Shown here piece after piece: positions 1-64,000 of a DNA stretch of 64,000 nucleotides (position 1 is its first letter; each line of letters opens with the position of its first letter). Below the pieces are notes generated by a model. The model did no database searches, was not told the DNA's origin, and worked only from the letters and a program-made list of their open reading frames with translations. Source of the DNA: Clostridia bacterium (GTDB lineage: Bacteria; Bacillota; Clostridia; Christensenellales; Aristaeellaceae); the NCBI GenBank assembly GCA_017519405.1, contig JAFWSH010000027.1:62001-126000 (forward strand), in the 5' to 3' direction. The position numbers and the translations under genes were made by a program.

Positions 1-297
1 CGCGGCTACTCCTGGCTGATGATCATTCTGGGGGTGCTGCAGATCGTCAGGATCTTCATTATCCCCGCCCAGATGCACGGCCGTGTGATCGGAGACCCCA
101 CGCAGACAGAGTTCCAGCTGCTGAACATGCATTTCAGCACCATGGTCGACAACACCGTCATGGGGGACTGGCAGTTCATCCGCACCTGTGTGTATCTGAT
201 CGCGTCTGCGGTCTGCCTGTTCATCGGGGCCAGGGTCAATGTCAGGAAGCACAACGCCCTGTCCGCCCACCTGGCGAACATCGGTTTGGAAGCATAA
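1..297 (+). CDS. C-terminal part of an unrecognised membrane protein (cut by window start)
   Basis: An open frame enters from the left edge in frame 1 and stops with TAA at 295-297, so about 98 C-terminal residues are visible. Two hydrophobic stretches (roughly residues 5-22 and 62-78, the latter around VYLIASAVCLFIGA) suggest membrane segments, followed by a short basic tail (RVNVRKHN). I see no EAA loop of ABC permeases. It lies 12 bases before a sugar ABC ATPase and reads in the same direction as two further small membrane proteins, so it probably shares their transcript. Family not recognised; function unknown. Confidence 0.7.
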   Translation, partial: RGYSWLMIILGVLQIVRIFIIPAQMHGRVIGDPTQTEFQLLNMHFSTMVDNTVMGDWQFIRTCVYLIASAVCLFIGARVNVRKHNALSAHLANIGLEA

Positions 298-309
298 GGA
301 GGGAACAGG

Positions 310-1386
310 ATGGCACAGCTCTCTCTGCAGCATATCGACAAGATCTATGACAACCAGGTCCAGGCGGTCTTCGATTTCAATCTTGAAGTCAGTGACGGCG
401 AGCTGATTGTGCTGGTCGGGCCTTCCGGCTGCGGAAAATCCACCACGCTGCGAATGGTGGCCGGTCTGGAGGACATTTCCAACGGACGCCTGTTCCTGGA
501 CGGCCGGGACATCACCCAGACGCCGGCGAAGGATCGGGACATGGCCATGGTTTTCCAGAACTATGCCCTTTACGGCCACATGACCATCTATGAGAACATG
601 GCTTTCTCCCTGACGCTGCGCAAGGAGAATCCCAATGTGATTCACAAGAAGGTCATGGCAGCGGCGGAGATTCTCGGTCTGACCGCCCAGCTGAACAAGA
701 AGCCCTCCCAGCTCTCCGGCGGCCAGCGGCAGCGGGTAGCCATGGGGCGCTCCATCGTGCGCAACCCCAAGGTTTTCCTGTTTGACGAGCCCCTGTCCAA
801 CCTGGACGCGAAGCTGCGCGGTGCCACCCGGCGTGAAATCCTGCTGCTGCATAAGCGCCTCTCCGCCACCATGCTCTACGTGACCCACGACCAGACGGAA
901 GCCCTGACGCTGGCCGACCGCATTGTCTGCATGTCCATGGGCCATGTGCAGCAGGTGGGCACCCCCCTTGAGCTCTACGACAGCCCCGCCAACACCTTTG
1001 TGGCCAGCTTTATCGGTCTGCCGCCCATGAACATGTTCGCGGTGGCGTTCCAGGATGGCAAGCTCCATGGAGATGGTTTTACCGTTTCCATCGGGGAAAG
1101 GGAGAAAAGCCTGCTGGCTAACCATGTGGGCAAGGAACTGATTCTCGGCGTGCGTCCCGAGGACATTGCCCAGGAAACGCAGGGCGAAAGCGGGCTGGTC
1201 CTTTCGGTGAGCACCAACGAGAACCTGGGCATGAACACCCTGGTCCATGGCAGCCTGGGTGCGGTGAGGGTCACCGCAAAGCTGCGGGGCTGGGCGGATT
1301 ATCGCAGCGGAGACCGGGTCCCTGTCTGCTTCAACAAAATGCACTTCTTCGACAAAGAAACGACTGCGGCCATCAGGGAGGGATGA
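310..1386 (+). CDS. ABC transporter ATP-binding protein, MalK/UgpC type
   Basis: A 358-residue nucleotide-binding subunit of a CUT1-type carbohydrate importer. Visible are Walker A (GPSGCGKSTT, about residue 38), the signature LSGGQRQRVAMGRS, Walker B (FLFDEPLSNLDA), the switch histidine in YVTHDQTEA and a C-terminal regulatory TOBE-like region (GVRPEDI). Length matches MalK/UgpC/MsmX. The start ATG follows AAGGAGGGAACAGG. It is clustered with pectin-degrading enzymes and with a second, similar ATPase at 6150-7238. No permease or binding protein is visible in the window, so its partner is either upstream of the window or elsewhere, as is common for shared MsmX-like ATPases. Confidence 0.93.
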   Translation: MAQLSLQHIDKIYDNQVQAVFDFNLEVSDGELIVLVGPSGCGKSTTLRMVAGLEDISNGRLFLDGRDITQTPAKDRDMAMVFQNYALYGHMTIYENMAFSLTLRKENPNVIHKKVMAAAEILGLTAQLNKKPSQLSGGQRQRVAMGRSIVRNPKVFLFDEPLSNLDAKLRGATRREILLLHKRLSATMLYVTHDQTEALTLADRIVCMSMGHVQQVGTPLELYDSPANTFVASFIGLPPMNMFAVAFQDGKLHGDGFTVSIGEREKSLLANHVGKELILGVRPEDIAQETQGESGLVLSVSTNENLGMNTLVHGSLGAVRVTAKLRGWADYRSGDRVPVCFNKMHFFDKETTAAIREG

Positions 1387-1390
1387 GAGG

Positions 1391-1921
1391 ATGCGTGAGT
1401 TCTTTCGTAAGCGGCTGGTCACGCTGAAGCGCAAACCCCATCAGATTGCTCTGGTGGTGCTGGGCATTGCCTTCGTCTACTTTACCCTGAACCTCACCAA
1501 TTTCTCCAATACCACCGCCCGGGTCAACCGTTCGGGCATGGGATTGGCGCAGTTTGCGATGGTTCTCTTTTCGACCCTGTCCGTTGTCTGCTTCATGAAC
1601 GCTTTCCCACACCGCAAAAAGGTACGGATCCCCATGCTGGTGCTGATGTTCATCATGCTGGCCGTGATTGTTGCGGCGGGATATGTCTATGAGGGGCAAA
1701 TCAACGGATACATTGCCGACGGCATGGACGTGGTGAAATATCCCAGCATCCTCAGCGCGAAGCATGTGCTTCACGTGCACCGGATTATCCTGATCGTTGC
1801 AGCGGCGCTGACCGCCCTGCTGCCGGTTTATACGCCCCTGCTGCGCGCCATCAATACCAACATTGATGTGGAAGGCAACGGGGAGATGGGGACCATCGAC
1901 ATCAGCGGCGAGGATGCCTGA
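1391..1921 (+). CDS. Small four-helix membrane protein of unknown function
   Basis: A 176-residue protein with a basic N-terminus (RKRLVTLKRKPHQ) and four hydrophobic segments at about residues 19-36, 52-72, 79-99 and 130-150, ending in an acidic tail (GEMGTIDISGEDA). It begins 4 bases after the ABC ATPase stop, with GGGAGGGATGAGAGG as ribosome site, and is followed after 5 bases by another membrane protein, so translational coupling is likely. I do not recognise the family. The position between a sugar ABC ATPase and a polygalacturonase suggests, but does not prove, a part in oligosaccharide uptake or envelope organisation. Confidence 0.75.
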   Translation: MREFFRKRLVTLKRKPHQIALVVLGIAFVYFTLNLTNFSNTTARVNRSGMGLAQFAMVLFSTLSVVCFMNAFPHRKKVRIPMLVLMFIMLAVIVAAGYVYEGQINGYIADGMDVVKYPSILSAKHVLHVHRIILIVAAALTALLPVYTPLLRAINTNIDVEGNGEMGTIDISGEDA

Positions 1922-1926
1922 GCCAG

Positions 1927-2580
1927 ATGGCGAAACGGGATAAGAAACAGCCCCGGGAGCCGGAACAGACAGCCGCGGAGTTCTATCGCCTGAACACACG
2001 GGCGGTGGAAGACCTGGTCACGGCAGACGAGAGCAACGCGCCGGAAGTGAGTCCGGCCGAGCTCAGAAAGTATCAGGGGCGGCGGAAGCTCCATGTGGCC
2101 GACTGGCTGAAGGCTGTGCTGATCAAGTGGTGGCTGTCGGGCGTGGTGTGCTACTTTTTCGTCTGGGGGCTGGGTCTGTACGTGCCCAATCAGCTGGATC
2201 TGCTGGTGATCACCGGCGCCGCGCTGGGCTTTGTGAAAGATCTTGTGGAAAACAACATCTTCCGCTTCTATGCGACCGTGGCAGGCGGAAATGACCGCTG
2301 GATGATGTGCCCGAGGAAAGGCTTTGTGTCCCTGCCGATCAACGTGGTATATGCCATGCTGCTGGTATTCTGTGTGTCGCGGACATATGACACGTTGAAT
2401 ACGGTCTGGCTTGGGCTGCGCGGTCCGGACGCTGCCGTCCTGGGCGTCGGGCCGATCCTGTTCGGCCTTTTCGCCACCTTATGGGATCTGCTGTTTCTGG
2501 CTGTAAAGCATGGAATTCAGCGCATCGTGCATGATGCTCGCCGGAAGGTGGACGCATCGAAGGGAGAACACCATGATTGA
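1927..2580 (+). CDS. Membrane protein of unknown function with charged N-terminus
   Basis: 217 residues: about 60 polar, charged residues (MAKRDKKQPREPEQ...) followed by roughly four hydrophobic segments (around WWLSGVVCYFFVWGLGLYV, LDLLVITGAALGFV, LPINVVYAMLLVFCV and VLGVGPILFGLFATLW) and a basic cytoplasmic tail. Its stop codon overlaps the start of the downstream GH28 gene by 8 bases, a sign of translational coupling. Not recognised. It could be part of an unusual carbohydrate transport complex together with the two membrane genes before it, but nothing in the sequence proves this. Confidence 0.75.
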   Translation: MAKRDKKQPREPEQTAAEFYRLNTRAVEDLVTADESNAPEVSPAELRKYQGRRKLHVADWLKAVLIKWWLSGVVCYFFVWGLGLYVPNQLDLLVITGAALGFVKDLVENNIFRFYATVAGGNDRWMMCPRKGFVSLPINVVYAMLLVFCVSRTYDTLNTVWLGLRGPDAAVLGVGPILFGLFATLWDLLFLAVKHGIQRIVHDARRKVDASKGEHHD

Positions 2581-4132
2581 CCTGATCTGCGTGGGAGCCA
2601 GCGCCGCCTGTTTCGAGCTCCGGAACAGCGAGCCCTTTATGGCGCCTGAGCCCTTTGAAATCTGGCTGGACGGTGTTTTTCAGCGGCAGGCACAGGAGAA
2701 TGTGTTCTCCCTCTTCGGTCTGAAGCCCCGGACAGAGCACTCCCTGAAGGTGTGCATGGGCGGAACGTCAGAGGAGATGGTGTTCAGCACAAACGCGGAA
2801 TGCTGCGCTGTGGATGTGCGAGCCTTCGGTGCCGCGGGCGATGGCAAGACAGTCGACACTGCCGCCATCCAGCGGGCCATCCTGCTATTGCCGGAGGGTG
2901 GCCGCCTGGTCTTCCCGGCGGGCACCTACCTGACGGGACCCATCTTTCTGAAAAGCCACATGACCCTGGAACTGCAGGCCGATGCGTGCCTTCTGGGCCT
3001 CACCGACAAGGCGGATTATCCGGTGCTGCCGGGCTGCGTGACGGACGTTGAAAGCAGCCGTCAGGTTGTCACAGGTACATTCGAGGGCCAGACAAAGCCG
3101 ATGTACGCCTCACTCATCACGGCGGAATACTGTGAGGATATCGCCATCGTCGGCCCCGGGTGCATCGACGGGAATGCAGCGAACGGTACCTGGTGGCAGA
3201 CGTTCAGGACGGACCCTGTTGCAAGGCCGCGCCTGTGCTTCTTCAACCACTGCAAGCAGGTTTGTGTCCACGGTATCCAGGTCCGCAATTCCGCCTCCTG
3301 GCAGCTGCACCCCTATGAGTGCGACCAGATCGCCTTCTACGATGTCAGTGTGAGCGCACCGAAAGACAGTCCCAATACGGATGCCCTGGATCCGGAGAGT
3401 TGTGATGACGTGCGCATCATCGGCTGCCGTTTCTCCGTAGGGGATGACTGCATCGCCATCAAGTCCGGGAAGCTGGATGCCTCGGGACGCGCCATGCGGC
3501 CGGCCAGCCGCCACACCATCCGCAACTGTCTGATGGCCTTTGGCCATGGCGCCGTGGTGCTGGGCAGCGAGATCTCCGGCGGAGTCCGCGACTTGACGGT
3601 GAGCCAGTGTCTTTTCCGGGAAACAGACCGGGGTCTGCGCATCAAGACGCGGCGTGGCCGGGGCGAGGGGTGCTTCATCGATGATGTGGTCTTTGAAAAC
3701 ATCCGGATGGAGCGGGTGCTGACCCCTGTCGTGATCAACATGTTCTACCGCTGCGTGGATCCGGACGGGGATTCCGACTATGTGCAGAGCCGGGAGAAGC
3801 TGCCGGTGGATGCGCGGACGCCGCACCTGGGGCGGTTTACCTTCCGCAACATGACCTGCACCGATACAGAGGTGGCCGGCTGCTATGCGGAAGGCTTGCC
3901 GGAACGCCCGCTGGATGCGGTGACGCTGGAGAATGTGCGCATCGCCTACAGCAAGGATGCAAAGCCGGGGGTTCCCGCCATGTTTACCAACTCACCGGCG
4001 GTGTGCAGGATGGGGCTGTACTTCCGCAGCGTCAGGCAGGTGGTGCTTCGGAATGTGGTGCTGGAGGGAGTTGACGGAGAGCGGGTCATCACAGAGAATG
4101 TGGATTCGGTGACCTGCGACGGCCTTGCCTGA
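2573..4132 (+). CDS. Glycoside hydrolase family 28 (polygalacturonase-like)
   Basis: A 519-residue right-handed beta-helix enzyme that hydrolyses galacturonan or rhamnogalacturonan chains. The GH28 catalytic signatures are all present: NTD (N268-D270), GDD (291-292), GHG (324-326) and RIK (356-358). Residues 80-130 carry the pectate-lyase-like N-terminal repeat (VRAFGAAGDGKTVDTAAIQ). There is no signal peptide, so it probably acts in the cytoplasm on imported oligogalacturonides, in line with the neighbouring ABC ATPases and GH105 enzyme. The ATG at 2573 was chosen over upstream in-frame codons because AAGGGAGAA precedes it; it overlaps the previous gene by 8 bases. Confidence 0.93.
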   Translation: MIDLICVGASAACFELRNSEPFMAPEPFEIWLDGVFQRQAQENVFSLFGLKPRTEHSLKVCMGGTSEEMVFSTNAECCAVDVRAFGAAGDGKTVDTAAIQRAILLLPEGGRLVFPAGTYLTGPIFLKSHMTLELQADACLLGLTDKADYPVLPGCVTDVESSRQVVTGTFEGQTKPMYASLITAEYCEDIAIVGPGCIDGNAANGTWWQTFRTDPVARPRLCFFNHCKQVCVHGIQVRNSASWQLHPYECDQIAFYDVSVSAPKDSPNTDALDPESCDDVRIIGCRFSVGDDCIAIKSGKLDASGRAMRPASRHTIRNCLMAFGHGAVVLGSEISGGVRDLTVSQCLFRETDRGLRIKTRRGRGEGCFIDDVVFENIRMERVLTPVVINMFYRCVDPDGDSDYVQSREKLPVDARTPHLGRFTFRNMTCTDTEVAGCYAEGLPERPLDAVTLENVRIAYSKDAKPGVPAMFTNSPAVCRMGLYFRSVRQVVLRNVVLEGVDGERVITENVDSVTCDGLA

Positions 4133-4157
4133 TCAATCTGTGTCAAAGGAGGGATGG

Positions 4158-5288
4158 ATGATGTATGAGGCCATTGACCGATATGTGGACAGCCTGATTC
4201 GCCGATCCACCCCTGAACAGACGGCCTGGAATATTGAGAAGATCCGCCAGGGCAAGGCAACGGACTGGAACTACATCGACGGATGCATGATGACAGCGCT
4301 GCTGAACCTGGCGGAGGTCAGCAGGCGCCGGGACTATGCGGACTTCGTGGACCGGTTCATCAGCCACTTTGTGGAGGACAACGGGACGGTCCGGACCTTC
4401 CGGGGGGAAAAGCACTGCCTGGATGACATCAATGAGGGACGGGTGCTGTTTCCGCTGTACCTTACCACCGGCAGGGAAAAGTATAAAAAAGCCGCCGCCT
4501 ATCTCCAGGGCTGGCTGATGCAGCAGCCCAGAACGGCGGAGGGCAGCTGGTGGCATAAAGAGATCTATCCGAATCAGGTATGGCTGGACGGAATCTACAT
4601 GGCGCAGCCCTTCGAAGCGCTTTATCAAAAGACCTTCGGAGAGAGAGACTACACAGATATCACCCGGCAGATCCTGCTTGTCAGGGACCGGATGCGGGAC
4701 CCGGAGACCGGCCTGTACTTCCACGGATACGATGCCAGCCGCAAGGCATTCTGGTGTGATCCGGCAACCGGACGCTCCCGGAGTTTCTGGCTGCGGGCCA
4801 TTGGCTGGTTCTCGGTGGCGCTGGCAGATCTGTCGGAGATCCTGCCGGAGGGCGAGGACAGACGGCAGATTACTTCGGTCTTCGTGCAGCTGATGGAGGA
4901 CATGGCACGCTTCCGGGATCCCCGGAGCGGCATGTTCTGGCAGGTGGTGGATCAGGGCGGACGGCCCGGGAACTACCCGGAGAGCAGCGGCAGCGCCATG
5001 ATTGCCTACGCCATGCTGAAGGGGGCGCGGTTGGGCGTGCTGCCTGAGAAATACCGCGGGATTGGAAAGCAGGTCTTCGACAGCATCGTGCAGTCCTGTC
5101 TGACGACGACCGATGACGGCGATGTCTGCCTCGGCAGTATCTGCCTGGTGGCGGGGCTGGGCCCGGAGGACAACCGGCGGAGGGACGGCACCTTCGAGTA
5201 CTATATCTCGGAACCGGTGGTCAGCAACGACGCCAAGGGCGTTGCCCCCTTCCTGCTGGCTTACTCGGAGGTTATTCGTCCGGTATGA
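4158..5288 (+). CDS. Glycoside hydrolase family 105 (unsaturated rhamnogalacturonyl/glucuronyl hydrolase)
   Basis: A 376-residue (alpha/alpha)6-barrel enzyme of the YteR/YesR family. It removes the unsaturated uronic acid left at the non-reducing end of pectin fragments by lyases. The core motif WLDGIYMAQPF is present; its Asp144 matches the catalytic aspartate of the family, and the later HGYD and RAIGWF segments also fit. No signal peptide is seen, so it is cytoplasmic. The start is ATG 4158 (or ATG 4161), just after AAAGGAGGG; an earlier in-frame ATG at 4125 lies inside the GH28 gene and lacks a ribosome site. The 3' end overlaps the convergent AraC gene by 17 bases. Confidence 0.92.
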   Translation: MMYEAIDRYVDSLIRRSTPEQTAWNIEKIRQGKATDWNYIDGCMMTALLNLAEVSRRRDYADFVDRFISHFVEDNGTVRTFRGEKHCLDDINEGRVLFPLYLTTGREKYKKAAAYLQGWLMQQPRTAEGSWWHKEIYPNQVWLDGIYMAQPFEALYQKTFGERDYTDITRQILLVRDRMRDPETGLYFHGYDASRKAFWCDPATGRSRSFWLRAIGWFSVALADLSEILPEGEDRRQITSVFVQLMEDMARFRDPRSGMFWQVVDQGGRPGNYPESSGSAMIAYAMLKGARLGVLPEKYRGIGKQVFDSIVQSCLTTTDDGDVCLGSICLVAGLGPEDNRRRDGTFEYYISEPVVSNDAKGVAPFLLAYSEVIRPV

Positions 5289-6063
5289 TGGTGCGCATCT
5301 CCTCACCGGACACACTGAGGGCGGCGTGGCCTGTGGAGCCGTACTGGCTGGGGGAGACGCCGTACTTCTTCTTGAACACCCGGGAGAAGTAGAGGGGTTC
5401 CCGGAAGCCGCACATCCTGGCGATCTCCGCTACATTGCCCTTGGCGGAGGCCTGGGAGACCAGCAGCTCCGCCGCCACCTGCAGCCGCTTGTCCTGCAGG
5501 TACTGGTGGGGGGTCACGCCGATCTCCTTCTGAAACAGCTTCCGGAGGTAGTCGTAACTGAAGGGCAGGGAACGCAGAAAGCGGTCCAGCTCATAGGCGC
5601 TGTCTGTGTAGTTGGCGATGATCTGCCGCTCGATCTCCCGGACCACGTCGGAACGACGGCGCTCCTGGGAGTAGCAGGACAGATAGCAGCTGATGAGACT
5701 GCCGTAGGCGGTGAGGAGGGCAGTGCGCTCCGGCTGGCTGGAGTGAAAGTGGTACAGCACAGCCTCAAAAGCGTTCAGCAAAAAGTGGTTGCTGTCATCC
5801 TGGATGACGGCAGGCTCCTTCAGGGTGATCACCGGCTGCTGCATGTTGATATGGATATTGCGGAAGCCGTGTTCCGAGGCGTTGGCGTGGGGGACCCGGG
5901 GCGGAATCGCCACGATCTCGCCCTGGCTGTAGGGAAGGCTGGTGTCATCAAAGCGGAAAAAGCCCTCACCCCAGGTACAGTAGACGAACTCCCAGCTCTC
6001 GTGGACATGCCGCTGCACCGTGTGCATCAGCGCATGCCGGCCCACATAGACGATCTCATTCAT
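5272..6063 (-). CDS. AraC family transcriptional regulator
   Basis: 263 residues: an N-terminal cupin-like sensing domain (residues about 1-130, with HVHESWEFVYC and the PPRVPHAN turn) followed by a double helix-turn-helix at about 165-260, including VAEIARMCGFREPLYFSRVFKKKYGVSPSQY, the AraC signature. Such proteins usually bind a sugar or uronate and activate adjacent catabolic genes. It is convergent with GH105 and divergent from the second MalK-like gene, with its own promoter at 6095-6123, so it probably controls the pectin island. The ligand is not known. Confidence 0.92.
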   Translation of the reverse strand: MNEIVYVGRHALMHTVQRHVHESWEFVYCTWGEGFFRFDDTSLPYSQGEIVAIPPRVPHANASEHGFRNIHINMQQPVITLKEPAVIQDDSNHFLLNAFEAVLYHFHSSQPERTALLTAYGSLISCYLSCYSQERRRSDVVREIERQIIANYTDSAYELDRFLRSLPFSYDYLRKLFQKEIGVTPHQYLQDKRLQVAAELLVSQASAKGNVAEIARMCGFREPLYFSRVFKKKYGVSPSQYGSTGHAALSVSGEEMRTIIPDE

Positions 6064-6094
6064 TCCGCGGCATCCTTTCCTGAACGATATCCGT

Positions 6095-6123
6095 ATTATA
6101 CCACTACAGAACCGTTTTGTCCA
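6095..6123 (-). promoter_or_regulatory. Sigma-A type promoter of the AraC gene
   Basis: Reading the minus strand, TGGACA (6118-6123) and a perfect TATAAT (6095-6100) are separated by 17 bases, about 32 bases ahead of the AraC start codon. It lies in the 86-base divergent gap shared with the MalK-like gene at 6150. Confidence 0.7.
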
Positions 6124-6149
6124 TAAGCAACACCGAGGAGGGACGCATC

Positions 6150-7238
6150 ATGGCCTACCTGACCCTGAGAAACATCAACAAGATTTACCCCAACGGTTTC
6201 CATGCGGTGCACAACTTCAATCTGGAGATCGAGAAGGGTGAGTTTGTTGTCTTTGTGGGCCCATCGGGCTGCGGCAAATCCACCACGCTCCGGATGATCG
6301 CCGGATTGGAGGAGATTTCCAACGGTGAGTTCCTCATCAATGGCGAGCGGGCCAACGAGAAGGGGCCGCGGGAGCGGGAGATCGCCATGGTGTTCCAGAG
6401 CTATGCCCTCTATCCCCAGATGACGGTGTATGACAACATCGCCTTTGGCCTGACGCTCCAGGGGGTGGATGAGGACATTATCGAGGAGCGGGTCAACAAT
6501 GTGGCCCGTATTCTGGGCCTGACGGACTACCTGGACCGCTTGCCCAGAGCCCTCTCCGGCGGACAGCGCCAGCGGGTGGCCATTGGCCGTGCCATCATCC
6601 GCAAGGTGGGCGTGTTCCTGATGGACGAGCCCCTCTCCAACCTGGACGCCAAGCAGCGTGTGACCATGCGGTATGAGATTGCCCAGATCCACAAGGAGAC
6701 CGGCGCCACCACCATCTATGTGACCCATGATCAGACGGAGGCCATGACCCTGGCGGACCGGATTGTGGTGATGAAGGACGGCTATGTGCAGCAGGTAGGT
6801 ACGCCGTACGAGCTGTACTTCCAGCCGGCCAATGTGTTTGTGGCGGGCTTCATCGGTGAGCCGCCCATGAACTTCCTCCGGGGCACCGTGACCCATGGCT
6901 GCCTCCACTTCGGCAAAAACCGGATCGATCTGAGCAAGGTACTGCCGGAAGCGGCCGGAATGGAGGGCAAGCCCATTGTCCTGGGCTACCGTCCGGAGGC
7001 GATTCTGCTGGGCCAGCAGCCTGACGGCTATGTGGTGACCGGCAATGTGGAATTGACGGAGATGCTGGGGGATTACACAAATATCTACATCACTGCGGAG
7101 GAAGACCAGGCCATTCTGAAGGTGGACAGCCATGACACGCCCCAGATGGATATTGACCTGACCTATACCATCCCCTATACCGCCGTCTACCTCTTCGACG
7201 GGGAGACGGAGAACGTCATTCCCACCAGGCACGAATAA
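6150..7238 (+). CDS. ABC transporter ATP-binding protein, MalK/MsmX type (second copy)
   Basis: A 362-residue ATPase closely similar in layout to the one at 310-1386: Walker A GPSGCGKSTT, signature LSGGQRQRVAIGRA, Walker B FLMDEPLSNLDA, YVTHDQTEAMTLADR, then a TOBE regulatory domain (LGYRPEAILLG). It energises a CUT1 sugar importer. ATG 6150 follows GAGGAGGGACGC; it is a separate transcription unit that ends at the hairpin at 7337-7363. No permease accompanies it, so it is a good candidate for a general MsmX-like ATPase that serves several importers. Confidence 0.93.
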   Translation: MAYLTLRNINKIYPNGFHAVHNFNLEIEKGEFVVFVGPSGCGKSTTLRMIAGLEEISNGEFLINGERANEKGPREREIAMVFQSYALYPQMTVYDNIAFGLTLQGVDEDIIEERVNNVARILGLTDYLDRLPRALSGGQRQRVAIGRAIIRKVGVFLMDEPLSNLDAKQRVTMRYEIAQIHKETGATTIYVTHDQTEAMTLADRIVVMKDGYVQQVGTPYELYFQPANVFVAGFIGEPPMNFLRGTVTHGCLHFGKNRIDLSKVLPEAAGMEGKPIVLGYRPEAILLGQQPDGYVVTGNVELTEMLGDYTNIYITAEEDQAILKVDSHDTPQMDIDLTYTIPYTAVYLFDGETENVIPTRHE

Positions 7239-7336
7239 ACCTGTGTATGTACCGGCTCCCGCACAAAACAAGGCAGCGGCTTCGGGTGTTGCCAACAAGG
7301 ATACAAATTGCCGGGCGAAGCCTTCCGGACCATAAC

Positions 7337-7363
7337 AAAGACGCCGCGTGAAACGGCGTCTTT
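7337..7363. terminator. Bidirectional rho-independent terminator
   Basis: Perfect 10-base stem AAAGACGCCG / CGGCGTCTTT with a 7-base loop; the arms provide T-runs on both strands. It lies between the convergent MalK-like gene and the amino acid ABC ATPase, so it can end both. Confidence 0.85.
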
Positions 7364-7383
7364 GTATTTAGCGTGGGGGAGAA

Positions 7384-8172
7384 TCAGTTTTCATCGCGGT
7401 AGCGGGACAGAAACTGGCGCGTGCGCTCCTGCTGCGGGTTGCCGAACACCTCGGCGGGGGAGCCCTGCTCGCAGATTCGGCCATCGTCCATGAAAATCAC
7501 GTGGCTGGATACGTCCCGGGCAAAAGCCATCTCATGGGTGACAATCACCATGGTGGTATTCCGTTCCGCCAGGCCCCGGATCACCCGAAGCACCTCCCCG
7601 GTGAGTTCCGGATCCAGGGCGGAGGTGGGCTCATCAAAGCAGAGAATATCCGGACTCAGCGCCAGCGCCCGTGCAATGGCCACCCGTTGGCATTGTCCGC
7701 CGGAAAGCTGGTGGGGATAGTTGTTCATGCGGTTGGCCAGCCCCATCTCCCGCAGCAGGTCTTCAGCATGTGCACGGATTCGCGCCGTGATTTCCGCTTT
7801 ATGCGTCTTCCATCCCGGTGTCTCCCGGGCCAGGAGTTCCTCCGCCAGCATCACATTCTGCAGGGCTGTATACTGTGGAAACAGGTTAAAGGACTGAAAG
7901 ACAAGCCCAAAGTGCAGCCGCTTCTTCCTGGTCTCCTGGGCGCTGAGCCTATCCGCGTGACTTGCGTCCAGCAGCACCTCGTCCCGAACACGAATGATTG
8001 CCTCATCAGGGCGCTCCAGGAAGTTCAGACAGCGCAGCAGCGTCGTCTTGCCGCTGCCCGAGGAGCCGATGATGGAGAGGGTATCGCCCGCCTCCATGGA
8101 GAAAGAGATGTCGTCCAGCACCAGGGTCTGGCCAAAGGATTTCCGAAGATGTTCAACTTCCAGAATCGGCAT
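7384..8172 (-). CDS. Polar amino acid ABC transporter ATP-binding protein (GlnQ type)
   Basis: 262 residues, the usual size of GlnQ/ArtP-type subunits. Walker A is GSSGSGKTTLLRCLN, the signature LSGGQCQRVAIARALA and Walker B CFDEPTSALDPEL; VIVTHEMAFARDV follows. It powers uptake of a polar amino acid by the permease (8188-8925) and binding protein (9000-9776) encoded upstream on the same strand. The gap to the permease is 15 bases. GGAGGAGGAAC precedes the start. The substrate cannot be told from this subunit. Confidence 0.93.
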   Translation of the reverse strand: MPILEVEHLRKSFGQTLVLDDISFSMEAGDTLSIIGSSGSGKTTLLRCLNFLERPDEAIIRVRDEVLLDASHADRLSAQETRKKRLHFGLVFQSFNLFPQYTALQNVMLAEELLARETPGWKTHKAEITARIRAHAEDLLREMGLANRMNNYPHQLSGGQCQRVAIARALALSPDILCFDEPTSALDPELTGEVLRVIRGLAERNTTMVIVTHEMAFARDVSSHVIFMDDGRICEQGSPAEVFGNPQQERTRQFLSRYRDEN

Positions 8173-8187
8173 GTTCCTCCTCCTTTC

Positions 8188-8925
8188 TCAGCGGAAGTAA
8201 CTGAGTTTCTTCTCCAGTTTTGCCAGCCCCACGGTGAGCAGGCCGTTGGCCACCAGGTAGTAAACGCCGGTGAAGAACAGGGGCCAGATGGCGCCGGATA
8301 TGCCCTGGGATCCTTTCAGGAAGGCTTGTCCCGCCCAGATGACCTCCTGAAGGGAGATGATCCGGGCCAGGGAGGTGTCCTTCACCAGGGTAATGATTTC
8401 GTTGGAAATGGGGGGCAGGATGGCCTTGATCATCTGCAGGAGCTTCACTTTGAAGAAGATCTGCCAGCCGGTCATGCCCAGAACCAGGCCCGCCTCCTCC
8501 TGGCCCACGGGAATGCCCTGTATGCCGCCCCGGTAGATCTCGCAGAAATAGCAGGCGTAGTTGATGATGAAGGCCACCGCGGCGGCGGTAAAACGTCCAT
8601 CCTCACCGCCGCTCCACTTGCAGCTGCGCAAAAAGGCCAGAAACCAGTTGGATTCAGCCGCCTCGGCGGAGATGCTGCCAGCCAGCAGGCCGGGGCCGTA
8701 GTAGATAATCAGCAGCTGGATCATCAGCGGTGATCCCCGAATGATCCAGACAAGCACCTTGATGGCCCCCCGCAGTACCCGGGCCCGGGAAACCTCACCC
8801 AATGCCAGCAGGAGCCCCAGCGGCAGGGCGCCCAGCAGCGTGACGAAGAACAGCTTCATCGTTTGCAGGAAGCCGACGTTGAGTGAATTGAAAACCACCG
8901 GGAATTGCTGCAAAAACTGCTCCAT
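8188..8925 (-). CDS. Polar amino acid ABC transporter permease
   Basis: A 245-residue inner-membrane subunit of the His/Glu/Gln/Arg permease family. It has the hallmark pattern RGSPLMIQLLIIYYGPG, the CYFCEIYRGGIQGIPVGQEEAG stretch (EAA-type coupling helix, about residues 145-165) and ISNEIITLVKDTSLARIISLQEV. About five membrane segments are visible. An insertion around residues 95-125 (LAGSISAEAAESNWFLAFLRS) is somewhat longer than typical. ATG 8925 was preferred over an in-frame codon at 8949 because GGGGGGAG lies just upstream. A hairpin separates it from the binding-protein gene. Confidence 0.92.
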   Translation of the reverse strand: MEQFLQQFPVVFNSLNVGFLQTMKLFFVTLLGALPLGLLLALGEVSRARVLRGAIKVLVWIIRGSPLMIQLLIIYYGPGLLAGSISAEAAESNWFLAFLRSCKWSGGEDGRFTAAAVAFIINYACYFCEIYRGGIQGIPVGQEEAGLVLGMTGWQIFFKVKLLQMIKAILPPISNEIITLVKDTSLARIISLQEVIWAGQAFLKGSQGISGAIWPLFFTGVYYLVANGLLTVGLAKLEKKLSYFR

Positions 8926-8950
8926 ACTTCTCCCCCCACGAAAGACCAAA

Positions 8951-8979
8951 GGCAGGAGTATCCGCCGGATACCCCTGCC
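8951..8979 (-). terminator. Intercistronic hairpin between binding-protein and permease genes
   Basis: Thirteen-base arms GGCAGGAGTATCC and GGATACCCCTGCC with a three-base loop and one non-Watson-Crick pair, followed on the minus strand by TTTGGTCTTT. Hairpins at this place usually protect or partly terminate the message so that more binding protein than permease is made; that role is inferred. Confidence 0.65.
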
Positions 8980-8999
8980 TTGTGATCAAATAACGGGCA

Positions 9000-9776
9000 T
9001 TATTCCTGCGGAATGATGGCGAGCTGCACACCGTAGAGCTCAGCAGTAGACATCATGGAGCCATCAGCCCAGGAGGCGGCGAAGAAGGCGTTCAGCGCAT
9101 CCACCAGGTCAGAGCCCTGGCGGAAGCCCACGCCGTACTTTTCCTCGGTCAGGGGCACGGTGTAGGTCAATCCGGCATAGTCGGTGCCTTCACCCACCAT
9201 GGCGGCGGCCATCAGGGAGTCGATGATGGCGGCGTCAGAGGTCTGGGCGGCAACCTCCAACAGGGTCGCGGCCTGGTTCTGCACGGGGTTGAAAGCAACA
9301 CCCAGGTCCTCTGCGGCTGCCTGACCGGCACTGCCGGCTTCCACCGCAAAGGTCAGCCCTGCCAGGCTCTCCACCGTCTGATAGTCCGCGGCCTTATCCA
9401 CCGGGACGATCACGATCTGGGCGTTGTTGGCGTAGGGGTTGGAGCAGCTCATGGAGGAGAGCACCTCGTCGGTGAGGGTCATGCCGTTCCAGACGCAGTC
9501 GATGTTGCCGCTGTTGAGCTCCAGGACCTTGTTGTCCCAGTCGATCTCCACAAACTCCACCTCAACGCCCAGATATCTGGCGAAGTACTGCGCCATGTCG
9601 GCGTCAAAGCCCACCCAGGAGCCGTCCGTGTCGCGATAATCCATGGGGGCGAAATCGGTGATGCCCACCACCAGCTTTCCCTTGGCCAGCACAGCCTCCT
9701 TGTCGCTCTCGGCCAGGCCGGCGCAGCACACCATCAGCATGGCCAGGCAAAGTATCAGGGCAACCAGTTTCTTCAT
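9000..9776 (-). CDS. Polar amino acid ABC transporter substrate-binding protein
   Basis: 258 residues with an export signal (MKKLVALILCLAMLMVCCAG, cleavage probably near AGLA-ES, or lipidation at one of the two cysteines). The mature part is a family 3 solute-binding protein: KLVVGITDFAPMDYRD, GFDADMAQYFARYLGVEVEFVEIDWDN and LNSGNIDCVWNGMTLTDE are the diagnostic segments. It delivers an amino acid to the permease and ATPase encoded downstream. It is the first gene of the unit, behind a good promoter at 9816-9844 and AGGAGGAAGG. Confidence 0.93.
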   Translation of the reverse strand: MKKLVALILCLAMLMVCCAGLAESDKEAVLAKGKLVVGITDFAPMDYRDTDGSWVGFDADMAQYFARYLGVEVEFVEIDWDNKVLELNSGNIDCVWNGMTLTDEVLSSMSCSNPYANNAQIVIVPVDKAADYQTVESLAGLTFAVEAGSAGQAAAEDLGVAFNPVQNQAATLLEVAAQTSDAAIIDSLMAAAMVGEGTDYAGLTYTVPLTEEKYGVGFRQGSDLVDALNAFFAASWADGSMMSTAELYGVQLAIIPQE

Positions 9777-9815
9777 TGTTCCTTCCTCCTGTCATTTAGG
9801 TTAGGATCCTTTAGC

Positions 9816-9844
9816 AATATACCACTTTATCATGGTAAAGTCAA
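9816..9844 (-). promoter_or_regulatory. Promoter of the amino acid ABC operon with overlapping palindrome
   Basis: Minus strand TTGACT (9839-9844), 17-base spacer, TATATT (9816-9821). The spacer and -10 contain an inverted repeat TACCA-N8-TGGTA (9820-9837), which could be an operator for a nutrient-responsive repressor; no repressor can be named. Confidence 0.7.
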
Positions 9845-9951
9845 GAGAGACGCTTCAAACTCAGGTACACCGGAAGACCATAGAGACAGTCCATATGACA
9901 CAGCGGTATACAATGAACGGTTATCAGATATTGCGCATTGCCTAAAACCGA

Positions 9952-9980
9952 TTGAGTACTGCGGGATTTCGTGGTAAAAT
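9952..9980 (+). promoter_or_regulatory. Promoter of the xylanase unit
   Basis: TTGAGT (9952-9957), 17-base spacer, TAAAAT (9975-9980), about 50 bases before the GH10 start codon. The rest of the gap 9845-9951 shows nothing else I can identify. Confidence 0.6.
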
Positions 9981-10030
9981 ATCTCTTGGGACACGGAATC
10001 CATGATACGAACGTGGAGGAGGAACAGAGG

Positions 10031-11269
10031 ATGAGGATGTGGCAGAAGAGCCTTGCTATTCTGTTGGCACTGGGGCTGGGGATCATGCCCTGCGTCGGCA
10101 TGGCCGATGAAGCCGGGAAGGTGGCCGGTGACTACGAACCGCTCTATCCCTATGCGGAGCGGCACGGCTTCAAACTGGGCGGCGCCTTCGGCTACAGGGA
10201 CATGACCAATGTCGTATACATGGAGTTCCTGGCCAGGCATTTTGACTCCCTGACCTGCACCAACGAGACCAAGGCCTATTCCCTGCTGAACCAGCAGCGC
10301 TGCAAGACCTCTCCGGACGGCATGCCGAGGATGAACTACGGCACAGCGGACCGGATGGTGGGCTGGTGCCAGGAACACGGGATCCATGTGCGCGGACACG
10401 TTCTGGTCTGGGATGCCTATATGCCGGACTGGTTCTTCCGGGAAGGCTACGACAGCAAGAAGCCCTATGTGGATCAGGAGACCATGCGGGCCCGGCTGGC
10501 GTACTATATCGATGATGTGGTCACGCACTTTGAGGTGAATTTCCCAGGCGTCATCTACTGCTGGGACGTGGTGAATGAGGCCATCGCCGACGGCGCCAAC
10601 GAATGGGTTGCTGGCGATCCGAGGCATCTGCGCGCCAGCCGCAGCGGCGTCTCCAACCTCTTCCTGGATCACGTGGGAAGCGATTATGTGGAGTTCTCCT
10701 TCCTCTGCGCCAGAAAGACGGTGGATAAGTTGGGCGTTGATATCAAGCTGTTCTACAACGACTACAACATGTTCATGGCACAGAAGCGGACGGCTGCGCT
10801 GGCCCTGATTGATTCCATCCAGGGCTATGCGAAGGATGAGAACGGGGATCCCATCCATCTCATCGACGGCATCGGCATGCAGGGGTACCTGGGCGGATAT
10901 GGCGTGCAGTCCGGCTGCCTGGATCCCGGAATTCTGACATCCCTCACCAAGTCTTTTGAGCTCTACAGCGCCAAGGGGCTGGAAGTGCAGATCACCGAGA
11001 TGGCGGTGCGGAATTTCGACCAGAGCAAAGCGGCCCAGCATGACGCGTTCTATGCCAGGCTTTTCACGGATGTGTTCATGAAGGCGAATGCGGGGGAGAC
11101 CAAGCCCCTGACGGCCGTATGCATCTGGGGCCTTGTGGATGCACCGGCCAACGACAAGAACAGCTACACCTACAAGATGAACAGCCCCTACGGCGGCCTG
11201 CTCACCACGCGCTACAAGATCAAAACCTGCTTCGACGCCATGTATCACGCCCTGGCGGATGCGGAATAA
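10031..11269 (+). CDS. Secreted endo-1,4-beta-xylanase, glycoside hydrolase family 10
   Basis: 412 residues. A signal peptide (MRMWQKSLAILLALGLGIMP, cleavage near GMA-DE) sends it out of the cell, where it cuts xylan backbones. The GH10 barrel carries the acid/base Glu183 in WDVVNEA and the nucleophile Glu323 in VQITEMAV; FYNDYNMF and GIGMQGYL also fit. The usual HxLVWH segment reads HVLVWDAYMPDWFF, so the second conserved histidine is an aspartate, which may alter specificity. No carbohydrate-binding module or sortase/SLH anchor is present. ATG 10031 follows GGAGGAACAGAGG and gives a clean signal peptide; the in-frame ATG at 9971 does not. First gene of a three-gene unit. Confidence 0.94.
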   Translation: MRMWQKSLAILLALGLGIMPCVGMADEAGKVAGDYEPLYPYAERHGFKLGGAFGYRDMTNVVYMEFLARHFDSLTCTNETKAYSLLNQQRCKTSPDGMPRMNYGTADRMVGWCQEHGIHVRGHVLVWDAYMPDWFFREGYDSKKPYVDQETMRARLAYYIDDVVTHFEVNFPGVIYCWDVVNEAIADGANEWVAGDPRHLRASRSGVSNLFLDHVGSDYVEFSFLCARKTVDKLGVDIKLFYNDYNMFMAQKRTAALALIDSIQGYAKDENGDPIHLIDGIGMQGYLGGYGVQSGCLDPGILTSLTKSFELYSAKGLEVQITEMAVRNFDQSKAAQHDAFYARLFTDVFMKANAGETKPLTAVCIWGLVDAPANDKNSYTYKMNSPYGGLLTTRYKIKTCFDAMYHALADAE

Positions 11270-11300
11270 TCAGAATCTTCCGAAAGGCGGTCACAGTGAG

Positions 11301-11879
11301 ATGGAGAACAACCACCTGACCCTGGCCAGAGCCAGAGAACTGAACGCCGGGATGGTGACAGAGGATCACCTGCTGCTGCATGAACTGAACGTGTGCTATG
11401 CCATGGGCGCCATGGCGCAGCATTTCGGCGGGGATGTGGAGCACTGGCAGGCCATCGGCATGCTGCACGACTATGACTATGAGCGCTATCCGGAGGAGCA
11501 CCTGCAGCACACCGCGGAGCCGCTGCGGGCCGCAGGTGTCTCCGAGGAGGACATCCGGGCAATCCTCAGCCACGGCTACGGCATCTGCTCGGATGTGGAG
11601 CCTCTGACGGACCTGGAGAAAAGCCTGTTCACCGTGGATGAGCTCACCGGCATTATCCAGGCCTGCGCCAGGATGCGCCCCAACGGCATCCTGGACCTGG
11701 AGGTGAAGAGCTTCATGAAAAAGTTCAAGGACAAGCACTTTGCCGCCAAGTGCGACCGGGAGTTGATCCTGAAAGGCTGTGCCATGCTGAACATGGAGCT
11801 GCGGGATGTGGCAGAAATCTGTATTGCGGGGATGCGGGAGCACGCCGCAGAACTGCAGCTGACTGGGGGTGGCGGTTAA
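11301..11879 (+). CDS. HD-domain hydrolase-like protein
   Basis: A 192-residue protein with an HD-type metal site: HELNVCYAMGAMAQHFG, then MLHDYDYERYPEEHLQHT and SHGYG, as in small HDIG/HDc proteins that hydrolyse phosphate esters of nucleotides or metabolites. There is no signal peptide or partner domain. It sits 31 bases after the xylanase and 3 bases before a VOC protein, so these three are probably one transcript, although no metabolic link between them is evident. Substrate unknown. Confidence 0.85.
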   Translation: MENNHLTLARARELNAGMVTEDHLLLHELNVCYAMGAMAQHFGGDVEHWQAIGMLHDYDYERYPEEHLQHTAEPLRAAGVSEEDIRAILSHGYGICSDVEPLTDLEKSLFTVDELTGIIQACARMRPNGILDLEVKSFMKKFKDKHFAAKCDRELILKGCAMLNMELRDVAEICIAGMREHAAELQLTGGGG

Positions 11880-11882
11880 GCC

Positions 11883-12362
11883 ATGCAGCCATCAATCAAC
11901 AGCGCACAGCCCCCTGTGACAGCCCTGAGTCATGTGGCGATCCGTACCCGTCACATTCACGACAGCATCCGGTTCTATACGGAGGTGCTGGGTTTGCGGG
12001 AGGCCTTCCGCATGAACCGTGATGATGGTTCTCTTGCCACCGTCTATCTCTATCTGGCGCCGGGGCAATTCCTGGAGCTCTTCTCAAACGGTAACCGGGA
12101 AGGGGACCACGGATCGGATGTCATCGGCCTGTGCCACATCTGCCTGTCCACCCCGGACATCCATGCCGCATACCAGGCAGTGCAGAAACGCGGCGGTCCC
12201 CTGGACACCGAGGTCAAGACCGGGAAGTCCGACTGCCTTATGTTCTGGACCCACGACCCGGACGGCACGCAGATCGAGATCATGGAACTGACCCCTGAAT
12301 CACTGCAGGCCAAGGCAAACGCGCGTCTCTCGGCCGTGGAGCAGGCCACTGCGAATGGCTGA
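11883..12362 (+). CDS. VOC family protein (glyoxalase/dioxygenase fold)
   Basis: 159 residues containing one full vicinal-oxygen-chelate module pair: SHVAIRTRHIHDSIRFYTEVLGLR (start), YLYLAPGQFLELFS and a C-terminal FWTHDPDGTQIEIMEL. The metal-ligand pattern H...E...H...E (His near 19, Glu in FLELFS, His in LCHICLS, Glu in IEIMEL) resembles glyoxalase I. It might isomerise a methylglyoxal-thiol adduct, but many VOC proteins do other chemistry. Last gene of the xylanase unit; a strong terminator follows. Confidence 0.85.
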   Translation: MQPSINSAQPPVTALSHVAIRTRHIHDSIRFYTEVLGLREAFRMNRDDGSLATVYLYLAPGQFLELFSNGNREGDHGSDVIGLCHICLSTPDIHAAYQAVQKRGGPLDTEVKTGKSDCLMFWTHDPDGTQIEIMELTPESLQAKANARLSAVEQATANG

Positions 12363-12377
12363 GTCCAACATCGACAA

Positions 12378-12414
12378 AAAACGTTTCTGCCCGGGTTGCG
12401 GACAGAAACGTTTT
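12378..12414. terminator. Rho-independent terminator after the VOC gene
   Basis: Perfect 12-base stem AAAACGTTTCTG / CAGAAACGTTTT around a 13-base loop, with T-runs usable on both strands. It separates the convergent VOC and HAD genes. Confidence 0.88.
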
Positions 12415-12460
12415 CATAAACAGCCGGCGGGCCGCTTGGGATTGGATGGGGGAAGCGCAA

Positions 12461-13525
12461 TTACTTCTTCACCACGCCGTCGCCATAGATGGTTACCCAG
12501 TCGTTCTTCATGGAGATGGGCATCCATCCGTAGGCCTCGCAGTAGCCGTACATTTTCTCCGCCTTGTCCATGTTGCCGTTTTCCCGTTCCAGATCGTCAC
12601 AGCAGAGCATGAAGGCCATGCTGGCATAAGGATTGTTGGTGACCACATACTCCGCCATGCTGTTGTCGCCGGTGCTGTTGCCGAAGGAGAGCACAGGCTG
12701 CTGGCCGATCTCCTGCATGATGACGCCCACCTTGTTCATCTTCAGGTTCTTGATGATAAAGTCGCCGCCCAGCACCATCACATCGTCGTCCATGAACATA
12801 TAGCTCAGGGCGTCGTTGTCGCCCTGCTTGCTGGCCACCACGGTCTCGTCGGAGCCGATGATCTGCCGGGGCGGAATGTTCATGGGGGAGTCGCGAAGGA
12901 TGCCGCGAACGATGAAACGGTCCGTGCCGCTGACAATGTACACCGTGAAGTCGTAGGACTGGAGGTATTCCACCACCTGCAGCATGGGCAGATAGAAGCC
13001 GCCACCGCGGGTCATGCCTTCGTAGCTGGGCATGGGCAGCTTCTTGAATTCCTCGATGTAGGCGTAGAACTCGTCCATGGTCATGCCGGCGAAGGAGGAG
13101 GCGATGCACTTGCCGTGGTCGATCTCCAGGCCGGTGAAGGAAGCGCCGGTCTCGTTCTGCTCCACGATCTTCTGCGCCGTCTCCCGCTCAAAGTCGCTGG
13201 CCTTGTCCTTGTAGTCCGGATCCTCCAGCACCCGGTGCACCAGGAGCGTGTAGTCGAAATAGTTGGGATCCGTCTCGCAGAAAAGGGTACCGTCGAAATC
13301 AAACACGGCAATGCGGTCTTCCGGGGGAATGAAATCCTCGCTGCTCTCATCCGTGATGGCATCCATGTAGTTGATCAGTTCTTCTTTTACCACAGAATCC
13401 TCGGTCCACAGGGACAGGGGATCCCCATCGTCCGGCTCAGACACGGGCTCCTCCTCCGCTGCCGCTGTGCAGACCACAGACAGAACCAGCGCGAAGGCCA
13501 TCATCAGGGCAATCAGTTTCCTCAT
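12461..13525 (-). CDS. Secreted HAD-superfamily phosphatase
   Basis: 354 residues with a Sec signal peptide (MRKLIALMMAFALVLSVVCT, cleavage near AAA-EE). The mature protein is a haloacid-dehalogenase hydrolase: motif I VFDFDGTLF with the nucleophile Asp, motif II IVSGTDRF, motif III/IV region around LSFGNSTGDNSM. A helical cap of about 100 residues separates motifs I and II. Such exported HAD enzymes usually dephosphorylate small organic phosphates outside the cell. ATG 13525 was chosen because AAAGGAGTG precedes it and it begins the signal peptide; open codons continue upstream without support. Monocistronic, convergent with the VOC gene. Confidence 0.88.
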   Translation of the reverse strand: MRKLIALMMAFALVLSVVCTAAAEEEPVSEPDDGDPLSLWTEDSVVKEELINYMDAITDESSEDFIPPEDRIAVFDFDGTLFCETDPNYFDYTLLVHRVLEDPDYKDKASDFERETAQKIVEQNETGASFTGLEIDHGKCIASSFAGMTMDEFYAYIEEFKKLPMPSYEGMTRGGGFYLPMLQVVEYLQSYDFTVYIVSGTDRFIVRGILRDSPMNIPPRQIIGSDETVVASKQGDNDALSYMFMDDDVMVLGGDFIIKNLKMNKVGVIMQEIGQQPVLSFGNSTGDNSMAEYVVTNNPYASMAFMLCCDDLERENGNMDKAEKMYGYCEAYGWMPISMKNDWVTIYGDGVVKK

Positions 13526-13602
13526 ATGGGTCACTCCTTTCAGCATTCGGTAACGCAGCATCAGCATACCACGAATAAGACCGGAGTGCAATCATTTATT
13601 TC

Positions 13603-13630
13603 TTGCGGATGTGTTTGTAAATGCTATAAT
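13603..13630 (+). promoter_or_regulatory. Promoter of the phosphoesterase-deformylase unit
   Basis: TTGCGG (13603-13608), 16-base spacer and a perfect TATAAT (13625-13630), about 45 bases upstream of the metallophosphoesterase start. Confidence 0.7.
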
Positions 13631-13675
13631 GGTGTACAGGAATCCGGCCATGAATTCGCGGAAAGGATGGGGAAA

Positions 13676-14365
13676 ATGGGCAACCGGACGGATATGAGCA
13701 TCGGCATCATCTCCGATACCCATGGGCTGCTGCGTACGGAGGTGCTGAGGCAGCTGCAGGGCTGTGATGCCATCCTCCACGCAGGCGATGTTGGCAGCCG
13801 TGAGGTGCTGCAGACGCTCAGGGAGATCGCGCCCACCCAGGCGGTTCGGGGCAATGTGGACAGGGATGAGCTGGCCGTGCTGCCGCCGTCACTGGATGTG
13901 ACACTGGGAGGCCTGCGTTTTGCCGTTGCGCACAGAAAAAGTGATCTGCCCGAAGACCTTGCCAAATATGATATCGTGGTCTATGGTCATACACACCAGT
14001 GGACTCAACAGTGGCTGGTTCACAGCGGGGGAGGACGAACGCTGCTGCTCAATCCCGGCAGCTGCGGCCCGCGGCGCTTCCGCCTGCCGGTTACCATGGC
14101 GATGCTGCACGTAAGCGGCGATGGCTGGACCGCCAGACGGATTGATTTGCTGAGACCCCAACGAGAGCCTGAACCGGCGCTTCGCCCAACAGACATGCGC
14201 AGCCTGATTGAGCAGGTGATCCGGGAGACAGACCGGGGAAAGCCGGTGGAGGCTATCGCCCGGAAATATGGTGCGGATCCAGCCCTTGCGGAACAGATTG
14301 CGAGGCTGTACCTGACCCACCCGGGCGTGACCGTGGAAGGTATCATGGCGAAAATGGGGCTGTAA
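13676..14365 (+). CDS. YfcE-like metallophosphoesterase with C-terminal extension
   Basis: 229 residues. The first 155 form a small calcineurin-like phosphodiesterase: GIISDTHGLLR (metal ligands D-x-H), LHAGDVGS, AVRGNVDRDE (GNxD), VAHRK and VYGHTHQW (GHTH). The last 70 residues, from about LRPQREPEP on, are not part of the family; they hold a helix-turn-helix-like stretch (KPVEAIARKYGADPALAEQIARL). ATG 13676 lies a good distance from GGAAAGG; ATG 13667 is in frame but too close to it. The extension could bind nucleic acid or another protein. Substrate unknown; YfcE homologues cleave phosphodiesters in vitro. Confidence 0.85.
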   Translation: MGNRTDMSIGIISDTHGLLRTEVLRQLQGCDAILHAGDVGSREVLQTLREIAPTQAVRGNVDRDELAVLPPSLDVTLGGLRFAVAHRKSDLPEDLAKYDIVVYGHTHQWTQQWLVHSGGGRTLLLNPGSCGPRRFRLPVTMAMLHVSGDGWTARRIDLLRPQREPEPALRPTDMRSLIEQVIRETDRGKPVEAIARKYGADPALAEQIARLYLTHPGVTVEGIMAKMGL

Positions 14366-14393
14366 CAGCCGACAAGGAAAGGAGTGGTCATCA

Positions 14394-14804
14394 ATGGTAC
14401 GCCCAATCATGAAGGATCCGCTGTTTCTGGCCATGAAAGCCGAGCCGGCCGTGGAGCAGGATCAGGATGTCATCCGGGATTTGCAGGATACGCTGCAGGC
14501 CTGCCGGGATCGATGCGTGGGCATGGCCGCCAACATGATCGGCCAGCGAAAGCGGATCATCATCGTTTCTGCGGGTCCTGTGCCGCTGGTGATGGTGAAT
14601 CCCCGGCTGCTCTCGGGAAGGGATACCTACGAGGCGGAGGAAGGATGCCTGTCCCTGCCGGGAATCCGGAAGACGACCCGATACCGCCACATCACGGTGG
14701 CCTATCTGGACAGCCGCTTCAAGCCAAAGACAGGGAGCTTTGAAGGATACCCGGCCCAGATAATTCAGCACGAGCTGGACCACTGTGAGGGGATCCTGAT
14801 TTGA
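14394..14804 (+). CDS. def: Peptide deformylase
   Basis: 136 residues, a short-type deformylase that removes the N-formyl group from nascent proteins. Motif II EGCLSLPG holds the metal-ligand Cys and motif III QHELDHCEG supplies the two His ligands and catalytic Glu. Motif I, normally GLAAPQIG, reads GMAANMIG, keeping the GxAA start and final G but losing the Gln that contacts substrate. This variant is known from small clostridial deformylase-like proteins, so activity is likely but specificity may differ. Preceded by AAAGGAGTGG and 28 bases downstream of the phosphoesterase, so probably co-transcribed. Confidence 0.88.
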   Translation: MVRPIMKDPLFLAMKAEPAVEQDQDVIRDLQDTLQACRDRCVGMAANMIGQRKRIIIVSAGPVPLVMVNPRLLSGRDTYEAEEGCLSLPGIRKTTRYRHITVAYLDSRFKPKTGSFEGYPAQIIQHELDHCEGILI

Positions 14805-14810
14805 CAAAGC

Positions 14811-14863
14811 AAAAACCACAGACCGGAGAGTGGAACACGCCATGACCCGGGACTGTGGTTTTT
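14811..14863. terminator. Terminator after the deformylase gene
   Basis: Arms AAAAACCACAG (14811-14821) and CTGTGGTTTTT (14853-14863) around a 31-base loop, followed by more T. The A-run on the other side also allows it to end the convergent UlaG-like gene. Confidence 0.75.
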
Positions 14864-14870
14864 TCATTTA

Positions 14871-15683
14871 TCAGGGATGGGTGATCAGTATGCTGTCCAT
14901 CACTTTCGGAATTCTGCATGCAATCTTTCCATGGTATTTCGCATCCAGATAGTCTGCGAACGCCTGCGGGTCGGCGCTGTTGTCCGCGAACATGTCCCAG
15001 TGACCGGGAATGACCAGGCGGGTTTCAGCCTCCCCGGCGAAATCCACCGCCTCTTGCCAAGTCATGTTGCCAATGCACTGCCGGCGGTATCGGGTCCCGT
15101 CCCGGCCGTTGATGGGCAGCAGCTGCGTGTCCATCCGGCCGAAGGCGGCAAGCCTGGGCAGCATACCCTCATACCGGAGCGTATCCCCGGCATGATGGAT
15201 GCACACGCCGTTTCCCACGATGATATACTGCAGGCAGGGATACAGGTGTGACTCCGGATCCTGCGAGAGGAATTCGTGGGCAGCCGCCATGGCATGGACG
15301 GTCACATCCCCGATCCGCACGGACTCCCCGTCATTCAGCCCGACGGCCCGATCACTGCCGATGCCATCCGCCAGCACCTCTTCACGGTGCATCCGGGGAA
15401 AAACGAACAGCGCATCCGGGCAGGTGCGGGCCCAGGTCTTCCAGGCTTCGTGGTCTATGTGATCCAGATGATTGTGGGTTCCGAGGAAGGCGGTGACCCC
15501 GCAGACTTCCTCCGCAGGAACAGGCGGCGGAGTGCACCGGCCTTCGTTGGGGGAGGCGAAATAATCAATGCAGAGAATGGTTTCTCCAATCTTCACCAGC
15601 ATCCCCATCTGTCCAAGCCACCATAGGATGGCAGCCCCGGACGGCACCACGGCGTTGCGCACTTCCTGCATCCTGCTGTTCAT
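14871..15683 (-). CDS. Metallo-beta-lactamase fold hydrolase, UlaG-like
   Basis: 270 residues. The metal-binding motif GTHNHLDHIDHEAW (HxHxDH) and a later HHAGDTLRYEG, plus VIPGHWDMFADN, identify an UlaG-type lactonase/phosphodiesterase relative. UlaG itself opens L-ascorbate-6-phosphate lactone; other family members act on other lactones or phosphodiesters, so the substrate is not assigned. There is no signal peptide. It is the last minus-strand gene before the convergent deformylase, separated from pyrH by 87 bases, so it may have its own promoter or be read from the pyrH unit. Confidence 0.87.
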   Translation of the reverse strand: MNSRMQEVRNAVVPSGAAILWWLGQMGMLVKIGETILCIDYFASPNEGRCTPPPVPAEEVCGVTAFLGTHNHLDHIDHEAWKTWARTCPDALFVFPRMHREEVLADGIGSDRAVGLNDGESVRIGDVTVHAMAAAHEFLSQDPESHLYPCLQYIIVGNGVCIHHAGDTLRYEGMLPRLAAFGRMDTQLLPINGRDGTRYRRQCIGNMTWQEAVDFAGEAETRLVIPGHWDMFADNSADPQAFADYLDAKYHGKIACRIPKVMDSILITHP

Positions 15684-15770
15684 GTGTCCTCCTTCAGGTG
15701 TCAGCCATTCAACAGAAAAGGGTCCGGAGCGGCCAAGCTGCAGCCCCGGGACCCCATGAAGAACGGTGAT

Positions 15771-16484
15771 TCAGGGGTGGACAAAGGTGCCCATGGCGTC
15801 GCCCTGCAGCACCTTGACCAGATTCTCCGGCTGATCCAGGCCGAAGACCCGCACCATGGGCACGGCATTCTCGGCGCAGATGGCAAAGGCGGCAGTGTCC
15901 ATGACCTTCAGGCCCCGGGCAATGGCCTCGCGGTAGGTGATATCCCGGATCAGGGTGGCGGAGGGATCCTGCCGGGGATCCGCTGTGTACACGCCGTCAA
16001 TGTTCTTCGCCATCAGGATGGCGTCCACCTGCATCTCCACGGCACGCAGCGCCACCGCGGTATCGGTGGAGAAGAAGGGGTTGCCGGAGCCGGCGGCAAA
16101 GAGTACCACCTTGCCCTCCGAGAGCAGGCGCCGGGCTGTCATGGCATGAAAGGGCTCGCAGAACCGATCCATGTCAACCGCGCTCATGACCACGGCGTCC
16201 AGCCCTTCCCGCCGCAGGGCATCCCCCATGCACAGGCAGTTGATCACCGTGCCCAGCATGCCCATCTGATCGGCAATCACCGGATCCATGCTGGCGGCAG
16301 GCCCCTGGCGGCCGCGCCAGATGTTGCCTGCGCCGATGACAATGCCGATCTCGGCACCCAGCTCATGCATCTGCCGGATGGTCCGGGCAGCCGTGGCCAC
16401 CTGATCGAAGTCAAAGATGTTCCCGTCGGACCCCAGCGCCTCGCCGCTGAGCTTGAGCAGGACCCGCTTATATTGGATCGCCAT
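15771..16484 (-). CDS. pyrH: UMP kinase
   Basis: 237 residues, the standard size. It phosphorylates UMP to UDP in pyrimidine nucleotide synthesis and is a hexameric amino-acid-kinase-fold enzyme. Motifs: KRVLLKLSGEALGS (phosphate loop), GAGNIWRGRQG (nucleotide site), TDTAVALRAVEM and DKN-like AKNIDGVYTADP. ATG 16484 is 6 bases from GGAGG; codons upstream are open but belong to the promoter region. The gene has its own promoter overlapping the end of the preceding deaminase-like gene. In most Firmicutes pyrH lies between tsf and frr; here it does not. Confidence 0.96.
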   Translation of the reverse strand: MAIQYKRVLLKLSGEALGSDGNIFDFDQVATAARTIRQMHELGAEIGIVIGAGNIWRGRQGPAASMDPVIADQMGMLGTVINCLCMGDALRREGLDAVVMSAVDMDRFCEPFHAMTARRLLSEGKVVLFAAGSGNPFFSTDTAVALRAVEMQVDAILMAKNIDGVYTADPRQDPSATLIRDITYREAIARGLKVMDTAAFAICAENAVPMVRVFGLDQPENLVKVLQGDAMGTFVHP

Positions 16485-16518
16485 GCAAACGCCTCCTGTT
16501 GTGGATGATGTCAGGGAT

Positions 16519-16547
16519 ATTATAGATAAAGGCGGACGCTGCGTCAA
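16519..16547 (-). promoter_or_regulatory. pyrH promoter
   Basis: Minus strand TTGACG (16542-16547), 17-base spacer, perfect TATAAT (16519-16524), 35 bases before the pyrH start. The -35 lies over the stop codon of the deaminase-like gene. Confidence 0.8.
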
Positions 16548-16556
16548 GGCAGCGTC
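16535..16556 (-). other. Hairpin over the end of the deaminase-like gene
   Basis: Perfect 8-base stem GACGCTGC / GCAGCGTC with a 6-base loop that overlaps both the stop codon and the pyrH -35. Only a weak T-run follows, so it is a partial terminator or message-end structure at best. Confidence 0.6.
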
Positions 16557-18982
16557 GTGCCATCCCCTGCCGGGAATAGATTCTCCGGGAGCGGGAAGAG
16601 GGGCGTAACATAGCCCTCCAGCAGCTGCGCCTTGGCAGCCAGGGAGCGGCTTTTCTGATTGATGAGGATCCTGCACTTGGGCCGCGCATTCCGCGCTTCC
16701 TGAATGAGGTTCAGCACCGCCGAATTCCCGTCAAAGACCAGCAGCACCGACGGCAGGCGGCTGAAGATCTCGTAAGCAAAACTTTTGTACAGACCCCGGT
16801 AGCTGCTTTCAATGGACACCAGCACCCGCACGCCAGCCGCTCTCAGCCGATCCCGCTCGCTGCGGCTGATGCGGCTGGGGACAATGGCATAGATGGGGAA
16901 TCGGCCGGCGGCCTGCTGAACCAGATAGCCCTCCTGTCCGGTCAGAGTATGCCCCACCACAAAGCAGACTTTTTCCGGATCCGCCTGCGTCAGCAGGGAA
17001 TCCAGCAGCGTACGGTCCTCTGCCTTCAGACGGGTGCGATGCCGGCTGTCGGAAAAACTGCCCCCGGCCACCACCACCGGCAGGCATCCCGTGGGCCGCT
17101 GGGTCAGCTGCGCCTGCAAGGCGGCCGCTGCATCCAGTTTCCCCTTCTCCTCCTGCATCAGCCCGCATGGACGAGCCTGTGCAGCAGATGCATCGGGCAG
17201 GGAATCTGTGGGCAGGCTTGTCTGGGCATCCGCTTTTTGCCGGAAGATCCGGCGGCTCTCAGCCAGGATTCGATCCTCCGCCTCCCGCATCTGACGGAGC
17301 TCGGCGGAGGTCAGTCCCAGCAGCTTCTCCAGGCTCAGCTCCTCGTCGATGGAGTTGGTACCGTACAGGGCGCCGCCGTCCGTGCCCTGTACGCAGGCAA
17401 TGCCTGCGCTCAGGTACTGCCGCAGGGGATGCCGGTCCAGGCGGCTGAGGTTGTTCAAGCGCACATTGGACGTGATCTGGAACTCCAGGGTCACGCCGCA
17501 GCTGCGCATCTCCTCCAGCAGGCGCTTGCCCTTGGCGCTGCGCAGATCACAGGTATACAGGCCGTGACCGATGCGCAGATGCGGCATGGGCTGGCCTTCC
17601 GCCAGGGATTCCCGGACGCACCGGATGCTCTCCGCCACGTTGTCCCGGAGACTGTCGTTCTCCCCGGCGTGAATGCGGATCACAAAACCCTCGTGGGTGC
17701 CGGCAATGGCCACCAGCTCCCGGATGGTGCCGCGCAGCTCGCGGATGTCGTTGATCTCCTCGCCGATAATGTCGCTGCCGGCTACATAGGGGTCGTTCGC
17801 GATCAGCCGCAGGCAGCGCAGGTTCTCCGCCAGATAGTTGTCCGGCGTGATCCGGTCCCGGATGATGGAGAGGGGAATCCGCCGGATGCCGGCGAGAAAG
17901 CGCAGCAGCACACCGGTCTCCCGGGTGATATCCGGCATGACTTCATGGATTTGCCGCAGCCGATCCGGAAACGAAGCGGCATTCACTAGGGATGTGTCAG
18001 AGATCTCGGCATACTCGATGCCGTGCTTCTGATACTCCCGGGCGATCCACAGCAGCAGGTCCTGAAACAGGGTGTTGCGGCGATAGCGCTCATCTGTGTG
18101 ATCCCGCTGCATGGACGCGGCGAAGGCCCGCACATCCCGGTCCGGGATCACCGCAAGATTCATGCCGGCAAAGGGATCCTCCGACGGCTTCCCGCGGGTG
18201 AAGACATAGCGGTACAGGTAGACCTTTTCCAGATCCGCAAAGACGGCCTGCCCGTCCTTGGGGATGGTGAGGGAGGTACGGATCCTGGCTATGTTCATGG
18301 CAGCGTCCTTGGGGTTGCCAAGAATCAGGTCGGCGAAATTGATAAAGGTCAGATCATCGATCCGCCGCTCCCGGTGCTTGCCCGTCAGCGTGGTTTCGCC
18401 CAGGGCAGCCTCCGCCGCCTGCCGCCTGGTCTCCAGCTTGGCCAGCTGCTCCAGGGTGCAGCCCAGGCCCAGCTTCTTGATGTAGTAATACGGATACCGA
18501 ATCTGATGGATGATGCCCAGGGCGATGAGCACGTCCGGCGGTAGATTGCCGTTCATGTGGGTGTGGAGATCGGTGCGGAATTTGCACTCGCTGCGGATAT
18601 AGGTCTTGACGATGGTTTTCTCGATCCCCAGCCGGTAATCCTTGGTCTGGCTCATCAGTGTCTTGGAGATGGCGGGGATGGAGGCCTTCAGCTCCACCCG
18701 CCCATCCGGAAAGATGTTGGCCACCTTTGTGTTTCCGAGGCGGAAAATGTACATGCGGCGGTTCTCACCGTCAAAATAGCACGGCACCTCACCGCGAATC
18801 ACTTTGAGCCCCTGCTCGTCCTCCTCTGTGGCGAGACCGCAGAGCCTGGCCAGATTGGTGATCAGATTGCCGGTGCGGTGGTTGGGGGTGCGGATCACAT
18901 AACAAAGGCGCTCGCCTTCCATCATGAGATCCACCGCGATGTCCTTCTCGCGGTCAAGAAAAAATTGCTGAAAGAAGATCAC
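16544..18982 (-). CDS. Adenosine-deaminase-like protein fused to a Rossmann/SLOG-like domain
   Basis: 812 residues in three parts. Residues 1-130: an N-terminal domain I do not recognise. Residues 135-590: an amidohydrolase of the adenosine/AMP deaminase type, with the metal pair H140/H142 (TDLHTHMNGNL), HAGE (438-441), IGHG (471-474), FQITSNVRLNN and QGTDGG (metal Asp535). The usual second Asp of the deaminase TDDP motif is Gly here. Residues 634-790: an alpha/beta domain (VVVAGGSFSDS, VCFVVGHTLTGQEGYLVQ, FPIYAIVP, SVLLVFDGNSAVLN) that resembles SLOG/DprA-type nucleotide-binding folds. GTG 18982 was chosen because AAGGAGG lies 7 bases before it; ATG 19015 is an alternative. It follows lexA and msrC on one transcript. 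Substrate unknown. Confidence 0.8.
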   Translation of the reverse strand: MIFFQQFFLDREKDIAVDLMMEGERLCYVIRTPNHRTGNLITNLARLCGLATEEDEQGLKVIRGEVPCYFDGENRRMYIFRLGNTKVANIFPDGRVELKASIPAISKTLMSQTKDYRLGIEKTIVKTYIRSECKFRTDLHTHMNGNLPPDVLIALGIIHQIRYPYYYIKKLGLGCTLEQLAKLETRRQAAEAALGETTLTGKHRERRIDDLTFINFADLILGNPKDAAMNIARIRTSLTIPKDGQAVFADLEKVYLYRYVFTRGKPSEDPFAGMNLAVIPDRDVRAFAASMQRDHTDERYRRNTLFQDLLLWIAREYQKHGIEYAEISDTSLVNAASFPDRLRQIHEVMPDITRETGVLLRFLAGIRRIPLSIIRDRITPDNYLAENLRCLRLIANDPYVAGSDIIGEEINDIRELRGTIRELVAIAGTHEGFVIRIHAGENDSLRDNVAESIRCVRESLAEGQPMPHLRIGHGLYTCDLRSAKGKRLLEEMRSCGVTLEFQITSNVRLNNLSRLDRHPLRQYLSAGIACVQGTDGGALYGTNSIDEELSLEKLLGLTSAELRQMREAEDRILAESRRIFRQKADAQTSLPTDSLPDASAAQARPCGLMQEEKGKLDAAAALQAQLTQRPTGCLPVVVAGGSFSDSRHRTRLKAEDRTLLDSLLTQADPEKVCFVVGHTLTGQEGYLVQQAAGRFPIYAIVPSRISRSERDRLRAAGVRVLVSIESSYRGLYKSFAYEIFSRLPSVLLVFDGNSAVLNLIQEARNARPKCRILINQKSRSLAAKAQLLEGYVTPLFPLPENLFPAGDGTTLP

Positions 18983-19011
18983 CCGTATGCCTCCTTCGGG
19001 TCCGGAAGACA

Positions 19012-19482
19012 TCAAATCAGCCCGTCTGACCAGTCGATGCTGTCCAGCAGGGCCTTTGTAAAAGCTGTAAGCCCCGCCTCATCAGCTGCCGTAAAGCGGG
19101 CAACCCTGGGGCTGTCAAGATCCAGAACCCCCCGCAGGATGCCGTCATTCGTCACAAGGGGAATGACCAGCTCACTGCGGGATGCCTCATCGCAGGCGAT
19201 ATGGCCCGGAAAACTGTGCACATCCTCCACCCGCTGAGGACAACGGGACGCCGCGGCTGTGCCGCACACGCCGCGGCCGAGCCGAATGCGGGTGCAGGCG
19301 ATTTTGCCCTGAAAGGGTCCCAGCAGAAGCTCCTCTCCGCTGAGAAGATAGAATCCGGCCCAGTTGATGTCAGGGAGACTGGTCCACAGAAGCGCCGCAG
19401 CGTTGGCCAGCATGGGCAGGGGCTTGCTGCAGCCCTCCGACAGGGCGCTGATCTGCGCATTCAGCAGTGCATAATCTGTCAT
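19012..19482 (-). CDS. msrC: Free methionine-(R)-sulfoxide reductase (GAF domain)
   Basis: 156 residues forming a single GAF domain that reduces free Met-R-sulfoxide. The three family cysteines are present as Cys63 (KIACTRI), Cys73 (GRGVCGTA) and Cys97 (GHIACDEASRSELVIP); their spacing of 10 and 24 residues equals that of the E. coli enzyme. INWAGFYLL is the conserved N-terminal segment. It begins 13 bases after lexA and ends 29 bases before the deaminase-like gene, so it should be co-transcribed with lexA. Placing an oxidative-repair enzyme in the LexA unit makes sense for an anaerobe facing oxidative damage; that is inference. Confidence 0.93.
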   Translation of the reverse strand: MTDYALLNAQISALSEGCSKPLPMLANAAALLWTSLPDINWAGFYLLSGEELLLGPFQGKIACTRIRLGRGVCGTAAASRCPQRVEDVHSFPGHIACDEASRSELVIPLVTNDGILRGVLDLDSPRVARFTAADEAGLTAFTKALLDSIDWSDGLI

Positions 19483-19495
19483 GGAAACCTCCCGC

Positions 19496-20110
19496 TCACT
19501 TGATCAGCCGGTACAGGGAGACGACCTTGCCCAGGATGGTCACATCGTCGGCTATGATGGGCGCCATGCTGCTGTTCTCCGGCTGCAGGCGGAAGTGTCC
19601 GTTTTCTTTGTAAAACCGTTTGACCGTGGCTGCGTCCTCCACCATAGCCACCACGATCTCCCCGTTGAGGGCCTCCTGCTGGCGACGCACGACAATGCGG
19701 TCGCCATCCAGAATGCCGGCCTCAATCATGCTGTCGCCGTGCACCTGCAGGATAAAATGCTCCCCATCGCCCAGCAGCGTCTCCGGCAGGGGAATAAAAT
19801 CCTCCAGGTTTTCCTCCGCCAGAATGGGGAGTCCTGCCGTCACGTGCCCCAAAACCGGCACCTGCACCGTGGCGGTGCCGCCGCCCTGGTCCGCTTCGCT
19901 GGTGAGCTCCATCGCCCGGGGCTTCATGGCATCCCGATGCAGCAGGCCTTTTTTCTCCAGCCTGCGGAGATGTCCGTGCACCGTGGAGGTGGATTTGAGC
20001 CCCACCGCGTTGGCAATCTCCCGCACAGACGGCGGATAACCCTTTGTCTGGATCTCGCTGCGGATATACTCCAGGATCCGCTGCTGATTGTCTCCTCGTG
20101 GATGCTGCAT
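19496..20110 (-). CDS. lexA: LexA repressor
   Basis: 204 residues, normal length. The winged-helix DNA-binding domain occupies 1-70 ([20 protein letters not shown]). The self-cleavage site is Ala92-Gly93 (HVTAGLP), with catalytic Ser127 (GDSMIEAG) and Lys164 (TVKRFY). LexA represses DNA-damage genes until RecA filaments trigger self-cleavage. A LexA box overlaps its own -35, so it is autoregulated. ATG 20110 lies 11 bases after a GGAAAGGCGG-type site. First gene of the lexA-msrC-deaminase unit. Confidence 0.97.
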
Positions 20111-20142
20111 GACGCTCCCGCCTTTCCGGTCCTCTCATGCCC

Positions 20143-20171
20143 ATCATATCATATATGGAAGAAAAAATCAA
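20143..20171 (-). promoter_or_regulatory. lexA promoter
   Basis: Minus strand TTGATT (20166-20171), 17-base spacer, TATGAT (20143-20148), 33 bases before the lexA start. Confidence 0.85.
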
Positions 20172-20182
20172 ACATATGTTCG
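20169..20182. promoter_or_regulatory. LexA (SOS) box
   Basis: On the minus strand CGAAC-ATAT-GTTTG, one base away from the Gram-positive consensus CGAAC-N4-GTTCG. It overlaps the lexA -35, the usual place for autorepression. Confidence 0.9.
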
Positions 20183-20275
20183 CATTTGCCCGCTGCCGGT
20201 GTTGATCCTTGTCTCTTTCGCCGCTGAAGTCTCCTGAAAAGTCCTGTTCCCCTTTTAAAACCGCAGTCTTTATGG

Positions 20276-20299
20276 TAGAATAGTCTTGTTCACAGAACA
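20276..20299 (+). promoter_or_regulatory. Possible ruvC promoter -10 and start-site palindrome
   Basis: TAGAAT (20276-20281) lies about 36 bases before ruvC; the matching -35 (TTTTAA at 20253) is poor. A 13-base palindrome TGTTC-ACA-GAACA (20287-20299) lies at the expected start point. It does not match the LexA box. Confidence 0.4.
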
Positions 20300-20316
20300 G
20301 GTGAGGAAGTGTCCGG

Positions 20317-20811
20317 ATGATTGTGTTGGGGATTGACCCGGGTTACGCCCTGATGGGCTGGGGTGTGGTGGAGGCCAAGGGCGGTGCTTTCCGTCTTGTG
20401 GGCTATGGCTGCCTGGAGACCTTTGCCCATACGCCCATGCAGCACAGACTCCGGTCTCTTTATGAGGGCGTCCGGGACCTCATGACCATCTATCAGCCGG
20501 ACGATGTGGCTTTCGAGGAGCTTTTCTTCGCCCACAACACCACCACGGCGCTGATGGTTGGCGCAGCCCGGGGAGCGGCCATCATTGCTGCCACAGAGGG
20601 CACGGAAAACCTCTATGAATACACACCCGGGCAGATCAAGCAGGCCATCACCGGATCAGGCCGAGCGGACAAAAAGCAGGTGCAGCAGATGGTCAAGCTG
20701 CTGCTGCGGATGGATGAGATTCCAAAGCCGGACGATGCTGCGGACGCCATCGCCTGTGCACTGACCCATTGCCAGGCCGGGGTGGCCAAGGAAGAATTCC
20801 GCATGAAATAA
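20317..20811 (+). CDS. ruvC: Holliday junction endonuclease RuvC
   Basis: 164 residues. RuvC is the dimeric nuclease that cuts four-way junctions moved by RuvAB. Its four acidic residues are visible: Asp7 (VLGIDPG), Glu in AFEELFF, and the pair in KPDDAADAIACALTH. The segment GQIKQAITGSGRADKKQVQQMV is diagnostic. The start follows GTGAGGAAGTGTCCGG. First gene of ruvC-ruvA-ruvB-queA, with a 26-base gap to ruvA. It is divergent from lexA, but no LexA box lies directly at its promoter. Confidence 0.96.
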   Translation: MIVLGIDPGYALMGWGVVEAKGGAFRLVGYGCLETFAHTPMQHRLRSLYEGVRDLMTIYQPDDVAFEELFFAHNTTTALMVGAARGAAIIAATEGTENLYEYTPGQIKQAITGSGRADKKQVQQMVKLLLRMDEIPKPDDAADAIACALTHCQAGVAKEEFRMK

Positions 20812-20837
20812 GCCTCAGACGGGGGGAACAACCATTT

Positions 20838-21443
20838 ATGTATGCGTTCATCGAAGGCGTTGTCTGTGAGAAGAGCCAGGGCGGCCTGGTGCTCATGGCC
20901 GGCGGCGTGGGCTATCAGCTGGTGTGCAGTCTGACGACGCTGCAGGCGGCGCCGCCCAACGGGGAGATCATGCGCTGCTATACCTATTTCTCCGTGCGCG
21001 AGGACGCCATGGAGCTGTACGGCTTTGCCACGCAGGAGGAGAAGAGCCTCTTCATGCGGCTGATCGGGGTCAGCGGCGTAGGCCCGAAGATGGCGCTGAG
21101 CCTCCTGGGGGCCATGTCCGTCCATGATCTGCATGTGGCCATTCTGATGGACGACATCACCGCCATCAGCCGGGCACCGGGGATCGGAAAGAAGACAGCG
21201 CAGCGCATCGCGCTGGAGCTCCGGGACAAGGAGACCCAGATGGACATCACCGGAGGCACAACGCAGAAGCCGGGCGCTGCAGCGGTGCTGCCATCGGATG
21301 CGGTGGGGGAGGCCATGGAAGCGCTGGTGGCGCTGGGCTACTCCTCCGTGGAGGCGCGCAATGCCCTGGCACGGGTGAAGGGGCAGAGCGACCGCGCCGA
21401 CGAACTGATCACCCTGGCGCTGCGCGGCATGGCCAGCATGTAA
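20838..21443 (+). CDS. ruvA: Holliday junction branch migration protein RuvA
   Basis: 201 residues, full length. Domain I is the OB fold ([12 protein letters not shown]...[16 protein letters not shown]), domain II the double helix-hairpin-helix ([20 protein letters not shown] and [23 protein letters not shown]) and domain III the RuvB-binding helices at the C-terminus ([16 protein letters not shown]). RuvA tetramers hold the junction for RuvB. ATG 20838 follows GGGGGGAAC; open codons upstream lie inside ruvC. Confidence 0.96.
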
Positions 21444-21468
21444 ACGAGACCGAAGGAGCGAGTATTCA

Positions 21469-22515
21469 ATGGATGACCGCATTGTCAGCAGTCTGTCCCG
21501 GGAGGACGATCAGTCTGTCGAGACCAGTCTGCGTCCCCGCACACTGCGGGAGTATGTGGGCCAGACAGAGGTCAAGGAGAGCCTCAGCATCTATATCCAG
21601 GCCGCCCTGGCGCGGCACGAACCCCTGGATCACATTCTCCTCTATGGACCGCCCGGCCTGGGCAAGACCACCCTGGCTGCCATTGTGGCGGCGGAGATGG
21701 GGCAGAACATCCGCATCACCTCCGGTCCGGCCATCGAGAAGCCCGGTGATCTGGCCGCTATGCTCTCCAACCTCTCGGAGGGGGATGTGCTGTTTATCGA
21801 TGAGATCCACCGCCTCTCCCGGGCCGTGGAGGAGGTCCTCTACCCGGCCATGGAGGATTTCGCCATCGATATCATGATCGGCAAGGGCCCCACCGCACGC
21901 TCCCTCCGGGTGCCTGTGCCGCGCTTCACCCTCATCGGCGCCACCACCCGTTTCGGCATGCTTTCCGCTCCCCTTCGCGACCGCTTCGGCATCGTATACA
22001 GGCTGGAACTGTACACGCCTGAGGAGCTCTCCGCCATCGTCACCAGAAGCGCCGGTCTGCTGAAGGTCAAGCAGGCCGAACCGGAGGGCATGCTGGAGAT
22101 TGCCCGCCGCAGCCGCGGCACGCCCCGAATCGCCAACCGGATGCTCCGCCGCGCCAGAGATTACGCCGACGTCATGAACGATGGGGTGCTCAGCGCGCGC
22201 ATGGCGGACGAGGCGCTCCTCATGAACGGCGTGGACGGCCTGGGCCTGGACAAGACAGACCGGGCCATGCTTGCGTCCATGATGGACAAGTTCGGGGGAG
22301 GTCCTGTGGGACTTGACACTCTGGCAGCCACCACAGGGGAGGACCCGGGCACCATTGAGAGCGTCTATGAGCCCTACCTGATGCAGATCGGGTTCATCAT
22401 GCGGACCCCCAGGGGACGCATCTGCACACCCGCCGCCTGGAGCTACATGAAACGGGAAGCGCCAAAGGCCGTTGCCGCCGACGATGGCACAGAGCAGACA
22501 AGAATGGAGTTGTAA
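21469..22515 (+). CDS. ruvB: Holliday junction branch migration ATPase RuvB
   Basis: 348 residues. AAA+ motor with Walker A ([13 protein letters not shown]), Walker B (LFIDEIHRL), sensor 1 (IGATTRFG) and the arginine finger region (APLRDRFGI), followed by the winged-helix domain ([20 protein letters not shown]...[10 protein letters not shown]). It pumps DNA through the RuvA-bound junction. AAGGAGCG precedes the ATG. 26 bases after ruvA and 12 before queA. Confidence 0.97.
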
Positions 22516-22526
22516 ACGAATCCCCC

Positions 22527-23594
22527 ATGAAGACAAGCGATTTTGACTATGTGCTGCCCGAGGAGCTGATCGCCCAGCATCCCATGGAACCCCGCGACCA
22601 CAGCCGGCTGATGGTGCTGGGGCCGGATGGGCCTGTGGAACACCGGCATTTCTACGACGTCACGGAGTACCTGAACCCCGGGGACGCTTTAGTGCTGAAC
22701 GAAACCCGGGTCATCCCTGCCCGGCTGATCGGCGTGAAGGAGGACACCGGGGTGCCGGTGGAAGTGCTGCTTCTCCGCCGGGAGAACGCCACGGACTGGG
22801 AAGCCCTGGTGCGCCCTGGGCGGCGGCTGAAGCCCGGCGCTATGTGCTCGTTCGGAGACGGCCTGCTGCGCTGCGAGGTGCTGGACAACGTGGCAGAGAC
22901 CGGCGGGCGGCGGGTACGTTTCCACTATGAAGGTGTCTTTGAGGAGCTGTTGGACCGCCTGGGGGAGATGCCGCTTCCGCCCTACATCCACGAGAAGCTG
23001 GAGGACCGGGAGCGGTACCAGACCGTGTACGCCCGGGTGGAGGGGTCTGCTGCCGCACCCACGGCCGGGCTTCACTTCACCCCGGAACTGCTGGAGAAAA
23101 TACGACAAAAGGGGATCACTGTCGTGCCGGTGCTTTTGCACGTTGGGCTTGGCACATTCCGCCCAGTGAAGGCGGAGGACGTGGAAGACCACAAGATGCA
23201 CAGCGAGTGGTATCAGGTCACGCCGGAAGCGGCCGATACCCTGAACCGCATCCGGGCATCCGGCGGCCGGCTGATCTGCATCGGCACCACCTCGGTGCGC
23301 ACCATTGAGACGGTGGCCGACCGGGAGGGCGTGATCCATGCCGGCAGCGGCGACACGGCCATCTTCATCAGACCCGGTGTGCGGATCAAGGCGGTGGATG
23401 GCCTCATCACCAACTTCCATCTGCCCCAGTCCACCCTGCTGATGCTGGTCTCCACCTTCCTCGGGAGACAGCGGGCGCTGGAGGCCTACCGGCTGGCCGT
23501 GCAGGAGCGCTACCGCTTCTTCTCCTTCGGTGACGCCATGATGATTCAGGGAAGGCGGGCACCCTACGATACCACGGAGACAGAGCATCCGTGA
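22527..23594 (+). CDS. queA: S-adenosylmethionine:tRNA ribosyltransferase-isomerase
   Basis: 355 residues. QueA transfers and isomerises the ribose of S-adenosylmethionine onto preQ1 in tRNA to make epoxyqueuosine. Diagnostic segments are [24 protein letters not shown], the [11 protein letters not shown] block, [18 protein letters not shown] and [16 protein letters not shown]. Linked to ruvB as in many Firmicutes; tgt and other queuosine genes are not in the window. No strong terminator follows before the purine promoter. Confidence 0.96.
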
Positions 23595-23625
23595 CATCAA
23601 AGATTGCCTTTCCGCTGTACAACCC

Positions 23626-23654
23626 TTGACAGATTGCCCCGAAGAGGGGAAAAT
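23626..23654 (+). promoter_or_regulatory. Likely promoter of the purine cluster
   Basis: TTGACA (23626-23631), 17-base spacer, GAAAAT (23649-23654). The spacer contains the inverted repeat CCCC-GAAGAG-GGGG. No purine riboswitch fold is recognisable in the 70-base leader. Confidence 0.5.
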
Positions 23655-23722
23655 AGCGGATGGCTTTTGCCCACCGCATACACCGGTGCGACCATCGACA
23701 TGAAACGACAGGAGGACACAAC

Positions 23723-24904
23723 ATGCCCAGCCAGATCGAGCTCAAGTACGGATGCAACCCGAACCAGAAGCCTGCCCGGATCTTCGTGGAGGGGGCCGAG
23801 CTTCCCGTGACCGTTCTGAACGGCCGCCCCGGCTACATCAACTTCCTGGATGCCCTGAACGGCTGGCAGCTTGTGTGTGAGCTGAAGGCTGCCACGGGCC
23901 TCCCCGCTGCTGCCTCCTTCAAGCATGTCAGCCCCGCCGGCGCTGCCGTGGGCCTGCCGCTGGACGACACACTCCGGAAGATCTACTTCATCCCGGACGG
24001 TGTGGGGGAACTCTCCCCGCTGGCCTGTGCCTACGCCCGGGCCCGGGGCGCAGACCGCATGTCCTCCTTCGGCGACTGGATTTCCCTGAGCGATGTCTGC
24101 GACAAGGCCACCGCCCTGCTGATCAAACCCGAGGTCTCCGACGGCATCATCGCCCCCGGCTATACGGAGGAAGCCCTGGAAATCCTGAAGTCCAAGCGCA
24201 AGGGGAACTATAACATCGTCCAGATGGATCCGTCCTATGTGCCGGCCCCTGTGGAACGCAAGCAGGTGTTTGGCATCACCTTTGAGCAGGGCCGGAACGA
24301 CTGCCGGATCTCCGCGGATGACCTGAAGGAGATTGTCACCGCCAACAAGGAGCTGCCGGAGAGCGCCGTGCGGGATCTGCTGATTGCGCTGATCACCCTG
24401 AAATACACCCAGTCCAACTCCGTCTGCTACGTCAAGGGCGGCCAGGCCATCGGCATCGGCGCCGGCCAGCAGAGCCGCATCCACTGCACCCGCCTGGCTG
24501 GACAGAAGGCTGACAACTGGCTGCTCCGCCAGCATCCGCGCGTACTGGCGCTGCCCTTCCTGCCCACCATCGGCCGGCCGGACCGGGACAACACCGTGGA
24601 CGTGTTCATCTCCGACGAGCCTGACGAGGTGCTGGCGGAGGGCAAGTGGCAGCACTTCTTCACTGAGCGTCCCGAGCCTCTGACCCGGGAGGAGAAGCGG
24701 GCCTGGCTGGACCGTCAGGGCGGGGTTGCCCTGGGCAGCGACGCCTTCTTCCCCTTCGGCGACAACATCGAGCGGGCACACCGCTCCGGCGTACAGTATG
24801 TGGCTCAGCCCGGCGGCTCCATCCGGGACGACCAGGTCATCGAAACCTGTGACGCCTATGGCATGGTGATGTGCTTTACCCACCAGCGGCTGTTCCATCA
24901 TTGA
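23723..24904 (+). CDS. purH: Stand-alone AICAR formyltransferase (PurH C-terminal domain only)
   Basis: 393 residues. It transfers a formyl group from 10-formyl-THF to AICAR, the ninth step of purine synthesis. The active-site motif SFKHVSPAGAAVG (Lys-His pair) and YTQSNSVCYVKGGQAIGIGAGQQSR are the AICAR transformylase signatures. The N-terminal IMP cyclohydrolase (MGS-like) domain of about 200 residues found in bifunctional PurH is absent, so the final ring closure must be encoded elsewhere. ATG 23723 follows CAGGAGGACAC. First gene of the purine unit. Confidence 0.92.
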   Translation: MPSQIELKYGCNPNQKPARIFVEGAELPVTVLNGRPGYINFLDALNGWQLVCELKAATGLPAAASFKHVSPAGAAVGLPLDDTLRKIYFIPDGVGELSPLACAYARARGADRMSSFGDWISLSDVCDKATALLIKPEVSDGIIAPGYTEEALEILKSKRKGNYNIVQMDPSYVPAPVERKQVFGITFEQGRNDCRISADDLKEIVTANKELPESAVRDLLIALITLKYTQSNSVCYVKGGQAIGIGAGQQSRIHCTRLAGQKADNWLLRQHPRVLALPFLPTIGRPDRDNTVDVFISDEPDEVLAEGKWQHFFTERPEPLTREEKRAWLDRQGGVALGSDAFFPFGDNIERAHRSGVQYVAQPGGSIRDDQVIETCDAYGMVMCFTHQRLFHH

Positions 24905-24922
24905 TCCGGGGGAGGAAAGCGG

Positions 24923-26206
24923 ATGAAGATCCTGATTGTGGGCGGTGGCGGCAGAGAGCACGCCATTGCGGAGAAGATTGCCGAAAACCCTGCGGTGGAG
25001 AAGATCTGGGCGGCCCCCGGCAACGGCGGCATGGCCTCCTTCTGCGAGCTGGTCCCGCTGAAGGCCACGGATGTGGACGGCGTGGTCTGTTTTGCGAAGG
25101 AACACGCCGTGGACTATGTGGTGGTGGCGCAGGACGATCCCCTCTGCCTGGGCATGGTGGACGCCCTTGCACAGGTGGGGATCCCGGCCTTCGGACCGGA
25201 CAAAAAGGCGGCTGAAATTGAGGGCAGCAAGATCTTTGCCAAGAACCTGATGAAGAAGTACGGCATTCCCACTGCCCGCTTCGAGACCTTCGATTCATTT
25301 GAAGCTGCGCTGCAGTATGTCCGGACCGATGCCCCCTGCCCCCTGGTTGTGAAAGCGGACGGCCTCGCCTTGGGCAAGGGCGTGCTGATCTGCCAGACCC
25401 GGGATGAGGCGGAGGATGCCCTCCGGCAGATGATGCTGGACCGGAAGTTCGGCGCCTCCGGCAGCCGGGTGGTGATCGAGGAGTTCCTTACGGGCCCTGA
25501 GGTGTCCGTGCTGGCATTCACCGACGGCAAGACCATCGTGCCCATGGTCTCATCTATGGACCACAAGCGGGCTTTGGACGGGGATCAGGGCCTGAATACC
25601 GGCGGCATGGGCACCATCGCCCCCAACCCCTTCTACACCAAAGAGGTGGCGGAGCGTACCTACCGGGAGATCATGCTGCCCACTGTGGCCGCCATGAATG
25701 CCGAGGGGCGTCCCTTCAAAGGCTGCCTGTACTTTGGCCTGATGATCACCGAAGACGGGCCGAAGGTGATCGAGTACAACTGCCGTTTCGGCGACCCGGA
25801 GACCCAGGTGGTACTGCCGCTTCTGAAGAGCGATCTGCTTACCGTGATGCTGGCCACCACCCACGGCACGCTGGAAGAGACCGAAGTCTCTTTCTCCGAC
25901 GGCGCGGCCTGCTGTGTCGTACTGGCTTCCGGCGGGTATCCTGTGAAGTATGCTTCCGGCTATGAGATCAGCGGACTCGACGAGGCGTCCGCCCGGGCTC
26001 ATCTCTACCATGCCGGCACAAAGGTGAATGAGGCCGGGAAAATCGTCACCTCAGGCGGCCGGGTGCTTGGGGTAACCTGTACGGCGCCGACGCTGGCGGA
26101 AGCCATCCGGAAGGCCTATGCGGCCGCAGACCTGGTTTCCTTTACAGATCGGCAGATGCGCCGGGATATCGGCCAGCGGGCCCTGAAGGCGGAGGGAAAG
26201 GCATGA
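24923..26206 (+). CDS. purD: Phosphoribosylamine-glycine ligase (GAR synthetase)
   Basis: 427 residues, full length ATP-grasp enzyme making glycinamide ribonucleotide from phosphoribosylamine, glycine and ATP. Motifs: MKILIVGGGGREHAI, VVVAQDDPLCLGMVD, PLVVKADGLALGKGV, the product-site MDHKRALDGDQGLNTGGMGT and EYNCRFGDPETQVVLP. GGGGGAGGAAAG precedes the ATG. Its stop overlaps the purL start by 4 bases (ATGA). Confidence 0.97.
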   Translation: MKILIVGGGGREHAIAEKIAENPAVEKIWAAPGNGGMASFCELVPLKATDVDGVVCFAKEHAVDYVVVAQDDPLCLGMVDALAQVGIPAFGPDKKAAEIEGSKIFAKNLMKKYGIPTARFETFDSFEAALQYVRTDAPCPLVVKADGLALGKGVLICQTRDEAEDALRQMMLDRKFGASGSRVVIEEFLTGPEVSVLAFTDGKTIVPMVSSMDHKRALDGDQGLNTGGMGTIAPNPFYTKEVAERTYREIMLPTVAAMNAEGRPFKGCLYFGLMITEDGPKVIEYNCRFGDPETQVVLPLLKSDLLTVMLATTHGTLEETEVSFSDGAACCVVLASGGYPVKYASGYEISGLDEASARAHLYHAGTKVNEAGKIVTSGGRVLGVTCTAPTLAEAIRKAYAAADLVSFTDRQMRRDIGQRALKAEGKA

Positions 26207-29200
26207 GCGTCTATCGCGTCTATGTGGAGAAAAAACCGGAGTATGCGGTGGAAGCAAAGCAGCTGCTGCACGAGATCAGGCATATCCTGCTGATCAAATC
26301 CGTCACCGGGCTGCGCATCCTCAACCGCTACGATACCGAGGGCATTGACCCGGCGTTGTATGCCCACTGCCTCCCGGTGGTATATTCGGAACCCCAGCTG
26401 GACATGACCTGGACGGAGCTTCCTGTCCACAAGGGCATTGTGTTTGCAGTGGAGTATCTGCCCGGACAGTTTGACCAGCGGGCGGCCTCCTGCGAGGAGT
26501 GCATCCAGCTGGTGGGTCAGACCGCGCGCCCCACGGTTCGCACCGCCAAGGTCTATCTGCTGGAAGGGACGCCCGATGCGGCAGAGATCGAGCGGATCAA
26601 GCGCCACGTCATCAACCCGGTGGAGGCCCGGGAGGCCAGTCTGGATACCCGGGAGACGCTGCAGGAGAAGTACGATACGCCCGATACCGTCGAGACTCTC
26701 CACGGGTTTGTGGACATGCCGGCTGATGAAGCTGCGGCTTTTGTCGCCAAATACGGCCTGGCCATGGATGCGGATGACCTGCGCTTCTGTCAGGCGTATT
26801 TCCGCTCGGAACAGCGGGATCCCACCATCACGGAAATCCGGATGATCGATACCTACTGGTCGGACCACTGCCGTCATACCACCTTCCTGACTACCATCGA
26901 CAAAACGGAAATCCTCAAGCCCGCCGTGGAAGCTGCATTCGCCCGCTATCTGGCAGCCCGTGAGGAGGTATACGGCGAGCGCGCCAAGTCCCGCCCCGTT
27001 AACCTGATGGACATGGCCACCATCGGCGCGAAGCTCCTGCGCAAGCGCGGGCTCACCCCCAACATCGACGTCAGCGAGGAGATCAATGCCTGCTCCATCC
27101 GCATCCAGGTGGATGTGAACGGGAAGGAAGAGCCCTGGCTGCTGATGTTCAAGAACGAGACCCACAATCACCCCACCGAGATTGAGCCCTTCGGCGGAGC
27201 AGCCACCTGCATCGGCGGCGCCATCCGGGACCCGCTGTCCGGACGCACCTATGTCTACCAGGCCATGCGGGTCACCGGTGCGGCGGATCCCCTGGTGCCT
27301 GTGGCAGATACCCTGCCGGGGAAACTGCCTCAGCGCAAGCTGGTGACCACTGCTGCGGCGGGCTACTCCTCCTATGGCAACCAGATCGGCCTGGCCACCG
27401 GCCTGGTGGACGAGCAGTACCATCCGGGCTATGCGGCCAAGCGGCTGGAGATCGGCGCCGTGCTGGGCGCTGCGCCACTGGCTAACATCCGCCGGGAGCG
27501 CCCTGCCCCCGGCGATGTGATCGTGCTGCTGGGAGGACGCACGGGCCGGGACGGCATCGGCGGCGCCACCGGCTCCTCCAAGAGCCACAAGCGCTCCTCC
27601 ATCGAGACCTGCGGCGCCGAGGTGCAGAAGGGCAACGCTCCCACCGAGCGGAAGCTGCAGCGTCTGTTCCGCGACGGGGCTGTCACCCGGCTGATCAAGC
27701 GCTGCAATGACTTCGGTGCCGGCGGTGTCAGCGTGGCCATCGGTGAGCTGGCGGACGGCCTGATGATCAACCTCAACGCGGTGCCCAAGAAGTATGAGGG
27801 CCTGGACGGCACAGAGCTGGCCATCTCCGAGAGCCAGGAGCGCATGGCCGTGGTGCTGGCGCCCGAGGACGTCCAGGCGTTCATGGCGGCAGCCAACCGG
27901 GAAAACCTGGAGGCCACGGTGGTGGCCGAAGTTACTGAAGAACCCCGGCTGAGAATGCAGTGGAACGGCAAGGTCATCGTGGATGTGAGCCGTGAATTCC
28001 TGAACAGCAACGGCGCGGAAAAGCACACCACCGTTTCTATTCCCGACGACGGCATCCGCCCCGTCACGTTTGACGGCGCCACGGTAACCGAGAAGCTGGT
28101 CAGCATGCTGGGCCATCTGAATATCTGCGCGAAGGACGGGCTTTCGGAGCGCTTTGACTCCACCATCGGCGCAGGGACGGTGCTGATGCCCTTTGGCGGC
28201 CGGAGGATGCTGACCCCCATCCAGACCATGGTGGCCAAGATCCCGGTCACGGAAGGAGAGACCGACACTGTCTCCGGCATGGCTTACGGGTTCCATCCGG
28301 AACTGGAGGACCAGAGCCCCTATGAGGGGAGCTACCTGGCTGTGGTGGAGAGCGTGGCCAAGCTGGCCGCCGCAGGCTTCGACCACAGGGATGCCTACCT
28401 GACCTTCCAGGAGTATTTCGAGCGGATGATGGACCAGCCCGAACGCTGGGGCAAGCCTGCCGCCGCACTGTTGGGAGCGCTGGATGCCCAGCTGAACCTG
28501 GAGATTGCCTCCATCGGCGGCAAGGACTCCATGTCCGGTACCTTCGAACAGATGGACGTGCCGCCCACCCTGTGCTCCTTTGCTGTGGCCCCCGGCAAGG
28601 CAGGGCTTGTGATCTCGCCGGAGTTCAAGGAAGCCGGCCATCAGATTCGTCTCGTATCCTGCGATCCCTTTGACGCACAGGCGATTCGCGAACAGTTTGA
28701 CGCAGTACACGCGGCCATTGGCGCCGGAGAGATCTGTGCCGCCTGGGCGCTGGGGCTTGGCGGTGTGGCGGAGGGCCTGTTCAAGATGGGCATCGGCAAC
28801 GCCATCGGCACCCGCATCGACGAGGACTGGGACGGGGATCTCTTTGCCCAGCAGCCGGGCGCCATCCTGATGGAGTGCGATGACCGTTGTGCCCTGGGTA
28901 CGAAGATCGGCGACACCATCCCCGAGTGGGTGCTGGAGTACGAGGGGGACCGGATCGACCTCTCTGCCGTGCAGGATGTATATGAGAAAAAGCTGGAGAA
29001 GGTCTTCCCGTGGCACGGACACAGCGGCGAGACTACGGAGGCATTCACCTTCCAGGCCGAAACCCAGGCTGCTTCCACGCTTCATATCGCCCGGCCGCGG
29101 GTATTCATTCCTGTCTTCCCGGGTACAAACTGTGAGTACGACACAGCCCGGGCCGTGGAACGTGCCGGCGGCATTCCCCAGGTGATGGTGATCAACAACC

Positions 29201-29889
29201 TGAGCCCGGAGGCCATCCGGGAAAGCATCCGCGCCGCTTCCGGGACAGTCAGAAACGCCCAGGCCATTGTGCTGCCCGGCGGCTTCTCCGGCGGCGATGA
29301 ACCGGACGGTTCGGCCAAATTCATCACGGCATTCTTCCGGAACGCAGAGATGATGGACGCGGTCAGAGATCTGCTGGAGCACAGGGAAGGCCTGATGCTG
29401 GGCATCTGTAACGGTTTCCAGGCGCTGATCAAGCTGGGGCTTGTGCCTTTCGGTCGGATTGTGGATACTGACGATCACTGCCCCACGCTGACCTATAACG
29501 AGATCGGCCGGCACCAGTCCATGGCGGTGCGCACACGGATTGCGTCCAATCTATCCCCGTGGCTGAGCAAGTGTGAGCCCGGCGAGGTGCACACCATCGT
29601 AATCAGCCATGGCGAAGGCCGCTTTGTGGGTCCTGAGGCCCTGATCCGCCAGCTGGCAGCCAAGGGGCAGATCGCCACCCAGTATGTGGACGAGGATGGC
29701 CGCCCCTCCATGGATCTGCGCAGCAACCCCAACGGCAGCATGTTTGCCATCGAGGGGATCACCAGCCCGGACGGGCGGATTCTCGGCAAAATGGGCCACA
29801 CGGAGCGCAGTGGAAAATGGCTCTACCGGAACATCCCCGGGAACAAATACCAGCCGCTGTTTGAGGGCGGCATGGCCTACTTCGCTTAA
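26203..29889 (+). CDS. purL: Phosphoribosylformylglycinamidine synthase, single-chain PurL-PurQ
   Basis: 1228 residues. A large one-chain FGAM synthase: N-terminal PurS-like part, linker and two AIR-synthase-type ATP domains (FKNETHNHPTEIEPFGGAATCIGG and ISESQERMAVVL), then a class I glutamine amidotransferase at about 970-1228 with the nucleophile Cys1069 in LGICNGFQAL and the late VISHGEGRF. It converts FGAR to FGAM with glutamine and ATP. The arrangement matches the clostridial FGAM-synthase type rather than separate PurS/Q/L of Bacillus. Start overlaps purD by 4 bases. Confidence 0.97.
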   Translation: MSVYRVYVEKKPEYAVEAKQLLHEIRHILLIKSVTGLRILNRYDTEGIDPALYAHCLPVVYSEPQLDMTWTELPVHKGIVFAVEYLPGQFDQRAASCEECIQLVGQTARPTVRTAKVYLLEGTPDAAEIERIKRHVINPVEAREASLDTRETLQEKYDTPDTVETLHGFVDMPADEAAAFVAKYGLAMDADDLRFCQAYFRSEQRDPTITEIRMIDTYWSDHCRHTTFLTTIDKTEILKPAVEAAFARYLAAREEVYGERAKSRPVNLMDMATIGAKLLRKRGLTPNIDVSEEINACSIRIQVDVNGKEEPWLLMFKNETHNHPTEIEPFGGAATCIGGAIRDPLSGRTYVYQAMRVTGAADPLVPVADTLPGKLPQRKLVTTAAAGYSSYGNQIGLATGLVDEQYHPGYAAKRLEIGAVLGAAPLANIRRERPAPGDVIVLLGGRTGRDGIGGATGSSKSHKRSSIETCGAEVQKGNAPTERKLQRLFRDGAVTRLIKRCNDFGAGGVSVAIGELADGLMINLNAVPKKYEGLDGTELAISESQERMAVVLAPEDVQAFMAAANRENLEATVVAEVTEEPRLRMQWNGKVIVDVSREFLNSNGAEKHTTVSIPDDGIRPVTFDGATVTEKLVSMLGHLNICAKDGLSERFDSTIGAGTVLMPFGGRRMLTPIQTMVAKIPVTEGETDTVSGMAYGFHPELEDQSPYEGSYLAVVESVAKLAAAGFDHRDAYLTFQEYFERMMDQPERWGKPAAALLGALDAQLNLEIASIGGKDSMSGTFEQMDVPPTLCSFAVAPGKAGLVISPEFKEAGHQIRLVSCDPFDAQAIREQFDAVHAAIGAGEICAAWALGLGGVAEGLFKMGIGNAIGTRIDEDWDGDLFAQQPGAILMECDDRCALGTKIGDTIPEWVLEYEGDRIDLSAVQDVYEKKLEKVFPWHGHSGETTEAFTFQAETQAASTLHIARPRVFIPVFPGTNCEYDTARAVERAGGIPQVMVINNLSPEAIRESIRAASGTVRNAQAIVLPGGFSGGDEPDGSAKFITAFFRNAEMMDAVRDLLEHREGLMLGICNGFQALIKLGLVPFGRIVDTDDHCPTLTYNEIGRHQSMAVRTRIASNLSPWLSKCEPGEVHTIVISHGEGRFVGPEALIRQLAAKGQIATQYVDEDGRPSMDLRSNPNGSMFAIEGITSPDGRILGKMGHTERSGKWLYRNIPGNKYQPLFEGGMAYFA

Positions 29890-29904
29890 ACAGGAGGATC
29901 GGGC

Positions 29905-31338
29905 ATGGCACACGACCGGTATATCAGCCCCTTTTCCACCCGCTACGCATCGGATGAGATGCAGTTTATCTTCTCCGAGGACCACAAATTCCGCACCTGG
30001 CGCCGGCTGTGGATTGCCTTGGCCAAGGCGGAACGGCATCAGGGTCTGGACATCTCCGAGGAACAGATCGCGGAGCTGGAGGCCCATGCGGAAGACATCA
30101 ACTATGATGACGCCCGGCGTCGTGAGCGGGAGGTCCGCCACGATGTCATGAGCCATGTCTACGCCTACGGGCTTCAGTGCCCCAAGGCGGCCGGCATCAT
30201 CCACCTGGGAGCCACCTCCTGCTACGTGGGTGACAATACGGACCTGATCATCATGCGGGAGGCCCTGCGGATCGTCCGGCGGAAACTGCTGAACGTGATG
30301 GCGCACCTGGCGGATTTCGCCGAGAAATACGCCTCCCTGCCCTGCCTGGCCTACACCCATCTCCAGCCGGCACAGCTGACCACAGTGGGGAAGCGGGCGA
30401 CGCTGTGGCTCAACGAGCTGTGGATGGACGAGCAGGAGCTGGAGCACCGGATCGGCGCCATGGCCTTCCTGGGCTCCAAGGGCACCACCGGCACCCAGGC
30501 GAGCTTTATGGAGCTCTTTGCCGGGGATGAGGAGAAAATTCTGGCGGTGGAGCGGGAGATCGCGGAAACCTTCCAGTTTGACCGGGTCATCCCGGTCTCC
30601 GGACAGACCTACTCCCGCAAGGTGGATTACCAGGTGGCCTCGGTGCTCTCCGGCATTGCCCAGACGGCGTCGAAGTTCGCCTACGACATGCGGCTGCTGG
30701 CCTCCTTCAAGGAGATGGAGGAGCCCTTCGAGAAACACCAGATCGGCTCCTCCGCCATGCCCTACAAGCGCAACCCCATGCGCTGCGAGCGGATCGATGC
30801 GCTGGCCCGCTATGTGATGGTGGACGCCCTGAACCCGGCTCTCACCGCCTCCAGCCAGTTCTTTGAAAGAACCCTGGACGACAGTGCCAACAAGCGCATT
30901 GCCATGGCGGAGGCCTTCCTGGGGGTGGACGCCATCCTGAACATCATGATGAATGTCTGCGACGGGCTGGTGGTCTACGAGAAGGCCATCCGCCAGCGGG
31001 TGATGAACGAGCTGCCCTTCATGGCCACCGAAAACATCATGATGGACGCGGTGAAGAAGGGCGGAAACCGTCAGGAGCTGCATGAGCGGCTGCGGGTGCA
31101 TACCCAGGCGGCGGCAGCGGTGGTGAAGGCGGAGGGCAAGCCCAACGACCTGATCGAGCGGGTACTGGCGGATCCGGCCTTCCCGGTGAGCCGTGAGGAG
31201 ATCGAGGAGAACCTGAGGCCGGAGGCCTTTATCGGACGCAGCGCCCTGCAGGTGAAGGCCTTCCTGGCGGAGGTCATCCGGCCGCTGCTGGACGCAAACC
31301 GGGATGTGCTGGGTGAGAGACAGGAACTGAATGTGTGA
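29905..31338 (+). CDS. purB: Adenylosuccinate lyase
   Basis: 477 residues. PurB splits fumarate from SAICAR and from adenylosuccinate. Family signatures: HDVMSHVYAYG, the substrate loop GATSCYVGDNTD, TYLQPAQ-like AYTHLQPAQLTTVGKRA and the fumarase-superfamily motif GSSAMPYKRNPMRCERI. Length matches the eukaryote-like/clostridial subtype. CAGGAGG precedes the start. Last gene of the purine unit; a terminator follows 8 bases after the stop. Confidence 0.97.
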   Translation: MAHDRYISPFSTRYASDEMQFIFSEDHKFRTWRRLWIALAKAERHQGLDISEEQIAELEAHAEDINYDDARRREREVRHDVMSHVYAYGLQCPKAAGIIHLGATSCYVGDNTDLIIMREALRIVRRKLLNVMAHLADFAEKYASLPCLAYTHLQPAQLTTVGKRATLWLNELWMDEQELEHRIGAMAFLGSKGTTGTQASFMELFAGDEEKILAVEREIAETFQFDRVIPVSGQTYSRKVDYQVASVLSGIAQTASKFAYDMRLLASFKEMEEPFEKHQIGSSAMPYKRNPMRCERIDALARYVMVDALNPALTASSQFFERTLDDSANKRIAMAEAFLGVDAILNIMMNVCDGLVVYEKAIRQRVMNELPFMATENIMMDAVKKGGNRQELHERLRVHTQAAAAVVKAEGKPNDLIERVLADPAFPVSREEIEENLRPEAFIGRSALQVKAFLAEVIRPLLDANRDVLGERQELNV

Positions 31339-31345
31339 CCGTGCG

Positions 31346-31380
31346 GCAGAGAGCGCGACAGATCACGGCTCTCTGCTTTT
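31346..31380 (+). terminator. Rho-independent terminator after purB
   Basis: Nine-base stem GCAGAGAGC / GCTCTCTGC, 13-base loop and TTTT. Confidence 0.85.
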
Positions 31381-31405
31381 CCATGAGAGCGGGAGGAGAG
31401 AATCC

Positions 31406-32158
31406 ATGACAGATACCGCTGTCCGTCCGGATGAGACGCTGGAGACACTGCAGCTGGGCGGCCTGATGGTGCTGCAGAAAAGACATGGCTTTCGCTTCGG
31501 CATGGATGCCGTTCTGCTGTCCGATTTCGCGGACATCTCGCCGGACATGGTCTACGGGGACTTCGGTACAGGCACGGGCATTCTTCCCCTGCTCCTCCAC
31601 GGGCGCGGCAAGGGAAGGCACGGGTTGGGACTGGAGATCCAGCCGGAATACGCGGACATGGCCCGCAGAACCATGCAGCTCAACGGCCTGACGGAGAAGA
31701 TTGAAATTCTTGAGGCGGATGTGCGCACCGCCTGGGAGATCCTGGGGGAGCGGAGCCTGGACGCCGTCGTGTGCAACCCGCCCTATGGCACGGCGGGGAG
31801 AACCATGCTTTGTGCAGACACCGGAGTCAGTACTGCCCGGCACCAGGACGCGGACGGGCTTGTCCCCTGGTTCCGCAGTGCCCACCGGGTGCTCCGGGGC
31901 AAGGGCCGCTTCTGGATGATCTATCCGGCGGCAAAAATGCTGGAGGCCATGGATCAGCTGAACGAGGCGCACCTGACCCCGAAGCGCTTTCGGCTGGTGT
32001 ATCCGGACGAGTCCCGGCCGGCCAGCCTTGCGCTGATTGAGGCCATGAAAGATGGCCGTCCTTTCCTGGAGCCCTGTCCGCCGCTCATCGTTAATCGTCC
32101 GGACGGCAGCTATACCGCCGAGATGCGCCGGATCTACCACATGGAGGATGAACCATGA
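31406..32158 (+). CDS. tRNA1(Val) A37 N6-methyltransferase-like protein
   Basis: 250 residues, class I SAM methylase. YGDFGTGTGILPLLLHGRG is the SAM loop and VCNPPYG the NPPY motif of adenine-N6 methylases; the N-terminal LGGLMVLQKRHGFRFGMDAVLLSDF is typical of TrmN6/YabB proteins, which modify A37 of a tRNA. ATG 31406 follows GGGAGGAGAG. The stop overlaps the next gene by 4 bases. Close relatives of this family act on other RNAs, so the exact target is uncertain. Confidence 0.88.
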   Translation: MTDTAVRPDETLETLQLGGLMVLQKRHGFRFGMDAVLLSDFADISPDMVYGDFGTGTGILPLLLHGRGKGRHGLGLEIQPEYADMARRTMQLNGLTEKIEILEADVRTAWEILGERSLDAVVCNPPYGTAGRTMLCADTGVSTARHQDADGLVPWFRSAHRVLRGKGRFWMIYPAAKMLEAMDQLNEAHLTPKRFRLVYPDESRPASLALIEAMKDGRPFLEPCPPLIVNRPDGSYTAEMRRIYHMEDEP

Positions 32159-33393
32159 AGCAAACTGCATCCGTGGCCATCATCGGCGGCGGTCCTGCCG
32201 GTCTGGCCTGCGCCATCACCGCAGCGGAATGCGGCGACTCCGTGGTGCTGCTGGAGCGGATGGACCGCACGGCCAGAAAACTGGCCGCCACCGGGAATGG
32301 CCGCTGCAATCTGATGAACACCAGGCCGGCGACCTACCCAGGGGGAGATGACATGGCCCGGGCTGTGCTGGCCCGATGCGGCGTTTTGGAGCAGCGCAGG
32401 TTCTGGCAGGATCACGGGCTGATCCTTCGCGAAGAGTCGGAGGGCCGTGTTTATCCGGCGACCCTCCAGTCCTCCAGCGTGGTGGATCTGCTTCGATATC
32501 ATTGTGAACGGCTCGGCGTACAGATGCTCACGGGAACAACCGTTGCCGGACTCCGCCAAAGGGATGGGATATGGCAGATTCAAACAGAGGAGGGCATCCT
32601 ATTCTGCCGCCGCGCCGTGGTGGCAGGAGGCGGCAAGGCACAGCCCAAGCTGGGCAGCAACGGATCCTGCTACGCACTTCTCACGGCGCAGGGCCACACA
32701 TTGAAACCCTGCCGTCCCTCCCTGACCCAGCTGGAGACGGATGCCGCACCCATCCGGGGCTTGTCGGGCATTCGGGTGAAAGCCACCGTTACGCTGCTTC
32801 GGGAAGCCGCAGTCCGTGCCGCATCGGAAGGAGAGCTTCTGTTTACGGATTACGGTGTCAGCGGCATCTGCGTGATGGAACTGTCCCGGGATGCACAGCC
32901 GGGGGATGTCCTGTCTGTCAACCTGGCCGGGCCCATGGGGTTGGGCAGCCCCCCTGCGCTGTACCAGGATCTTGTCCGGCGGCGCAGCCTGTGGCAGAGG
33001 GAGGAAACGGAAAAGATCCTCAGCGGCGTTGTGCTGCCGAGACTCGCTCTGCGTCTCTACGATGCGGCGAATATCCGCTGGCAGCATCATACCGCCGGAG
33101 AAATCACCGATCAGCAGCTTCTGTCCCTGGCGGATGTGTGCTTTGATTTTCGGATCCCTGTGACGGGGAAGCGCGGTTTTGAAAACGCCCAGGTGACAGC
33201 CGGCGGCATTGATTCCCGGGAGTTTGACCCGGACACCCTGCAGTCCCGTCTCGTGCCCGGCCTGTATGCCGCCGGGGAGATCCTGGATGTGGACGGACCC
33301 TGCGGTGGTTACAACCTGATGTTTGCCTTCGCCAGCGGTATCCTGGCGGGGCTTGACGGGCGAAAAAGCCCATACAGGAGGGAACTGACATGA
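32155..33393 (+). CDS. BaiN/HI0933-like FAD-dependent oxidoreductase
   Basis: 412 residues. The N-terminal FAD-binding Rossmann motif is AIIGGGPAGLACAITAAECG, followed by RMDRTARKLAATGNGRCNLMN, the family hallmark, and a C-terminal FAD contact GLYAAGEILDVDGPCGGYNLMFAFASG. Most members have no known substrate; BaiN was linked to bile acid dehydroxylation and its relatives to quinone or fatty-acid chemistry, so no reaction is assigned. Overlaps the methylase before it and tex after it by 4 bases each, so the three are translationally coupled. Confidence 0.9.
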   Translation: MKQTASVAIIGGGPAGLACAITAAECGDSVVLLERMDRTARKLAATGNGRCNLMNTRPATYPGGDDMARAVLARCGVLEQRRFWQDHGLILREESEGRVYPATLQSSSVVDLLRYHCERLGVQMLTGTTVAGLRQRDGIWQIQTEEGILFCRRAVVAGGGKAQPKLGSNGSCYALLTAQGHTLKPCRPSLTQLETDAAPIRGLSGIRVKATVTLLREAAVRAASEGELLFTDYGVSGICVMELSRDAQPGDVLSVNLAGPMGLGSPPALYQDLVRRRSLWQREETEKILSGVVLPRLALRLYDAANIRWQHHTAGEITDQQLLSLADVCFDFRIPVTGKRGFENAQVTAGGIDSREFDPDTLQSRLVPGLYAAGEILDVDGPCGGYNLMFAFASGILAGLDGRKSPYRRELT

Positions 33394-35537
33394 ACATCGC
33401 CGCTCAGATCGCAAAGGATCTTGCCATCCAGCCGTGGCAGGCGGAGGCCGTGATCAAGCTGCTGGACGAGGGTGCTACCGTGCCCTTCATTGCCCGCTAC
33501 CGCAAGGAGATGCACGGCGAGCTGGACGACACGAAACTGCGCGATCTGGCAGAACGCCTGCAGCAGCTGCGGAATCTGGAGGCCCGCCGCAATGAAATCA
33601 TCGAAAGCCTGAAGAAACTGGACAAATGGACTGAGACGCTTCAGGCGGAGCTGGATGCCGCCACCACCCTGGCAAGGCTGGAGGATATCTACCGGCCCTA
33701 CAGGCCCAAGCGCAGAACGCGGGCCACCATCGCAAAGGAGAAGGGGCTCGAGCCCCTGGCAGATCAGCTGCTGCTACAGCTGCCGCGTATGAAGCCGCCG
33801 GAGGTGCTGGCTGAGGAATACCTGAACGAAGAACTGGGGGTTCATTCGGTGGAGGAGGCGCTTCAGGGCGCCATGGACATCATTGCCGAGCGGGTCAGTG
33901 ACGATGCGGCGGTCCGGGATCGCCTGAAGCGGCTCTACCTGCGGGAATGCCAGGTGCAGACCGAGGCTGCCCAGGAGGGCGACAGCGTATACCGCATGTA
34001 CTACGGCCATCAGGAACCCCTCCGCAGCATGCCGTCCCACCGGGTATTGGCCATGAACCGCGGCGAGAAGGAGGGCTGGCTGAAAGTCAAGCTCTCCGTG
34101 GATGTGGACCACGCAAAGACGGAGACCCGGAAGGACTGGGTCATCTCCACCGGCTCTCCCGCGTCTGCGCTGGTACAGCAGGCGTGTGACGACGCCTTTG
34201 ACCGGCTGATTGAACCCTCTCTGGGCAATGAGCTCCGGGGAGATCTGACAGATCGGGCGCAGGAAGCCGCCATCCGGGTCTTTGCCATGAATCTGCGTCC
34301 GCTGCTGATGCAGCCACCGGTCCGCGGCAGGGTGGTGATGGGACTGGATCCCGGGATCGCCCACGGGTGTAAATTGGCCGTGGTGGACCCTACCGGCCGG
34401 GTGCTGGATACCGGCGTTGTATATCCGCTGCCCCACCAGAAGCAGGTTGAACGGGCGAAGTCCGTGGTCAAAGCCATGATCAGGAAGCATGGGGTGACCG
34501 CTGCTGCCATCGGCAACGGCACCGCCAGCCGCGAGACGGAACAGTTCTTTGTGGAAGTCATCCATGAGATGGCGCTGGACGGTGCGCTGGCCTACATGAT
34601 CGTCAACGAGGCCGGCGCCTCCGTGTACTCCGCATCCAAGCTGGCGGCAGACGAGTTCCCTCAGTACGACGTGAACATCCGTTCCGCCATCTCCATCGCC
34701 AGGCGGCTTCAGGATGCACTGGCTGAGCTGGTGAAAATCGATCCCAAGGCCATCGGTGTGGGGCAGTATCAGCATGACCTGAAGGAGGCGGAGCTGGATG
34801 CCGCGCTGGAAGGCGTGGTGGAGGACTGCGTCAATGCCGTGGGCGTGGATGTGAATACCGCCAGCGCGGCGCTACTCAGCCATGTGGCGGGCATCAATGC
34901 GGCACTGGCCAAAAGCATTGTCGCTTACCGGGAGGAGAATGGGCCTTTCAAGAGCAGGGCAGGGCTGAAAAAAGTGCCGCGCCTCGGACCGAAGGCATTT
35001 GAGCAGGCGGCGGGCTTCCTCCGGATTCCCGGCGGGAAAGATGTCCTGGAGAACACGGGTGTTCACCCGGAGAGCTATGACGCTGCCAAAGCGCTGCTGA
35101 AGCGGTTTGGGCTCACCGCATCGGAGGCTGCAGGCGGTACGCTGCTGCGCCTGGCGGAGGAAGCCGGCTACCCTGCACTGGCAGCGGAGCTGAGTATCGG
35201 AGAGCCCACCCTGCGGGACATCGTGGCGGAGCTGAACAAGCCGGGGCGGGATCCCCGGGATGAATTGCCGCCGCCGCTGCTAAGGGCGGACGTGTTGACC
35301 ATGGAGGACCTGAAAGCCGGGATGGAACTGAAGGGTACGGTGCGGAATGTGACCGATTTCGGTGCCTTTGTGGACATCGGTGTACACCGGGACGGCCTGG
35401 TGCATATCAGCCAGTTCGGCCGCCGCGTGAAGCATCCCTCGGAGGTGGTGAAGGTGGGGGATGTGGTCACTGTGTGGGTCCAGGAGGCGGATACGAAGAA
35501 GAACCGGATCTCCCTCACCATGAGGAAGCCCGGATAA
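33390..35537 (+). CDS. tex: Transcription accessory protein Tex
   Basis: 715 residues. Order: N-terminal helical domain (IAKDLAIQPWQAEAVIKLLDEGATVPFIARYRKEM), YqgF/RNase H-like domain (VMGLDPGIAHGCKLAVVD), helix-hairpin-helix region (VNTASAALLSHVAGINAALAKSIVAYRE, then FKSRAGLKKVPRLGPKAFEQ) and a C-terminal S1 RNA-binding domain (GMELKGTVRNVTDFGAFVDIGV). Tex binds nucleic acid and RNA polymerase complexes and helps resolve stalled transcription. ATGA overlap with the flavoprotein gene. Confidence 0.96.
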   Translation: MNIAAQIAKDLAIQPWQAEAVIKLLDEGATVPFIARYRKEMHGELDDTKLRDLAERLQQLRNLEARRNEIIESLKKLDKWTETLQAELDAATTLARLEDIYRPYRPKRRTRATIAKEKGLEPLADQLLLQLPRMKPPEVLAEEYLNEELGVHSVEEALQGAMDIIAERVSDDAAVRDRLKRLYLRECQVQTEAAQEGDSVYRMYYGHQEPLRSMPSHRVLAMNRGEKEGWLKVKLSVDVDHAKTETRKDWVISTGSPASALVQQACDDAFDRLIEPSLGNELRGDLTDRAQEAAIRVFAMNLRPLLMQPPVRGRVVMGLDPGIAHGCKLAVVDPTGRVLDTGVVYPLPHQKQVERAKSVVKAMIRKHGVTAAAIGNGTASRETEQFFVEVIHEMALDGALAYMIVNEAGASVYSASKLAADEFPQYDVNIRSAISIARRLQDALAELVKIDPKAIGVGQYQHDLKEAELDAALEGVVEDCVNAVGVDVNTASAALLSHVAGINAALAKSIVAYREENGPFKSRAGLKKVPRLGPKAFEQAAGFLRIPGGKDVLENTGVHPESYDAAKALLKRFGLTASEAAGGTLLRLAEEAGYPALAAELSIGEPTLRDIVAELNKPGRDPRDELPPPLLRADVLTMEDLKAGMELKGTVRNVTDFGAFVDIGVHRDGLVHISQFGRRVKHPSEVVKVGDVVTVWVQEADTKKNRISLTMRKPG

Positions 35538-35553
35538 CAGCAGGCGGGATGCC

Positions 35554-35597
35554 GCATCGGATACGAGCGGTGCTGATGAGCGTCCGGGATCCGATGC
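35554..35597. repeat. Inverted repeat after tex
   Basis: Arms GCATCGGAT and ATCCGATGC, 26 bases apart, without a T-run on the plus strand. It may stabilise the tex message end or act in an attenuating structure; not a classical terminator. Confidence 0.4.
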
Positions 35598-35633
35598 AAA
35601 AGGCCGAAAAATGAAAAATTGTTAAAAAAGGTC

Positions 35634-35662
35634 TGTACAAATCAAAAAAACTATGCTATTAT
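35634..35662 (+). promoter_or_regulatory. Promoter of the zinc-ribbon gene
   Basis: TGTACA (35634-35639), 17-base spacer, TATTAT (35657-35662) in a markedly AT-rich stretch. The 115-base leader that follows to the start codon shows no recognised riboswitch. Confidence 0.65.
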
Positions 35663-35783
35663 ACGCCCGTAAACCCACCGTTATGCTAAAGTCATTCCTC
35701 CTTGGTGTCACGCAAGTCCGCCAACCTATGGAAGCTCTGAATCGCATCGGATCGGGTGACAATCATCTTAGGAGGGAACCAAC

Positions 35784-36062
35784 ATGTACCAGGACGAGAC
35801 TCTGACTTGTCGTGACTGCGGCCGCGAATTCGTGTTCTCTGCTTCCGAGCAGGCCTACTTCGCGGAGCGTGGCTTCCAGAACAAGCCCACCCGTTGCCTT
35901 GAGTGCCGCCGCGCCCGCCGCGCCCAGAACAACGGCGCCCAGACCTACACCATCGTCTGCGCCGCCTGCGGCAAGGAGGATACGGTGAACTTCGAGCCCC
36001 GCGGCGACCGCCCCGTGTATTGCCGGGACTGCTTCCGCGCGCAGCGTGAAGCCCGTTATTGA
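35784..36062 (+). CDS. Small zinc-ribbon protein
   Basis: 92 residues with four CxxC knuckles: LTCRDCGREF, RCLECRRARRAQ, IVCAACGKED and VYCRDCFRAQR, i.e. two four-cysteine zinc sites joined by a basic segment. Small CxxC zinc-ribbon proteins of this type are common and well expressed in Clostridia, but their role is not known; nucleic-acid or ribosome binding is a fair guess. Own promoter, AGGAGGGAACC ribosome site and a perfect terminator make it a stand-alone, probably highly expressed gene. A run of C-ending codons also fits high expression. Confidence 0.88.
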   Translation: MYQDETLTCRDCGREFVFSASEQAYFAERGFQNKPTRCLECRRARRAQNNGAQTYTIVCAACGKEDTVNFEPRGDRPVYCRDCFRAQREARY

Positions 36063-36072
36063 TGGCACGAGG

Positions 36073-36101
36073 AACCGCTGACCGAAAGGTCAGCGGTTTT
36101 T
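36073..36101 (+). terminator. Terminator of the zinc-ribbon gene
   Basis: Perfect 11-base stem AACCGCTGACC / GGTCAGCGGTT closed by a GAAA tetraloop, followed by a T-run. Confidence 0.92.
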
Positions 36102-36131
36102 CTGTGCAGCTTCTGTATGCAAACAGAAAGA

Positions 36132-36150
36132 GCGCACCATGGTGGTGCGC
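36132..36150 (-). terminator. Terminator of the phosphoribosyltransferase gene
   Basis: Minus strand stem GCGCACC / GGTGCGC with a 5-base loop, followed by TCTTTCTGTTT. It ends the minus-strand unit from 36731. Confidence 0.65.
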
Positions 36151-36173
36151 CCTCTGTTTTGACACAAGCGGCC

Positions 36174-36731
36174 TCAGCCGATGACCTCTCCTGCTGCGTT
36201 GAACAGCGGCAGTTTCTCCAGATAGATGATATCGTCCCGTTCCTGGGCGTCTCCCTCAGCCAGAATGGCCATGCGGCCGCAGATTTCGCCGCCCACGTCG
36301 GTGACCAGCTGTTCCAGTGCCCGCAGGGATTCGCCGGTGGAGATGACGTCATCCACGATCAGGATCCGCTTGCCCTTCATCAGCGCGGCATCGTTTCCGT
36401 CCAGATAAAGCTTCTGGGGCTTCGCCGTGGTGATGGAATGCACCTCGGACATCACCACATCCCGCATGTACAGCTTCACGCCCTTCCGGGCAAGCATCCA
36501 CTTGGGATCGCCGTGCTGCCGGGCCATTTCGTAGGCCAGGGGAATGCCCTTGGACTCGGCGGTAATCAGATAGTCATACTCCGGCGCCCGCTTCAGCAGC
36601 TCAGTCGCGCAGGCCACGGTCAGCTCGCAGTCACCGAAGATGACGAAGGCACCGATACAGAGGTTCTCATTCAGCGGACACAGGGGCAGCTCACGTTTCA
36701 GTCCGGCGATGGTCATGGGATAGCTCAGCAT
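36174..36731 (-). CDS. Purine phosphoribosyltransferase-like protein
   Basis: 185 residues, type I PRTase fold. The PRPP motif is RILIVDDVISTGESL; an upstream TAESKGIPLAYEMA and ARKGVKLYM match the adenine/xanthine PRT layout, so it probably salvages a purine base. The specificity cannot be read from sequence. The start ATG 36731 has AAAGAAGTGG upstream; further in-frame codons before it are unsupported. It lies 98 bases downstream of a MarR gene on the same strand. Confidence 0.85.
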   Translation of the reverse strand: MLSYPMTIAGLKRELPLCPLNENLCIGAFVIFGDCELTVACATELLKRAPEYDYLITAESKGIPLAYEMARQHGDPKWMLARKGVKLYMRDVVMSEVHSITTAKPQKLYLDGNDAALMKGKRILIVDDVISTGESLRALEQLVTDVGGEICGRMAILAEGDAQERDDIIYLEKLPLFNAAGEVIG

Positions 36732-36829
36732 ATCATCCACTTCTTTCCTGTGTTGTAGGGGTCTGAAAGCATTGTAGCCCCGATGTGCGGAATTGTCAAC
36801 CGCGGGTTCATACTGCCGTTTTCCCCTGC

Positions 36830-37504
36830 TCATGGCTCCTCGGGGATTGATCCGCTTTCAGGTTCATCATGGGCTTGGGCCGGCCCGCCACTGTGCCCGG
36901 GGCGACGGGGCGCATTGCCTTCCATCAGTTTCTCAAGAAGCGCCGTCAACGTGGTTTTCTCTTCATCCGTCAAGCCGCAGAGCAGCTCGGAGCGGTCAAT
37001 ATCCATACTCTCCCGCATTTTCTCAAGGCGTTCTTTTCCGATGGTTGTGATCTGCACGCTGCAGGCCCTGCGGTCCTCGCTGCTGCGCTCACGCGTCACG
37101 GCGCCTGCCTGTTCGAGCTTTCCCAGCAGCTCGCTGAGAGAACCTGGCTGAATCCGCATCTGTGCCGCCAGCTGCCGCTGAGAAACAGGCTCTCCGCCGG
37201 AGAGCAGGCTCAGCAAGCGATACTGCCCTGAGCGAAGACCGGGGCGCATCATGGCCAGATGACCGGCCATCCTCAGGAGCGCCAGGAGCCGGCCGTCCAC
37301 CGTGAGCTCCTCCGGCGGCATGGGCGGCGGGGGAGGCGGCATCATGCCGCTTCTGCCATAGGGAGGGGAAGCCGGCAATCTGTCCGGATGGGCAAAGGGT
37401 CCTTTGCCAGGTGAAACCGGACAGTCGCCCCGGCGCTCAGGTACCGCGCCGAGATGCTCCCGAAAGCCATAGAGCGGATGCTTCATTTCATTCTCGTGTC
37501 TCAT
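36830..37504 (-). CDS. MarR family regulator with His/Pro-rich N-terminal extension
   Basis: 224 residues. Residues about 75-215 form a MarR winged helix: LRSGQYRLLSLLSGGEPVSQRQLAAQ, RIQPGSLSELLGKLEQAGAVTRERSSEDRRACSVQITTIGKERL. The first 70 residues are unusual: rich in His, Pro and Met, including MMPPPPPPMPPEE, and could bind metal or a partner protein. ATG 37504 follows GGAGGTG. A strong promoter and two GGTACC-centred sites sit just upstream, so it is almost certainly autoregulated. No transporter lies next to it, unlike many MarR genes. Confidence 0.88.
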   Translation of the reverse strand: MRHENEMKHPLYGFREHLGAVPERRGDCPVSPGKGPFAHPDRLPASPPYGRSGMMPPPPPPMPPEELTVDGRLLALLRMAGHLAMMRPGLRSGQYRLLSLLSGGEPVSQRQLAAQMRIQPGSLSELLGKLEQAGAVTRERSSEDRRACSVQITTIGKERLEKMRESMDIDRSELLCGLTDEEKTTLTALLEKLMEGNAPRRPGHSGGPAQAHDEPESGSIPEEP

Positions 37505-37525
37505 GGACAACACCTCCAAACTATT

Positions 37526-37537
37526 TTAGGTACCTAA
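37526..37537. promoter_or_regulatory. Palindromic operator near the marR start point
   Basis: Perfect 12-base palindrome TTAGGTACCTAA, placed about +2 to +13 of the predicted marR transcript, where a bound dimer would block initiation. Confidence 0.75.
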
Positions 37538-37545
37538 CAATGTCG

Positions 37546-37574
37546 ATGTTACACCAGGGCGGATGGATTGTCAA
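37546..37574 (-). promoter_or_regulatory. marR promoter
   Basis: Minus strand consensus TTGACA (37569-37574), 17-base spacer, TAACAT (37546-37551). Confidence 0.85.
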
Positions 37575-37583
37575 GGTACCAAA
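37572..37583. promoter_or_regulatory. Second GGTACC site over the marR -35
   Basis: CAAGGTACCAAA shares the AGGTACC core with the operator at 37526-37537, 46 bases away (about four and a half helical turns), and overlaps the first bases of the -35. Confidence 0.5.
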
Positions 37584-37640
37584 CGAATTGTTTACATCAT
37601 GTTCACAATCGGAATCGCAACAACAAAAGGAGGCTATCCC

Positions 37641-38231
37641 GTGAAGCTCATCATTGCCAGCAACAACAGCGGAAAGATCAGAGAATACAAGGAGATCCTT
37701 GAACCGTTGGGATTTGAGGTATTTTCCCAAGGGGAGGTCGGGATCGTGCTGGATGCGGAGGAGACCGGCACAACTTTCGAGGAAAACGCAGAAATCAAGG
37801 CCAGGGCCATCTATGGAAAAACCGGCTGCTGCGTGATCTCCGATGACAGCGGCTTGTGCGTGGATGCCCTGCATGGAGAGCCGGGGCTCTACTCCGCCCG
37901 TTACTGTGGATTGGCCACGGAGCATGAGCGGCGGCAGGCCATTCTGAACAAATTGCAGGACGCCGGAGACCGCTCGGCAGAATTCATCTGCTGTATCTGC
38001 TTCCTGGACACATCGGGAGAGGCACATCTCTTCAAGGGAGTGTGGCATGGGACCATCGCTTTCGCCGAGGAGGGCACCAACGGATTCGGCTACGACCCCA
38101 TCTTCATCTCGGAGGATTCGAATGGCAGAACCACCGCAAGCCTGCCGCTTCCTTTCAAGGAGACTCACTCCCATCGGGCAAGGGCGGTTCGCATGCTGTT
38201 GGCCTATCTCGCGGAACATCCGGTCAATTAA
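37641..38231 (+). CDS. rdgB: XTP/dITP diphosphatase (RdgB/HAM1)
   Basis: 196 residues. It hydrolyses non-canonical purine triphosphates (ITP, XTP, dITP) to monophosphates and so keeps them out of DNA and RNA. Signatures: KLIIASNNSGKIREYKEIL, TTFEENAEIKARAIYG, VISDDSGLCVDALHGEPGLYSARY and FGYDPIFI. Start is GTG 37641, 7 bases after AAAGGAGG; the frame is open further up but without a ribosome site. Divergent from marR. Confidence 0.95.
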   Translation: MKLIIASNNSGKIREYKEILEPLGFEVFSQGEVGIVLDAEETGTTFEENAEIKARAIYGKTGCCVISDDSGLCVDALHGEPGLYSARYCGLATEHERRQAILNKLQDAGDRSAEFICCICFLDTSGEAHLFKGVWHGTIAFAEEGTNGFGYDPIFISEDSNGRTTASLPLPFKETHSHRARAVRMLLAYLAEHPVN

Positions 38232-38346
38232 CGCCCGGCAGTGCAGCCAACGTCACGCCGATCCGTGTTTATTGCAATGGGGGGCGGGATATAACCAATC
38301 CGCAAATCGCACATCAGCTCTTCATGGGATGGATGATATGATCGTA

Positions 38347-38367
38347 TTTGTGTCAATGTGATAAAAA
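38347..38367. promoter_or_regulatory. Imperfect second NrtR-type site
   Basis: TTTGTGTCA-ATG-TGATAAAAA has the same 9-3-9 layout as the operator at 38404-38424 and shares 14 of its 18 arm bases. It begins 57 bases further upstream, just before the -35. Confidence 0.5.
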
Positions 38368-38372
38368 TAATC

Positions 38373-38401
38373 TTGACAAATGCAGAGATGTGTGATAGAG
38401 T
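38373..38401 (+). promoter_or_regulatory. Promoter of the NAD salvage operon
   Basis: Consensus TTGACA (38373-38378), 17-base spacer, TAGAGT (38396-38401), directly followed by the NrtR operator. Confidence 0.75.
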
Positions 38402-38403
38402 CA

Positions 38404-38424
38404 TTATTGTCAGGATGACAATAA
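38404..38424. promoter_or_regulatory. NrtR operator
   Basis: Perfect inverted repeat TTATTGTCA / TGACAATAA with 3-base spacer GGA, placed at the transcription start between the -10 and the ribosome site. NrtR repressors are known to bind 21-base palindromes with TGTCA half-cores. Confidence 0.85.
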
Positions 38425-38437
38425 AGGAGGTGGGATA

Positions 38438-39136
38438 ATGGGGGAGACGTTGCCGCAGAGCCAGCTGGCTGTAGCGGTGGACGTGATGCTGACCACAGCC
38501 TGTGAAGGGGAGCTCCGGGTGCTGCTCTCCCAGCGCAAAGCCGCACCCTATGCACACTGCTGGGCGCTGCCCGGACGCATGGTGACATACCAGGAGACAG
38601 CGGAAAACGCGGCCCATGCCGTGCTAGAGGAGCTGCTGCCCGGAACCGGAGCGGCGCTGGAGCAGCTCTACACCTTCAGCGGCGTAAACCGTGACCCGCG
38701 GGGTCGGGTGGTGTCCGTGGCCTATCTGGCGATGGCGCCCTGGGAGCGGGTAGCGTCGTCCATGGCGGGTTCGCCCATGCGGGCCTTCACGCTGGTGGAG
38801 AACAGCAGGCTGCTGCTGCGTGATGGGTCCTTGACCCTCCAGGAGAGCCATCTGGCCTTCGACCACGGGGAAATGATCCGGATGGGCATCGAGCGGCTGC
38901 GGGGAAAGGTGGAGTACACGGACATCGCCTTCCGCTATCTGCGTGACCCGGACGCATTCACCTTGGCTGAACTGCAGCGGGTGTATGAGGCCATCCTGGG
39001 CAGGCCGACAGGCAGCGGAAACTTTCAGCGCATGATCCGGAACCGCTACCTGGAACGGGGGCTCATCCGTCAAACGGCCAGAAAAACCCGTGGCGGCCAG
39101 GGCAGGCCGGCAGCACTGTTTGAGATGGTGAACTGA
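38438..39136 (+). CDS. nrtR: NrtR-type regulator (Nudix-like domain plus winged helix)
   Basis: 232 residues. Residues 1-150 are a Nudix fold (QLAVAVDVMLTTACEGELRVLLSQRK, WALPGRMVTYQETAENAAHAVLEELL); the Nudix box lacks the REUxEE acid pattern (AVLEELL instead), so catalysis is probably lost and the domain senses ADP-ribose or a related NAD metabolite. Residues 150-232 form a winged helix (TLAELQRVYEAILGRPTGSGNFQRMIRNRYLE). First gene of nrtR-pncA-nadE-pncB, behind a perfect operator, so it should repress its own NAD salvage operon. Confidence 0.92.
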   Translation: MGETLPQSQLAVAVDVMLTTACEGELRVLLSQRKAAPYAHCWALPGRMVTYQETAENAAHAVLEELLPGTGAALEQLYTFSGVNRDPRGRVVSVAYLAMAPWERVASSMAGSPMRAFTLVENSRLLLRDGSLTLQESHLAFDHGEMIRMGIERLRGKVEYTDIAFRYLRDPDAFTLAELQRVYEAILGRPTGSGNFQRMIRNRYLERGLIRQTARKTRGGQGRPAALFEMVN

Positions 39137-39155
39137 GCAAAGGAGGCAAAGAGAC

Positions 39156-39689
39156 ATGGAACGCAGGATCCTGATTGTAGTGGACATGCAGCATGATTTT
39201 GTGGACGGCTCCCTGGGAACAGCGGAAGCGCAGGGAATCGTGCCGGCGGTGGTGGAGCGCATCCGGCAGGCCCGGCAGGCGGGGGAGACGATCATCGCGA
39301 CACTGGACACCCATCCCGAGAACTACCTGGAGACCGCCGAGGGGAGAAAGCTGCCGGTACGGCACTGCATCCGGGGAACCTGGGGCTGGGAGCTCTGTCC
39401 GGAGATCGCGGCAGCACTGGGAGACAGCCTGCGCGTGGAGAAACCTACCTTCGGATCCACGGCGCTGCCGGTTATTATTTCGTCTATTCTGGCGGGGGAG
39501 GACACCCTCTGTGTGGAGCTGATCGGCCTTTGCACAGACATCTGCGTGGTGTCCAATGCGTTGCTGCTCAAGGCATATTTCCCGGAGGCACGCATCGCAG
39601 TGCGCCCCGCCTGCTGCGCAGGGGTGACGCCGGCGCTGCATGAAGCAGCGCTGCAGACCATGGCAAGCTGCCAGATTGATCTGATTTGA
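39156..39689 (+). CDS. pncA: Nicotinamidase (isochorismatase-like)
   Basis: 177 residues. It deamidates nicotinamide to nicotinate. The catalytic triad is Asp10 (IVVDMQHDF), Lys96 (RVEKPTFGS) and Cys130 (LCTDICVVSNA), with the metal motif DTHPENY (51-57). AAGGAGGCAAAG precedes the start. It lies 19 bases after nrtR and 20 before nadE. The context of nicotinate phosphoribosyltransferase and NAD synthetase makes nicotinamidase far more likely than another isochorismatase-type enzyme. Confidence 0.93.
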   Translation: MERRILIVVDMQHDFVDGSLGTAEAQGIVPAVVERIRQARQAGETIIATLDTHPENYLETAEGRKLPVRHCIRGTWGWELCPEIAAALGDSLRVEKPTFGSTALPVIISSILAGEDTLCVELIGLCTDICVVSNALLLKAYFPEARIAVRPACCAGVTPALHEAALQTMASCQIDLI

Positions 39690-39709
39690 ATGAAAAAGGA
39701 GGAGAACCA

Positions 39710-40492
39710 ATGAGCAACTATGCATTCAACGCAGAGGCGGCCAGGGACGGCCTGGTGGCGGCGATCCGGAGGATTGCAGCGCAGCAGGGGTTCGACCGGG
39801 TGGTGCTGGGCATCTCGGGGGGCAAAGACTCGACGGTCACAGCCGCTCTGTGCGCGCGAGCCCTGGGAGCGGACCATGTCTGGGGCGTGATGCTCCCGGA
39901 CGGCGAGCAGAAGGACATCGCGGACAGCCGGCGGGTGTGCGAGGTGCTGGGCATCCGGAGCCGGACCATCAACATCGGCGCCATGCACGAGGCGCTGCGC
40001 AACGTGACAGACCAGCTGGGGGAGACTGCAGCGGAGGGAGAGTTCTCCATTCCCTACAGCCGTGAATCGGACATCAACGTGGGCCCGCGGCTTCGCATGA
40101 CCACACTGCGCTACATTACCCAGGCCATCGGCGCCCGGCTGGCCGGGACCGGCAACCTCTCCGAGGCGACCGTCGGCTATTGCACCAAGGACGGGGATAC
40201 CTCCTGCGACTTTTCAGTCCTGGGAGCCCTGACCAGCGTGGAGGTGGTGCAGATGGGGCTGACCATGGAGGAACTGCCCCGGGATCTGGTGGTCAAGACA
40301 CCGACGGATGGTCTCAGCGGCAAGAGCGATGAGGAGCGCCTGGGCGTGAGTTATCAGGATATCCACGCCTATATCCGCCAGGGCAGCTGCGGTAACCCGG
40401 ATACGGATGCGATCATCCGGGGCAAGGAGCGGGCCAGCATGCACAAGCGCCGCATGCCGGTGATTCTTGACCCCTTTGCAGACGAAGAATAA
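39710..40492 (+). CDS. nadE: NH3-dependent NAD synthetase
   Basis: 260 residues: only the synthetase domain, without the glutaminase domain of NadE2. The ATP-pyrophosphatase loop is GISGGKDSTVTAAL; later NLSEATVGYCTKDGDTSCDFSVLGALTSVEV and PRDLVVKTPTDGLSGKSDEE are NadE signatures. It amidates nicotinate adenine dinucleotide, using ammonia. Start ATG 39710 follows AAAAGGAGGAG. nadD is not in this operon. Confidence 0.96.
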   Translation: MSNYAFNAEAARDGLVAAIRRIAAQQGFDRVVLGISGGKDSTVTAALCARALGADHVWGVMLPDGEQKDIADSRRVCEVLGIRSRTINIGAMHEALRNVTDQLGETAAEGEFSIPYSRESDINVGPRLRMTTLRYITQAIGARLAGTGNLSEATVGYCTKDGDTSCDFSVLGALTSVEVVQMGLTMEELPRDLVVKTPTDGLSGKSDEERLGVSYQDIHAYIRQGSCGNPDTDAIIRGKERASMHKRRMPVILDPFADEE

Positions 40493-40525
40493 GCCGGATC
40501 AACGGCAGATCAGGAGGAGAGAGAC

Positions 40526-41725
40526 ATGAAACTGGCCCCCATCGTGGTTTCACTGCTGGATACTGACCTGTACAAGTTCAATATGGATCAGGTGATCTTC
40601 CATAAGCACACCAACCTGAGCGGCGAGTATTACTTCCGCTGCAGGAATAAGGACGTGACCTTCACACAGGAGATGTTTGATGAGATCAATGCCCAGATCG
40701 ACCATCTCTGCACGCTCACCTTCCAGCCGGAGGAGCTGGATTACCTGCGCTCTATCCGTTTCATCAAGAGCGACTATGTGGAGTTCCTGCGGCTGTGGCA
40801 TCCGATCCGTGACTATGTGCAGACCAGCCTGAGTGACCAGGGCGAGCTGGAGATTGTGGTGCGCGGACCGCTCTTCTCGGCCATGCAGTTTGAGATCTAT
40901 CTGCTGGAGATCGTCAACGAGGTCTACTTCCGCCTGCGCTATGATTACGATGTGCTGCTGGCCTCCGCCCGGGAACGGCTGGATGAGAAAATCCGCGGTT
41001 TCCAGACTGGGAAGTACACCTTTCAGTTTGCCGAGTTCGGCTGCCGCCGCCGGCTGAGCCGGGAATGGGAGGACGTGGTGGTGCGCCGGCTGTGCACCGA
41101 GACGCAGAACTGCGTGGGAACGTCCAACGTCTATCTGGCCATGAAGTATCACCTGACCCCCATCGGAACTTATGCCCATGAGTTTGTGCAGATGTACCAG
41201 GGCATTGACTCCATCCCCCTGGCATACACCAACCACTTTGCGCTGCAGGACTGGTATGACGAATACCAGGGCGACAACGGCACGGCCCTGACGGACACGG
41301 TGACTACGGATCTGTTCCTGCTGGACTTCAACCGGGCCATGGTCAACAACTTCAGCGGCGTACGCCATGACAGCGGCGACCCCTATGAATGGGGTGAGAA
41401 AATGATCGCCCACTATCAGCGCTACGGCACGGACCCGCGCACCAAGCTGCTGCTCTTCTCCGACAGTCTGGACTTTGACAGGGCCCAGAAGCTCTATGAC
41501 CACTTCCACGACCGGGTGAAGGTCTCCTTCGGCATCGGCACGTTCTGTTCCAATGACACCTGTGAGCCGGCGCTGAATATCGTCATCAAGCTGCAGACCG
41601 TCAATGGCCGGGCCGTGGCGAAGCTGTCCGACTCGCCCGGCAAGGCTATGTGCCGGGATGAGGCCTACCTGGAGTATCTGCGGCGCTCGGTCGCATTCCG
41701 GCTTGAGCGTGAGCGGGACAGATGA
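40526..41725 (+). CDS. pncB: Nicotinate phosphoribosyltransferase
   Basis: 399 residues. It makes nicotinate mononucleotide from nicotinate and PRPP. Typical segments are LLDTDLYKFNMDQVIF, FAEFGCRRRLSREWEDVVVR, GTSNVYLAMKYHLTPIGTYAHEFVQ and FSGVRHDSGDPYEWGEKMI, with the catalytic His in the RHDSGDP region. Length fits the PncB (bacterial, type 1) form. Last gene of the NAD operon; a strong terminator follows about 90 bases later. Confidence 0.96.
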   Translation: MKLAPIVVSLLDTDLYKFNMDQVIFHKHTNLSGEYYFRCRNKDVTFTQEMFDEINAQIDHLCTLTFQPEELDYLRSIRFIKSDYVEFLRLWHPIRDYVQTSLSDQGELEIVVRGPLFSAMQFEIYLLEIVNEVYFRLRYDYDVLLASARERLDEKIRGFQTGKYTFQFAEFGCRRRLSREWEDVVVRRLCTETQNCVGTSNVYLAMKYHLTPIGTYAHEFVQMYQGIDSIPLAYTNHFALQDWYDEYQGDNGTALTDTVTTDLFLLDFNRAMVNNFSGVRHDSGDPYEWGEKMIAHYQRYGTDPRTKLLLFSDSLDFDRAQKLYDHFHDRVKVSFGIGTFCSNDTCEPALNIVIKLQTVNGRAVAKLSDSPGKAMCRDEAYLEYLRRSVAFRLERERDR

Positions 41726-41813
41726 GTCGGTATACACCGCTGCAACCGTAAAAAAGGCGCAGGGCGGACAGCCGCATACGTCCTGTAACCCCGCTTATCT
41801 CCCATAACAAAGT

Positions 41814-41864
41814 GCCTGCCCCTTGAGATGCACGCGTCAAAGCGGCTCAAGGGGCAGGCTTTTT
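41814..41864 (+). terminator. Terminator of the NAD salvage operon
   Basis: Perfect 14-base stem GCCTGCCCCTTGAG / CTCAAGGGGCAGGC, 18-base loop, then TTTTT. The 88 bases between pncB and this stem hold nothing I can identify. Confidence 0.92.
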
Positions 41865-41916
41865 CATCAAAGGCAACAGAACAAATCGTGATTGACTACG
41901 GCATGACACCAAAAGA

Positions 41917-41941
41917 GCCGTGCGTCTTCATGAAGCACGGC
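41917..41941 (-). terminator. Terminator of the coaX-GNAT unit
   Basis: Minus strand stem GCCGTGC / GCACGGC around an 11-base loop, followed by TCTTTTGG; it lies 48 bases after the GNAT stop. Confidence 0.65.
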
Positions 41942-41988
41942 CCTGCATAGCAGGCTGGTATTGGCTGCGTGGATTCCCGGGTTTGGGG

Positions 41989-42444
41989 TTACACCTTCCT
42001 CTTGAGAAGAACAAGGTATTCGGATGTGCCGTCTTCCAGTTTCTTCTCTCCGGTTGCGGTAAACCCATGCCTCCCGTAAAAGCGGATGGCTTTTACGTTC
42101 TTTTCCAGGGCCCAGAGATGATCTGCGCCGTGTTCCCTGACCGCATACGCCAGCAACCGGGAACCGATGGAGGCATTCTGCAGTACAGGCTCCACAAAGA
42201 GCCTTGCGATATAGGTTCCCTCGATCTTGATGAAGCCTTTGACGACACCGTCATCATACACATACAGGCTGTCAAGCTGGGCTTCATACGCCTGCATGAG
42301 AGACGGAACGCGAAGCTCGTCAAAGTAATACTCGTCCGATTGAAAAATCGGGTAGAAATACAGGCGGTAGTTAAAGACCTGTATCTCTGCGATGCGTGAC
42401 AGATCGCCCCTGACAGCTTTTCGTATGACGAACTCGTTTTCCAT
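41989..42444 (-). CDS. GNAT family N-acetyltransferase
   Basis: 151 residues, one GNAT domain: FVIRKAVRGDLSRIAEIQVFNYR at the N-terminus, VKGFIKIEGTYIARLFVEPVLQNASIGSRLLAYAV (acetyl-CoA loop) and WALEKNVKAIRFYGRHGFTATGE. The layout resembles YjaB/PhnO-type small acetylases. Substrate unknown. It lies 50 bases after coaX on the same strand and may be the last gene of that unit. Confidence 0.85.
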   Translation of the reverse strand: MENEFVIRKAVRGDLSRIAEIQVFNYRLYFYPIFQSDEYYFDELRVPSLMQAYEAQLDSLYVYDDGVVKGFIKIEGTYIARLFVEPVLQNASIGSRLLAYAVREHGADHLWALEKNVKAIRFYGRHGFTATGEKKLEDGTSEYLVLLKRKV

Positions 42445-42494
42445 GCTTTGTCTTCACCGAAAGATCAGTCGTGTCCCGGAGGATTCCCGTCAGT

Positions 42495-43268
42495 TCAGTT
42501 GGCTGTCTGGTTTCTCTCCCAGATCAGCCGCAAGCCCTTCAGGGTCAGCAAGCCGTCAACCTGGTCGATCATGCGGCTTTCCTCCGCCATCATCTGCGCC
42601 ATGCCGCCGGTGGCGACCACCCTGGCTTCGCAGCCCAATTCCTGCCGGATCTTTTTGATCAGGTAGACCACCAGGCCCACATAGCCGTAATACATGCCGC
42701 TCTGGAGGTTGGTGAGGGTGGTCTTGCCGATCACATGCTCCGGCCTGGTCAGCTCGAAGCGCGGCAGCTTGGCCGTGCCGGTGCCCAGCGCCTCGCTGGC
42801 CAGCTTGATGCCGGGGCAGATGCAGCCACCCAGGAAGGATCCCTTGTCATCCACCACGCCAAAGGTGGTGGCAGTTCCGAAGTCAATGTAAATGATCGGG
42901 CCGCCGTATTCATCATAGGCAGCTACCGCATTGGCAATCCGGTCCGAGCCCAGCTCCCTGGGGTTTTCATAGCGGATGTTGATGCCGGTTTTGACGCCAG
43001 GCACCACGAACATCGGTGCAAGATGGAAGTAGTTGGCGCACATGTGCTCAATGGTGAAATTGATGGTGGGGACCACCGATGAGATGATGATGCCGTCCAC
43101 ATCCGTCATGGAAACGCCGCCATGACTGAAGAGATGTTCGAACAGAATGCCAAACTCGTCCGAAGTGTAGATCTTGTTGGTGGAGACACGCCAATACTGC
43201 ACCAGACGGTCGCCATCGAAGAGCCCTGTCTTGATATTGGTGTTGCCGATGTCCATGGTAAAGATCAT
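42495..43268 (-). CDS. coaX: Type III pantothenate kinase
   Basis: 257 residues. The first step of coenzyme A synthesis by an ASKHA-fold enzyme: MIFTMDIGNTNIKTGLFDGD (phosphate 1), VVPTINFTIEHM, GIRY-like KTGINIRYENPRELGSDRIANAVAA, IYIDFGTATTF (phosphate 2, acid) and FLGGCICPGI. Length is standard. It follows an ECF-type substrate-capture protein by 20 bases, which points to uptake of its substrate pantothenate. Confidence 0.95.
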   Translation of the reverse strand: MIFTMDIGNTNIKTGLFDGDRLVQYWRVSTNKIYTSDEFGILFEHLFSHGGVSMTDVDGIIISSVVPTINFTIEHMCANYFHLAPMFVVPGVKTGINIRYENPRELGSDRIANAVAAYDEYGGPIIYIDFGTATTFGVVDDKGSFLGGCICPGIKLASEALGTGTAKLPRFELTRPEHVIGKTTLTNLQSGMYYGYVGLVVYLIKKIRQELGCEARVVATGGMAQMMAEESRMIDQVDGLLTLKGLRLIWERNQTAN

Positions 43269-43288
43269 GCGGACAGCCTCCTTCGCGG

Positions 43289-43900
43289 TCAGATCATGCG
43301 GGCTTTTTTCAGGGCGACACCGATGGCGCTGGTCATGATGGCGGCCACCACCATCTCCACAAGGCCGTTGATGCCGACACTGGCCACCAGGTAAGCGAGG
43401 AACGCGCGTCCGGCCATCTTCTCCTGCATGTATTCGGTCCGGCCGAAGAGGAGAACCAGCAGGCTCATGAACAGGAGTGTGTTGAGGAATGCGGAGCTGA
43501 ATCCGGTCACCGCCCCGCGCAGGCCGGTGGACATCCGGTTTTTGACCGACCGGTCAATCAGTGCCACCAGGAAGCCCATCAGCACACGGGACAGGAAGCG
43601 CTGTACGAAGGACATCCAGACAGGAGCCTGCGCCACCAGCGTCGCGCCCATCAGGCTGCTGCCGCAGATGCCGAAGCACTGCAGGAAGCTGATGAGTCCG
43701 AAGACCGCGCCCATGGCGGTGCCGCCCCACAATCCCATGCTCATGGCGGCGATGGCCACCGGGATCATGTTGAAGGTGATGCTCAGCCCGGCCGGCATGG
43801 GAATGTTCACCATGCCCAGGACCACCATCACGGCGGTCAGGATGGCCACCAACGCCAGCTTCCGGGTGTTCAGGGTACTTTTGCGTGTGGTTTTTGTCAT
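43289..43900 (-). CDS. ECF transporter S component, probably pantothenate-specific
   Basis: 203 residues, about six membrane segments (LALVAILTAVMVVLGMV, ITFNMIPVAIAAMSMGLWGG, AMGAVFGLISFLQCFG and others) after a basic N-terminus, the build of small ECF S components. ECF S subunits share energising EcfA1A2T proteins encoded elsewhere. Coupling to coaX (20-base gap) strongly suggests the PanT role, i.e. pantothenate capture, but the ligand is inferred from context alone. Divergent from darA. Confidence 0.85.
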   Translation of the reverse strand: MTKTTRKSTLNTRKLALVAILTAVMVVLGMVNIPMPAGLSITFNMIPVAIAAMSMGLWGGTAMGAVFGLISFLQCFGICGSSLMGATLVAQAPVWMSFVQRFLSRVLMGFLVALIDRSVKNRMSTGLRGAVTGFSSAFLNTLLFMSLLVLLFGRTEYMQEKMAGRAFLAYLVASVGINGLVEMVVAAIMTSAIGVALKKARMI

Positions 43901-44056
43901 GATTGCCTCCGCTCGGGCTCCCGCCGGGATGCCCTACGATGCTGTATTTCCGCTTTGGCTGCCAGAACAGTCCGGTGCCGTAGGCTCCCGGCAGGCAGTC
44001 AAACCGGATGCACGTATTATATCCCCACGACCGGAAAAAGGCAATAGCGCGAAAAC

Positions 44057-44085
44057 TTGCATTTTCATGCCGCTTGCGATATACT
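44057..44085 (+). promoter_or_regulatory. Promoter of the darA-holB-ricT unit
   Basis: TTGCAT (44057-44062), 17-base spacer, TATACT (44080-44085), 39 bases before darA. Confidence 0.75.
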
Positions 44086-44124
44086 CACAGGGGATCCGAA
44101 TCTGGCAGAACGGAGGCATCACAC

Positions 44125-44457
44125 ATGAAACTGATCATCGCCATTGTTCAGGATGAGGACGCTTCTCGCCTGGTCCAGACGCTGATGGACGAGGGATTCA
44201 GCGCTACCAAACTCGCCACCACCGGCGGTTTTCTCCGGGCGGGCAACACCACGCTGCTCATCGGCGTGGAAGACAGCAGCGCCCAGCAGGCTATTTCTCT
44301 CATCGAGCGGGTGTGCCAGTCCCGGACGCAGATGACCGCCGCCCAGATGCCGCCCGCCGGCATGGCAGCCAGTGCCTATACGCCTTATCCCATCGAGATC
44401 ACAGTCGGCGGCGCTACCATCTTCGTGCTGAGCGTGGAACAATTCCTGAAGGTGTGA
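44125..44457 (+). CDS. darA: Cyclic-di-AMP receptor DarA (PII-like)
   Basis: 110 residues, PII-like trimeric signal protein that binds c-di-AMP; also called PstA or YaaQ. MKLIIAIVQDEDASRLVQTLMDEGF, KLATTGGFLRAGNTTLLIGVED and the C-terminal VGGATIFVLSVEQF are diagnostic; the ligand-contact loop ATTGGFLR is intact. ATG 44125 follows CGGAGG. The next genes, holB and ricT, are its usual neighbours in Firmicutes. Confidence 0.94.
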   Translation: MKLIIAIVQDEDASRLVQTLMDEGFSATKLATTGGFLRAGNTTLLIGVEDSSAQQAISLIERVCQSRTQMTAAQMPPAGMAASAYTPYPIEITVGGATIFVLSVEQFLKV

Positions 44458-44464
44458 TTGCGGC

Positions 44465-45484
44465 GTGAGGACGGTTCAGGATTATCGGGAGCAGTCCGCT
44501 GTCTGGCATTTTTTGACCGGGGTGCTGCCCGGCAGCAAGGTGCCCCATGCCCTGCTCATCACCGGCATCAGCGGCACGGGGAAGCGGTCCCTGGCCAATC
44601 TGATCGCGAGGATCCTTCTGTGCGAGGGATCGGAGAAGCCCTGCGGTCACTGCAAGTCCTGTGTGCAGATGGAGAAGCTGGAGCACCCGGACTATACGGT
44701 GCTCAGGCCCGGTGAGCCCATTGCCCAGGGGGTAGACAAGGGCAAAAAGATCATTCCGGTGGATGATATCCGGGAAGTGGCCCGAATTGTCCGCAGCAAT
44801 CCTTTTGAGAGCGCCCACCGGGTCATTGTGATTGAGCAGGCGGAGGCCATGAATGCCAATGCGCAGAACGCCCTGCTCAAGACCCTGGAGGAACCGCCGG
44901 AGTATGCCCATTTTCTGCTGACTACCGAATTTGCCGGCGCGCTCCTGCCCACGGTATTGTCCCGCTGTCAGGAGCTCAAGCTGCTTCCATGGCCGGAGGA
45001 CTGGCTCGCCGGTTTGCTGGAAACCCGGGGTACAGAACACAACCGGGCCGTGTCTGCCGCCCGGCTCAGCGGCGGCTCCATCGGAAAGGCCCTGGCCATC
45101 GCCGGGGACGCCGACTATTGGACGCGCCGGGACGAGCTGATGCAGGGCTTCTTCTGCTCTGCCAGGCGCAGCGATGTCGCCCGGGTCTCGGACCGCTGGA
45201 AAGACAGCAAAGACTCGGCAGGAGAAATCTTTGACATTCTGGAGGATATGATACGGACCCTGATGATGGTCAGGACAGGCCGGGCAGACGCCGCGCTGCT
45301 TGACGCATACCCGGTGGAGTGGCGCCGCATGGCCGGAGAGGCCGACCTGAGGGTGTTCGCCCGGCTTCTGGACGCCCTGGCCAATGCCCGCCTCATGCAG
45401 CAGAACCAGGTAACATGGCAGGCTGTGATGGAGCAGCTGCTTCTGAAATTCATGGAGGAAAAAGACCAATGGCAAAAATCGTAG
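44465..45484 (+). CDS. holB: DNA polymerase III delta-prime subunit
   Basis: 339 residues. AAA+ clamp-loader subunit: HALLITGISGTGKRSLANLIARI (nucleotide loop), the zinc module CEGSEKPCGHCKSC, VIEQAEAMNANAQNALLKTLEEPP (SRC-like) and ALLPTVLSRCQEL. It helps load the sliding clamp in replication. The start codon is GTG 44465, 7 bases after darA; the 3' end overlaps ricT by 16 bases. Confidence 0.94.
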   Translation: MRTVQDYREQSAVWHFLTGVLPGSKVPHALLITGISGTGKRSLANLIARILLCEGSEKPCGHCKSCVQMEKLEHPDYTVLRPGEPIAQGVDKGKKIIPVDDIREVARIVRSNPFESAHRVIVIEQAEAMNANAQNALLKTLEEPPEYAHFLLTTEFAGALLPTVLSRCQELKLLPWPEDWLAGLLETRGTEHNRAVSAARLSGGSIGKALAIAGDADYWTRRDELMQGFFCSARRSDVARVSDRWKDSKDSAGEIFDILEDMIRTLMMVRTGRADAALLDAYPVEWRRMAGEADLRVFARLLDALANARLMQQNQVTWQAVMEQLLLKFMEEKDQWQKS

Positions 45485-46599
45485 GCATTCGTTTCCAGAA
45501 TGCCGGCAAACTGTATTATTTCGATCCCAATGGTTTCTGGCCTGAGCCGGGCGACTATGTGGTGGTTGAGACGAACCGTGGCATTTTTCTGGGGGAGGCC
45601 ATCACCGCCATCCACGAGATCCCGGAGGAGAAGCTCACGGAGCCGCTCAAACCGCTGATTCGGCTGGCAACCCCGGAGGATATGCAGCGGGACAAGGACA
45701 ACCGCCAGGCGGAGAAAAGCGCCTTCGAGATCTGCAAAAAGAAGATCGCCGAGCACGAGCTGGACATGAAGCTTGTCAGCGCCGAGTACTCCCTGGACCA
45801 GAATAAGATCATCTTCTATTTCAGCGCGAAAAACCGCGTGGACTTCCGCGCCCTGGTGAAAGACCTGGCCTTCACCCTCCACACCCGCATTGAATTGCGG
45901 CAGATCGGTCCGCGGGACGAGGCGAAGATGTTGGGAGGCCTTGGCCCCTGCGGCCGGCCTGTCTGCTGCGGCACCTTCCTGGGGGAGTGCCGTCAGGTGG
46001 CCCTTCGGATGGCCAAGGAGCAGAATCTGGCGGTGAACCCGGCCAAGACCAGCGGTCTGTGCGGGCGGCTGATGTGCTGCCTGCGCTTCGAGCAGGAGGT
46101 CTATGAAGAGACCCGCAAGCGGATGCCCAAGGTGGGTCGGATGGTTCAGACGCCCGATGGCGAGGGAACCGTCAGCGACCTGAACATCGTCCGGGAGACG
46201 GTGAAAGTCCGGATCAGCAAGGGCGACAGCTTTGATGTGAAGGAGTATCCGCTGGCTGTGCTGGCAGAGATGAACAAGTTCCAGGCCGACACGCCTCCTG
46301 CCGCTCCGGAAAAGAGCAGCCCGCGGACGGCCCAGTCCCCCCGGCAGCCGGATGCAGAGAATGAACCGCATCCGAATGAGGGCAGACGAAACGAAACGCC
46401 TGCCAAGAAAGCACCTGCGGCCCAGGCGGCGCCAAGCCAGGGCAAACCTGCCCCTGTCCGCGAGGCGGCTGTGGAACCCACCGCGCCCGCACCTGCGCCT
46501 GCGCCCCAGGCAGCAGAGCCGCCGGCAGCACGGCGCACCAGCTGGCGCGATGCCCTTGAGCGGGCCAAGAAGGCCGCCCAGGACCAGAATGGCCAGTAA
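45469..46599 (+). CDS. ricT: RicT (YaaT, PSP1 domain) regulator with Pro/Ala-rich tail
   Basis: 376 residues. The first 280 match YaaT/RicT, which with RicA and RicF forms an iron-sulfur complex stimulating RNase Y-dependent mRNA maturation and affecting sporulation in Bacillus. The cysteine motif CGRPVCCGTFLGECRQV ... GLCGRLMCCLRFE is intact. The last 95 residues are low-complexity, rich in Pro, Ala and Lys, not conserved. ATG 45469 overlaps holB by 16 bases. Confidence 0.93.
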   Translation: MAKIVGIRFQNAGKLYYFDPNGFWPEPGDYVVVETNRGIFLGEAITAIHEIPEEKLTEPLKPLIRLATPEDMQRDKDNRQAEKSAFEICKKKIAEHELDMKLVSAEYSLDQNKIIFYFSAKNRVDFRALVKDLAFTLHTRIELRQIGPRDEAKMLGGLGPCGRPVCCGTFLGECRQVALRMAKEQNLAVNPAKTSGLCGRLMCCLRFEQEVYEETRKRMPKVGRMVQTPDGEGTVSDLNIVRETVKVRISKGDSFDVKEYPLAVLAEMNKFQADTPPAAPEKSSPRTAQSPRQPDAENEPHPNEGRRNETPAKKAPAAQAAPSQGKPAPVREAAVEPTAPAPAPAPQAAEPPAARRTSWRDALERAKKAAQDQNGQ

Positions 46600-46640
46600 G
46601 CAGCGGATAAGAATAAAACAAGCAAGAAGGATCAGAACAT

Positions 46641-47813
46641 ATGACACCGAGAGACCTGGCTGAACTGAAGCGCAGACTTGATCCCAACAAACGCAATCCA
46701 TCCGTGATTCTGGGCTACTATGTGAACAACGACGGGGAAGTGCTGCTGAGCTTCCGCAAGCCTGTGGAATCCCTTCCCCAGGGGGAGGCCGACCGTTACA
46801 TGGGCCTCTTCCGCAAAGTCCTCAGCGGCACCCAGGGGCAGAACCTGCTGCCCATCAGCTTCGATGCTGCCGTCACCATGAAGGACGAGTCCTTTGAGCT
46901 GCTGAACCGGCTCCGGGAAACCCGGCTCAGGGATGAGGAGGCTGTCAACAGCCTGTATGGGAGCATTATGGCCTGGCTGAGCCAGGAGAAGGCCGCCGCT
47001 CCCCAGAGCATGGACGTCAACAAGCATGCCGCCTCCACGCTGATTCTCCTGCTGGAGGACACCTTCGACGTGTACCACCGGCGCAAGGACGGCGAGGAGG
47101 ACAGGGACCGCTCCGACACCGTATTCAGCTACTTCATCTGCTGCATCTGCCCGGTGAAGCCCAAGAAGCAGGACCTGGCCTATATGCCCCAGGACGGGGA
47201 TTTCCGCATCGGCGAGGACGTGTGGCAGGTGAGCATGCCGGAACTGGGCTTCCTCTACCCCGCCATGGAACAGGGGGCGCCGGATATCTACCGCGCCATG
47301 TTCTACACCAAGGATATCGGTGACGCCCATGAGCGCTTTATCGAGCAGGTCTTCCAGGCCCAGGTGCAGATGCCGGCGGCGGAACAGAAGGACACCATCA
47401 ACACCATGCTCTCGGAAACCCTGCAGGAGGAGTGCAGCATGGACACCCTGCAGGCGGTGCATGAGCGGATCTCCGGCATGATCCAGGCCCAGCGGGAGGA
47501 CAAACGCGCCGATCCCTTGAGCCTGGGCAGGACGGAAATGACCGCGATCTTAAAAGACTGCGGCGTCTCCGAGGAGAAAGCCACAGTCTTTCAGGAAGAA
47601 TATGAGGAAACCTTCGGAAGCCATGCGGAGATTCCTGCCGTCAACCTGGTGAGCCCCCGGGAATTCCGGGTCAGCACCCCCAGCGTCACCATCAAAGTGG
47701 ATCCATCCCGTTCCGAGCTGGTCTCCACCCGGGTGATTGACGGACAGCGCTACATCATGATTCTGGCTGACGGCGCCGTGGAGGTCAACGGCGTGAACAT
47801 TGTCATTGAGTGA
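46641..47813 (+). CDS. DUF4317 domain protein
   Basis: 390 residues, matching full-length DUF4317 proteins found in many Clostridia: LAELKRRLDPNKRNPSVILGYYVNNDGEVLLSF at the N-terminus, YFICCICPVKPKK in the middle. No catalytic motif, membrane segment or signal peptide is visible. Function unknown. It follows ricT by 41 bases and its end overlaps argD by 11 bases on the opposite strand. Co-transcription with darA-holB-ricT is likely because no terminator lies between. Confidence 0.88.
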   Translation: MTPRDLAELKRRLDPNKRNPSVILGYYVNNDGEVLLSFRKPVESLPQGEADRYMGLFRKVLSGTQGQNLLPISFDAAVTMKDESFELLNRLRETRLRDEEAVNSLYGSIMAWLSQEKAAAPQSMDVNKHAASTLILLLEDTFDVYHRRKDGEEDRDRSDTVFSYFICCICPVKPKKQDLAYMPQDGDFRIGEDVWQVSMPELGFLYPAMEQGAPDIYRAMFYTKDIGDAHERFIEQVFQAQVQMPAAEQKDTINTMLSETLQEECSMDTLQAVHERISGMIQAQREDKRADPLSLGRTEMTAILKDCGVSEEKATVFQEEYEETFGSHAEIPAVNLVSPREFRVSTPSVTIKVDPSRSELVSTRVIDGQRYIMILADGAVEVNGVNIVIE

Positions 47814-48963
47814 CTTCGCAAATGATATCTGCCGCCTTCTCCAGGAGCGCCATGGGAATGTTGAGCGCCGGGAGGAGGCGGACTTTTTGTTTGGCGGTGA
47901 GGCACAGCACGCCCTGCTCCATGCAGCGCTGCACCACCTCAGCCGCAGGCTTTACGGTCTTCAGCCCCAGCATCAGTCCCATGCCCGTCACCTCCGTAAT
48001 CCCCCCGGATGCGGCGAAGCGATTCCTCAGGCAGTATTCCTTTTCCCGGACAGACATGAGCAGTGCGTCATCAATGCAGCCCAGCACATAGAGCGCTGCC
48101 GCACAGCACACGGGGTTTCCGCCGAAGGTGGAACCGTGGTCACCATAGCCCAGCACATGCTCTGTGCGCTCGTTCATCAACACAGCACCCAGCGGCAGGC
48201 CGCCGGAGAGTCCCTTGGCGGTGGTGACCACGTCGGGATGCAGGCCGTAATTCATATAGGCATAGAGAGCGCCCGTCCGGCCGTTGCCGGTCTGCACCTC
48301 GTCCACCATCAGCAGCGCACCGTTGGCCCGCACAATCTCCTCCACAGCCGCCGCATAGGCAGGGGAGAGGGGAACCACGCCGCCCTCGCCCTGGATGCAT
48401 TCCATCAGGACCGCAGCCACCTTGTGCTGCTCAAAGGCTTTCCGCAGCGCCTCCACGTCCTCCGCCGGCACATGGACAAAACCGGGCGTCAGGGGCTGAA
48501 AGAGTTCATGATAGTGCTCCTGACCTGTTGCTGCCAGGGTGGTCAGCGTGCGGCCGTGAAAGCTGTTCTGCAGGGTGATGATGGTGGTGTACTCAGGTCC
48601 CAGCTGCTCTGCCGCCCACTTGCGCGCCACCTTGATGGCGCACTCGTTGGCTTCCGCGCCGGAATTGCCGAAGAAGACTTTTTTCATGCCGGTGCGCTGG
48701 CACAGCATCTCCGCCAGGCGGGCGCAGGGTTCGGTGTAGTACAGATTGGACGTATGCTGCACCAGGCCCAGCTGGGCCGTCACCGCCTGCTGCCAGCCGT
48801 CGTCGGCCACACCCAGGGTGTTCACGGCAATGCCGGTGCCCATGTCGATGTACTCTTTTCCGTCCTCATCCCAGAGCAGGGAGCCCTTTCCCCGGACAAT
48901 GGACACGGGAAAACGGCGGTAGGTATTGGCCACATAGGCATTGTCCCTCGCCATGGTATCCAT
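47803..48963 (-). CDS. argD: Acetylornithine aminotransferase
   Basis: 386 residues, class III PLP aminotransferase. It forms N-acetylornithine from the semialdehyde and glutamate. Features: FFGNSGAEANECAIKVARKW, SFHGRTLTTLAATGQ, MVDEVQTGNGRTGALYAY (PLP Asp) and VTTAKGLSGGLPLGAVL (PLP Lys). The ATG shares one base with the argB stop (TAATG), so the two are translationally coupled. Last gene of the arginine unit. Confidence 0.95.
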   Translation of the reverse strand: MDTMARDNAYVANTYRRFPVSIVRGKGSLLWDEDGKEYIDMGTGIAVNTLGVADDGWQQAVTAQLGLVQHTSNLYYTEPCARLAEMLCQRTGMKKVFFGNSGAEANECAIKVARKWAAEQLGPEYTTIITLQNSFHGRTLTTLAATGQEHYHELFQPLTPGFVHVPAEDVEALRKAFEQHKVAAVLMECIQGEGGVVPLSPAYAAAVEEIVRANGALLMVDEVQTGNGRTGALYAYMNYGLHPDVVTTAKGLSGGLPLGAVLMNERTEHVLGYGDHGSTFGGNPVCCAAALYVLGCIDDALLMSVREKEYCLRNRFAASGGITEVTGMGLMLGLKTVKPAAEVVQRCMEQGVLCLTAKQKVRLLPALNIPMALLEKAADIICEVTQ

Positions 48964-49829
48964 TACTGGCGACCTCCTTTGATCCAGGTGCCTGCGCCTT
49001 CATTGGTGAGCAGCTCCATGAGGATGGAATGGGGAACACGGCCGTCCATGATGACGGCGTTCTTCACACCGGCTGAAATGGCCTGGATGCAGCAGTCCAG
49101 CTTGGGAATCATGCCCCCGGATACAATCCCCTGTTCTTTCAGCATCAGAGCCTCCTCCAGGCTGAGTTCTGGAATCAGGGAAGCAGGGTCGTTCCTGTCC
49201 CGGAGAATGCCGGCGATGTCCGTCATCATGATCAGACGCTCGGCGTTCAGCGCGCCTGCAATGTGGGCCGCCGCAGTGTCGCCGTTGATGTTGTAGATGT
49301 TGCCCTCCCGATCGCAGCCCAGGGTGGAGATCACCGGAATATAGCCGGTGTTCAGCAGGTCCGTGACGGGCTTGATGTGAATCCTGGTGATCTCTCCCAC
49401 ATAGCCCAAGCGCTCGTCCCGGACCCGGGCCTCGATCATTCTTCCGTCCATGCCGGAGAGGCCGACCGCCTTTCCGCCCTTCATCTCCAGGAGATTGACC
49501 AGGGTCTTGTTCACCTTCCCGGCCAGGACCATCTGCACGATGTCCACGGTCTCACGGTCGGTCACCCGCAGGCCGTCCACAAACTCTGCTTTCTTGCCGA
49601 GACGCTGCATCATCTCGCTGATCTCCGGACCGCCGCCGTGGATCAGCACCACGCGGACGCCGATGAGCCAGAGCAGGACCACATCCTCCATCACCTGCTG
49701 CTTGAGCTGCTCGTTCACCATGGCATTCCCGCCATACTTCACCACGACAACCTTCCCCGTATAGCGCTTGATGTAGGGGAGGGCCTGGGTGAGGACTTCC
49801 GCCCGCTCCCTGTTGGAGAATTCATACAT
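48963..49829 (-). CDS. argB: Acetylglutamate kinase
   Basis: 288 residues, amino-acid-kinase fold; phosphorylates N-acetylglutamate. GKVVVVKYGGNAMVNEQLKQQ (phosphate loop), VVLIHGGGPEISEMMQRLGKKAEFVDGLRVTD (substrate) and NINGDTAAAHIAGALNAERLIMMTDIAGIL are characteristic. The N-terminal helix and the LSLEEALMLKEQGIVSGGMIPKLDCC region are those of arginine-inhibitable hexameric enzymes, so feedback by arginine is plausible. 24 bases after argJ. Confidence 0.96.
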   Translation of the reverse strand: MYEFSNRERAEVLTQALPYIKRYTGKVVVVKYGGNAMVNEQLKQQVMEDVVLLWLIGVRVVLIHGGGPEISEMMQRLGKKAEFVDGLRVTDRETVDIVQMVLAGKVNKTLVNLLEMKGGKAVGLSGMDGRMIEARVRDERLGYVGEITRIHIKPVTDLLNTGYIPVISTLGCDREGNIYNINGDTAAAHIAGALNAERLIMMTDIAGILRDRNDPASLIPELSLEEALMLKEQGIVSGGMIPKLDCCIQAISAGVKNAVIMDGRVPHSILMELLTNEGAGTWIKGGRQ

Positions 49830-49853
49830 ATCCGCTCACGCCTTTCTGCAAGC

Positions 49854-51101
49854 TCAGCTCCGGTAATCCCCGTTGATTCTCACATAGTCGTAGGTCAGAT
49901 CACAGCCCCAGGCGGTTGCCTCCGCTTGGCCTGTCTGCATATCACAGTCAAAACGCACATGGTCCGCGGAGAGAATGGCCAGGGCGGCGTCCTCGTCAAA
50001 GGGCTGGACCTTCCCGTCCCGGTAGAAGCAGATGGTGTCCTCGTCGCCGATCATGTACACTTCGATCTTCGCCGGATCAAAATCCGGGCCGGCATAGCCC
50101 AGGGCACAGAGGATCCGTCCGCAGTTGGCGTCCTTCCCGAACACCATGGCCTTGACAAGGCTTGATCCCACGACTGCTTTGGCAAAGGCCCGGGCATGCT
50201 CCTTCGTATCACAGTTTTTCACCCGGGTCTCAATGAGCCTTGTGGCGCCTTCGCCGTCTGCCGCCATTTTGATGGCCAGGGCGCGGCAGACGGTCAGCAG
50301 CGCCTCACAGAAAATGCTGTAGCTTTCATCCGCTGCGGTGATCCTGGCGTTGCATGCCAAGCCGTTGGCCAGGACCAGCAGCGTGTCGTTGGTGCTGGTG
50401 TCCCCGTCCACCGTGATCATGTTGAAGGTGTCCTGCACCACGCTGCTCAGCGCCTGCTGGAGGAGCCCACTGTCAATATCACAGTCGGTGGTGACATACC
50501 CCAGCATGGTGCACATGTTGGGATGAATCATGCCCGAGCCCTTGCTCATGCCGCCCAGATGCACGGTAACGGTTCCGTCACCACTGGCGGCGGGCAGTTC
50601 AAAGGACACCGCAAACTCCTTGTTCACCGTGTCAGTGGTCATGATGGCACGGCTTGCGGCGGTTCCGGCGGCCTCGGTGTCGGACAGATCCTTTGCCATC
50701 ATCGCCACGCCGGCCGTAATCCGCTCCAGGGGAATCTGGGGACCGATCACACCGGTGGATCCCAGGAGGACAGCGCGGGGCTGAATGTTCAGCACCTCCC
50801 CGGCAAACGCGGCGGTGGCCTCGCATAGCCGCAGCCCTTCCGGGCCGGTGGCGGCGTTGGCGATCCCGGCGTTCACCACCACGGCCTGCGCGCATTTCTC
50901 CTGTTTCACAATCCCCATGTCCCAGATCACAGGCGCCGCTTTCACCTTGTTGGTGGTGAAGGTGCCGGCTGCGGCGCAGGGCACCGTGCTGCAGATCATG
51001 GCCATATCGGTGCGCCCCCGGTACTTGATGCCTGCAGCGCAGGACGCTGCCCGGAAGCCTGCAGCGGCAGTCACACCGCTGGAAATCGTTTTGATGCTCA
51101 T
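49854..51101 (-). CDS. argJ: Glutamate N-acetyltransferase/ornithine acetyltransferase
   Basis: 415 residues. It moves the acetyl group from acetylornithine to glutamate, making the pathway cyclic. The oxyanion segment LLGSTGVIGPQIPLERI and the self-cleavage site NMCTMLGYVTTDCDID (Thr nucleophile; the residue before it is Cys rather than the common Ala) are present. Whether it also uses acetyl-CoA (bifunctional type) cannot be read reliably. Start 1 base after the GNAT stop, AGGAGAG ribosome site inside that gene's end. Confidence 0.95.
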   Translation of the reverse strand: MSIKTISSGVTAAAGFRAASCAAGIKYRGRTDMAMICSTVPCAAAGTFTTNKVKAAPVIWDMGIVKQEKCAQAVVVNAGIANAATGPEGLRLCEATAAFAGEVLNIQPRAVLLGSTGVIGPQIPLERITAGVAMMAKDLSDTEAAGTAASRAIMTTDTVNKEFAVSFELPAASGDGTVTVHLGGMSKGSGMIHPNMCTMLGYVTTDCDIDSGLLQQALSSVVQDTFNMITVDGDTSTNDTLLVLANGLACNARITAADESYSIFCEALLTVCRALAIKMAADGEGATRLIETRVKNCDTKEHARAFAKAVVGSSLVKAMVFGKDANCGRILCALGYAGPDFDPAKIEVYMIGDEDTICFYRDGKVQPFDEDAALAILSADHVRFDCDMQTGQAEATAWGCDLTYDYVRINGDYRS

Positions 51102-51102
51102 G

Positions 51103-51567
51103 TTACTCTCCTATGAATCTTGTGATGTTCTTCTCGTTGAGCAGAAACTCGTAGTAGTTGACGTCGGACCGTTTCCAGCCCAGCCGCTGCCAGAAGGCAT
51201 TGCCTGCGTCATTGCTGGTGAAGGCGATGAGCCCTACCTTGTTGATGCCCATGCGCTTCAGCTCCTGCATGCAGTGGCCCACCATCTGGGTACCGATGCC
51301 ATGCCGGCGGTACTCTTTCGCCACGCACACATGGTAGAAGGCTCCCTGCCGCCCGTCAGAGCCGCACAGGATGGATCCGATCACCCGGCCGTCCAGTCTC
51401 GCCACAACGCTGGTGGTGGGGTTGCGCCGGATAAAGCGCGTGATATCCTCCTTCGAGTCGTCCAGGGCTCGTATGCCGAATCCCCGGATGGTCATCCAGA
51501 GGGCGTGAACCTCGTCATAATCCTCCTCCTGCATAGGGAGGATCTCCACGTCCAGCATGTCAGCCAA
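51103..51567 (-). CDS. GNAT acetyltransferase inside the arginine operon
   Basis: 154 residues, one GNAT domain: DVEILPMQEEDYDEVHALWMTIRGFGIRA, SVVARLDGRVIGSILCG, FYHVCVAKEYRRHGIGTQMVGHCMQELK (acetyl-CoA loop) and GIN...AGNAFWQRLGW. It overlaps the end of argC by 8 bases and stops 1 base before argJ, so it is tightly coupled to both. This makes it a candidate N-acetylglutamate synthase that would prime the acetyl cycle, though small GNATs have many substrates. Confidence 0.87.
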   Translation of the reverse strand: MADMLDVEILPMQEEDYDEVHALWMTIRGFGIRALDDSKEDITRFIRRNPTTSVVARLDGRVIGSILCGSDGRQGAFYHVCVAKEYRRHGIGTQMVGHCMQELKRMGINKVGLIAFTSNDAGNAFWQRLGWKRSDVNYYEFLLNEKNITRFIGE

Positions 51568-52483
51568 TCACCAGTCCCTCGCATTCATCCACGTCCATGG
51601 CCGTGTTCATGTTCTGTATCGCGGCACCGGAGGCGCCTTTTCCAAGATTATCATACCTTGCCACCAGCGTCAAATGCCCAGGCTCTCCCCAGACACCGAC
51701 CACGGCGTCGTCCCGTCCGGCCATTGCGCCGGCGGACAGGAAGCCTGCCTCGTCCGCTGCATCCGTCCGAACCACGGGGCCCGGATAGGCTTGCCGGTAA
51801 ACCGCCAGAATGTCCTCCACAGAGGCGGTCGTCTGCGCAGCTGTCAGGGGCACAATCACCTGCATGCCCGCATAGTAGGGTGCCACGATGGGGGAGAACA
51901 CGGGGGAGGCGGACAGACCGCTGTATTTCACCATCTCCGGCACGTGCTTGTGGTGCTGGCTCAGGCCATATTGCCTTGGCGCATCCAGCAGCGGATCCCT
52001 GGCATCTGCCTCATAGTCCGCAATCATCTTTTTCCCGCCGCCCGAGTAGCCGGTGAGGGAGATGCAGCTGAGGGCGCTGTCCGCTCCCAGGATCCCTGCG
52101 GCCACCAGCGGAGCCACCAGCAGAATGTACCCGCTGGCATGGCACCCGGGATTGGCAATCCGCTTCGCTGAGGCGATCCGTTCCCGCTGACCCGGCAGCT
52201 CCGGCATACCGTAGACCCAATCCGGGTGTACCCGGTGGGCGGTGGAGGTGTCAATCAAAACGGTTTTCGGGTTATCCGCCATGGCGGCTGCCTCCCGGGC
52301 AGCGTCATCCGGTAGACACAGAAAAGCGATATCCGCAGCGTTCAGGGCCTCCCGGCGCGCCTGCTGATCCTTCCGTTTTTCTTCCGGAAGGGTGATGAAT
52401 TGGATATCGGACCGGGTGGAGAGCCTGGAGGCGATGCGAAGTCCCGTTGTTCCTGCGCTTCCGTCCACAAAGACTGTCTTCAT
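51560..52483 (-). CDS. argC: N-acetyl-gamma-glutamyl-phosphate reductase, short type
   Basis: 307 residues, the shorter ArgC type 2. It reduces acetylglutamyl phosphate with NADPH. MKTVFVDGSAGTTGLRIASRL is the nucleotide site, ANPGCHASGYI holds the catalytic Cys and SLTGYSGGGKKMI is the substrate loop. ATG 52483 was chosen because AGGAAGGAATC precedes it and it gives the Rossmann start; earlier in-frame ATGs lie in the promoter leader. First gene of the arginine unit. Confidence 0.95.
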   Translation of the reverse strand: MKTVFVDGSAGTTGLRIASRLSTRSDIQFITLPEEKRKDQQARREALNAADIAFLCLPDDAAREAAAMADNPKTVLIDTSTAHRVHPDWVYGMPELPGQRERIASAKRIANPGCHASGYILLVAPLVAAGILGADSALSCISLTGYSGGGKKMIADYEADARDPLLDAPRQYGLSQHHKHVPEMVKYSGLSASPVFSPIVAPYYAGMQVIVPLTAAQTTASVEDILAVYRQAYPGPVVRTDAADEAGFLSAGAMAGRDDAVVGVWGEPGHLTLVARYDNLGKGASGAAIQNMNTAMDVDECEGLVIG

Positions 52484-52526
52484 AATGCTGATTCCTTCCT
52501 GCATTGGTATTCCTGCGTGATGCAAG

Positions 52527-52560
52527 AATATGCACACAATATACGATGATTCTGCATATT
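52527..52560. promoter_or_regulatory. Inverted repeat over the argC promoter
   Basis: AATATGCA and TGCATATT, 18 bases apart, span the -10 and spacer of the argC promoter. The spacing and AT-rich arms suggest ArgR-type operators, but the match to the ARG box is only partial. Confidence 0.5.
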
Positions 52561-52566
52561 TGTCAA
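52538..52566 (-). promoter_or_regulatory. Promoter of the arginine operon
   Basis: Minus strand TTGACA (52561-52566), 17-base spacer, TATATT (52538-52543), 55 bases before argC. Confidence 0.85.
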
Positions 52567-52642
52567 TGGAATTGCATGTTCATTTGGTGTTTTGAATAAC
52601 GCTCGCCCCGGTCCGCCCATTGATCACGCGCAAGACATGTTC

Positions 52643-52670
52643 TTGCGTTTTGTGGGGAATGTGGTATACT
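52643..52670 (+). promoter_or_regulatory. Promoter of the cellobiose phosphorylase gene
   Basis: TTGCGT (52643-52648), 16-base spacer, TATACT (52665-52670), 38 bases before the start codon. Confidence 0.7.
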
Positions 52671-52708
52671 TGGAACAGTTACCCACTATTCAACAGGAGG
52701 CGTAAAGG

Positions 52709-55153
52709 ATGAAATTCGGCCACTTCGACGACCTGGCGCGGGAGTATGTCATCGAAACCCCCAGAACGCCTTACCCCTGGATCAACTACCTGGGCAGCGA
52801 GCGCTTCTTCGGCATCATCAGCAACACCGCCGGCGGCTATTGCTTCTACCGTGATGCGAGACTGCGCAGGATTACCCGTTACCGCTACAACAACGTTCCC
52901 GTGGACAACGGGGGACGCTATTTCTACATTAAAGATGGGGATACGGTCTGGAACCCCGGCTGGAAACCCACCAGAACGGAGCTGGACAGCTACTGCTGCC
53001 GCCACGGCATGGGCTACACCATCATCACCGGAAAAAAGAACGGCCTGACCGCCAGCCAGCTCTCCTTTGTGCCGCTGGGAACCGACGCCGAGGTGCATCA
53101 GATCACCCTCACCAATGAGACCGATGCGCCGAAGGATGTCATCCTGACCAGCTTTGTGGAGTTCTGTCTCTGGAACGCCCAGGATGACATGCTGAACTTC
53201 CAGCGCAATTTCTCCACCGGCGAGGTGGAGATCGAGGGCAGCGTCATCTACCACAAGACGGAGTACCGGGAGCGCCGGAATCACTACGCCTTCTATGCGG
53301 TGAATCAGCCGGTGGACGGCTTCGATACCGACATGGAGACCTTCCTGGGGCTGTATAACGGCTTTGACGCCCCCAACAGCGTGACCACAGGTAAGATGGG
53401 CAACTCCGTGGCTTCCGGCTGGCAGCCCATCGCCTCCCATCAGCTGAAGGTGCATCTGGCGGCGGGGGAGACCCGGAAGTTCAACTTTGTGCTGGGCTAT
53501 GTGGAACTGCCGGTGGAGGAGAAGTTCTCCGCTCCCGGTGTCATCAACAAGAAGCCGGCCAAGGCCATGCTGGAGCAGCTCACCACCGACGCGCAGATCG
53601 ACGCCGCCTTCAATGCCCTGAAGAAGCACTGGGACAACCTGCTCTCCGCCTACATCCTCACCACGGACAACGAGAAGCTGGGCCGGATGGTGAACATCTG
53701 GAACCCCTATCAGTGCATGGTGACCTTCAACATGAGCCGGTCCACCTCCATGTTCGAGAGCGGCATCGGCCGGGGCATGGGCTTCCGCGATTCCAGCCAG
53801 GATCTCCTGGGCTTTGTGCACCAGATTCCGGAGCGCGCGAGGGAGCGGATCCTCGACATTGCGGCCACCCAGTTCCGGGATGGCGGATGCTACCACCAGT
53901 ATCAGCCCCTGACCAAGAAGGGCAACAACGAGATCGGCGGCGGCTTCAACGACGATCCCCTGTGGCTGATCGCCGGTACCGCAGCCTACATCAAGGAGAC
54001 GGGCGATTTCGGTATTCTGGACGAACCTACTCCCTATGACTGCAATCCGGATGACTGCGGCACGCTGATGGAGCACCTGGAGGTCTCCTTCTACCATGTG
54101 GTCAACAACCGCGGCCCCCACGGCCTGCCGCTGATCGGCCGGGCTGACTGGAACGACTGCCTGAACCTCAACTGCTTCTCCGACACCCCGGATGAGAGCT
54201 TCCAGACCTTCTCCAACCCCAATGCGCCGGATGACCGGGTGGCAGAGTCCGTGCTGATTGCCGGCATGTTTGTGGCCATCGGTCCGGAGCTGGTTGCCCT
54301 GGAGCGCCGCCGCGGCAATATCGAGGCGGCCGAGAAAGCCCAGCAGGCCATCGACGAGATGCGCGCCGCCATCCTGAAGGACGGCTGGGACGGCGAGTGG
54401 TTTGTCCGGGCTTATGATGCCCTGGGCCATAAAGTCGGCAGCCACGAGAACGAGGACGGCAAGATCTACATCGAGAGCCAGGGATTCTGCATCATGGGCG
54501 GCGTCGGTGTGGATGACGGCAAAGCCGAGCAGGCGCTGGAGAGCGTCCACAAGTGGCTGGAGACCAAGCACGGCATTGTGCTGCTTCAGCCTGCCTACAA
54601 GGAATACCATGTGGAGCTGGGGGAGGTGTCCTCCTATCCCGGCGGCTACAAGGAGAACGCCGGCATCTTCTGCCACAACAACCCCTGGATTATCGCGGCG
54701 GAGACGGTGGTGGGCCACGGCGACCGTGCCTTCGACCTCTACAGTCGCATTGCGCCGGCTTGGCGTGAGGAGATCAGCGAGCTGCACAAGATGGAGCCCT
54801 ACGTCTACAGCCAGATGATCGCCGGCAAGGACGCCCCCAACTTCGGCCAGGCCAAGAACTCCTGGCTCACCGGTACTGCGGCCTGGAACTTCTACGTCAT
54901 CAGCAATTACATCCTGGGCATCAAGCCGGACTGGGACGGCCTGAAGATCGATCCCTGCATTCCCCACACCTGGGACGGCTATAAAATCAGCCGCCGTTTC
55001 CGCGGCGCCACCTATGAGATCGACATCCGCAACCCGCAGCATGTCTGCCGCGGCGTGAAATCGGTCTGTGTGGACGGCAAGGCTGTGGACGGCAATGTCC
55101 TGCCTGTCTTCGCCGACGGGAAGGTTCATGCCGTTGAGGTCATCCTGGGATAA
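52709..55153 (+). CDS. Cellobiose phosphorylase, glycoside hydrolase family 94
   Basis: 814 residues, full length. It phosphorolyses cellobiose (or a related beta-glucoside) to glucose-1-phosphate and glucose, saving one ATP. Domain order fits GH94: N-terminal beta-sandwich ([26 protein letters not shown]), linker, then an (alpha/alpha)6 barrel with [37 protein letters not shown] and GRADWNDC (Asp480/Asp483, the catalytic acid region) and the phosphate-site [10 protein letters not shown]. No signal peptide, so cytoplasmic. Monocistronic between its own promoter and a terminator; no cellobiose transporter is adjacent, and the MsmX-like ATPases at the window start could serve one. Confidence 0.92.
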
Positions 55154-55175
55154 ACGGCATTCCGAGATTTCCATC

Positions 55176-55212
55176 GCCCTCCTGACACCCTGCGGTGCCG
55201 GGAGGGCTTTTT
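55176..55212 (+). terminator. Terminator after the GH94 gene
   Basis: Stem GCCCTCC / GGAGGGC with an internal CACC/GGTG pairing, followed by TTTTT. Confidence 0.85.
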
Positions 55213-55243
55213 GCAGCCCTTTTCAGTTTTGCGAAGAATACCG

Positions 55244-55272
55244 TATACACATCCGCCAAAATGTGCTATACT
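55244..55272 (+). promoter_or_regulatory. proC promoter
   Basis: TATACA (55244-55249), 17-base spacer, TATACT (55267-55272), 41 bases before proC. Confidence 0.6.
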
Positions 55273-55313
55273 GTCCGAGGCTGCAGAAAGAAACAGCATG
55301 GGGGAGAACGGTG

Positions 55314-56135
55314 ATGAGTGAAGTGCTCCGGGAGATCGGAATTGTCGGTGTCGGCAGCATGGGCAGCGCCATTGCCAGAGGTCTGATCGAGGCAGGGTAT
55401 ATCCGCCCGTCCCAGCTGGCGGTCTGTGACAAGAATCGTGAACAGATCGAGGCCATCGGCATGGACTGGCCGGATGTGGGCTGCTATGAGCAGGTCCGGG
55501 AGCTCTGCGACAACTGCCGCTATGTGGTCTTCGCCGTGAAGCCCAACGTGCTGGCTGATACCATCGCGGACTGCGGCACCTGTCTCACGGATCACCCGGT
55601 GATTTCCATTGCTGCGGGCTGGACGGTGGCGATGCTGCAGGGACAGCTGGAGCCCCTGGGCGCCCGCTGGCTCCGGGTGATGCCCAACACACCCGCACTG
55701 GTGGGTGAGGGCATGACCGCCATCTGCAGCGAGACCACCTTCTCAGAGGCGGAACTCCGGTTTGCCCGCGGTATCTTCGACGCCCTGGGCAAAACCGTGG
55801 TGCTGCCGGAGCGGATGTTTGACGGCGTCATCGCCATCAGCGGCTCCAGTCCGGCATACGTTTACATGATGATTGAGGCCATGGCGGACGGCGGTGTCAG
55901 GGAAGGCCTGCCGCGCAAAACCGCCGTGGAGATGGCGGCCCAGGCGGTCCTTGGCAGTGCGCTGATGGTCCTCAACTCCGGGAGCCATCCCGCCGCGCTG
56001 AAGGACGCGGTCTGTTCACCGGCCGGTACCACCATCGAGGCCGTGGCTGCCCTGGAGGAAAAGGGCTTCCGGGAGGCAATTCTGGCAGCCATGAAGGCCT
56101 GTGCGGATAAGTCCCGTGATATGGCTGAAAAATAA
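55314..56135 (+). CDS. proC: Pyrroline-5-carboxylate reductase
   Basis: 273 residues. Last step of proline synthesis. The NAD(P) motif is EIGIVGVGSMGSAIARGLIEAG; VVFAVKPNVL, VMPNTPALVGEGMTAI and the C-terminal signature AVCSPAGTTIEAVAALEEKGFREAIL-type stretch (about residues 225-252) are typical. ATG 55314 lies after GGGGGAGAAC; GTG 55311 is an alternative. Followed by rnhA after 21 bases. Confidence 0.96.
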   Translation: MSEVLREIGIVGVGSMGSAIARGLIEAGYIRPSQLAVCDKNREQIEAIGMDWPDVGCYEQVRELCDNCRYVVFAVKPNVLADTIADCGTCLTDHPVISIAAGWTVAMLQGQLEPLGARWLRVMPNTPALVGEGMTAICSETTFSEAELRFARGIFDALGKTVVLPERMFDGVIAISGSSPAYVYMMIEAMADGGVREGLPRKTAVEMAAQAVLGSALMVLNSGSHPAALKDAVCSPAGTTIEAVAALEEKGFREAILAAMKACADKSRDMAEK

Positions 56136-56156
56136 GCATGCCGGAGGCTGAACCCA

Positions 56157-56627
56157 TTGGATACAGCGAGAAAAAAAGTAGTTATTTACACAGACGGTGC
56201 CTGCTCCGGGAATCCCGGGCCGGGCGGCTGGGGTGCCATTCTTGAGTATGGTGCCCATCGCAAGGAGCTCAGCGGATTCATGGCCGGCACCACCAACAAC
56301 CGCATGGAGCTCTTCGCCGCCATCAGCGCCCTGGGCGCCCTGAAGGAGCCCTGCGATGTCATCCTGTACTCCGACTCCAGCTATCTGGTGAAGGCCTTCA
56401 CGGAGCACTGGCTGGAGAACTGGCAGAGGAAGCATTGGAAGAACGCCAAGGGGGACCCGGTGGAAAACCAGGATCTGTGGTGGATCCTGCTGGCCCAGAC
56501 AAAGAAACACCATGTGCAGTTCATCTGGGTGAAGGGACACACCAGCAATCCGGGGAACAACCGCTGCGACGAGCTGGCCAGGGAAGCCATCGCCGAGTAT
56601 CGGAGGATCAACGCGCTGGAGCCTTAA
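56157..56627 (+). CDS. rnhA: Ribonuclease HI
   Basis: 156 residues. It cuts RNA in RNA-DNA hybrids. The acidic active site is Asp13 (VIYTDGACSGNPG), Glu51 (TNNRMELFAAI), Asp73 (LYSDSSYL) and the Asp in GNNRCDELA. WLENWQRKHWKNAKG is the substrate-handle region found in E. coli-type RNase HI. The start codon appears to be TTG 56157, 9 bases after CCGGAGG; no ATG lies between it and the first conserved residues. Likely in one unit with proC. Confidence 0.95.
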   Translation: MDTARKKVVIYTDGACSGNPGPGGWGAILEYGAHRKELSGFMAGTTNNRMELFAAISALGALKEPCDVILYSDSSYLVKAFTEHWLENWQRKHWKNAKGDPVENQDLWWILLAQTKKHHVQFIWVKGHTSNPGNNRCDELAREAIAEYRRINALEP

Positions 56628-56760
56628 TCCTGAAAGATCTCAAAAGGATTCAACCCAGCCGGCCAGCAAGAAAACCATTCGAATCCGTTGGAATTGGATT
56701 GTATTACAGGATATTTCAGGATCGTGAAACACAGAGGGGAGTACTTGTATGTGTATCTGG

Positions 56761-56796
56761 AACTATTCGCTAAACCATAGTTTTACGAATAGTTCG
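56761..56796. repeat. Long inverted repeat upstream of the recombinase gene
   Basis: Perfect 10-base arms GAACTATTCG (56761-56770) and CGAATAGTTC (56787-56796) flank a 16-base centre that itself can pair (AAAC/GTTT). It lies 32 bases before the recombinase start. No T-run follows. It could be an operator, a recombinase-binding site or a leader hairpin. The rest of the gap 56628-56760 holds no gene and no convincing promoter. Confidence 0.65.
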
Positions 56797-56827
56797 GGGG
56801 ACAGAAGGCGAATTTGGAGGGATTTAG

Positions 56828-58084
56828 ATGGCCAACGGCTCACAGGACGATGTTTCCTATCGCGCTGCAGTTGATCAGCGCCGGATCCAGGCAATCCGGG
56901 AAATCTGCCGCGACCTTCCGCAGGCTGCGTCAGATTTTCTCCGGCACATCGCGACGGTCAACGGGACGTTTACCCGGCTGGCCTATGCCATGGATCTCCG
57001 GACGTTTTTCAGCTTCCTGCATGCAGAACGCGCCGCGTTCGGCGAAAAGGAGCCGCGGCTGCTGAACGATGATGATCTCGCCAGGGTCACGGCCGCGGAT
57101 CTCACGGCCTATACGGAATATCTGACCTACTACATCAGAGAGAGCGATCTGAACGACGATTCGCCACGTTATTTCGCCAACCATGAGATCTCTATCAAAA
57201 GAAAGCTCTGTTCCATCCGATCTTTCTATGATTATCTCTTCAAGGCCCAGCGGATTGCATCCAATGTGACGCTCCTGGTGCCGCTGCCGAAAATCCACGA
57301 GAAACCCATTCTTCTCCTGAATCAAGAGGAAGTCCACCGGCTTCTCCATGAAGCGGTCACCGGTGACGGACTGACAAAGCACCAGCGGGCATACCAGAAC
57401 TACACAGCCAGCCGGGACTATGCCATGCTGATGCTTTTCCTGGGCACCGGTATCCGGGTTTCTGAGTGCGTGGGCATCAACCTCAGCGATGTGGACTTTC
57501 AGGAAAATGCGTTTCTTGTTACCCGAAAAGGCGGAAACCAGGTGATGCTGTATTTCCCGCAAGAGGTGGCCGATGCGCTGCTGGCCTACCTGGAGCAGCG
57601 CAAACAGATTGAGCCGGAGCCGGGCCATGAAGACGCTTTCTTCCTCTCCATGCAGCGGCGGCGGATGACCCAGCGCGCGGTACAGAACATGGTGAAAAAA
57701 TATGCCAGAATTGCTGCGCCGCTCAAGCGGAGAATCAGCCCGCACAAGCTCCGTTCCACCTTCGCCACCAATCTCTATCAGGAGACCGGCGACATTTACC
57801 TGGTGGCAGATGCCCTGGGCCACACTTCCGTGGATACCACACGCAAGCACTACGCCGACATGAGCGATGCCCGCCGCAGGACCGTGGCCTCCCACGTGCA
57901 TCTGACCCGGGAAGCTGAGCAGGAAGGAACGACAGCCACTCCCCCGTCCATTCCCGAACCCGTGGCTGATGTTGCCGCAGCGGAAGACATATCCACACAC
58001 ACAACCGCGGAGCAGACCGGCTATACGCGACGGCGCAGGCGGCAGCGCAGGAGCACCGAGGACAATGAGGGCGACGCCGAGTGA
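56828..58084 (+). CDS. Tyrosine recombinase, XerS-like, with basic/acidic C-terminal tail
   Basis: 418 residues. N-terminal SAM-like core-binding domain (about 25-155), then the catalytic domain with Arg210 (GTGIRVSECVG), Lys234 (TRKGGNQ), His306/Arg309 (SPHKLRST), His332 (LGHTSVDTT) and nucleophile Tyr342 (KHYADMSD), so all key residues are intact. Size and the long N-terminus resemble XerS, the single-protein dimer resolvase of some Firmicutes. A tail of about 60 residues ends in RRRRRQRR and an acidic stretch, which XerS lacks. GGAGGGATTTAG precedes the ATG. No phage or transposon genes are near, so a housekeeping role is likely. Confidence 0.9.
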   Translation: MANGSQDDVSYRAAVDQRRIQAIREICRDLPQAASDFLRHIATVNGTFTRLAYAMDLRTFFSFLHAERAAFGEKEPRLLNDDDLARVTAADLTAYTEYLTYYIRESDLNDDSPRYFANHEISIKRKLCSIRSFYDYLFKAQRIASNVTLLVPLPKIHEKPILLLNQEEVHRLLHEAVTGDGLTKHQRAYQNYTASRDYAMLMLFLGTGIRVSECVGINLSDVDFQENAFLVTRKGGNQVMLYFPQEVADALLAYLEQRKQIEPEPGHEDAFFLSMQRRRMTQRAVQNMVKKYARIAAPLKRRISPHKLRSTFATNLYQETGDIYLVADALGHTSVDTTRKHYADMSDARRRTVASHVHLTREAEQEGTTATPPSIPEPVADVAAAEDISTHTTAEQTGYTRRRRRQRRSTEDNEGDAE

Positions 58085-58149
58085 ACCCTGCGTTTTCGGT
58101 GCTTCCGTGAACAAATGATGAATCTTGCGGTCACAGCCCCGCAAATCAA

Positions 58150-58178
58150 TTGATTTTTCTGTCGCGGCAAACTATAAT
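58150..58178 (+). promoter_or_regulatory. ftsH promoter
   Basis: TTGATT (58150-58155), 17-base spacer, perfect TATAAT (58173-58178). Confidence 0.88.
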
Positions 58179-58220
58179 GAATCCGATTTCCGCAGTTTTC
58201 CCAGAAAGGAGTGACCCTGT

Positions 58221-60101
58221 TTGAATCCTGAGTTCGGACCCAAAAAGAAGAGATCCGTCATATTCTATTATCTTATTGTACTGGCGGTCATTGTGGCCAT
58301 TAACCTGTTTCTCGTGCCTGTGCTGAACAGCCAGAAGAAAGTGACCGTCACATACAGCGACTTCCTGGATATGCTCAACGGCGGCCTGGTGAGAGAAGTA
58401 CAGCTCAGCGATAACGCCATCCGGTTTACAGCGGCGCTGCCGTCGGATTCTGCCAAGCAGACCGGAGCGGAAACCCTGGGATTGTTCGAAACCGGACGGA
58501 TTGAGGATCCCAACCTGATCAGCCTTCTCTACAGCAAGAAAGTCGCCTTCGCCCAGTTGATTCCGGAGGAGGTCTCCCCCATCCTCTCCCTCCTCCTGTA
58601 CTGGGTCCTCCCCCTGGTCTTCTTTGTGGTGATCGGCCATTTCCTCATGAAAAACATCACCAAGAACATGGGAGACGGCGGGGTCATGTCCTTCGGCAAG
58701 AGCAATGCCAAGGTCTATGTGGCTGCCCAGACCGGCAAGAGCTTTGCCGATGTGGCCGGCGAGGATGAGGCCAAGGCAGCCCTGCAGGAGATTGTTGACT
58801 TCCTGCATGACCCGGACAAATACAAGCAGATCGGCGCCCGGCTTCCCAAGGGAGCACTGCTGGTGGGCCCGCCCGGAACGGGCAAGACGCTTCTGGCCAG
58901 GGCGGTAGCCGGCGAGGCCAACGTACCCTTCTTCTCCATCTCTGGCTCCGAGTTTGTGGAGATGTTTGTGGGCATGGGCGCCGCCCGGGTCAGGGACCTG
59001 TTCAAGCAGGCCCAGGAGAAGGCGCCCTGCATTGTGTTCATCGATGAGATCGATGCCATCGGCGGAAAGCGGGAAGGCGGCGTGGGCATCGGCGGAAACG
59101 ACGAGCGGGAACAGACGCTGAACCAGCTGCTGACGGAGATGGACGGTTTCGACGGTTCCAAGGGTGTGGTGATCCTTGCGGCCACCAACCGTCCGGAGAG
59201 CCTGGACAAGGCGCTGCTGCGCCCCGGCCGGTTTGACCGCCGGATCCCTGTGGAACTGCCGGATCTAGCAGGCCGGGAGGCCATTCTCCGGGTGCACGCA
59301 AAGGATGTCCGCACCGAGGAGGGGTTGGATTTCAGGGCCATTGCCCTGGCCACGTCCGGCACCTCCGGCGCAGAGCTGGCCAACATCATCAACGAAGGTG
59401 CCCTCCTGGCGGTCAAGGAAGGCCGCGACCGGGTGTCCCAGCGGGACCTGGAGGAGGCCATCGAGACCGTGCTGGCCGGTTACCAGCGGAAGAACGCGGT
59501 GATCAGTCAAAAGGAAAAGGAGATCGCCAGCTACCACGAGATCGGCCACGCCCTGGTGGCCGCCATGCAGAAGAACTCGGCACCGGTGCACAAAATCACC
59601 ATCATTCCCCGGACCTCCGGCGCACTGGGCTATACCATGCAGGTGGACGAGGACGAGCACTATCTCATGAGCCGGGAAGAGCTCTTCAACAAAATCACTA
59701 CCCTCACAGCCGGCCGGGCCGCAGAGGAACTGGTATTCCACCAGATGACATCAGGGGCGGCCAACGATATCGAGCAGGCCACCAAATTGGCGCGAACCAT
59801 GATCACCAGGCTGGGCATGAGCGATCAGTTCGGCATGACCGCCCTGAGCGTGGTGCAGAACGCCTATCTGGGCGGCGACGCCTCGCTGGCCTGTTCGGAA
59901 CAGACAGCAGCCCGGATCGATCAGGAAGTGGTGGATCTGATCGCCAAGGCACATGGGATCGCGACGGAGATCCTGCAGCGGAATGAGCCCATGCTGCACC
60001 GGCTGGCCGCCTGCCTGCTGGAGCGGGAGACCATCACCGGCGAGGAATTCATGCAGATTCTGAACGAGCCGGCCCCGGATACTGCCGGTCAGGACACATA
60101 A
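58221..60101 (+). CDS. ftsH: ATP-dependent membrane zinc protease FtsH
   Basis: 626 residues. Two N-terminal membrane helices (about 13-33 and 118-138) enclose a small extracytoplasmic domain; then AAA+ ATPase with Walker A GPPGTGKT (216-223), Walker [12 protein letters not shown] and [22 protein letters not shown], then the metalloprotease with HEIGH (439-443) and the later ANDIEQAT region. It degrades misfolded membrane proteins and short-lived regulators. The start codon is TTG 58221, 9 bases after AAAGGAG; no ATG precedes the first membrane helix. Confidence 0.96.
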
Positions 60102-60115
60102 AGCGGAGGGATACC

Positions 60116-61288
60116 ATGGCCAAAGCCACTTTGATGCCCGGAAAAGAAAAGCGGGTGCTGGCTGGACACCCGTGGGTTTTCAGAAGCGATATCGCCGGGG
60201 TTGAAGGCAGCTTCACACCGGGCGATGTGGTGCAGGTGTTCTCCTCCAGGGAACGTTTTCTGGCCAAGGCCTATTACAATCCCGCGTCCCAGATTGCACT
60301 GCGCGTCATGACCCTCAGGGACGAGCCGGTGGACAGGGATTTCATCCACCGCCGCATCCGGGAGGCGGTGGACTACCGCCGCACATTTGCCGATCTCAGG
60401 TCCTGCCGTCTGGTGTTTGCTGAGAGCGACCGGCTGCCTGCGCTCATCGTGGACAGCTTCGGGGATTGCCTCGTGCTGCAGTGTCTTGCCCTGGGGATGG
60501 AACGCTTCAAGGAGGCGGCCGTGGAGGCGCTGGTGGAAGCCCTGCATCCGAAGGGAGTCTATGAACGCAGCGATGTGCCGGTGCGCCTCCTGGAGGGTAT
60601 GGAAGAGAAAACCGGCATCCTCTACGGCGAGGTGCCGGATCGTGTGGAGATGACGGAAAACGGCATCCGCTTCCTGGTGGATGTGAAGCAGGGCCAGAAG
60701 ACCGGCTTCTTCCTGGACCAGAAGGAAAACCGCGCCGCCATCGCCCCGTTTGTCAAAGATAAGCGGGTGCTGGATTGCTTCACCCACACCGGCAGCTTTG
60801 CGCTGCATGCCGGACATTACGGGGCCGCGGAGGTCACAGGCGTGGATATATCCGCCCAGGCCTGTGCTTTCGCTGCCGAGAATGCGGCACTGAATGGCCT
60901 GTCGGATACAGTGCATTTTGTGGAGGCAAACGCCTTCGATCTCCTCAGCGAGGCCAGCCGGCGCGGCGAGCAATACGACGTCATCATCCTGGACCCGCCG
61001 GCGTTCACCAAGACGAAATCCATGGTAGAGCGGGCCGTTCGGGGGTACAAGGAAATCAATCTCCGGGCCATGAAGATGCTGCCCGACGGCGGCTATCTGG
61101 TCACCTGCTCCTGCTCGCAGCATATTGTGCCGGAGCAGTTCCGGGAGATCGTGCGCTCGGCCGCCCTCGATGCACGGGTGCAGCTGCGCCAGGTGGAGTT
61201 CCGGACCCAGGGGCGGGATCACCCGATTCTGCCGTCTGCGCCGGAAACACAGTATCTCAAATGCGCCATTTACCAGATCTGGAGATAA
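60116..61288 (+). CDS. RlmI-like SAM-dependent rRNA cytosine-C5 methyltransferase
   Basis: 390 residues: an N-terminal PUA domain (about 1-75; LMPGKEKRVLAGHPWVFRSDI), an EEHEE-like linker and a Rossmann methylase with VLDCFTHTGSFALHA (SAM), DPPAFTK and the catalytic-Cys region LVTCSCSQH. E. coli RlmI makes m5C1962 in 23S rRNA; this protein is a probable counterpart. GCGGAGGG precedes the ATG, 14 bases after ftsH, so it may be co-transcribed with it. Convergent with the FMN enzyme. Confidence 0.92.
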   Translation: MAKATLMPGKEKRVLAGHPWVFRSDIAGVEGSFTPGDVVQVFSSRERFLAKAYYNPASQIALRVMTLRDEPVDRDFIHRRIREAVDYRRTFADLRSCRLVFAESDRLPALIVDSFGDCLVLQCLALGMERFKEAAVEALVEALHPKGVYERSDVPVRLLEGMEEKTGILYGEVPDRVEMTENGIRFLVDVKQGQKTGFFLDQKENRAAIAPFVKDKRVLDCFTHTGSFALHAGHYGAAEVTGVDISAQACAFAAENAALNGLSDTVHFVEANAFDLLSEASRRGEQYDVIILDPPAFTKTKSMVERAVRGYKEINLRAMKMLPDGGYLVTCSCSQHIVPEQFREIVRSAALDARVQLRQVEFRTQGRDHPILPSAPETQYLKCAIYQIWR

Positions 61289-61298
61289 GGCGCATCCG

Positions 61299-62189
61299 TT
61301 ACCAGGAGATCGGGTGAATGACGGCAGGGTCGATATGCTTGAGATCCTTCGAGCAGGTCCGCACCATCATGGCTCTGAGTTCGTCCGTCATCTCCCGGAT
61401 CACACCGGCCATGGCCTCCGGTCCGCCCTGCTCCAGCGGCTCTATCAGCGGACGGCCCACAGATACGGCATCCGCCCCCAGGGCAAGGACCTTAAACGCG
61501 TCAAAGCCATCCTGAATCCCGCCATCCACAATGATAAGAAAGTCCTGCCCCACGGCTGCCCGGGTTTCCTTCACCATCATAGCCGGCGGTACAGCCCACC
61601 GCATCAGCCCGTTGTGGTGGCTCAGCACCACGCCCGCACAGCCCAGCGCCTTGCATGTCAAGGCGTCTTTTGCGCTGAGGGCGCCTTTGACGATGAAGGG
61701 CAGTCGGGTGGCTGACACATAGCGTTTCAGTTCCTCCAGCGTGGGCAGCTTCATCTGCATGCCGACCACCACGGAATCCCGGTCGTCCCGGATGTTCACG
61801 GCATGCTCCACATCCATGCCCACTGCCAGCGCCCCGTATTGCTCAGCGCAGGCGAGCCGCGTGAGGATCTCGTTGGGATCGGCATAGGGCTTCACGATTT
61901 TGACCACTTTGGCGCCGGTGGCCAGAACCTGCCGAAGCTCCTCACAGCTGCCCATGCCGATGCAGCAGAGCGCATCTGCAGCCTTTGCGCCCTCCGCAAA
62001 TGCCGTCATGCTCGGCTTCAGATGGCTCAAGGCTGCCGTGATGACAGGCGTGTTGAAGGTTTGGCCGAAATAGCGGGCCGTGGTGTCCGGATGCACACTG
62101 CCCACAATTCGCCCCTCCACCAGCAGATGGTCCAGATAGCGCCGGTTCAGCGCGACGGAGTCTCCGTTCAGCGGTCTTTCACTGCCCAT
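61299..62189 (-). CDS. FMN-dependent alpha-hydroxy-acid dehydrogenase-like protein
   Basis: 296 residues, a TIM-barrel FMN enzyme of the lactate oxidase/glycolate oxidase group. FIVKGALSAKDALTCKALGCAGVVLSHHNG (substrate Lys and His) and LIIVDGGIQDGFDAFKVLALGADAVSVGRPL (FMN phosphate) are visible, but the usual Tyr-containing N-terminal part is short (family norm 350-380 residues). It may act on a small 2-hydroxy acid or another substrate. ATG 62189 follows GGGAGGAAG; upstream open codons are the tRNA gene. Same direction as, and 60 bases after, tRNA-Leu. Confidence 0.85.
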   Translation of the reverse strand: MGSERPLNGDSVALNRRYLDHLLVEGRIVGSVHPDTTARYFGQTFNTPVITAALSHLKPSMTAFAEGAKAADALCCIGMGSCEELRQVLATGAKVVKIVKPYADPNEILTRLACAEQYGALAVGMDVEHAVNIRDDRDSVVVGMQMKLPTLEELKRYVSATRLPFIVKGALSAKDALTCKALGCAGVVLSHHNGLMRWAVPPAMMVKETRAAVGQDFLIIVDGGIQDGFDAFKVLALGADAVSVGRPLIEPLEQGGPEAMAGVIREMTDELRAMMVRTCSKDLKHIDPAVIHPISW

Positions 62190-62249
62190 GATGCTTCCTC
62201 CCTTTTGCTTCACAGGATCTTTTGTTGACCATCGGCCGGATAAGCAAAA

Positions 62250-62330
62250 TGCTGATGGCGGGACTCGAACCCGCACGCCTCGCGGCAGGGGATTTTAAGT
62301 CCCCGGTGTCTGCCGTTCCACCACATCAGC
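62250..62330 (-). tRNA. tRNA-Leu (UAA)
   Basis: 81 bases on the minus strand. Acceptor stem GCTGATG / CATCAGC plus discriminator A; anticodon stem GGGGA/TCCCC with loop CTTAAAA, anticodon UAA at 62295-62297; long variable arm TGCCGCGAGGCGT typical of leucine tRNAs; T-arm GCGGG-TTCGAGT-CCCGC. CCA is not encoded. Confidence 0.96.
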
Positions 62331-62339
62331 ACGGAGCTG

Positions 62340-62368
62340 ATTATACCACATCCTACGGGCGAAAGCAA
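62340..62368 (-). promoter_or_regulatory. tRNA-Leu promoter
   Basis: Minus strand TTGCTT (62363-62368), 17-base spacer, perfect TATAAT (62340-62345), ending 10 bases before the tRNA. Confidence 0.8.
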
Positions 62369-62408
62369 ATATGCCTCCCGGAAAGCTGCAGCCCACTGTG
62401 CATAATCC

Positions 62409-62437
62409 TTGCGCAAGTGTTCTGTACGTGGTATAAT
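62409..62437 (+). promoter_or_regulatory. Promoter of the sugar kinase gene
   Basis: TTGCGC (62409-62414), 17-base spacer, perfect TATAAT (62432-62437), 30 bases before the start. Confidence 0.8.
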
Positions 62438-62466
62438 GGGCCGAAACTGTAGTGGAGGGATGCCTT

Positions 62467-63387
62467 GTGATCACCACACTGTGTCTGAACCCTTCCTTCG
62501 ACAAAACGGTGGAAGTGGACGCCATGACGGTGGGCGGATTGCACCGGGTACGCAGGCTCAGGACCGATCCCGGCGGAAAGGGCTCCAATGTGGCGGCGGT
62601 GCTGGTGCGCCTCGGGGCGCAGACCCGCTGTCTCGGGCTGGCCGGCGAGAACGGTGCGGCCCAATACGAGGCCATGCTGGATCAGATCGGTGTCCCCCAC
62701 GGGTTTCTTCATATGCCCGGCCAGGTCAGGACCAACCTGAAGATCGTGAGTCTGGACGGAGCAGAGGTGACAGAGATCAACGAACCCGGCCCGGAAGTGA
62801 ATATCAAGCTGCTGGACAGCCTGATCCGGCTGGCCCGCGACAACTGCCGGGGGGACGATTTCATTATTCTGACCGGCTCCCTGCCGCCCGGCTGCTCCCA
62901 CGATACCTATGCGCGGGTGATGCGCGCACTGCCGGTTCCCTGCGTGTTGGACGCATCGGGTGAGACCCTGCGGCAGAGCCTGAAAGCGACGCCGTTCCTG
63001 GTAAAGCCCAACCTCCAGGAACTGTCGGACCAGGCAGGCCGGCCGCTGAAAACCCGGGAGGAGATTCGTGAGGCAGCCCATAGGATGATCGCTGCCGGTG
63101 CCCGAAATGTGCTGGTTTCCATGGGGGCCCACGGTGCCCTGCTGGTGAACCCTGCAGGTGCGCTCTTCTCCCCCGGCCTGCGTGTTCCGGTTTCCTCCAC
63201 CGTCGGTGCCGGAGATGCCATGACGGCCGGCTTTGTGGCGGGATTTGTGGAGACGGGCAGTTTCCGGGAGGCCATGCGGCGCGGCATGGCAGCCGGTGCG
63301 GCCTCGGTGATGACCGACGGCACACAGCTGATCCGCCGGGAGGACTATGATGCCTTGCTGGGCAAGGTTGAGATTCAGGAAGTGTAA
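62467..63387 (+). CDS. 1-phosphofructokinase/tagatose-6-phosphate kinase family (PfkB)
   Basis: 306 residues, ribokinase fold. LCLNPSFDKTVEVDAM, DPGGKGSNVAAVLVRLGA (sugar site) and SSTVGAGDAMTAGFVAGFV (ATP/anion hole and catalytic Asp) are the PfkB signatures of the FruK/LacC/PfkB branch, which phosphorylates fructose-1-P, tagatose-6-P or fructose-6-P. No PTS gene accompanies it, so a PfkB-type or free phosphosugar role is open. Start is GTG 62467, 8 bases after GGAGGGA; a GTG at 62452 is too close to the ribosome site. Confidence 0.88.
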   Translation: MITTLCLNPSFDKTVEVDAMTVGGLHRVRRLRTDPGGKGSNVAAVLVRLGAQTRCLGLAGENGAAQYEAMLDQIGVPHGFLHMPGQVRTNLKIVSLDGAEVTEINEPGPEVNIKLLDSLIRLARDNCRGDDFIILTGSLPPGCSHDTYARVMRALPVPCVLDASGETLRQSLKATPFLVKPNLQELSDQAGRPLKTREEIREAAHRMIAAGARNVLVSMGAHGALLVNPAGALFSPGLRVPVSSTVGAGDAMTAGFVAGFVETGSFREAMRRGMAAGAASVMTDGTQLIRREDYDALLGKVEIQEV

Positions 63388-63390
63388 TAC

Positions 63391-63846
63391 GTGTTCTGGC
63401 GATGGAGAAAAGCTGAAATGAGCGATGGCGAGATCGACCTGATCCCCGTGGATGAGTTCCCTGCCGATGATGAGATGGGCTTTGGGGAGGAGTACAACTG
63501 GGTCATCGCGCCCCACGGTCGGCACAGAGAGATGGGCCGCATCAGCCTGCGTCTCGGCGAGAGTGCCTGCGTCTACGCTTTCGGCCACATCGGCTACCAT
63601 GTGGATCCCCCCTACCGCGGGCATCGCTTTGCCGAGAAAGCCTGCAGGCTCATCGTCCCCGTCATCCTCCGCTCCGGCAAGGACAGCGTGGTCATCACCT
63701 GCGATCCGGACAACCTGCCCAGCCGGAAAACCTGTGAGGCCCTGGGCTGCGAGCTGGAGCGCATCATCGAGGTGCCCGCCTGGATTCGCGCACAGTGGTC
63801 CATCAGCCGTGTAAAATGCCGCTACATCTGGGATCTCAAATCGTAA
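63391..63846 (+). CDS. GNAT-like acetyltransferase
   Basis: 151 residues. GHIGYHVDPPYRGHRFAEKACRLIVP is a GNAT acetyl-CoA loop and TCDPDNLPSRKTCEALGCELER the following helix, as in N-acetyltransferases of the RimJ/tagatose-linked type. The start is GTG 63391 (AGGAAG before it) or ATG 63418 (GGAGAA before it); they cannot be told apart safely. It lies 3 bases after the PfkB kinase, so the two are co-transcribed. Substrate unknown. Confidence 0.8.
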   Translation: MFWRWRKAEMSDGEIDLIPVDEFPADDEMGFGEEYNWVIAPHGRHREMGRISLRLGESACVYAFGHIGYHVDPPYRGHRFAEKACRLIVPVILRSGKDSVVITCDPDNLPSRKTCEALGCELERIIEVPAWIRAQWSISRVKCRYIWDLKS

Positions 63847-63876
63847 CCCACCTTTGACAGAGAGCGAGGCGACGTC

Positions 63877-64000
63877 ATGCTGACCGAGATCTCCGGCGTA
63901 CGCATCCATTGGGAAAAGACCGGACTTGGCCCCCGTCGGGTTGTCCTCCTCCATGGCTGGGGATGTTCGACGAAGCTGATGGAGGCGCCGGCGAGCGCGC
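63877..64000 (+). CDS. N-terminal part of an alpha/beta hydrolase (cut by window end)
   Basis: Forty-one residues are visible. RRVVLLHGWGCST is the oxyanion-hole His-Gly segment of alpha/beta hydrolases, so the full gene probably encodes an esterase or similar enzyme. ATG 63877 follows GAGCGAGG, 30 bases after the GNAT stop, on the same strand. Confidence 0.75.
   Translation, partial: MLTEISGVRIHWEKTGLGPRRVVLLHGWGCSTKLMEAPASA

Follow-up and report, generated by a model that had tools for sequence, protein, structure and literature searches.

An adenosine-deaminase-like protein with a SLOG-like C-terminal domain, horizontally spread among gut Clostridia and encoded behind lexA in one of them

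What is a large deaminase-like enzyme doing directly behind lexA in a Clostridia bacterium, and does this position tell us anything about its role? The gene lies in a window of 64,000 nucleotides of contig JAFWSH010000027.1. A preliminary description read its product as a damage-induced, nucleotide-sensing deaminase, composed of an unrecognised N-terminal domain, an adenosine-deaminase fold and a C-terminal domain resembling SLOG folds. The relevant features are listed here; two of the names, msrC-like and lexA, follow the preliminary description and are presumed to be correct.

16519..16547, minus strand: promoter-like site (11/12) ahead of the downstream pyrH-like gene, beginning at the stop codon of the deaminase gene
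16544..18982, minus strand: gene of the protein with N-terminal, deaminase and SLOG-like domains, 812 aa, GTG start at 18980-18982
16583..17101, minus strand: C-terminal SLOG-like domain, residues 628-800, with the motifs GGSF, IGH..G.E and FDGNSA..N.IQEA
17273..18583, minus strand: adenosine-deaminase barrel, approximately residues 134-570, placed by the Pfam match and the metal-site alignment
18584..18982, minus strand: N-terminal domain, residues 1-133, for which no Pfam or PDB relative was found, common to distant relatives of the L064 type
18990..18996, minus strand: ribosome-binding site AAGGAGG of the deaminase gene, preceding the GTG start
19012..19482, minus strand: open frame, presumably an msrC-like gene
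19496..20110, minus strand: open frame, presumably lexA
20169..20182, minus strand: LexA (SOS) box CGAACATATGTTTG; in the lexA promoter, the -35-like hexamer overlaps with it

The deaminase gene is real, as confirmed by its open frame on the minus strand (a strand that the preliminary description does not give), its ribosome-binding site, a start shared with relatives (M stands at the column of the GTG in 11 of 12) and the conservation of its catalytic residues. Residues 308-566 score 57.2 bits (E 1.9e-15) with the Pfam family A_deaminase (PF00962), whose cut-off is 27. Furthermore, all 88 aligned sequences keep H140, H142, H438, E441, H473 and D535; a chance origin is therefore untenable. Of 100 distinct sequences, 11 had been set aside because their N-terminal match began after residue 5 or ended short of residue 790. 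The metal ligands and the catalytic Glu are also kept in four distant relatives. The deaminase fold with complete metal ligands is thus borne out, and the translation has H140/H142, HAGE at 438-441, GHG at 472-474 and D535 at the residues first given for them. By the mouse numbering, the segment between H142 and H438 is some 100 residues longer than in mouse ADA.

Two active-site positions set the protein apart from ordinary adenosine deaminase (Add), with equivalence judged by motif: that of mouse Asp19 is N (77) or S (11) among the 88 sequences, and that of Asp296 is G in all of them; the roles of these residues are described in passages of PMC12669630. According to the same passages, TaqCad1 deaminates ATP, acts weakly at most on adenosine and carries G and N at the Asp19 and Asp296 positions; ATP is no substrate for its N549D variant, and the change of Asp296 to Asn impairs the mouse enzyme. 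Ordinary Clostridial ADAs too can have N in place of Asp296 (NTDN), and Asp19 is also missing from seven ADA-like proteins (L208, L210-L215; 313-341 aa), so neither change alone marks ATP use. The barrel, the metal site and a PF00962 score over the cut-off are shared with Add; unlike Add, the protein stays far below the NCBIfam equivalogs (43.5 bits at best against a cut-off of 459, and 40.9 against 216.55 for TIGR01430, all cut-offs being 216.55 or more). In turn, a family model gives at most 40.8 bits to 16 plain ADAs, against 167-249 for L064, L188 and L189. The motif used to choose these 16 covers the Asp19 position, which makes them unusable for judging that residue; the set with L208 and L210-L215 served for that. 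A stand-in for a housekeeping ADA was considered and rejected, as 44 of 46 non-carrier genomes are without a PF00962 match (E <= 0.001) as well.

The C-terminal domain of the window protein matched no Pfam family at E <= 10. In three of four distant relatives the best Pfam matches of this region are SLOG families (LSDAT_prok, LSDAT_euk, YAcAr; best E 2.5e-4), and in the fourth, L189, no SLOG-family match was obtained; neither the window C-terminus nor the distant ones reached the curated cut-off of a SLOG family (LSDAT_prok up to 20.8 bits against 25.4). The C-terminal sets of the window family and of the distant form align over 161 columns with a score of 44, compared with at most 22 in 100 shuffles. 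Moreover, a model of the distant C-domain run over 274 genomes has as its top matches three C-termini of the window family (8.8e-7 to 4.0e-5), the window genome being unmatched. PDB profile searches with the C-domain gave nothing informative, and PF18171 gave one match at 8.9e-4 over 196 genomes, none above its cut-off. Because the window C-terminus itself matches no Pfam family, the proposed SLOG resemblance is defensible only through intermediates: the two-step profile chain stands, a direct match does not, and membership in SLOG is supported but not shown. In passages of PMC9503650, SLOG domains are said to include non-catalytic sensors of cADPR-type ligands, and a passage of PMC12948488 has the SLOG domain of ThsA binding gcADPR.

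The N-terminal domain is conserved and unnamed. Aligned with its counterpart in the L064-type proteins over 60 columns, it scores 41 (hhalign), a value that 100 column shuffles do not approach, the highest of them being 17. The best Pfam match among 33 N-domains has E 0.045, and PDB profile searches were uninformative here too.

As to the genomic position, the gaps had been given correctly, 13 bases between lexA and the msrC-like gene and 29 between the latter and the deaminase gene, and in a simple scan of the minus strand nothing resembling a terminator separates the three genes. Given the perfect LexA box that overlaps with the lexA promoter, SOS induction of the deaminase gene is plausible in this genome. 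A damage link does not extend to the relatives. Neither lexA nor msrC occurs in any of their 104 sampled loci, an outcome that the preliminary description had itself named as refuting its idea, and, allowing up to one mismatch, a LexA box lies upstream of the deaminase gene in 0 of 97 relatives (two loci with fewer than 150 upstream bases were dropped), compared with 8 of 10 control lexA genes; the damage link is thus not a family property, and an SOS effector in that general sense was discarded. In seven same-genus carriers, lexA and the deaminase gene are on separate contigs. Relatives of lexA are present in 24 of 35 kin genomes, and the msrC-like gene shares a fragment with lexA in 8 of 10 kin. 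The position behind lexA looks accidental.

The distribution of the gene is patchy: it is carried by 9 of 12 same-genus genomes, by 5 of 24 others of the family and by 0 of 24 from other families of the order. The nine same-genus rows form one clade for RuvB (100/99), a clade that is rejected for the deaminase gene with an AU p of 2.3e-43; since the two trees clash, the gene moves horizontally. Related genes in other gut Clostridia seem to travel between lineages alone. Clustering of the frames up to 6 kb away in 100 loci gives no constant neighbour: the components touch at most 21 loci, with varying distances and orientations, some being frames antisense to genes, and few neighbours are shared around the relatives. 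Of the 184 adjacent proteins, 131 were compared with PADLOC models; matches fell in 11 families with one member each, six of them defence candidates (PDC-S07, PDC-S48 twice, mad2, mad3 and RmrA). The other 53 proteins had been dropped for a length above 520 aa or a distance above 600 bases, and large neighbours were checked for RdrA and RdrB only. The neighbours are ordinary. Carriage as phage or plasmid cargo was also rejected: viral-contig scans contained no relative, phage and plasmid records gave partial matches and no full-length one, the distant type was not found on plasmids at E <= 1e-8, and a PHROGs search was uninformative.

A few matches to other genes of the window occur near relatives. 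In G010, ruvB lies 12.7 kb from the deaminase gene on the same contig, convergent with it, and lexA lies on another contig; this ruvB is the nearest thing to a retained linkage with the surroundings seen in the window. Weak matches were found to pyrH (L081), def (L144), HAD (L076) and a partial ruvB-like gene (L141).

How does this architecture compare with known systems? Like Cad1, the protein would join an ADA barrel and a presumed nucleotide-binding domain in one chain, without Asp19 and with Asp296 altered (as passages of PMC12669630 describe for Cad1); unlike Cad1, it has G and not N at the latter position, and its sensor-like domain is SLOG-like and C-terminal. No CARF was found at its N-terminus by Pfam on 33 N-domains or by PADLOC, where a very diverged CARF could escape both. 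The PADLOC CARF_ADA model matches the ADA part (residues 312-542) at 1.3e-5; because it matches plain ADAs far better, at up to 3.2e-54, this match says only that the protein is an ADA, and membership in Cad1 on that ground was rejected. There was no Cas10 match among 131 adjacent proteins, from which those above 520 aa had been dropped, and CRISPR-like spaced repeats were found nowhere in the window and in one of the 104 loci, L075, where a GC-rich 20-mer is present three times.

Kinship with RdrB of RADAR, which the preliminary description cites as a large deaminase of phage defence, was not supported. The size of some 800-900 aa, the N-terminal extension before HxH and the extra segment before HAGE are as in RdrB (passages of PMC9994260). 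The Clostridial RdrB found here also reads HFHIGGS, with G at the Asp19 position; unlike our protein, it keeps TDD, and places 234 residues between the GH His and the TDD Asp against 62 here. PADLOC RdrB models gave no match at E <= 1, compared with 2.3e-33 for a true RdrB control. Nor did phmmer with the RdrA of L259 find an RdrA-like frame at E <= 0.01 among 9473 frames, taken from 6-30 kb of the window and from 104 loci, a search that a very diverged RdrA could escape; on these results and the motif spacing, membership was rejected. The C-domain is related through intermediates to the SLOG superfamily of LSDAT/TRPM type, as in Thoeris ThsA; unlike in ThsA, the effector would be a deaminase and not SIR2, with no TIR pairing seen. 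Such a pairing was rejected on the TIR_2 counts, 6 of 14 carriers against 19 of 46 non-carriers, and the window genome (80% complete) has no TIR_2 match.

The analysis shows the deaminase architecture, an intact metal site, two missing aspartates, horizontal transfer and no constant neighbour in the loci examined. Our best reading, held at a probability of about 0.45, is a self-contained, ligand-gated nucleotide deaminase with a SLOG-like sensor, spread horizontally as a stress or anti-phage module. As for substrate, sensing, gating, oligomer and role, we infer the following. The SLOG-like domain would bind a nucleotide-type ligand, as a sensor rather than a base-releasing enzyme, and in its bound state would control the barrel. 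The latter would turn an adenine nucleotide that carries phosphate, ATP/dATP or a related nucleotide being the likeliest substrate, into the inosine nucleotide, and the N-domain and the extra barrel segment would keep an oligomer assembled. As the searches brought up no partner gene, the signal would probably be a compound that is produced in any case, by the cell or by an invader. In gut Clostridia, between which it moves horizontally, the gene would serve against stress or phages. A bolder and doubtful form of this idea is one-gene immunity, in which gut Clostridia would have SLOG-gated ATP deaminases that move alone, need no CRISPR, RdrA or TIR partner and would answer a nucleotide of infection or stress by poisoning the ATP pool with ITP.

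Among the alternatives, a metabolic two-step enzyme seems unlikely: its barrel would deaminate AMP or a methylated or damaged adenine nucleotide and its SLOG-like domain would, in the manner of LOG enzymes, split the base off the sugar phosphate, for house-cleaning or salvage and with no signalling. The LOG motif is PGGxGTxxE, and in a hand alignment to this motif, the position of the catalytic Glu is N758, N in 88 of 88 sequences, which speaks against base release. The patchy, horizontal spread, with 5 of 24 other genomes of the family and 0 of 24 from other families of the order, is likewise unlike a core salvage step, although the ordinary neighbours, the presence in 9 of 12 same-genus genomes and the AMP-like substrates of LOG-type SLOG domains (passages of PMC9503650) would fit it.

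An anti-phage effector proper is also improbable; it overlaps the best reading, with the role fixed as immunity, and the estimates do not add up to 1. It would flood the cell with inosine nucleotides, as both RdrB, a large ADA protein (passages of PMC9994260), and the sensor-fused ADA Cad1 (passages of PMC11645235) do, and horizontal spread would suit it, but the defence-model matches among the 131 neighbours are few, no phage or plasmid record matches at full length, and none of 105 loci has an RdrA-like frame. That the protein is a receptor which lost catalysis and merely binds nucleotides is very improbable: Gly at the Asp296 position in 88 of 88 and the impaired Asn mutant of mouse ADA (passages of PMC12669630) point that way, against the invariance of metal ligands, catalytic Glu and metal-side Asp. 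Membership of the LexA regulon as an enzyme of the damage response, if in this organism alone, is very improbable too: the shared strand, short gaps and perfect LexA box stand against 0 of 104 loci with lexA or msrC and 0 of 97 upstream boxes (at most one mismatch).

To our knowledge, ATP deamination as an immune weapon is known in two settings, RADAR and the CARF-ADA Cad1, beside which the ligand-gated deaminase would, on our best reading of the sequences, be a candidate third architecture. No open-access description of a SLOG-deaminase fusion was found by title or abstract start; a 2015 survey reportedly covered SLOG systems and could mention one. Passages of PMC7159879, PMC12948488 and PMC11204291 make no mention of such a fusion. 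If this reading is true, it would show the deaminase to be an effector module that can be coupled to various sensors, and the protein would offer a simple one-protein system for finding what SLOG-like domains sense.

The gene under study encodes an 812-aa protein made up of an N-domain, an adenosine-deaminase (ADA) barrel and a C-terminal domain, which the preliminary description had likened to SLOG folds:

16544-18982, minus strand: deaminase gene with a SLOG-like C-domain, 812 codons, GTG start, AAGGAGG seven bases ahead

A Pfam search of this protein returns A_deaminase only. When 88 sequences of the family (including the window's) were aligned with four distant forms (L064, L187, L188 and L189), the three parts proved common to both sets: the N-domains gave an hhalign score of 41 over 60 columns (at most 17 in 100 column shuffles; 9 reversed) and the C-domains 44 over 161 columns (at most 22; 13 reversed). 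Searched against 274 genomes, a model of three distant C-domains found as its top three matches C-termini of the window's family (8.8e-7, 2.8e-5 and 4.0e-5), and missed the window's own C-terminus. In Pfam the same three domains match SLOG families best (LSDAT_prok, 2.5e-4 to 0.022; LSDAT_euk, 0.0055 to 0.043; YAcAr, 0.025), none of these matches reaching its curated cut-off. The C-domain of L189, the fourth distant form, has no SLOG match, nor does a SLOG family appear in the matches listed (25 of 26) for 51 C-termini of the window's family. The resemblance thus holds through a two-step profile chain but not by direct Pfam matching; because the family's C-domains are related to the distant ones and three of the latter match SLOG families below cut-off, the C-domain is very probably SLOG-like. 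In a hand alignment to the LOG motif, the place of the LOG catalytic Glu is taken by N758 (N in 88/88), which favours a sensing role over base release. L189 (3686-6370) encodes a longer relative (895 aa) in which a long additional linker separates deaminase and C-domain; the one match of its C-terminus, to a minimal CRISPR polymerase model, is at chance level (E 0.15).

The ADA metal ligands and catalytic Glu, already recognized in the window protein (H140, H142, H438, E441, H473 and D535), are invariant in the 88 sequences and likewise in the distant four. The pocket is changed: the position of mouse ADA Asp19 carries N in 77 and S in 11 of the 88 sequences, the distant forms having A or S there, and all 92 have G at the Asp296 position. 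Most plain ADAs of the class have HxHxDG and, wherever the motif search landed correctly, TDD or TDN. In seven ADA-like proteins (L208, L210-L215; 313-341 aa) the first motif likewise lacks Asp19, e.g., DLHNHFVLGGS. TaqCad1 has G at the Asp19 position and N at the Asp296 position, acts on ATP but on neither AMP nor ADP, and as the N549D variant shows no reaction with ATP (PMC12669630); the RADAR deaminase RdrB acts on ATP and dATP but on neither AMP nor adenosine (PMC9994260). Since the ribose-binding Asp19 is lost, as in TaqCad1 and RdrB, the analogy suggests a phosphorylated substrate.

A kinship with Cad1 (CARF-ADA) could be read from the PADLOC CARF_ADA model, which matches the window protein at 1.3e-5 and L064 at 5.5e-17; among 291 genomes, however, ordinary ADAs of ~330-360 aa match it at up to 3.2e-54, so the match means only "ADA" and the identity was dropped. 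In L064 (8226-10574) the match extends back to model position 177, most plain ADAs starting at ~245-260; because it begins ahead of them, the N-domain of L064 may be the counterpart of Cad1's CARF-ADA linker. The window showed no CRISPR-like spaced repeat; of 104 relatives' loci, one has a doubtful case.

Kinship with RADAR is not supported. The same 291-genome search found a clostridial RADAR pair at locus L259 (RdrB 2.3e-33, RdrA 6.7e-15). Its RdrB matches the window protein at E 0.002 over a stretch where the catalytic motifs do not correspond, and is not listed at E ≤ 10 by the window-family model, which lists 16 plain ADAs and the distant forms, the latter at 167-249 bits. Used as queries against the window (6-30 kb) and the 104 loci, neither the RdrA nor the RdrB of L259 found a frame at E ≤ 0.01. 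The pair (858-6086, Clostridia genome G294; RdrA 840 aa, RdrB 894 aa) adjoins on the same strand and is followed by a third large frame at 6565-8649.

A stand-in for a housekeeping ADA is rejected, since non-carriers mostly lack a PF00962 match too (2/46 match, one over the cut-off). Outside the family studied here, ADA is almost absent from the 60 kin genomes (same genus, family or order), with only a 335 aa frame in G015 and a weak match in G038 (PF00962, E ≤ 0.001).

The gene had been placed in the LexA transcription unit. Its short gaps are confirmed: 13 bases separate lexA from the msrC-like gene, and 29 the latter from the deaminase gene. In the lexA promoter region, CGAACATATGTTTG (20169-20182), overlapping a -35-like hexamer, is the sole 0-mismatch match in the 64 kb to the Gram-positive SOS consensus. 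The next gene, pyrH-like (15771-16490), has its own promoter-like site (11/12), beginning at the deaminase stop codon, and is followed by an MBL-like gene (14871-15683) and not by frr, the usual neighbour of pyrH. The relatives do not share the link: tblastn with the window's lexA and msrC (E ≤ 1e-8) found neither gene in the 104 loci (99 distinct proteins; flanks up to ~10 kb, short on some sides). Around ten kin lexA genes, msrC lies on the same fragment in eight and the deaminase gene in none, seven of those genomes carrying it on another contig. A LexA box within one mismatch of the consensus precedes 8/10 kin lexA genes and 0/97 deaminase-gene relatives; two-mismatch boxes in 6/98 deaminase-gene upstream regions (window included) are about as frequent as boxes with at most two mismatches in shuffled sequences (62/980). 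Taken together, co-transcription with lexA is likely in the window, but as a local arrangement.

Carriers amount to 14 of the 60 kin genomes (same genus 9/12, other genera of the family 5/24, other families of the order 0/24), the gene of G005 being cut by a contig end. A search of 391 genomes of the class gave 24 with a match at E ≤ 0.001; in 11, including the window's own, it spans almost the entire protein, in one it is to a distant form (G343, locus L064), and in 12 it is confined to the ADA part. Among 398 genomes of the phylum, two match at E ≤ 1e-25, one being the window's own. A two-peptide-pattern scan of named genome contigs gave at least 545 stretches encoding a relative (tblastn E ≤ 1e-3; one gene may be counted more than once); the titles of the best 80 all name Clostridia or other Bacillota, and ruminant gut samples are the source of many. 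The viral contigs scanned held no relative, and phages and plasmids gave partial matches only.

Trees (LG+G4) were compared for 12 genomes with both the deaminase gene and RuvB, G014 and G020 forming long RuvB branches and the G005 sequence being partial. In the RuvB tree the nine same-genus genomes form one clade (100/99); in the deaminase tree other-genus G014 falls inside the main group, and G004, G006 and G011 go with other genera. Forcing same-genus monophyly lowers the log-likelihood by 196 units (AU p 2.3e-43), and these topologies indicate that the gene moves horizontally. PADLOC, applied to 131 of the 184 adjacent proteins (E ≤ 1e-10), matched 11 families, each through a single protein: five are generic, namely WYL (twice), Csa3 (twice) and DEDDh, and the other six are defence candidates (PDC-S07, PDC-S48 twice, mad2, mad3, RmrA). 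The commonest Pfam family among adjacent proteins is the AI-2E transporter (5 proteins), the rest being spread over 143 families; TIR_2 occurs in 6/14 carriers vs 19/46 non-carriers.

The gene stands alone and moves horizontally; its product joins a sensor-type domain to a barrel that is intact but altered in its pocket, and no partner is evident. The best explanation is a self-contained nucleotide deaminase gated by a ligand, whose substrate, ligand, gating and role we infer. The SLOG-like domain would take a ligand and gate the barrel, which, with its metal site intact and its pocket changed, would deaminate a nucleotide.
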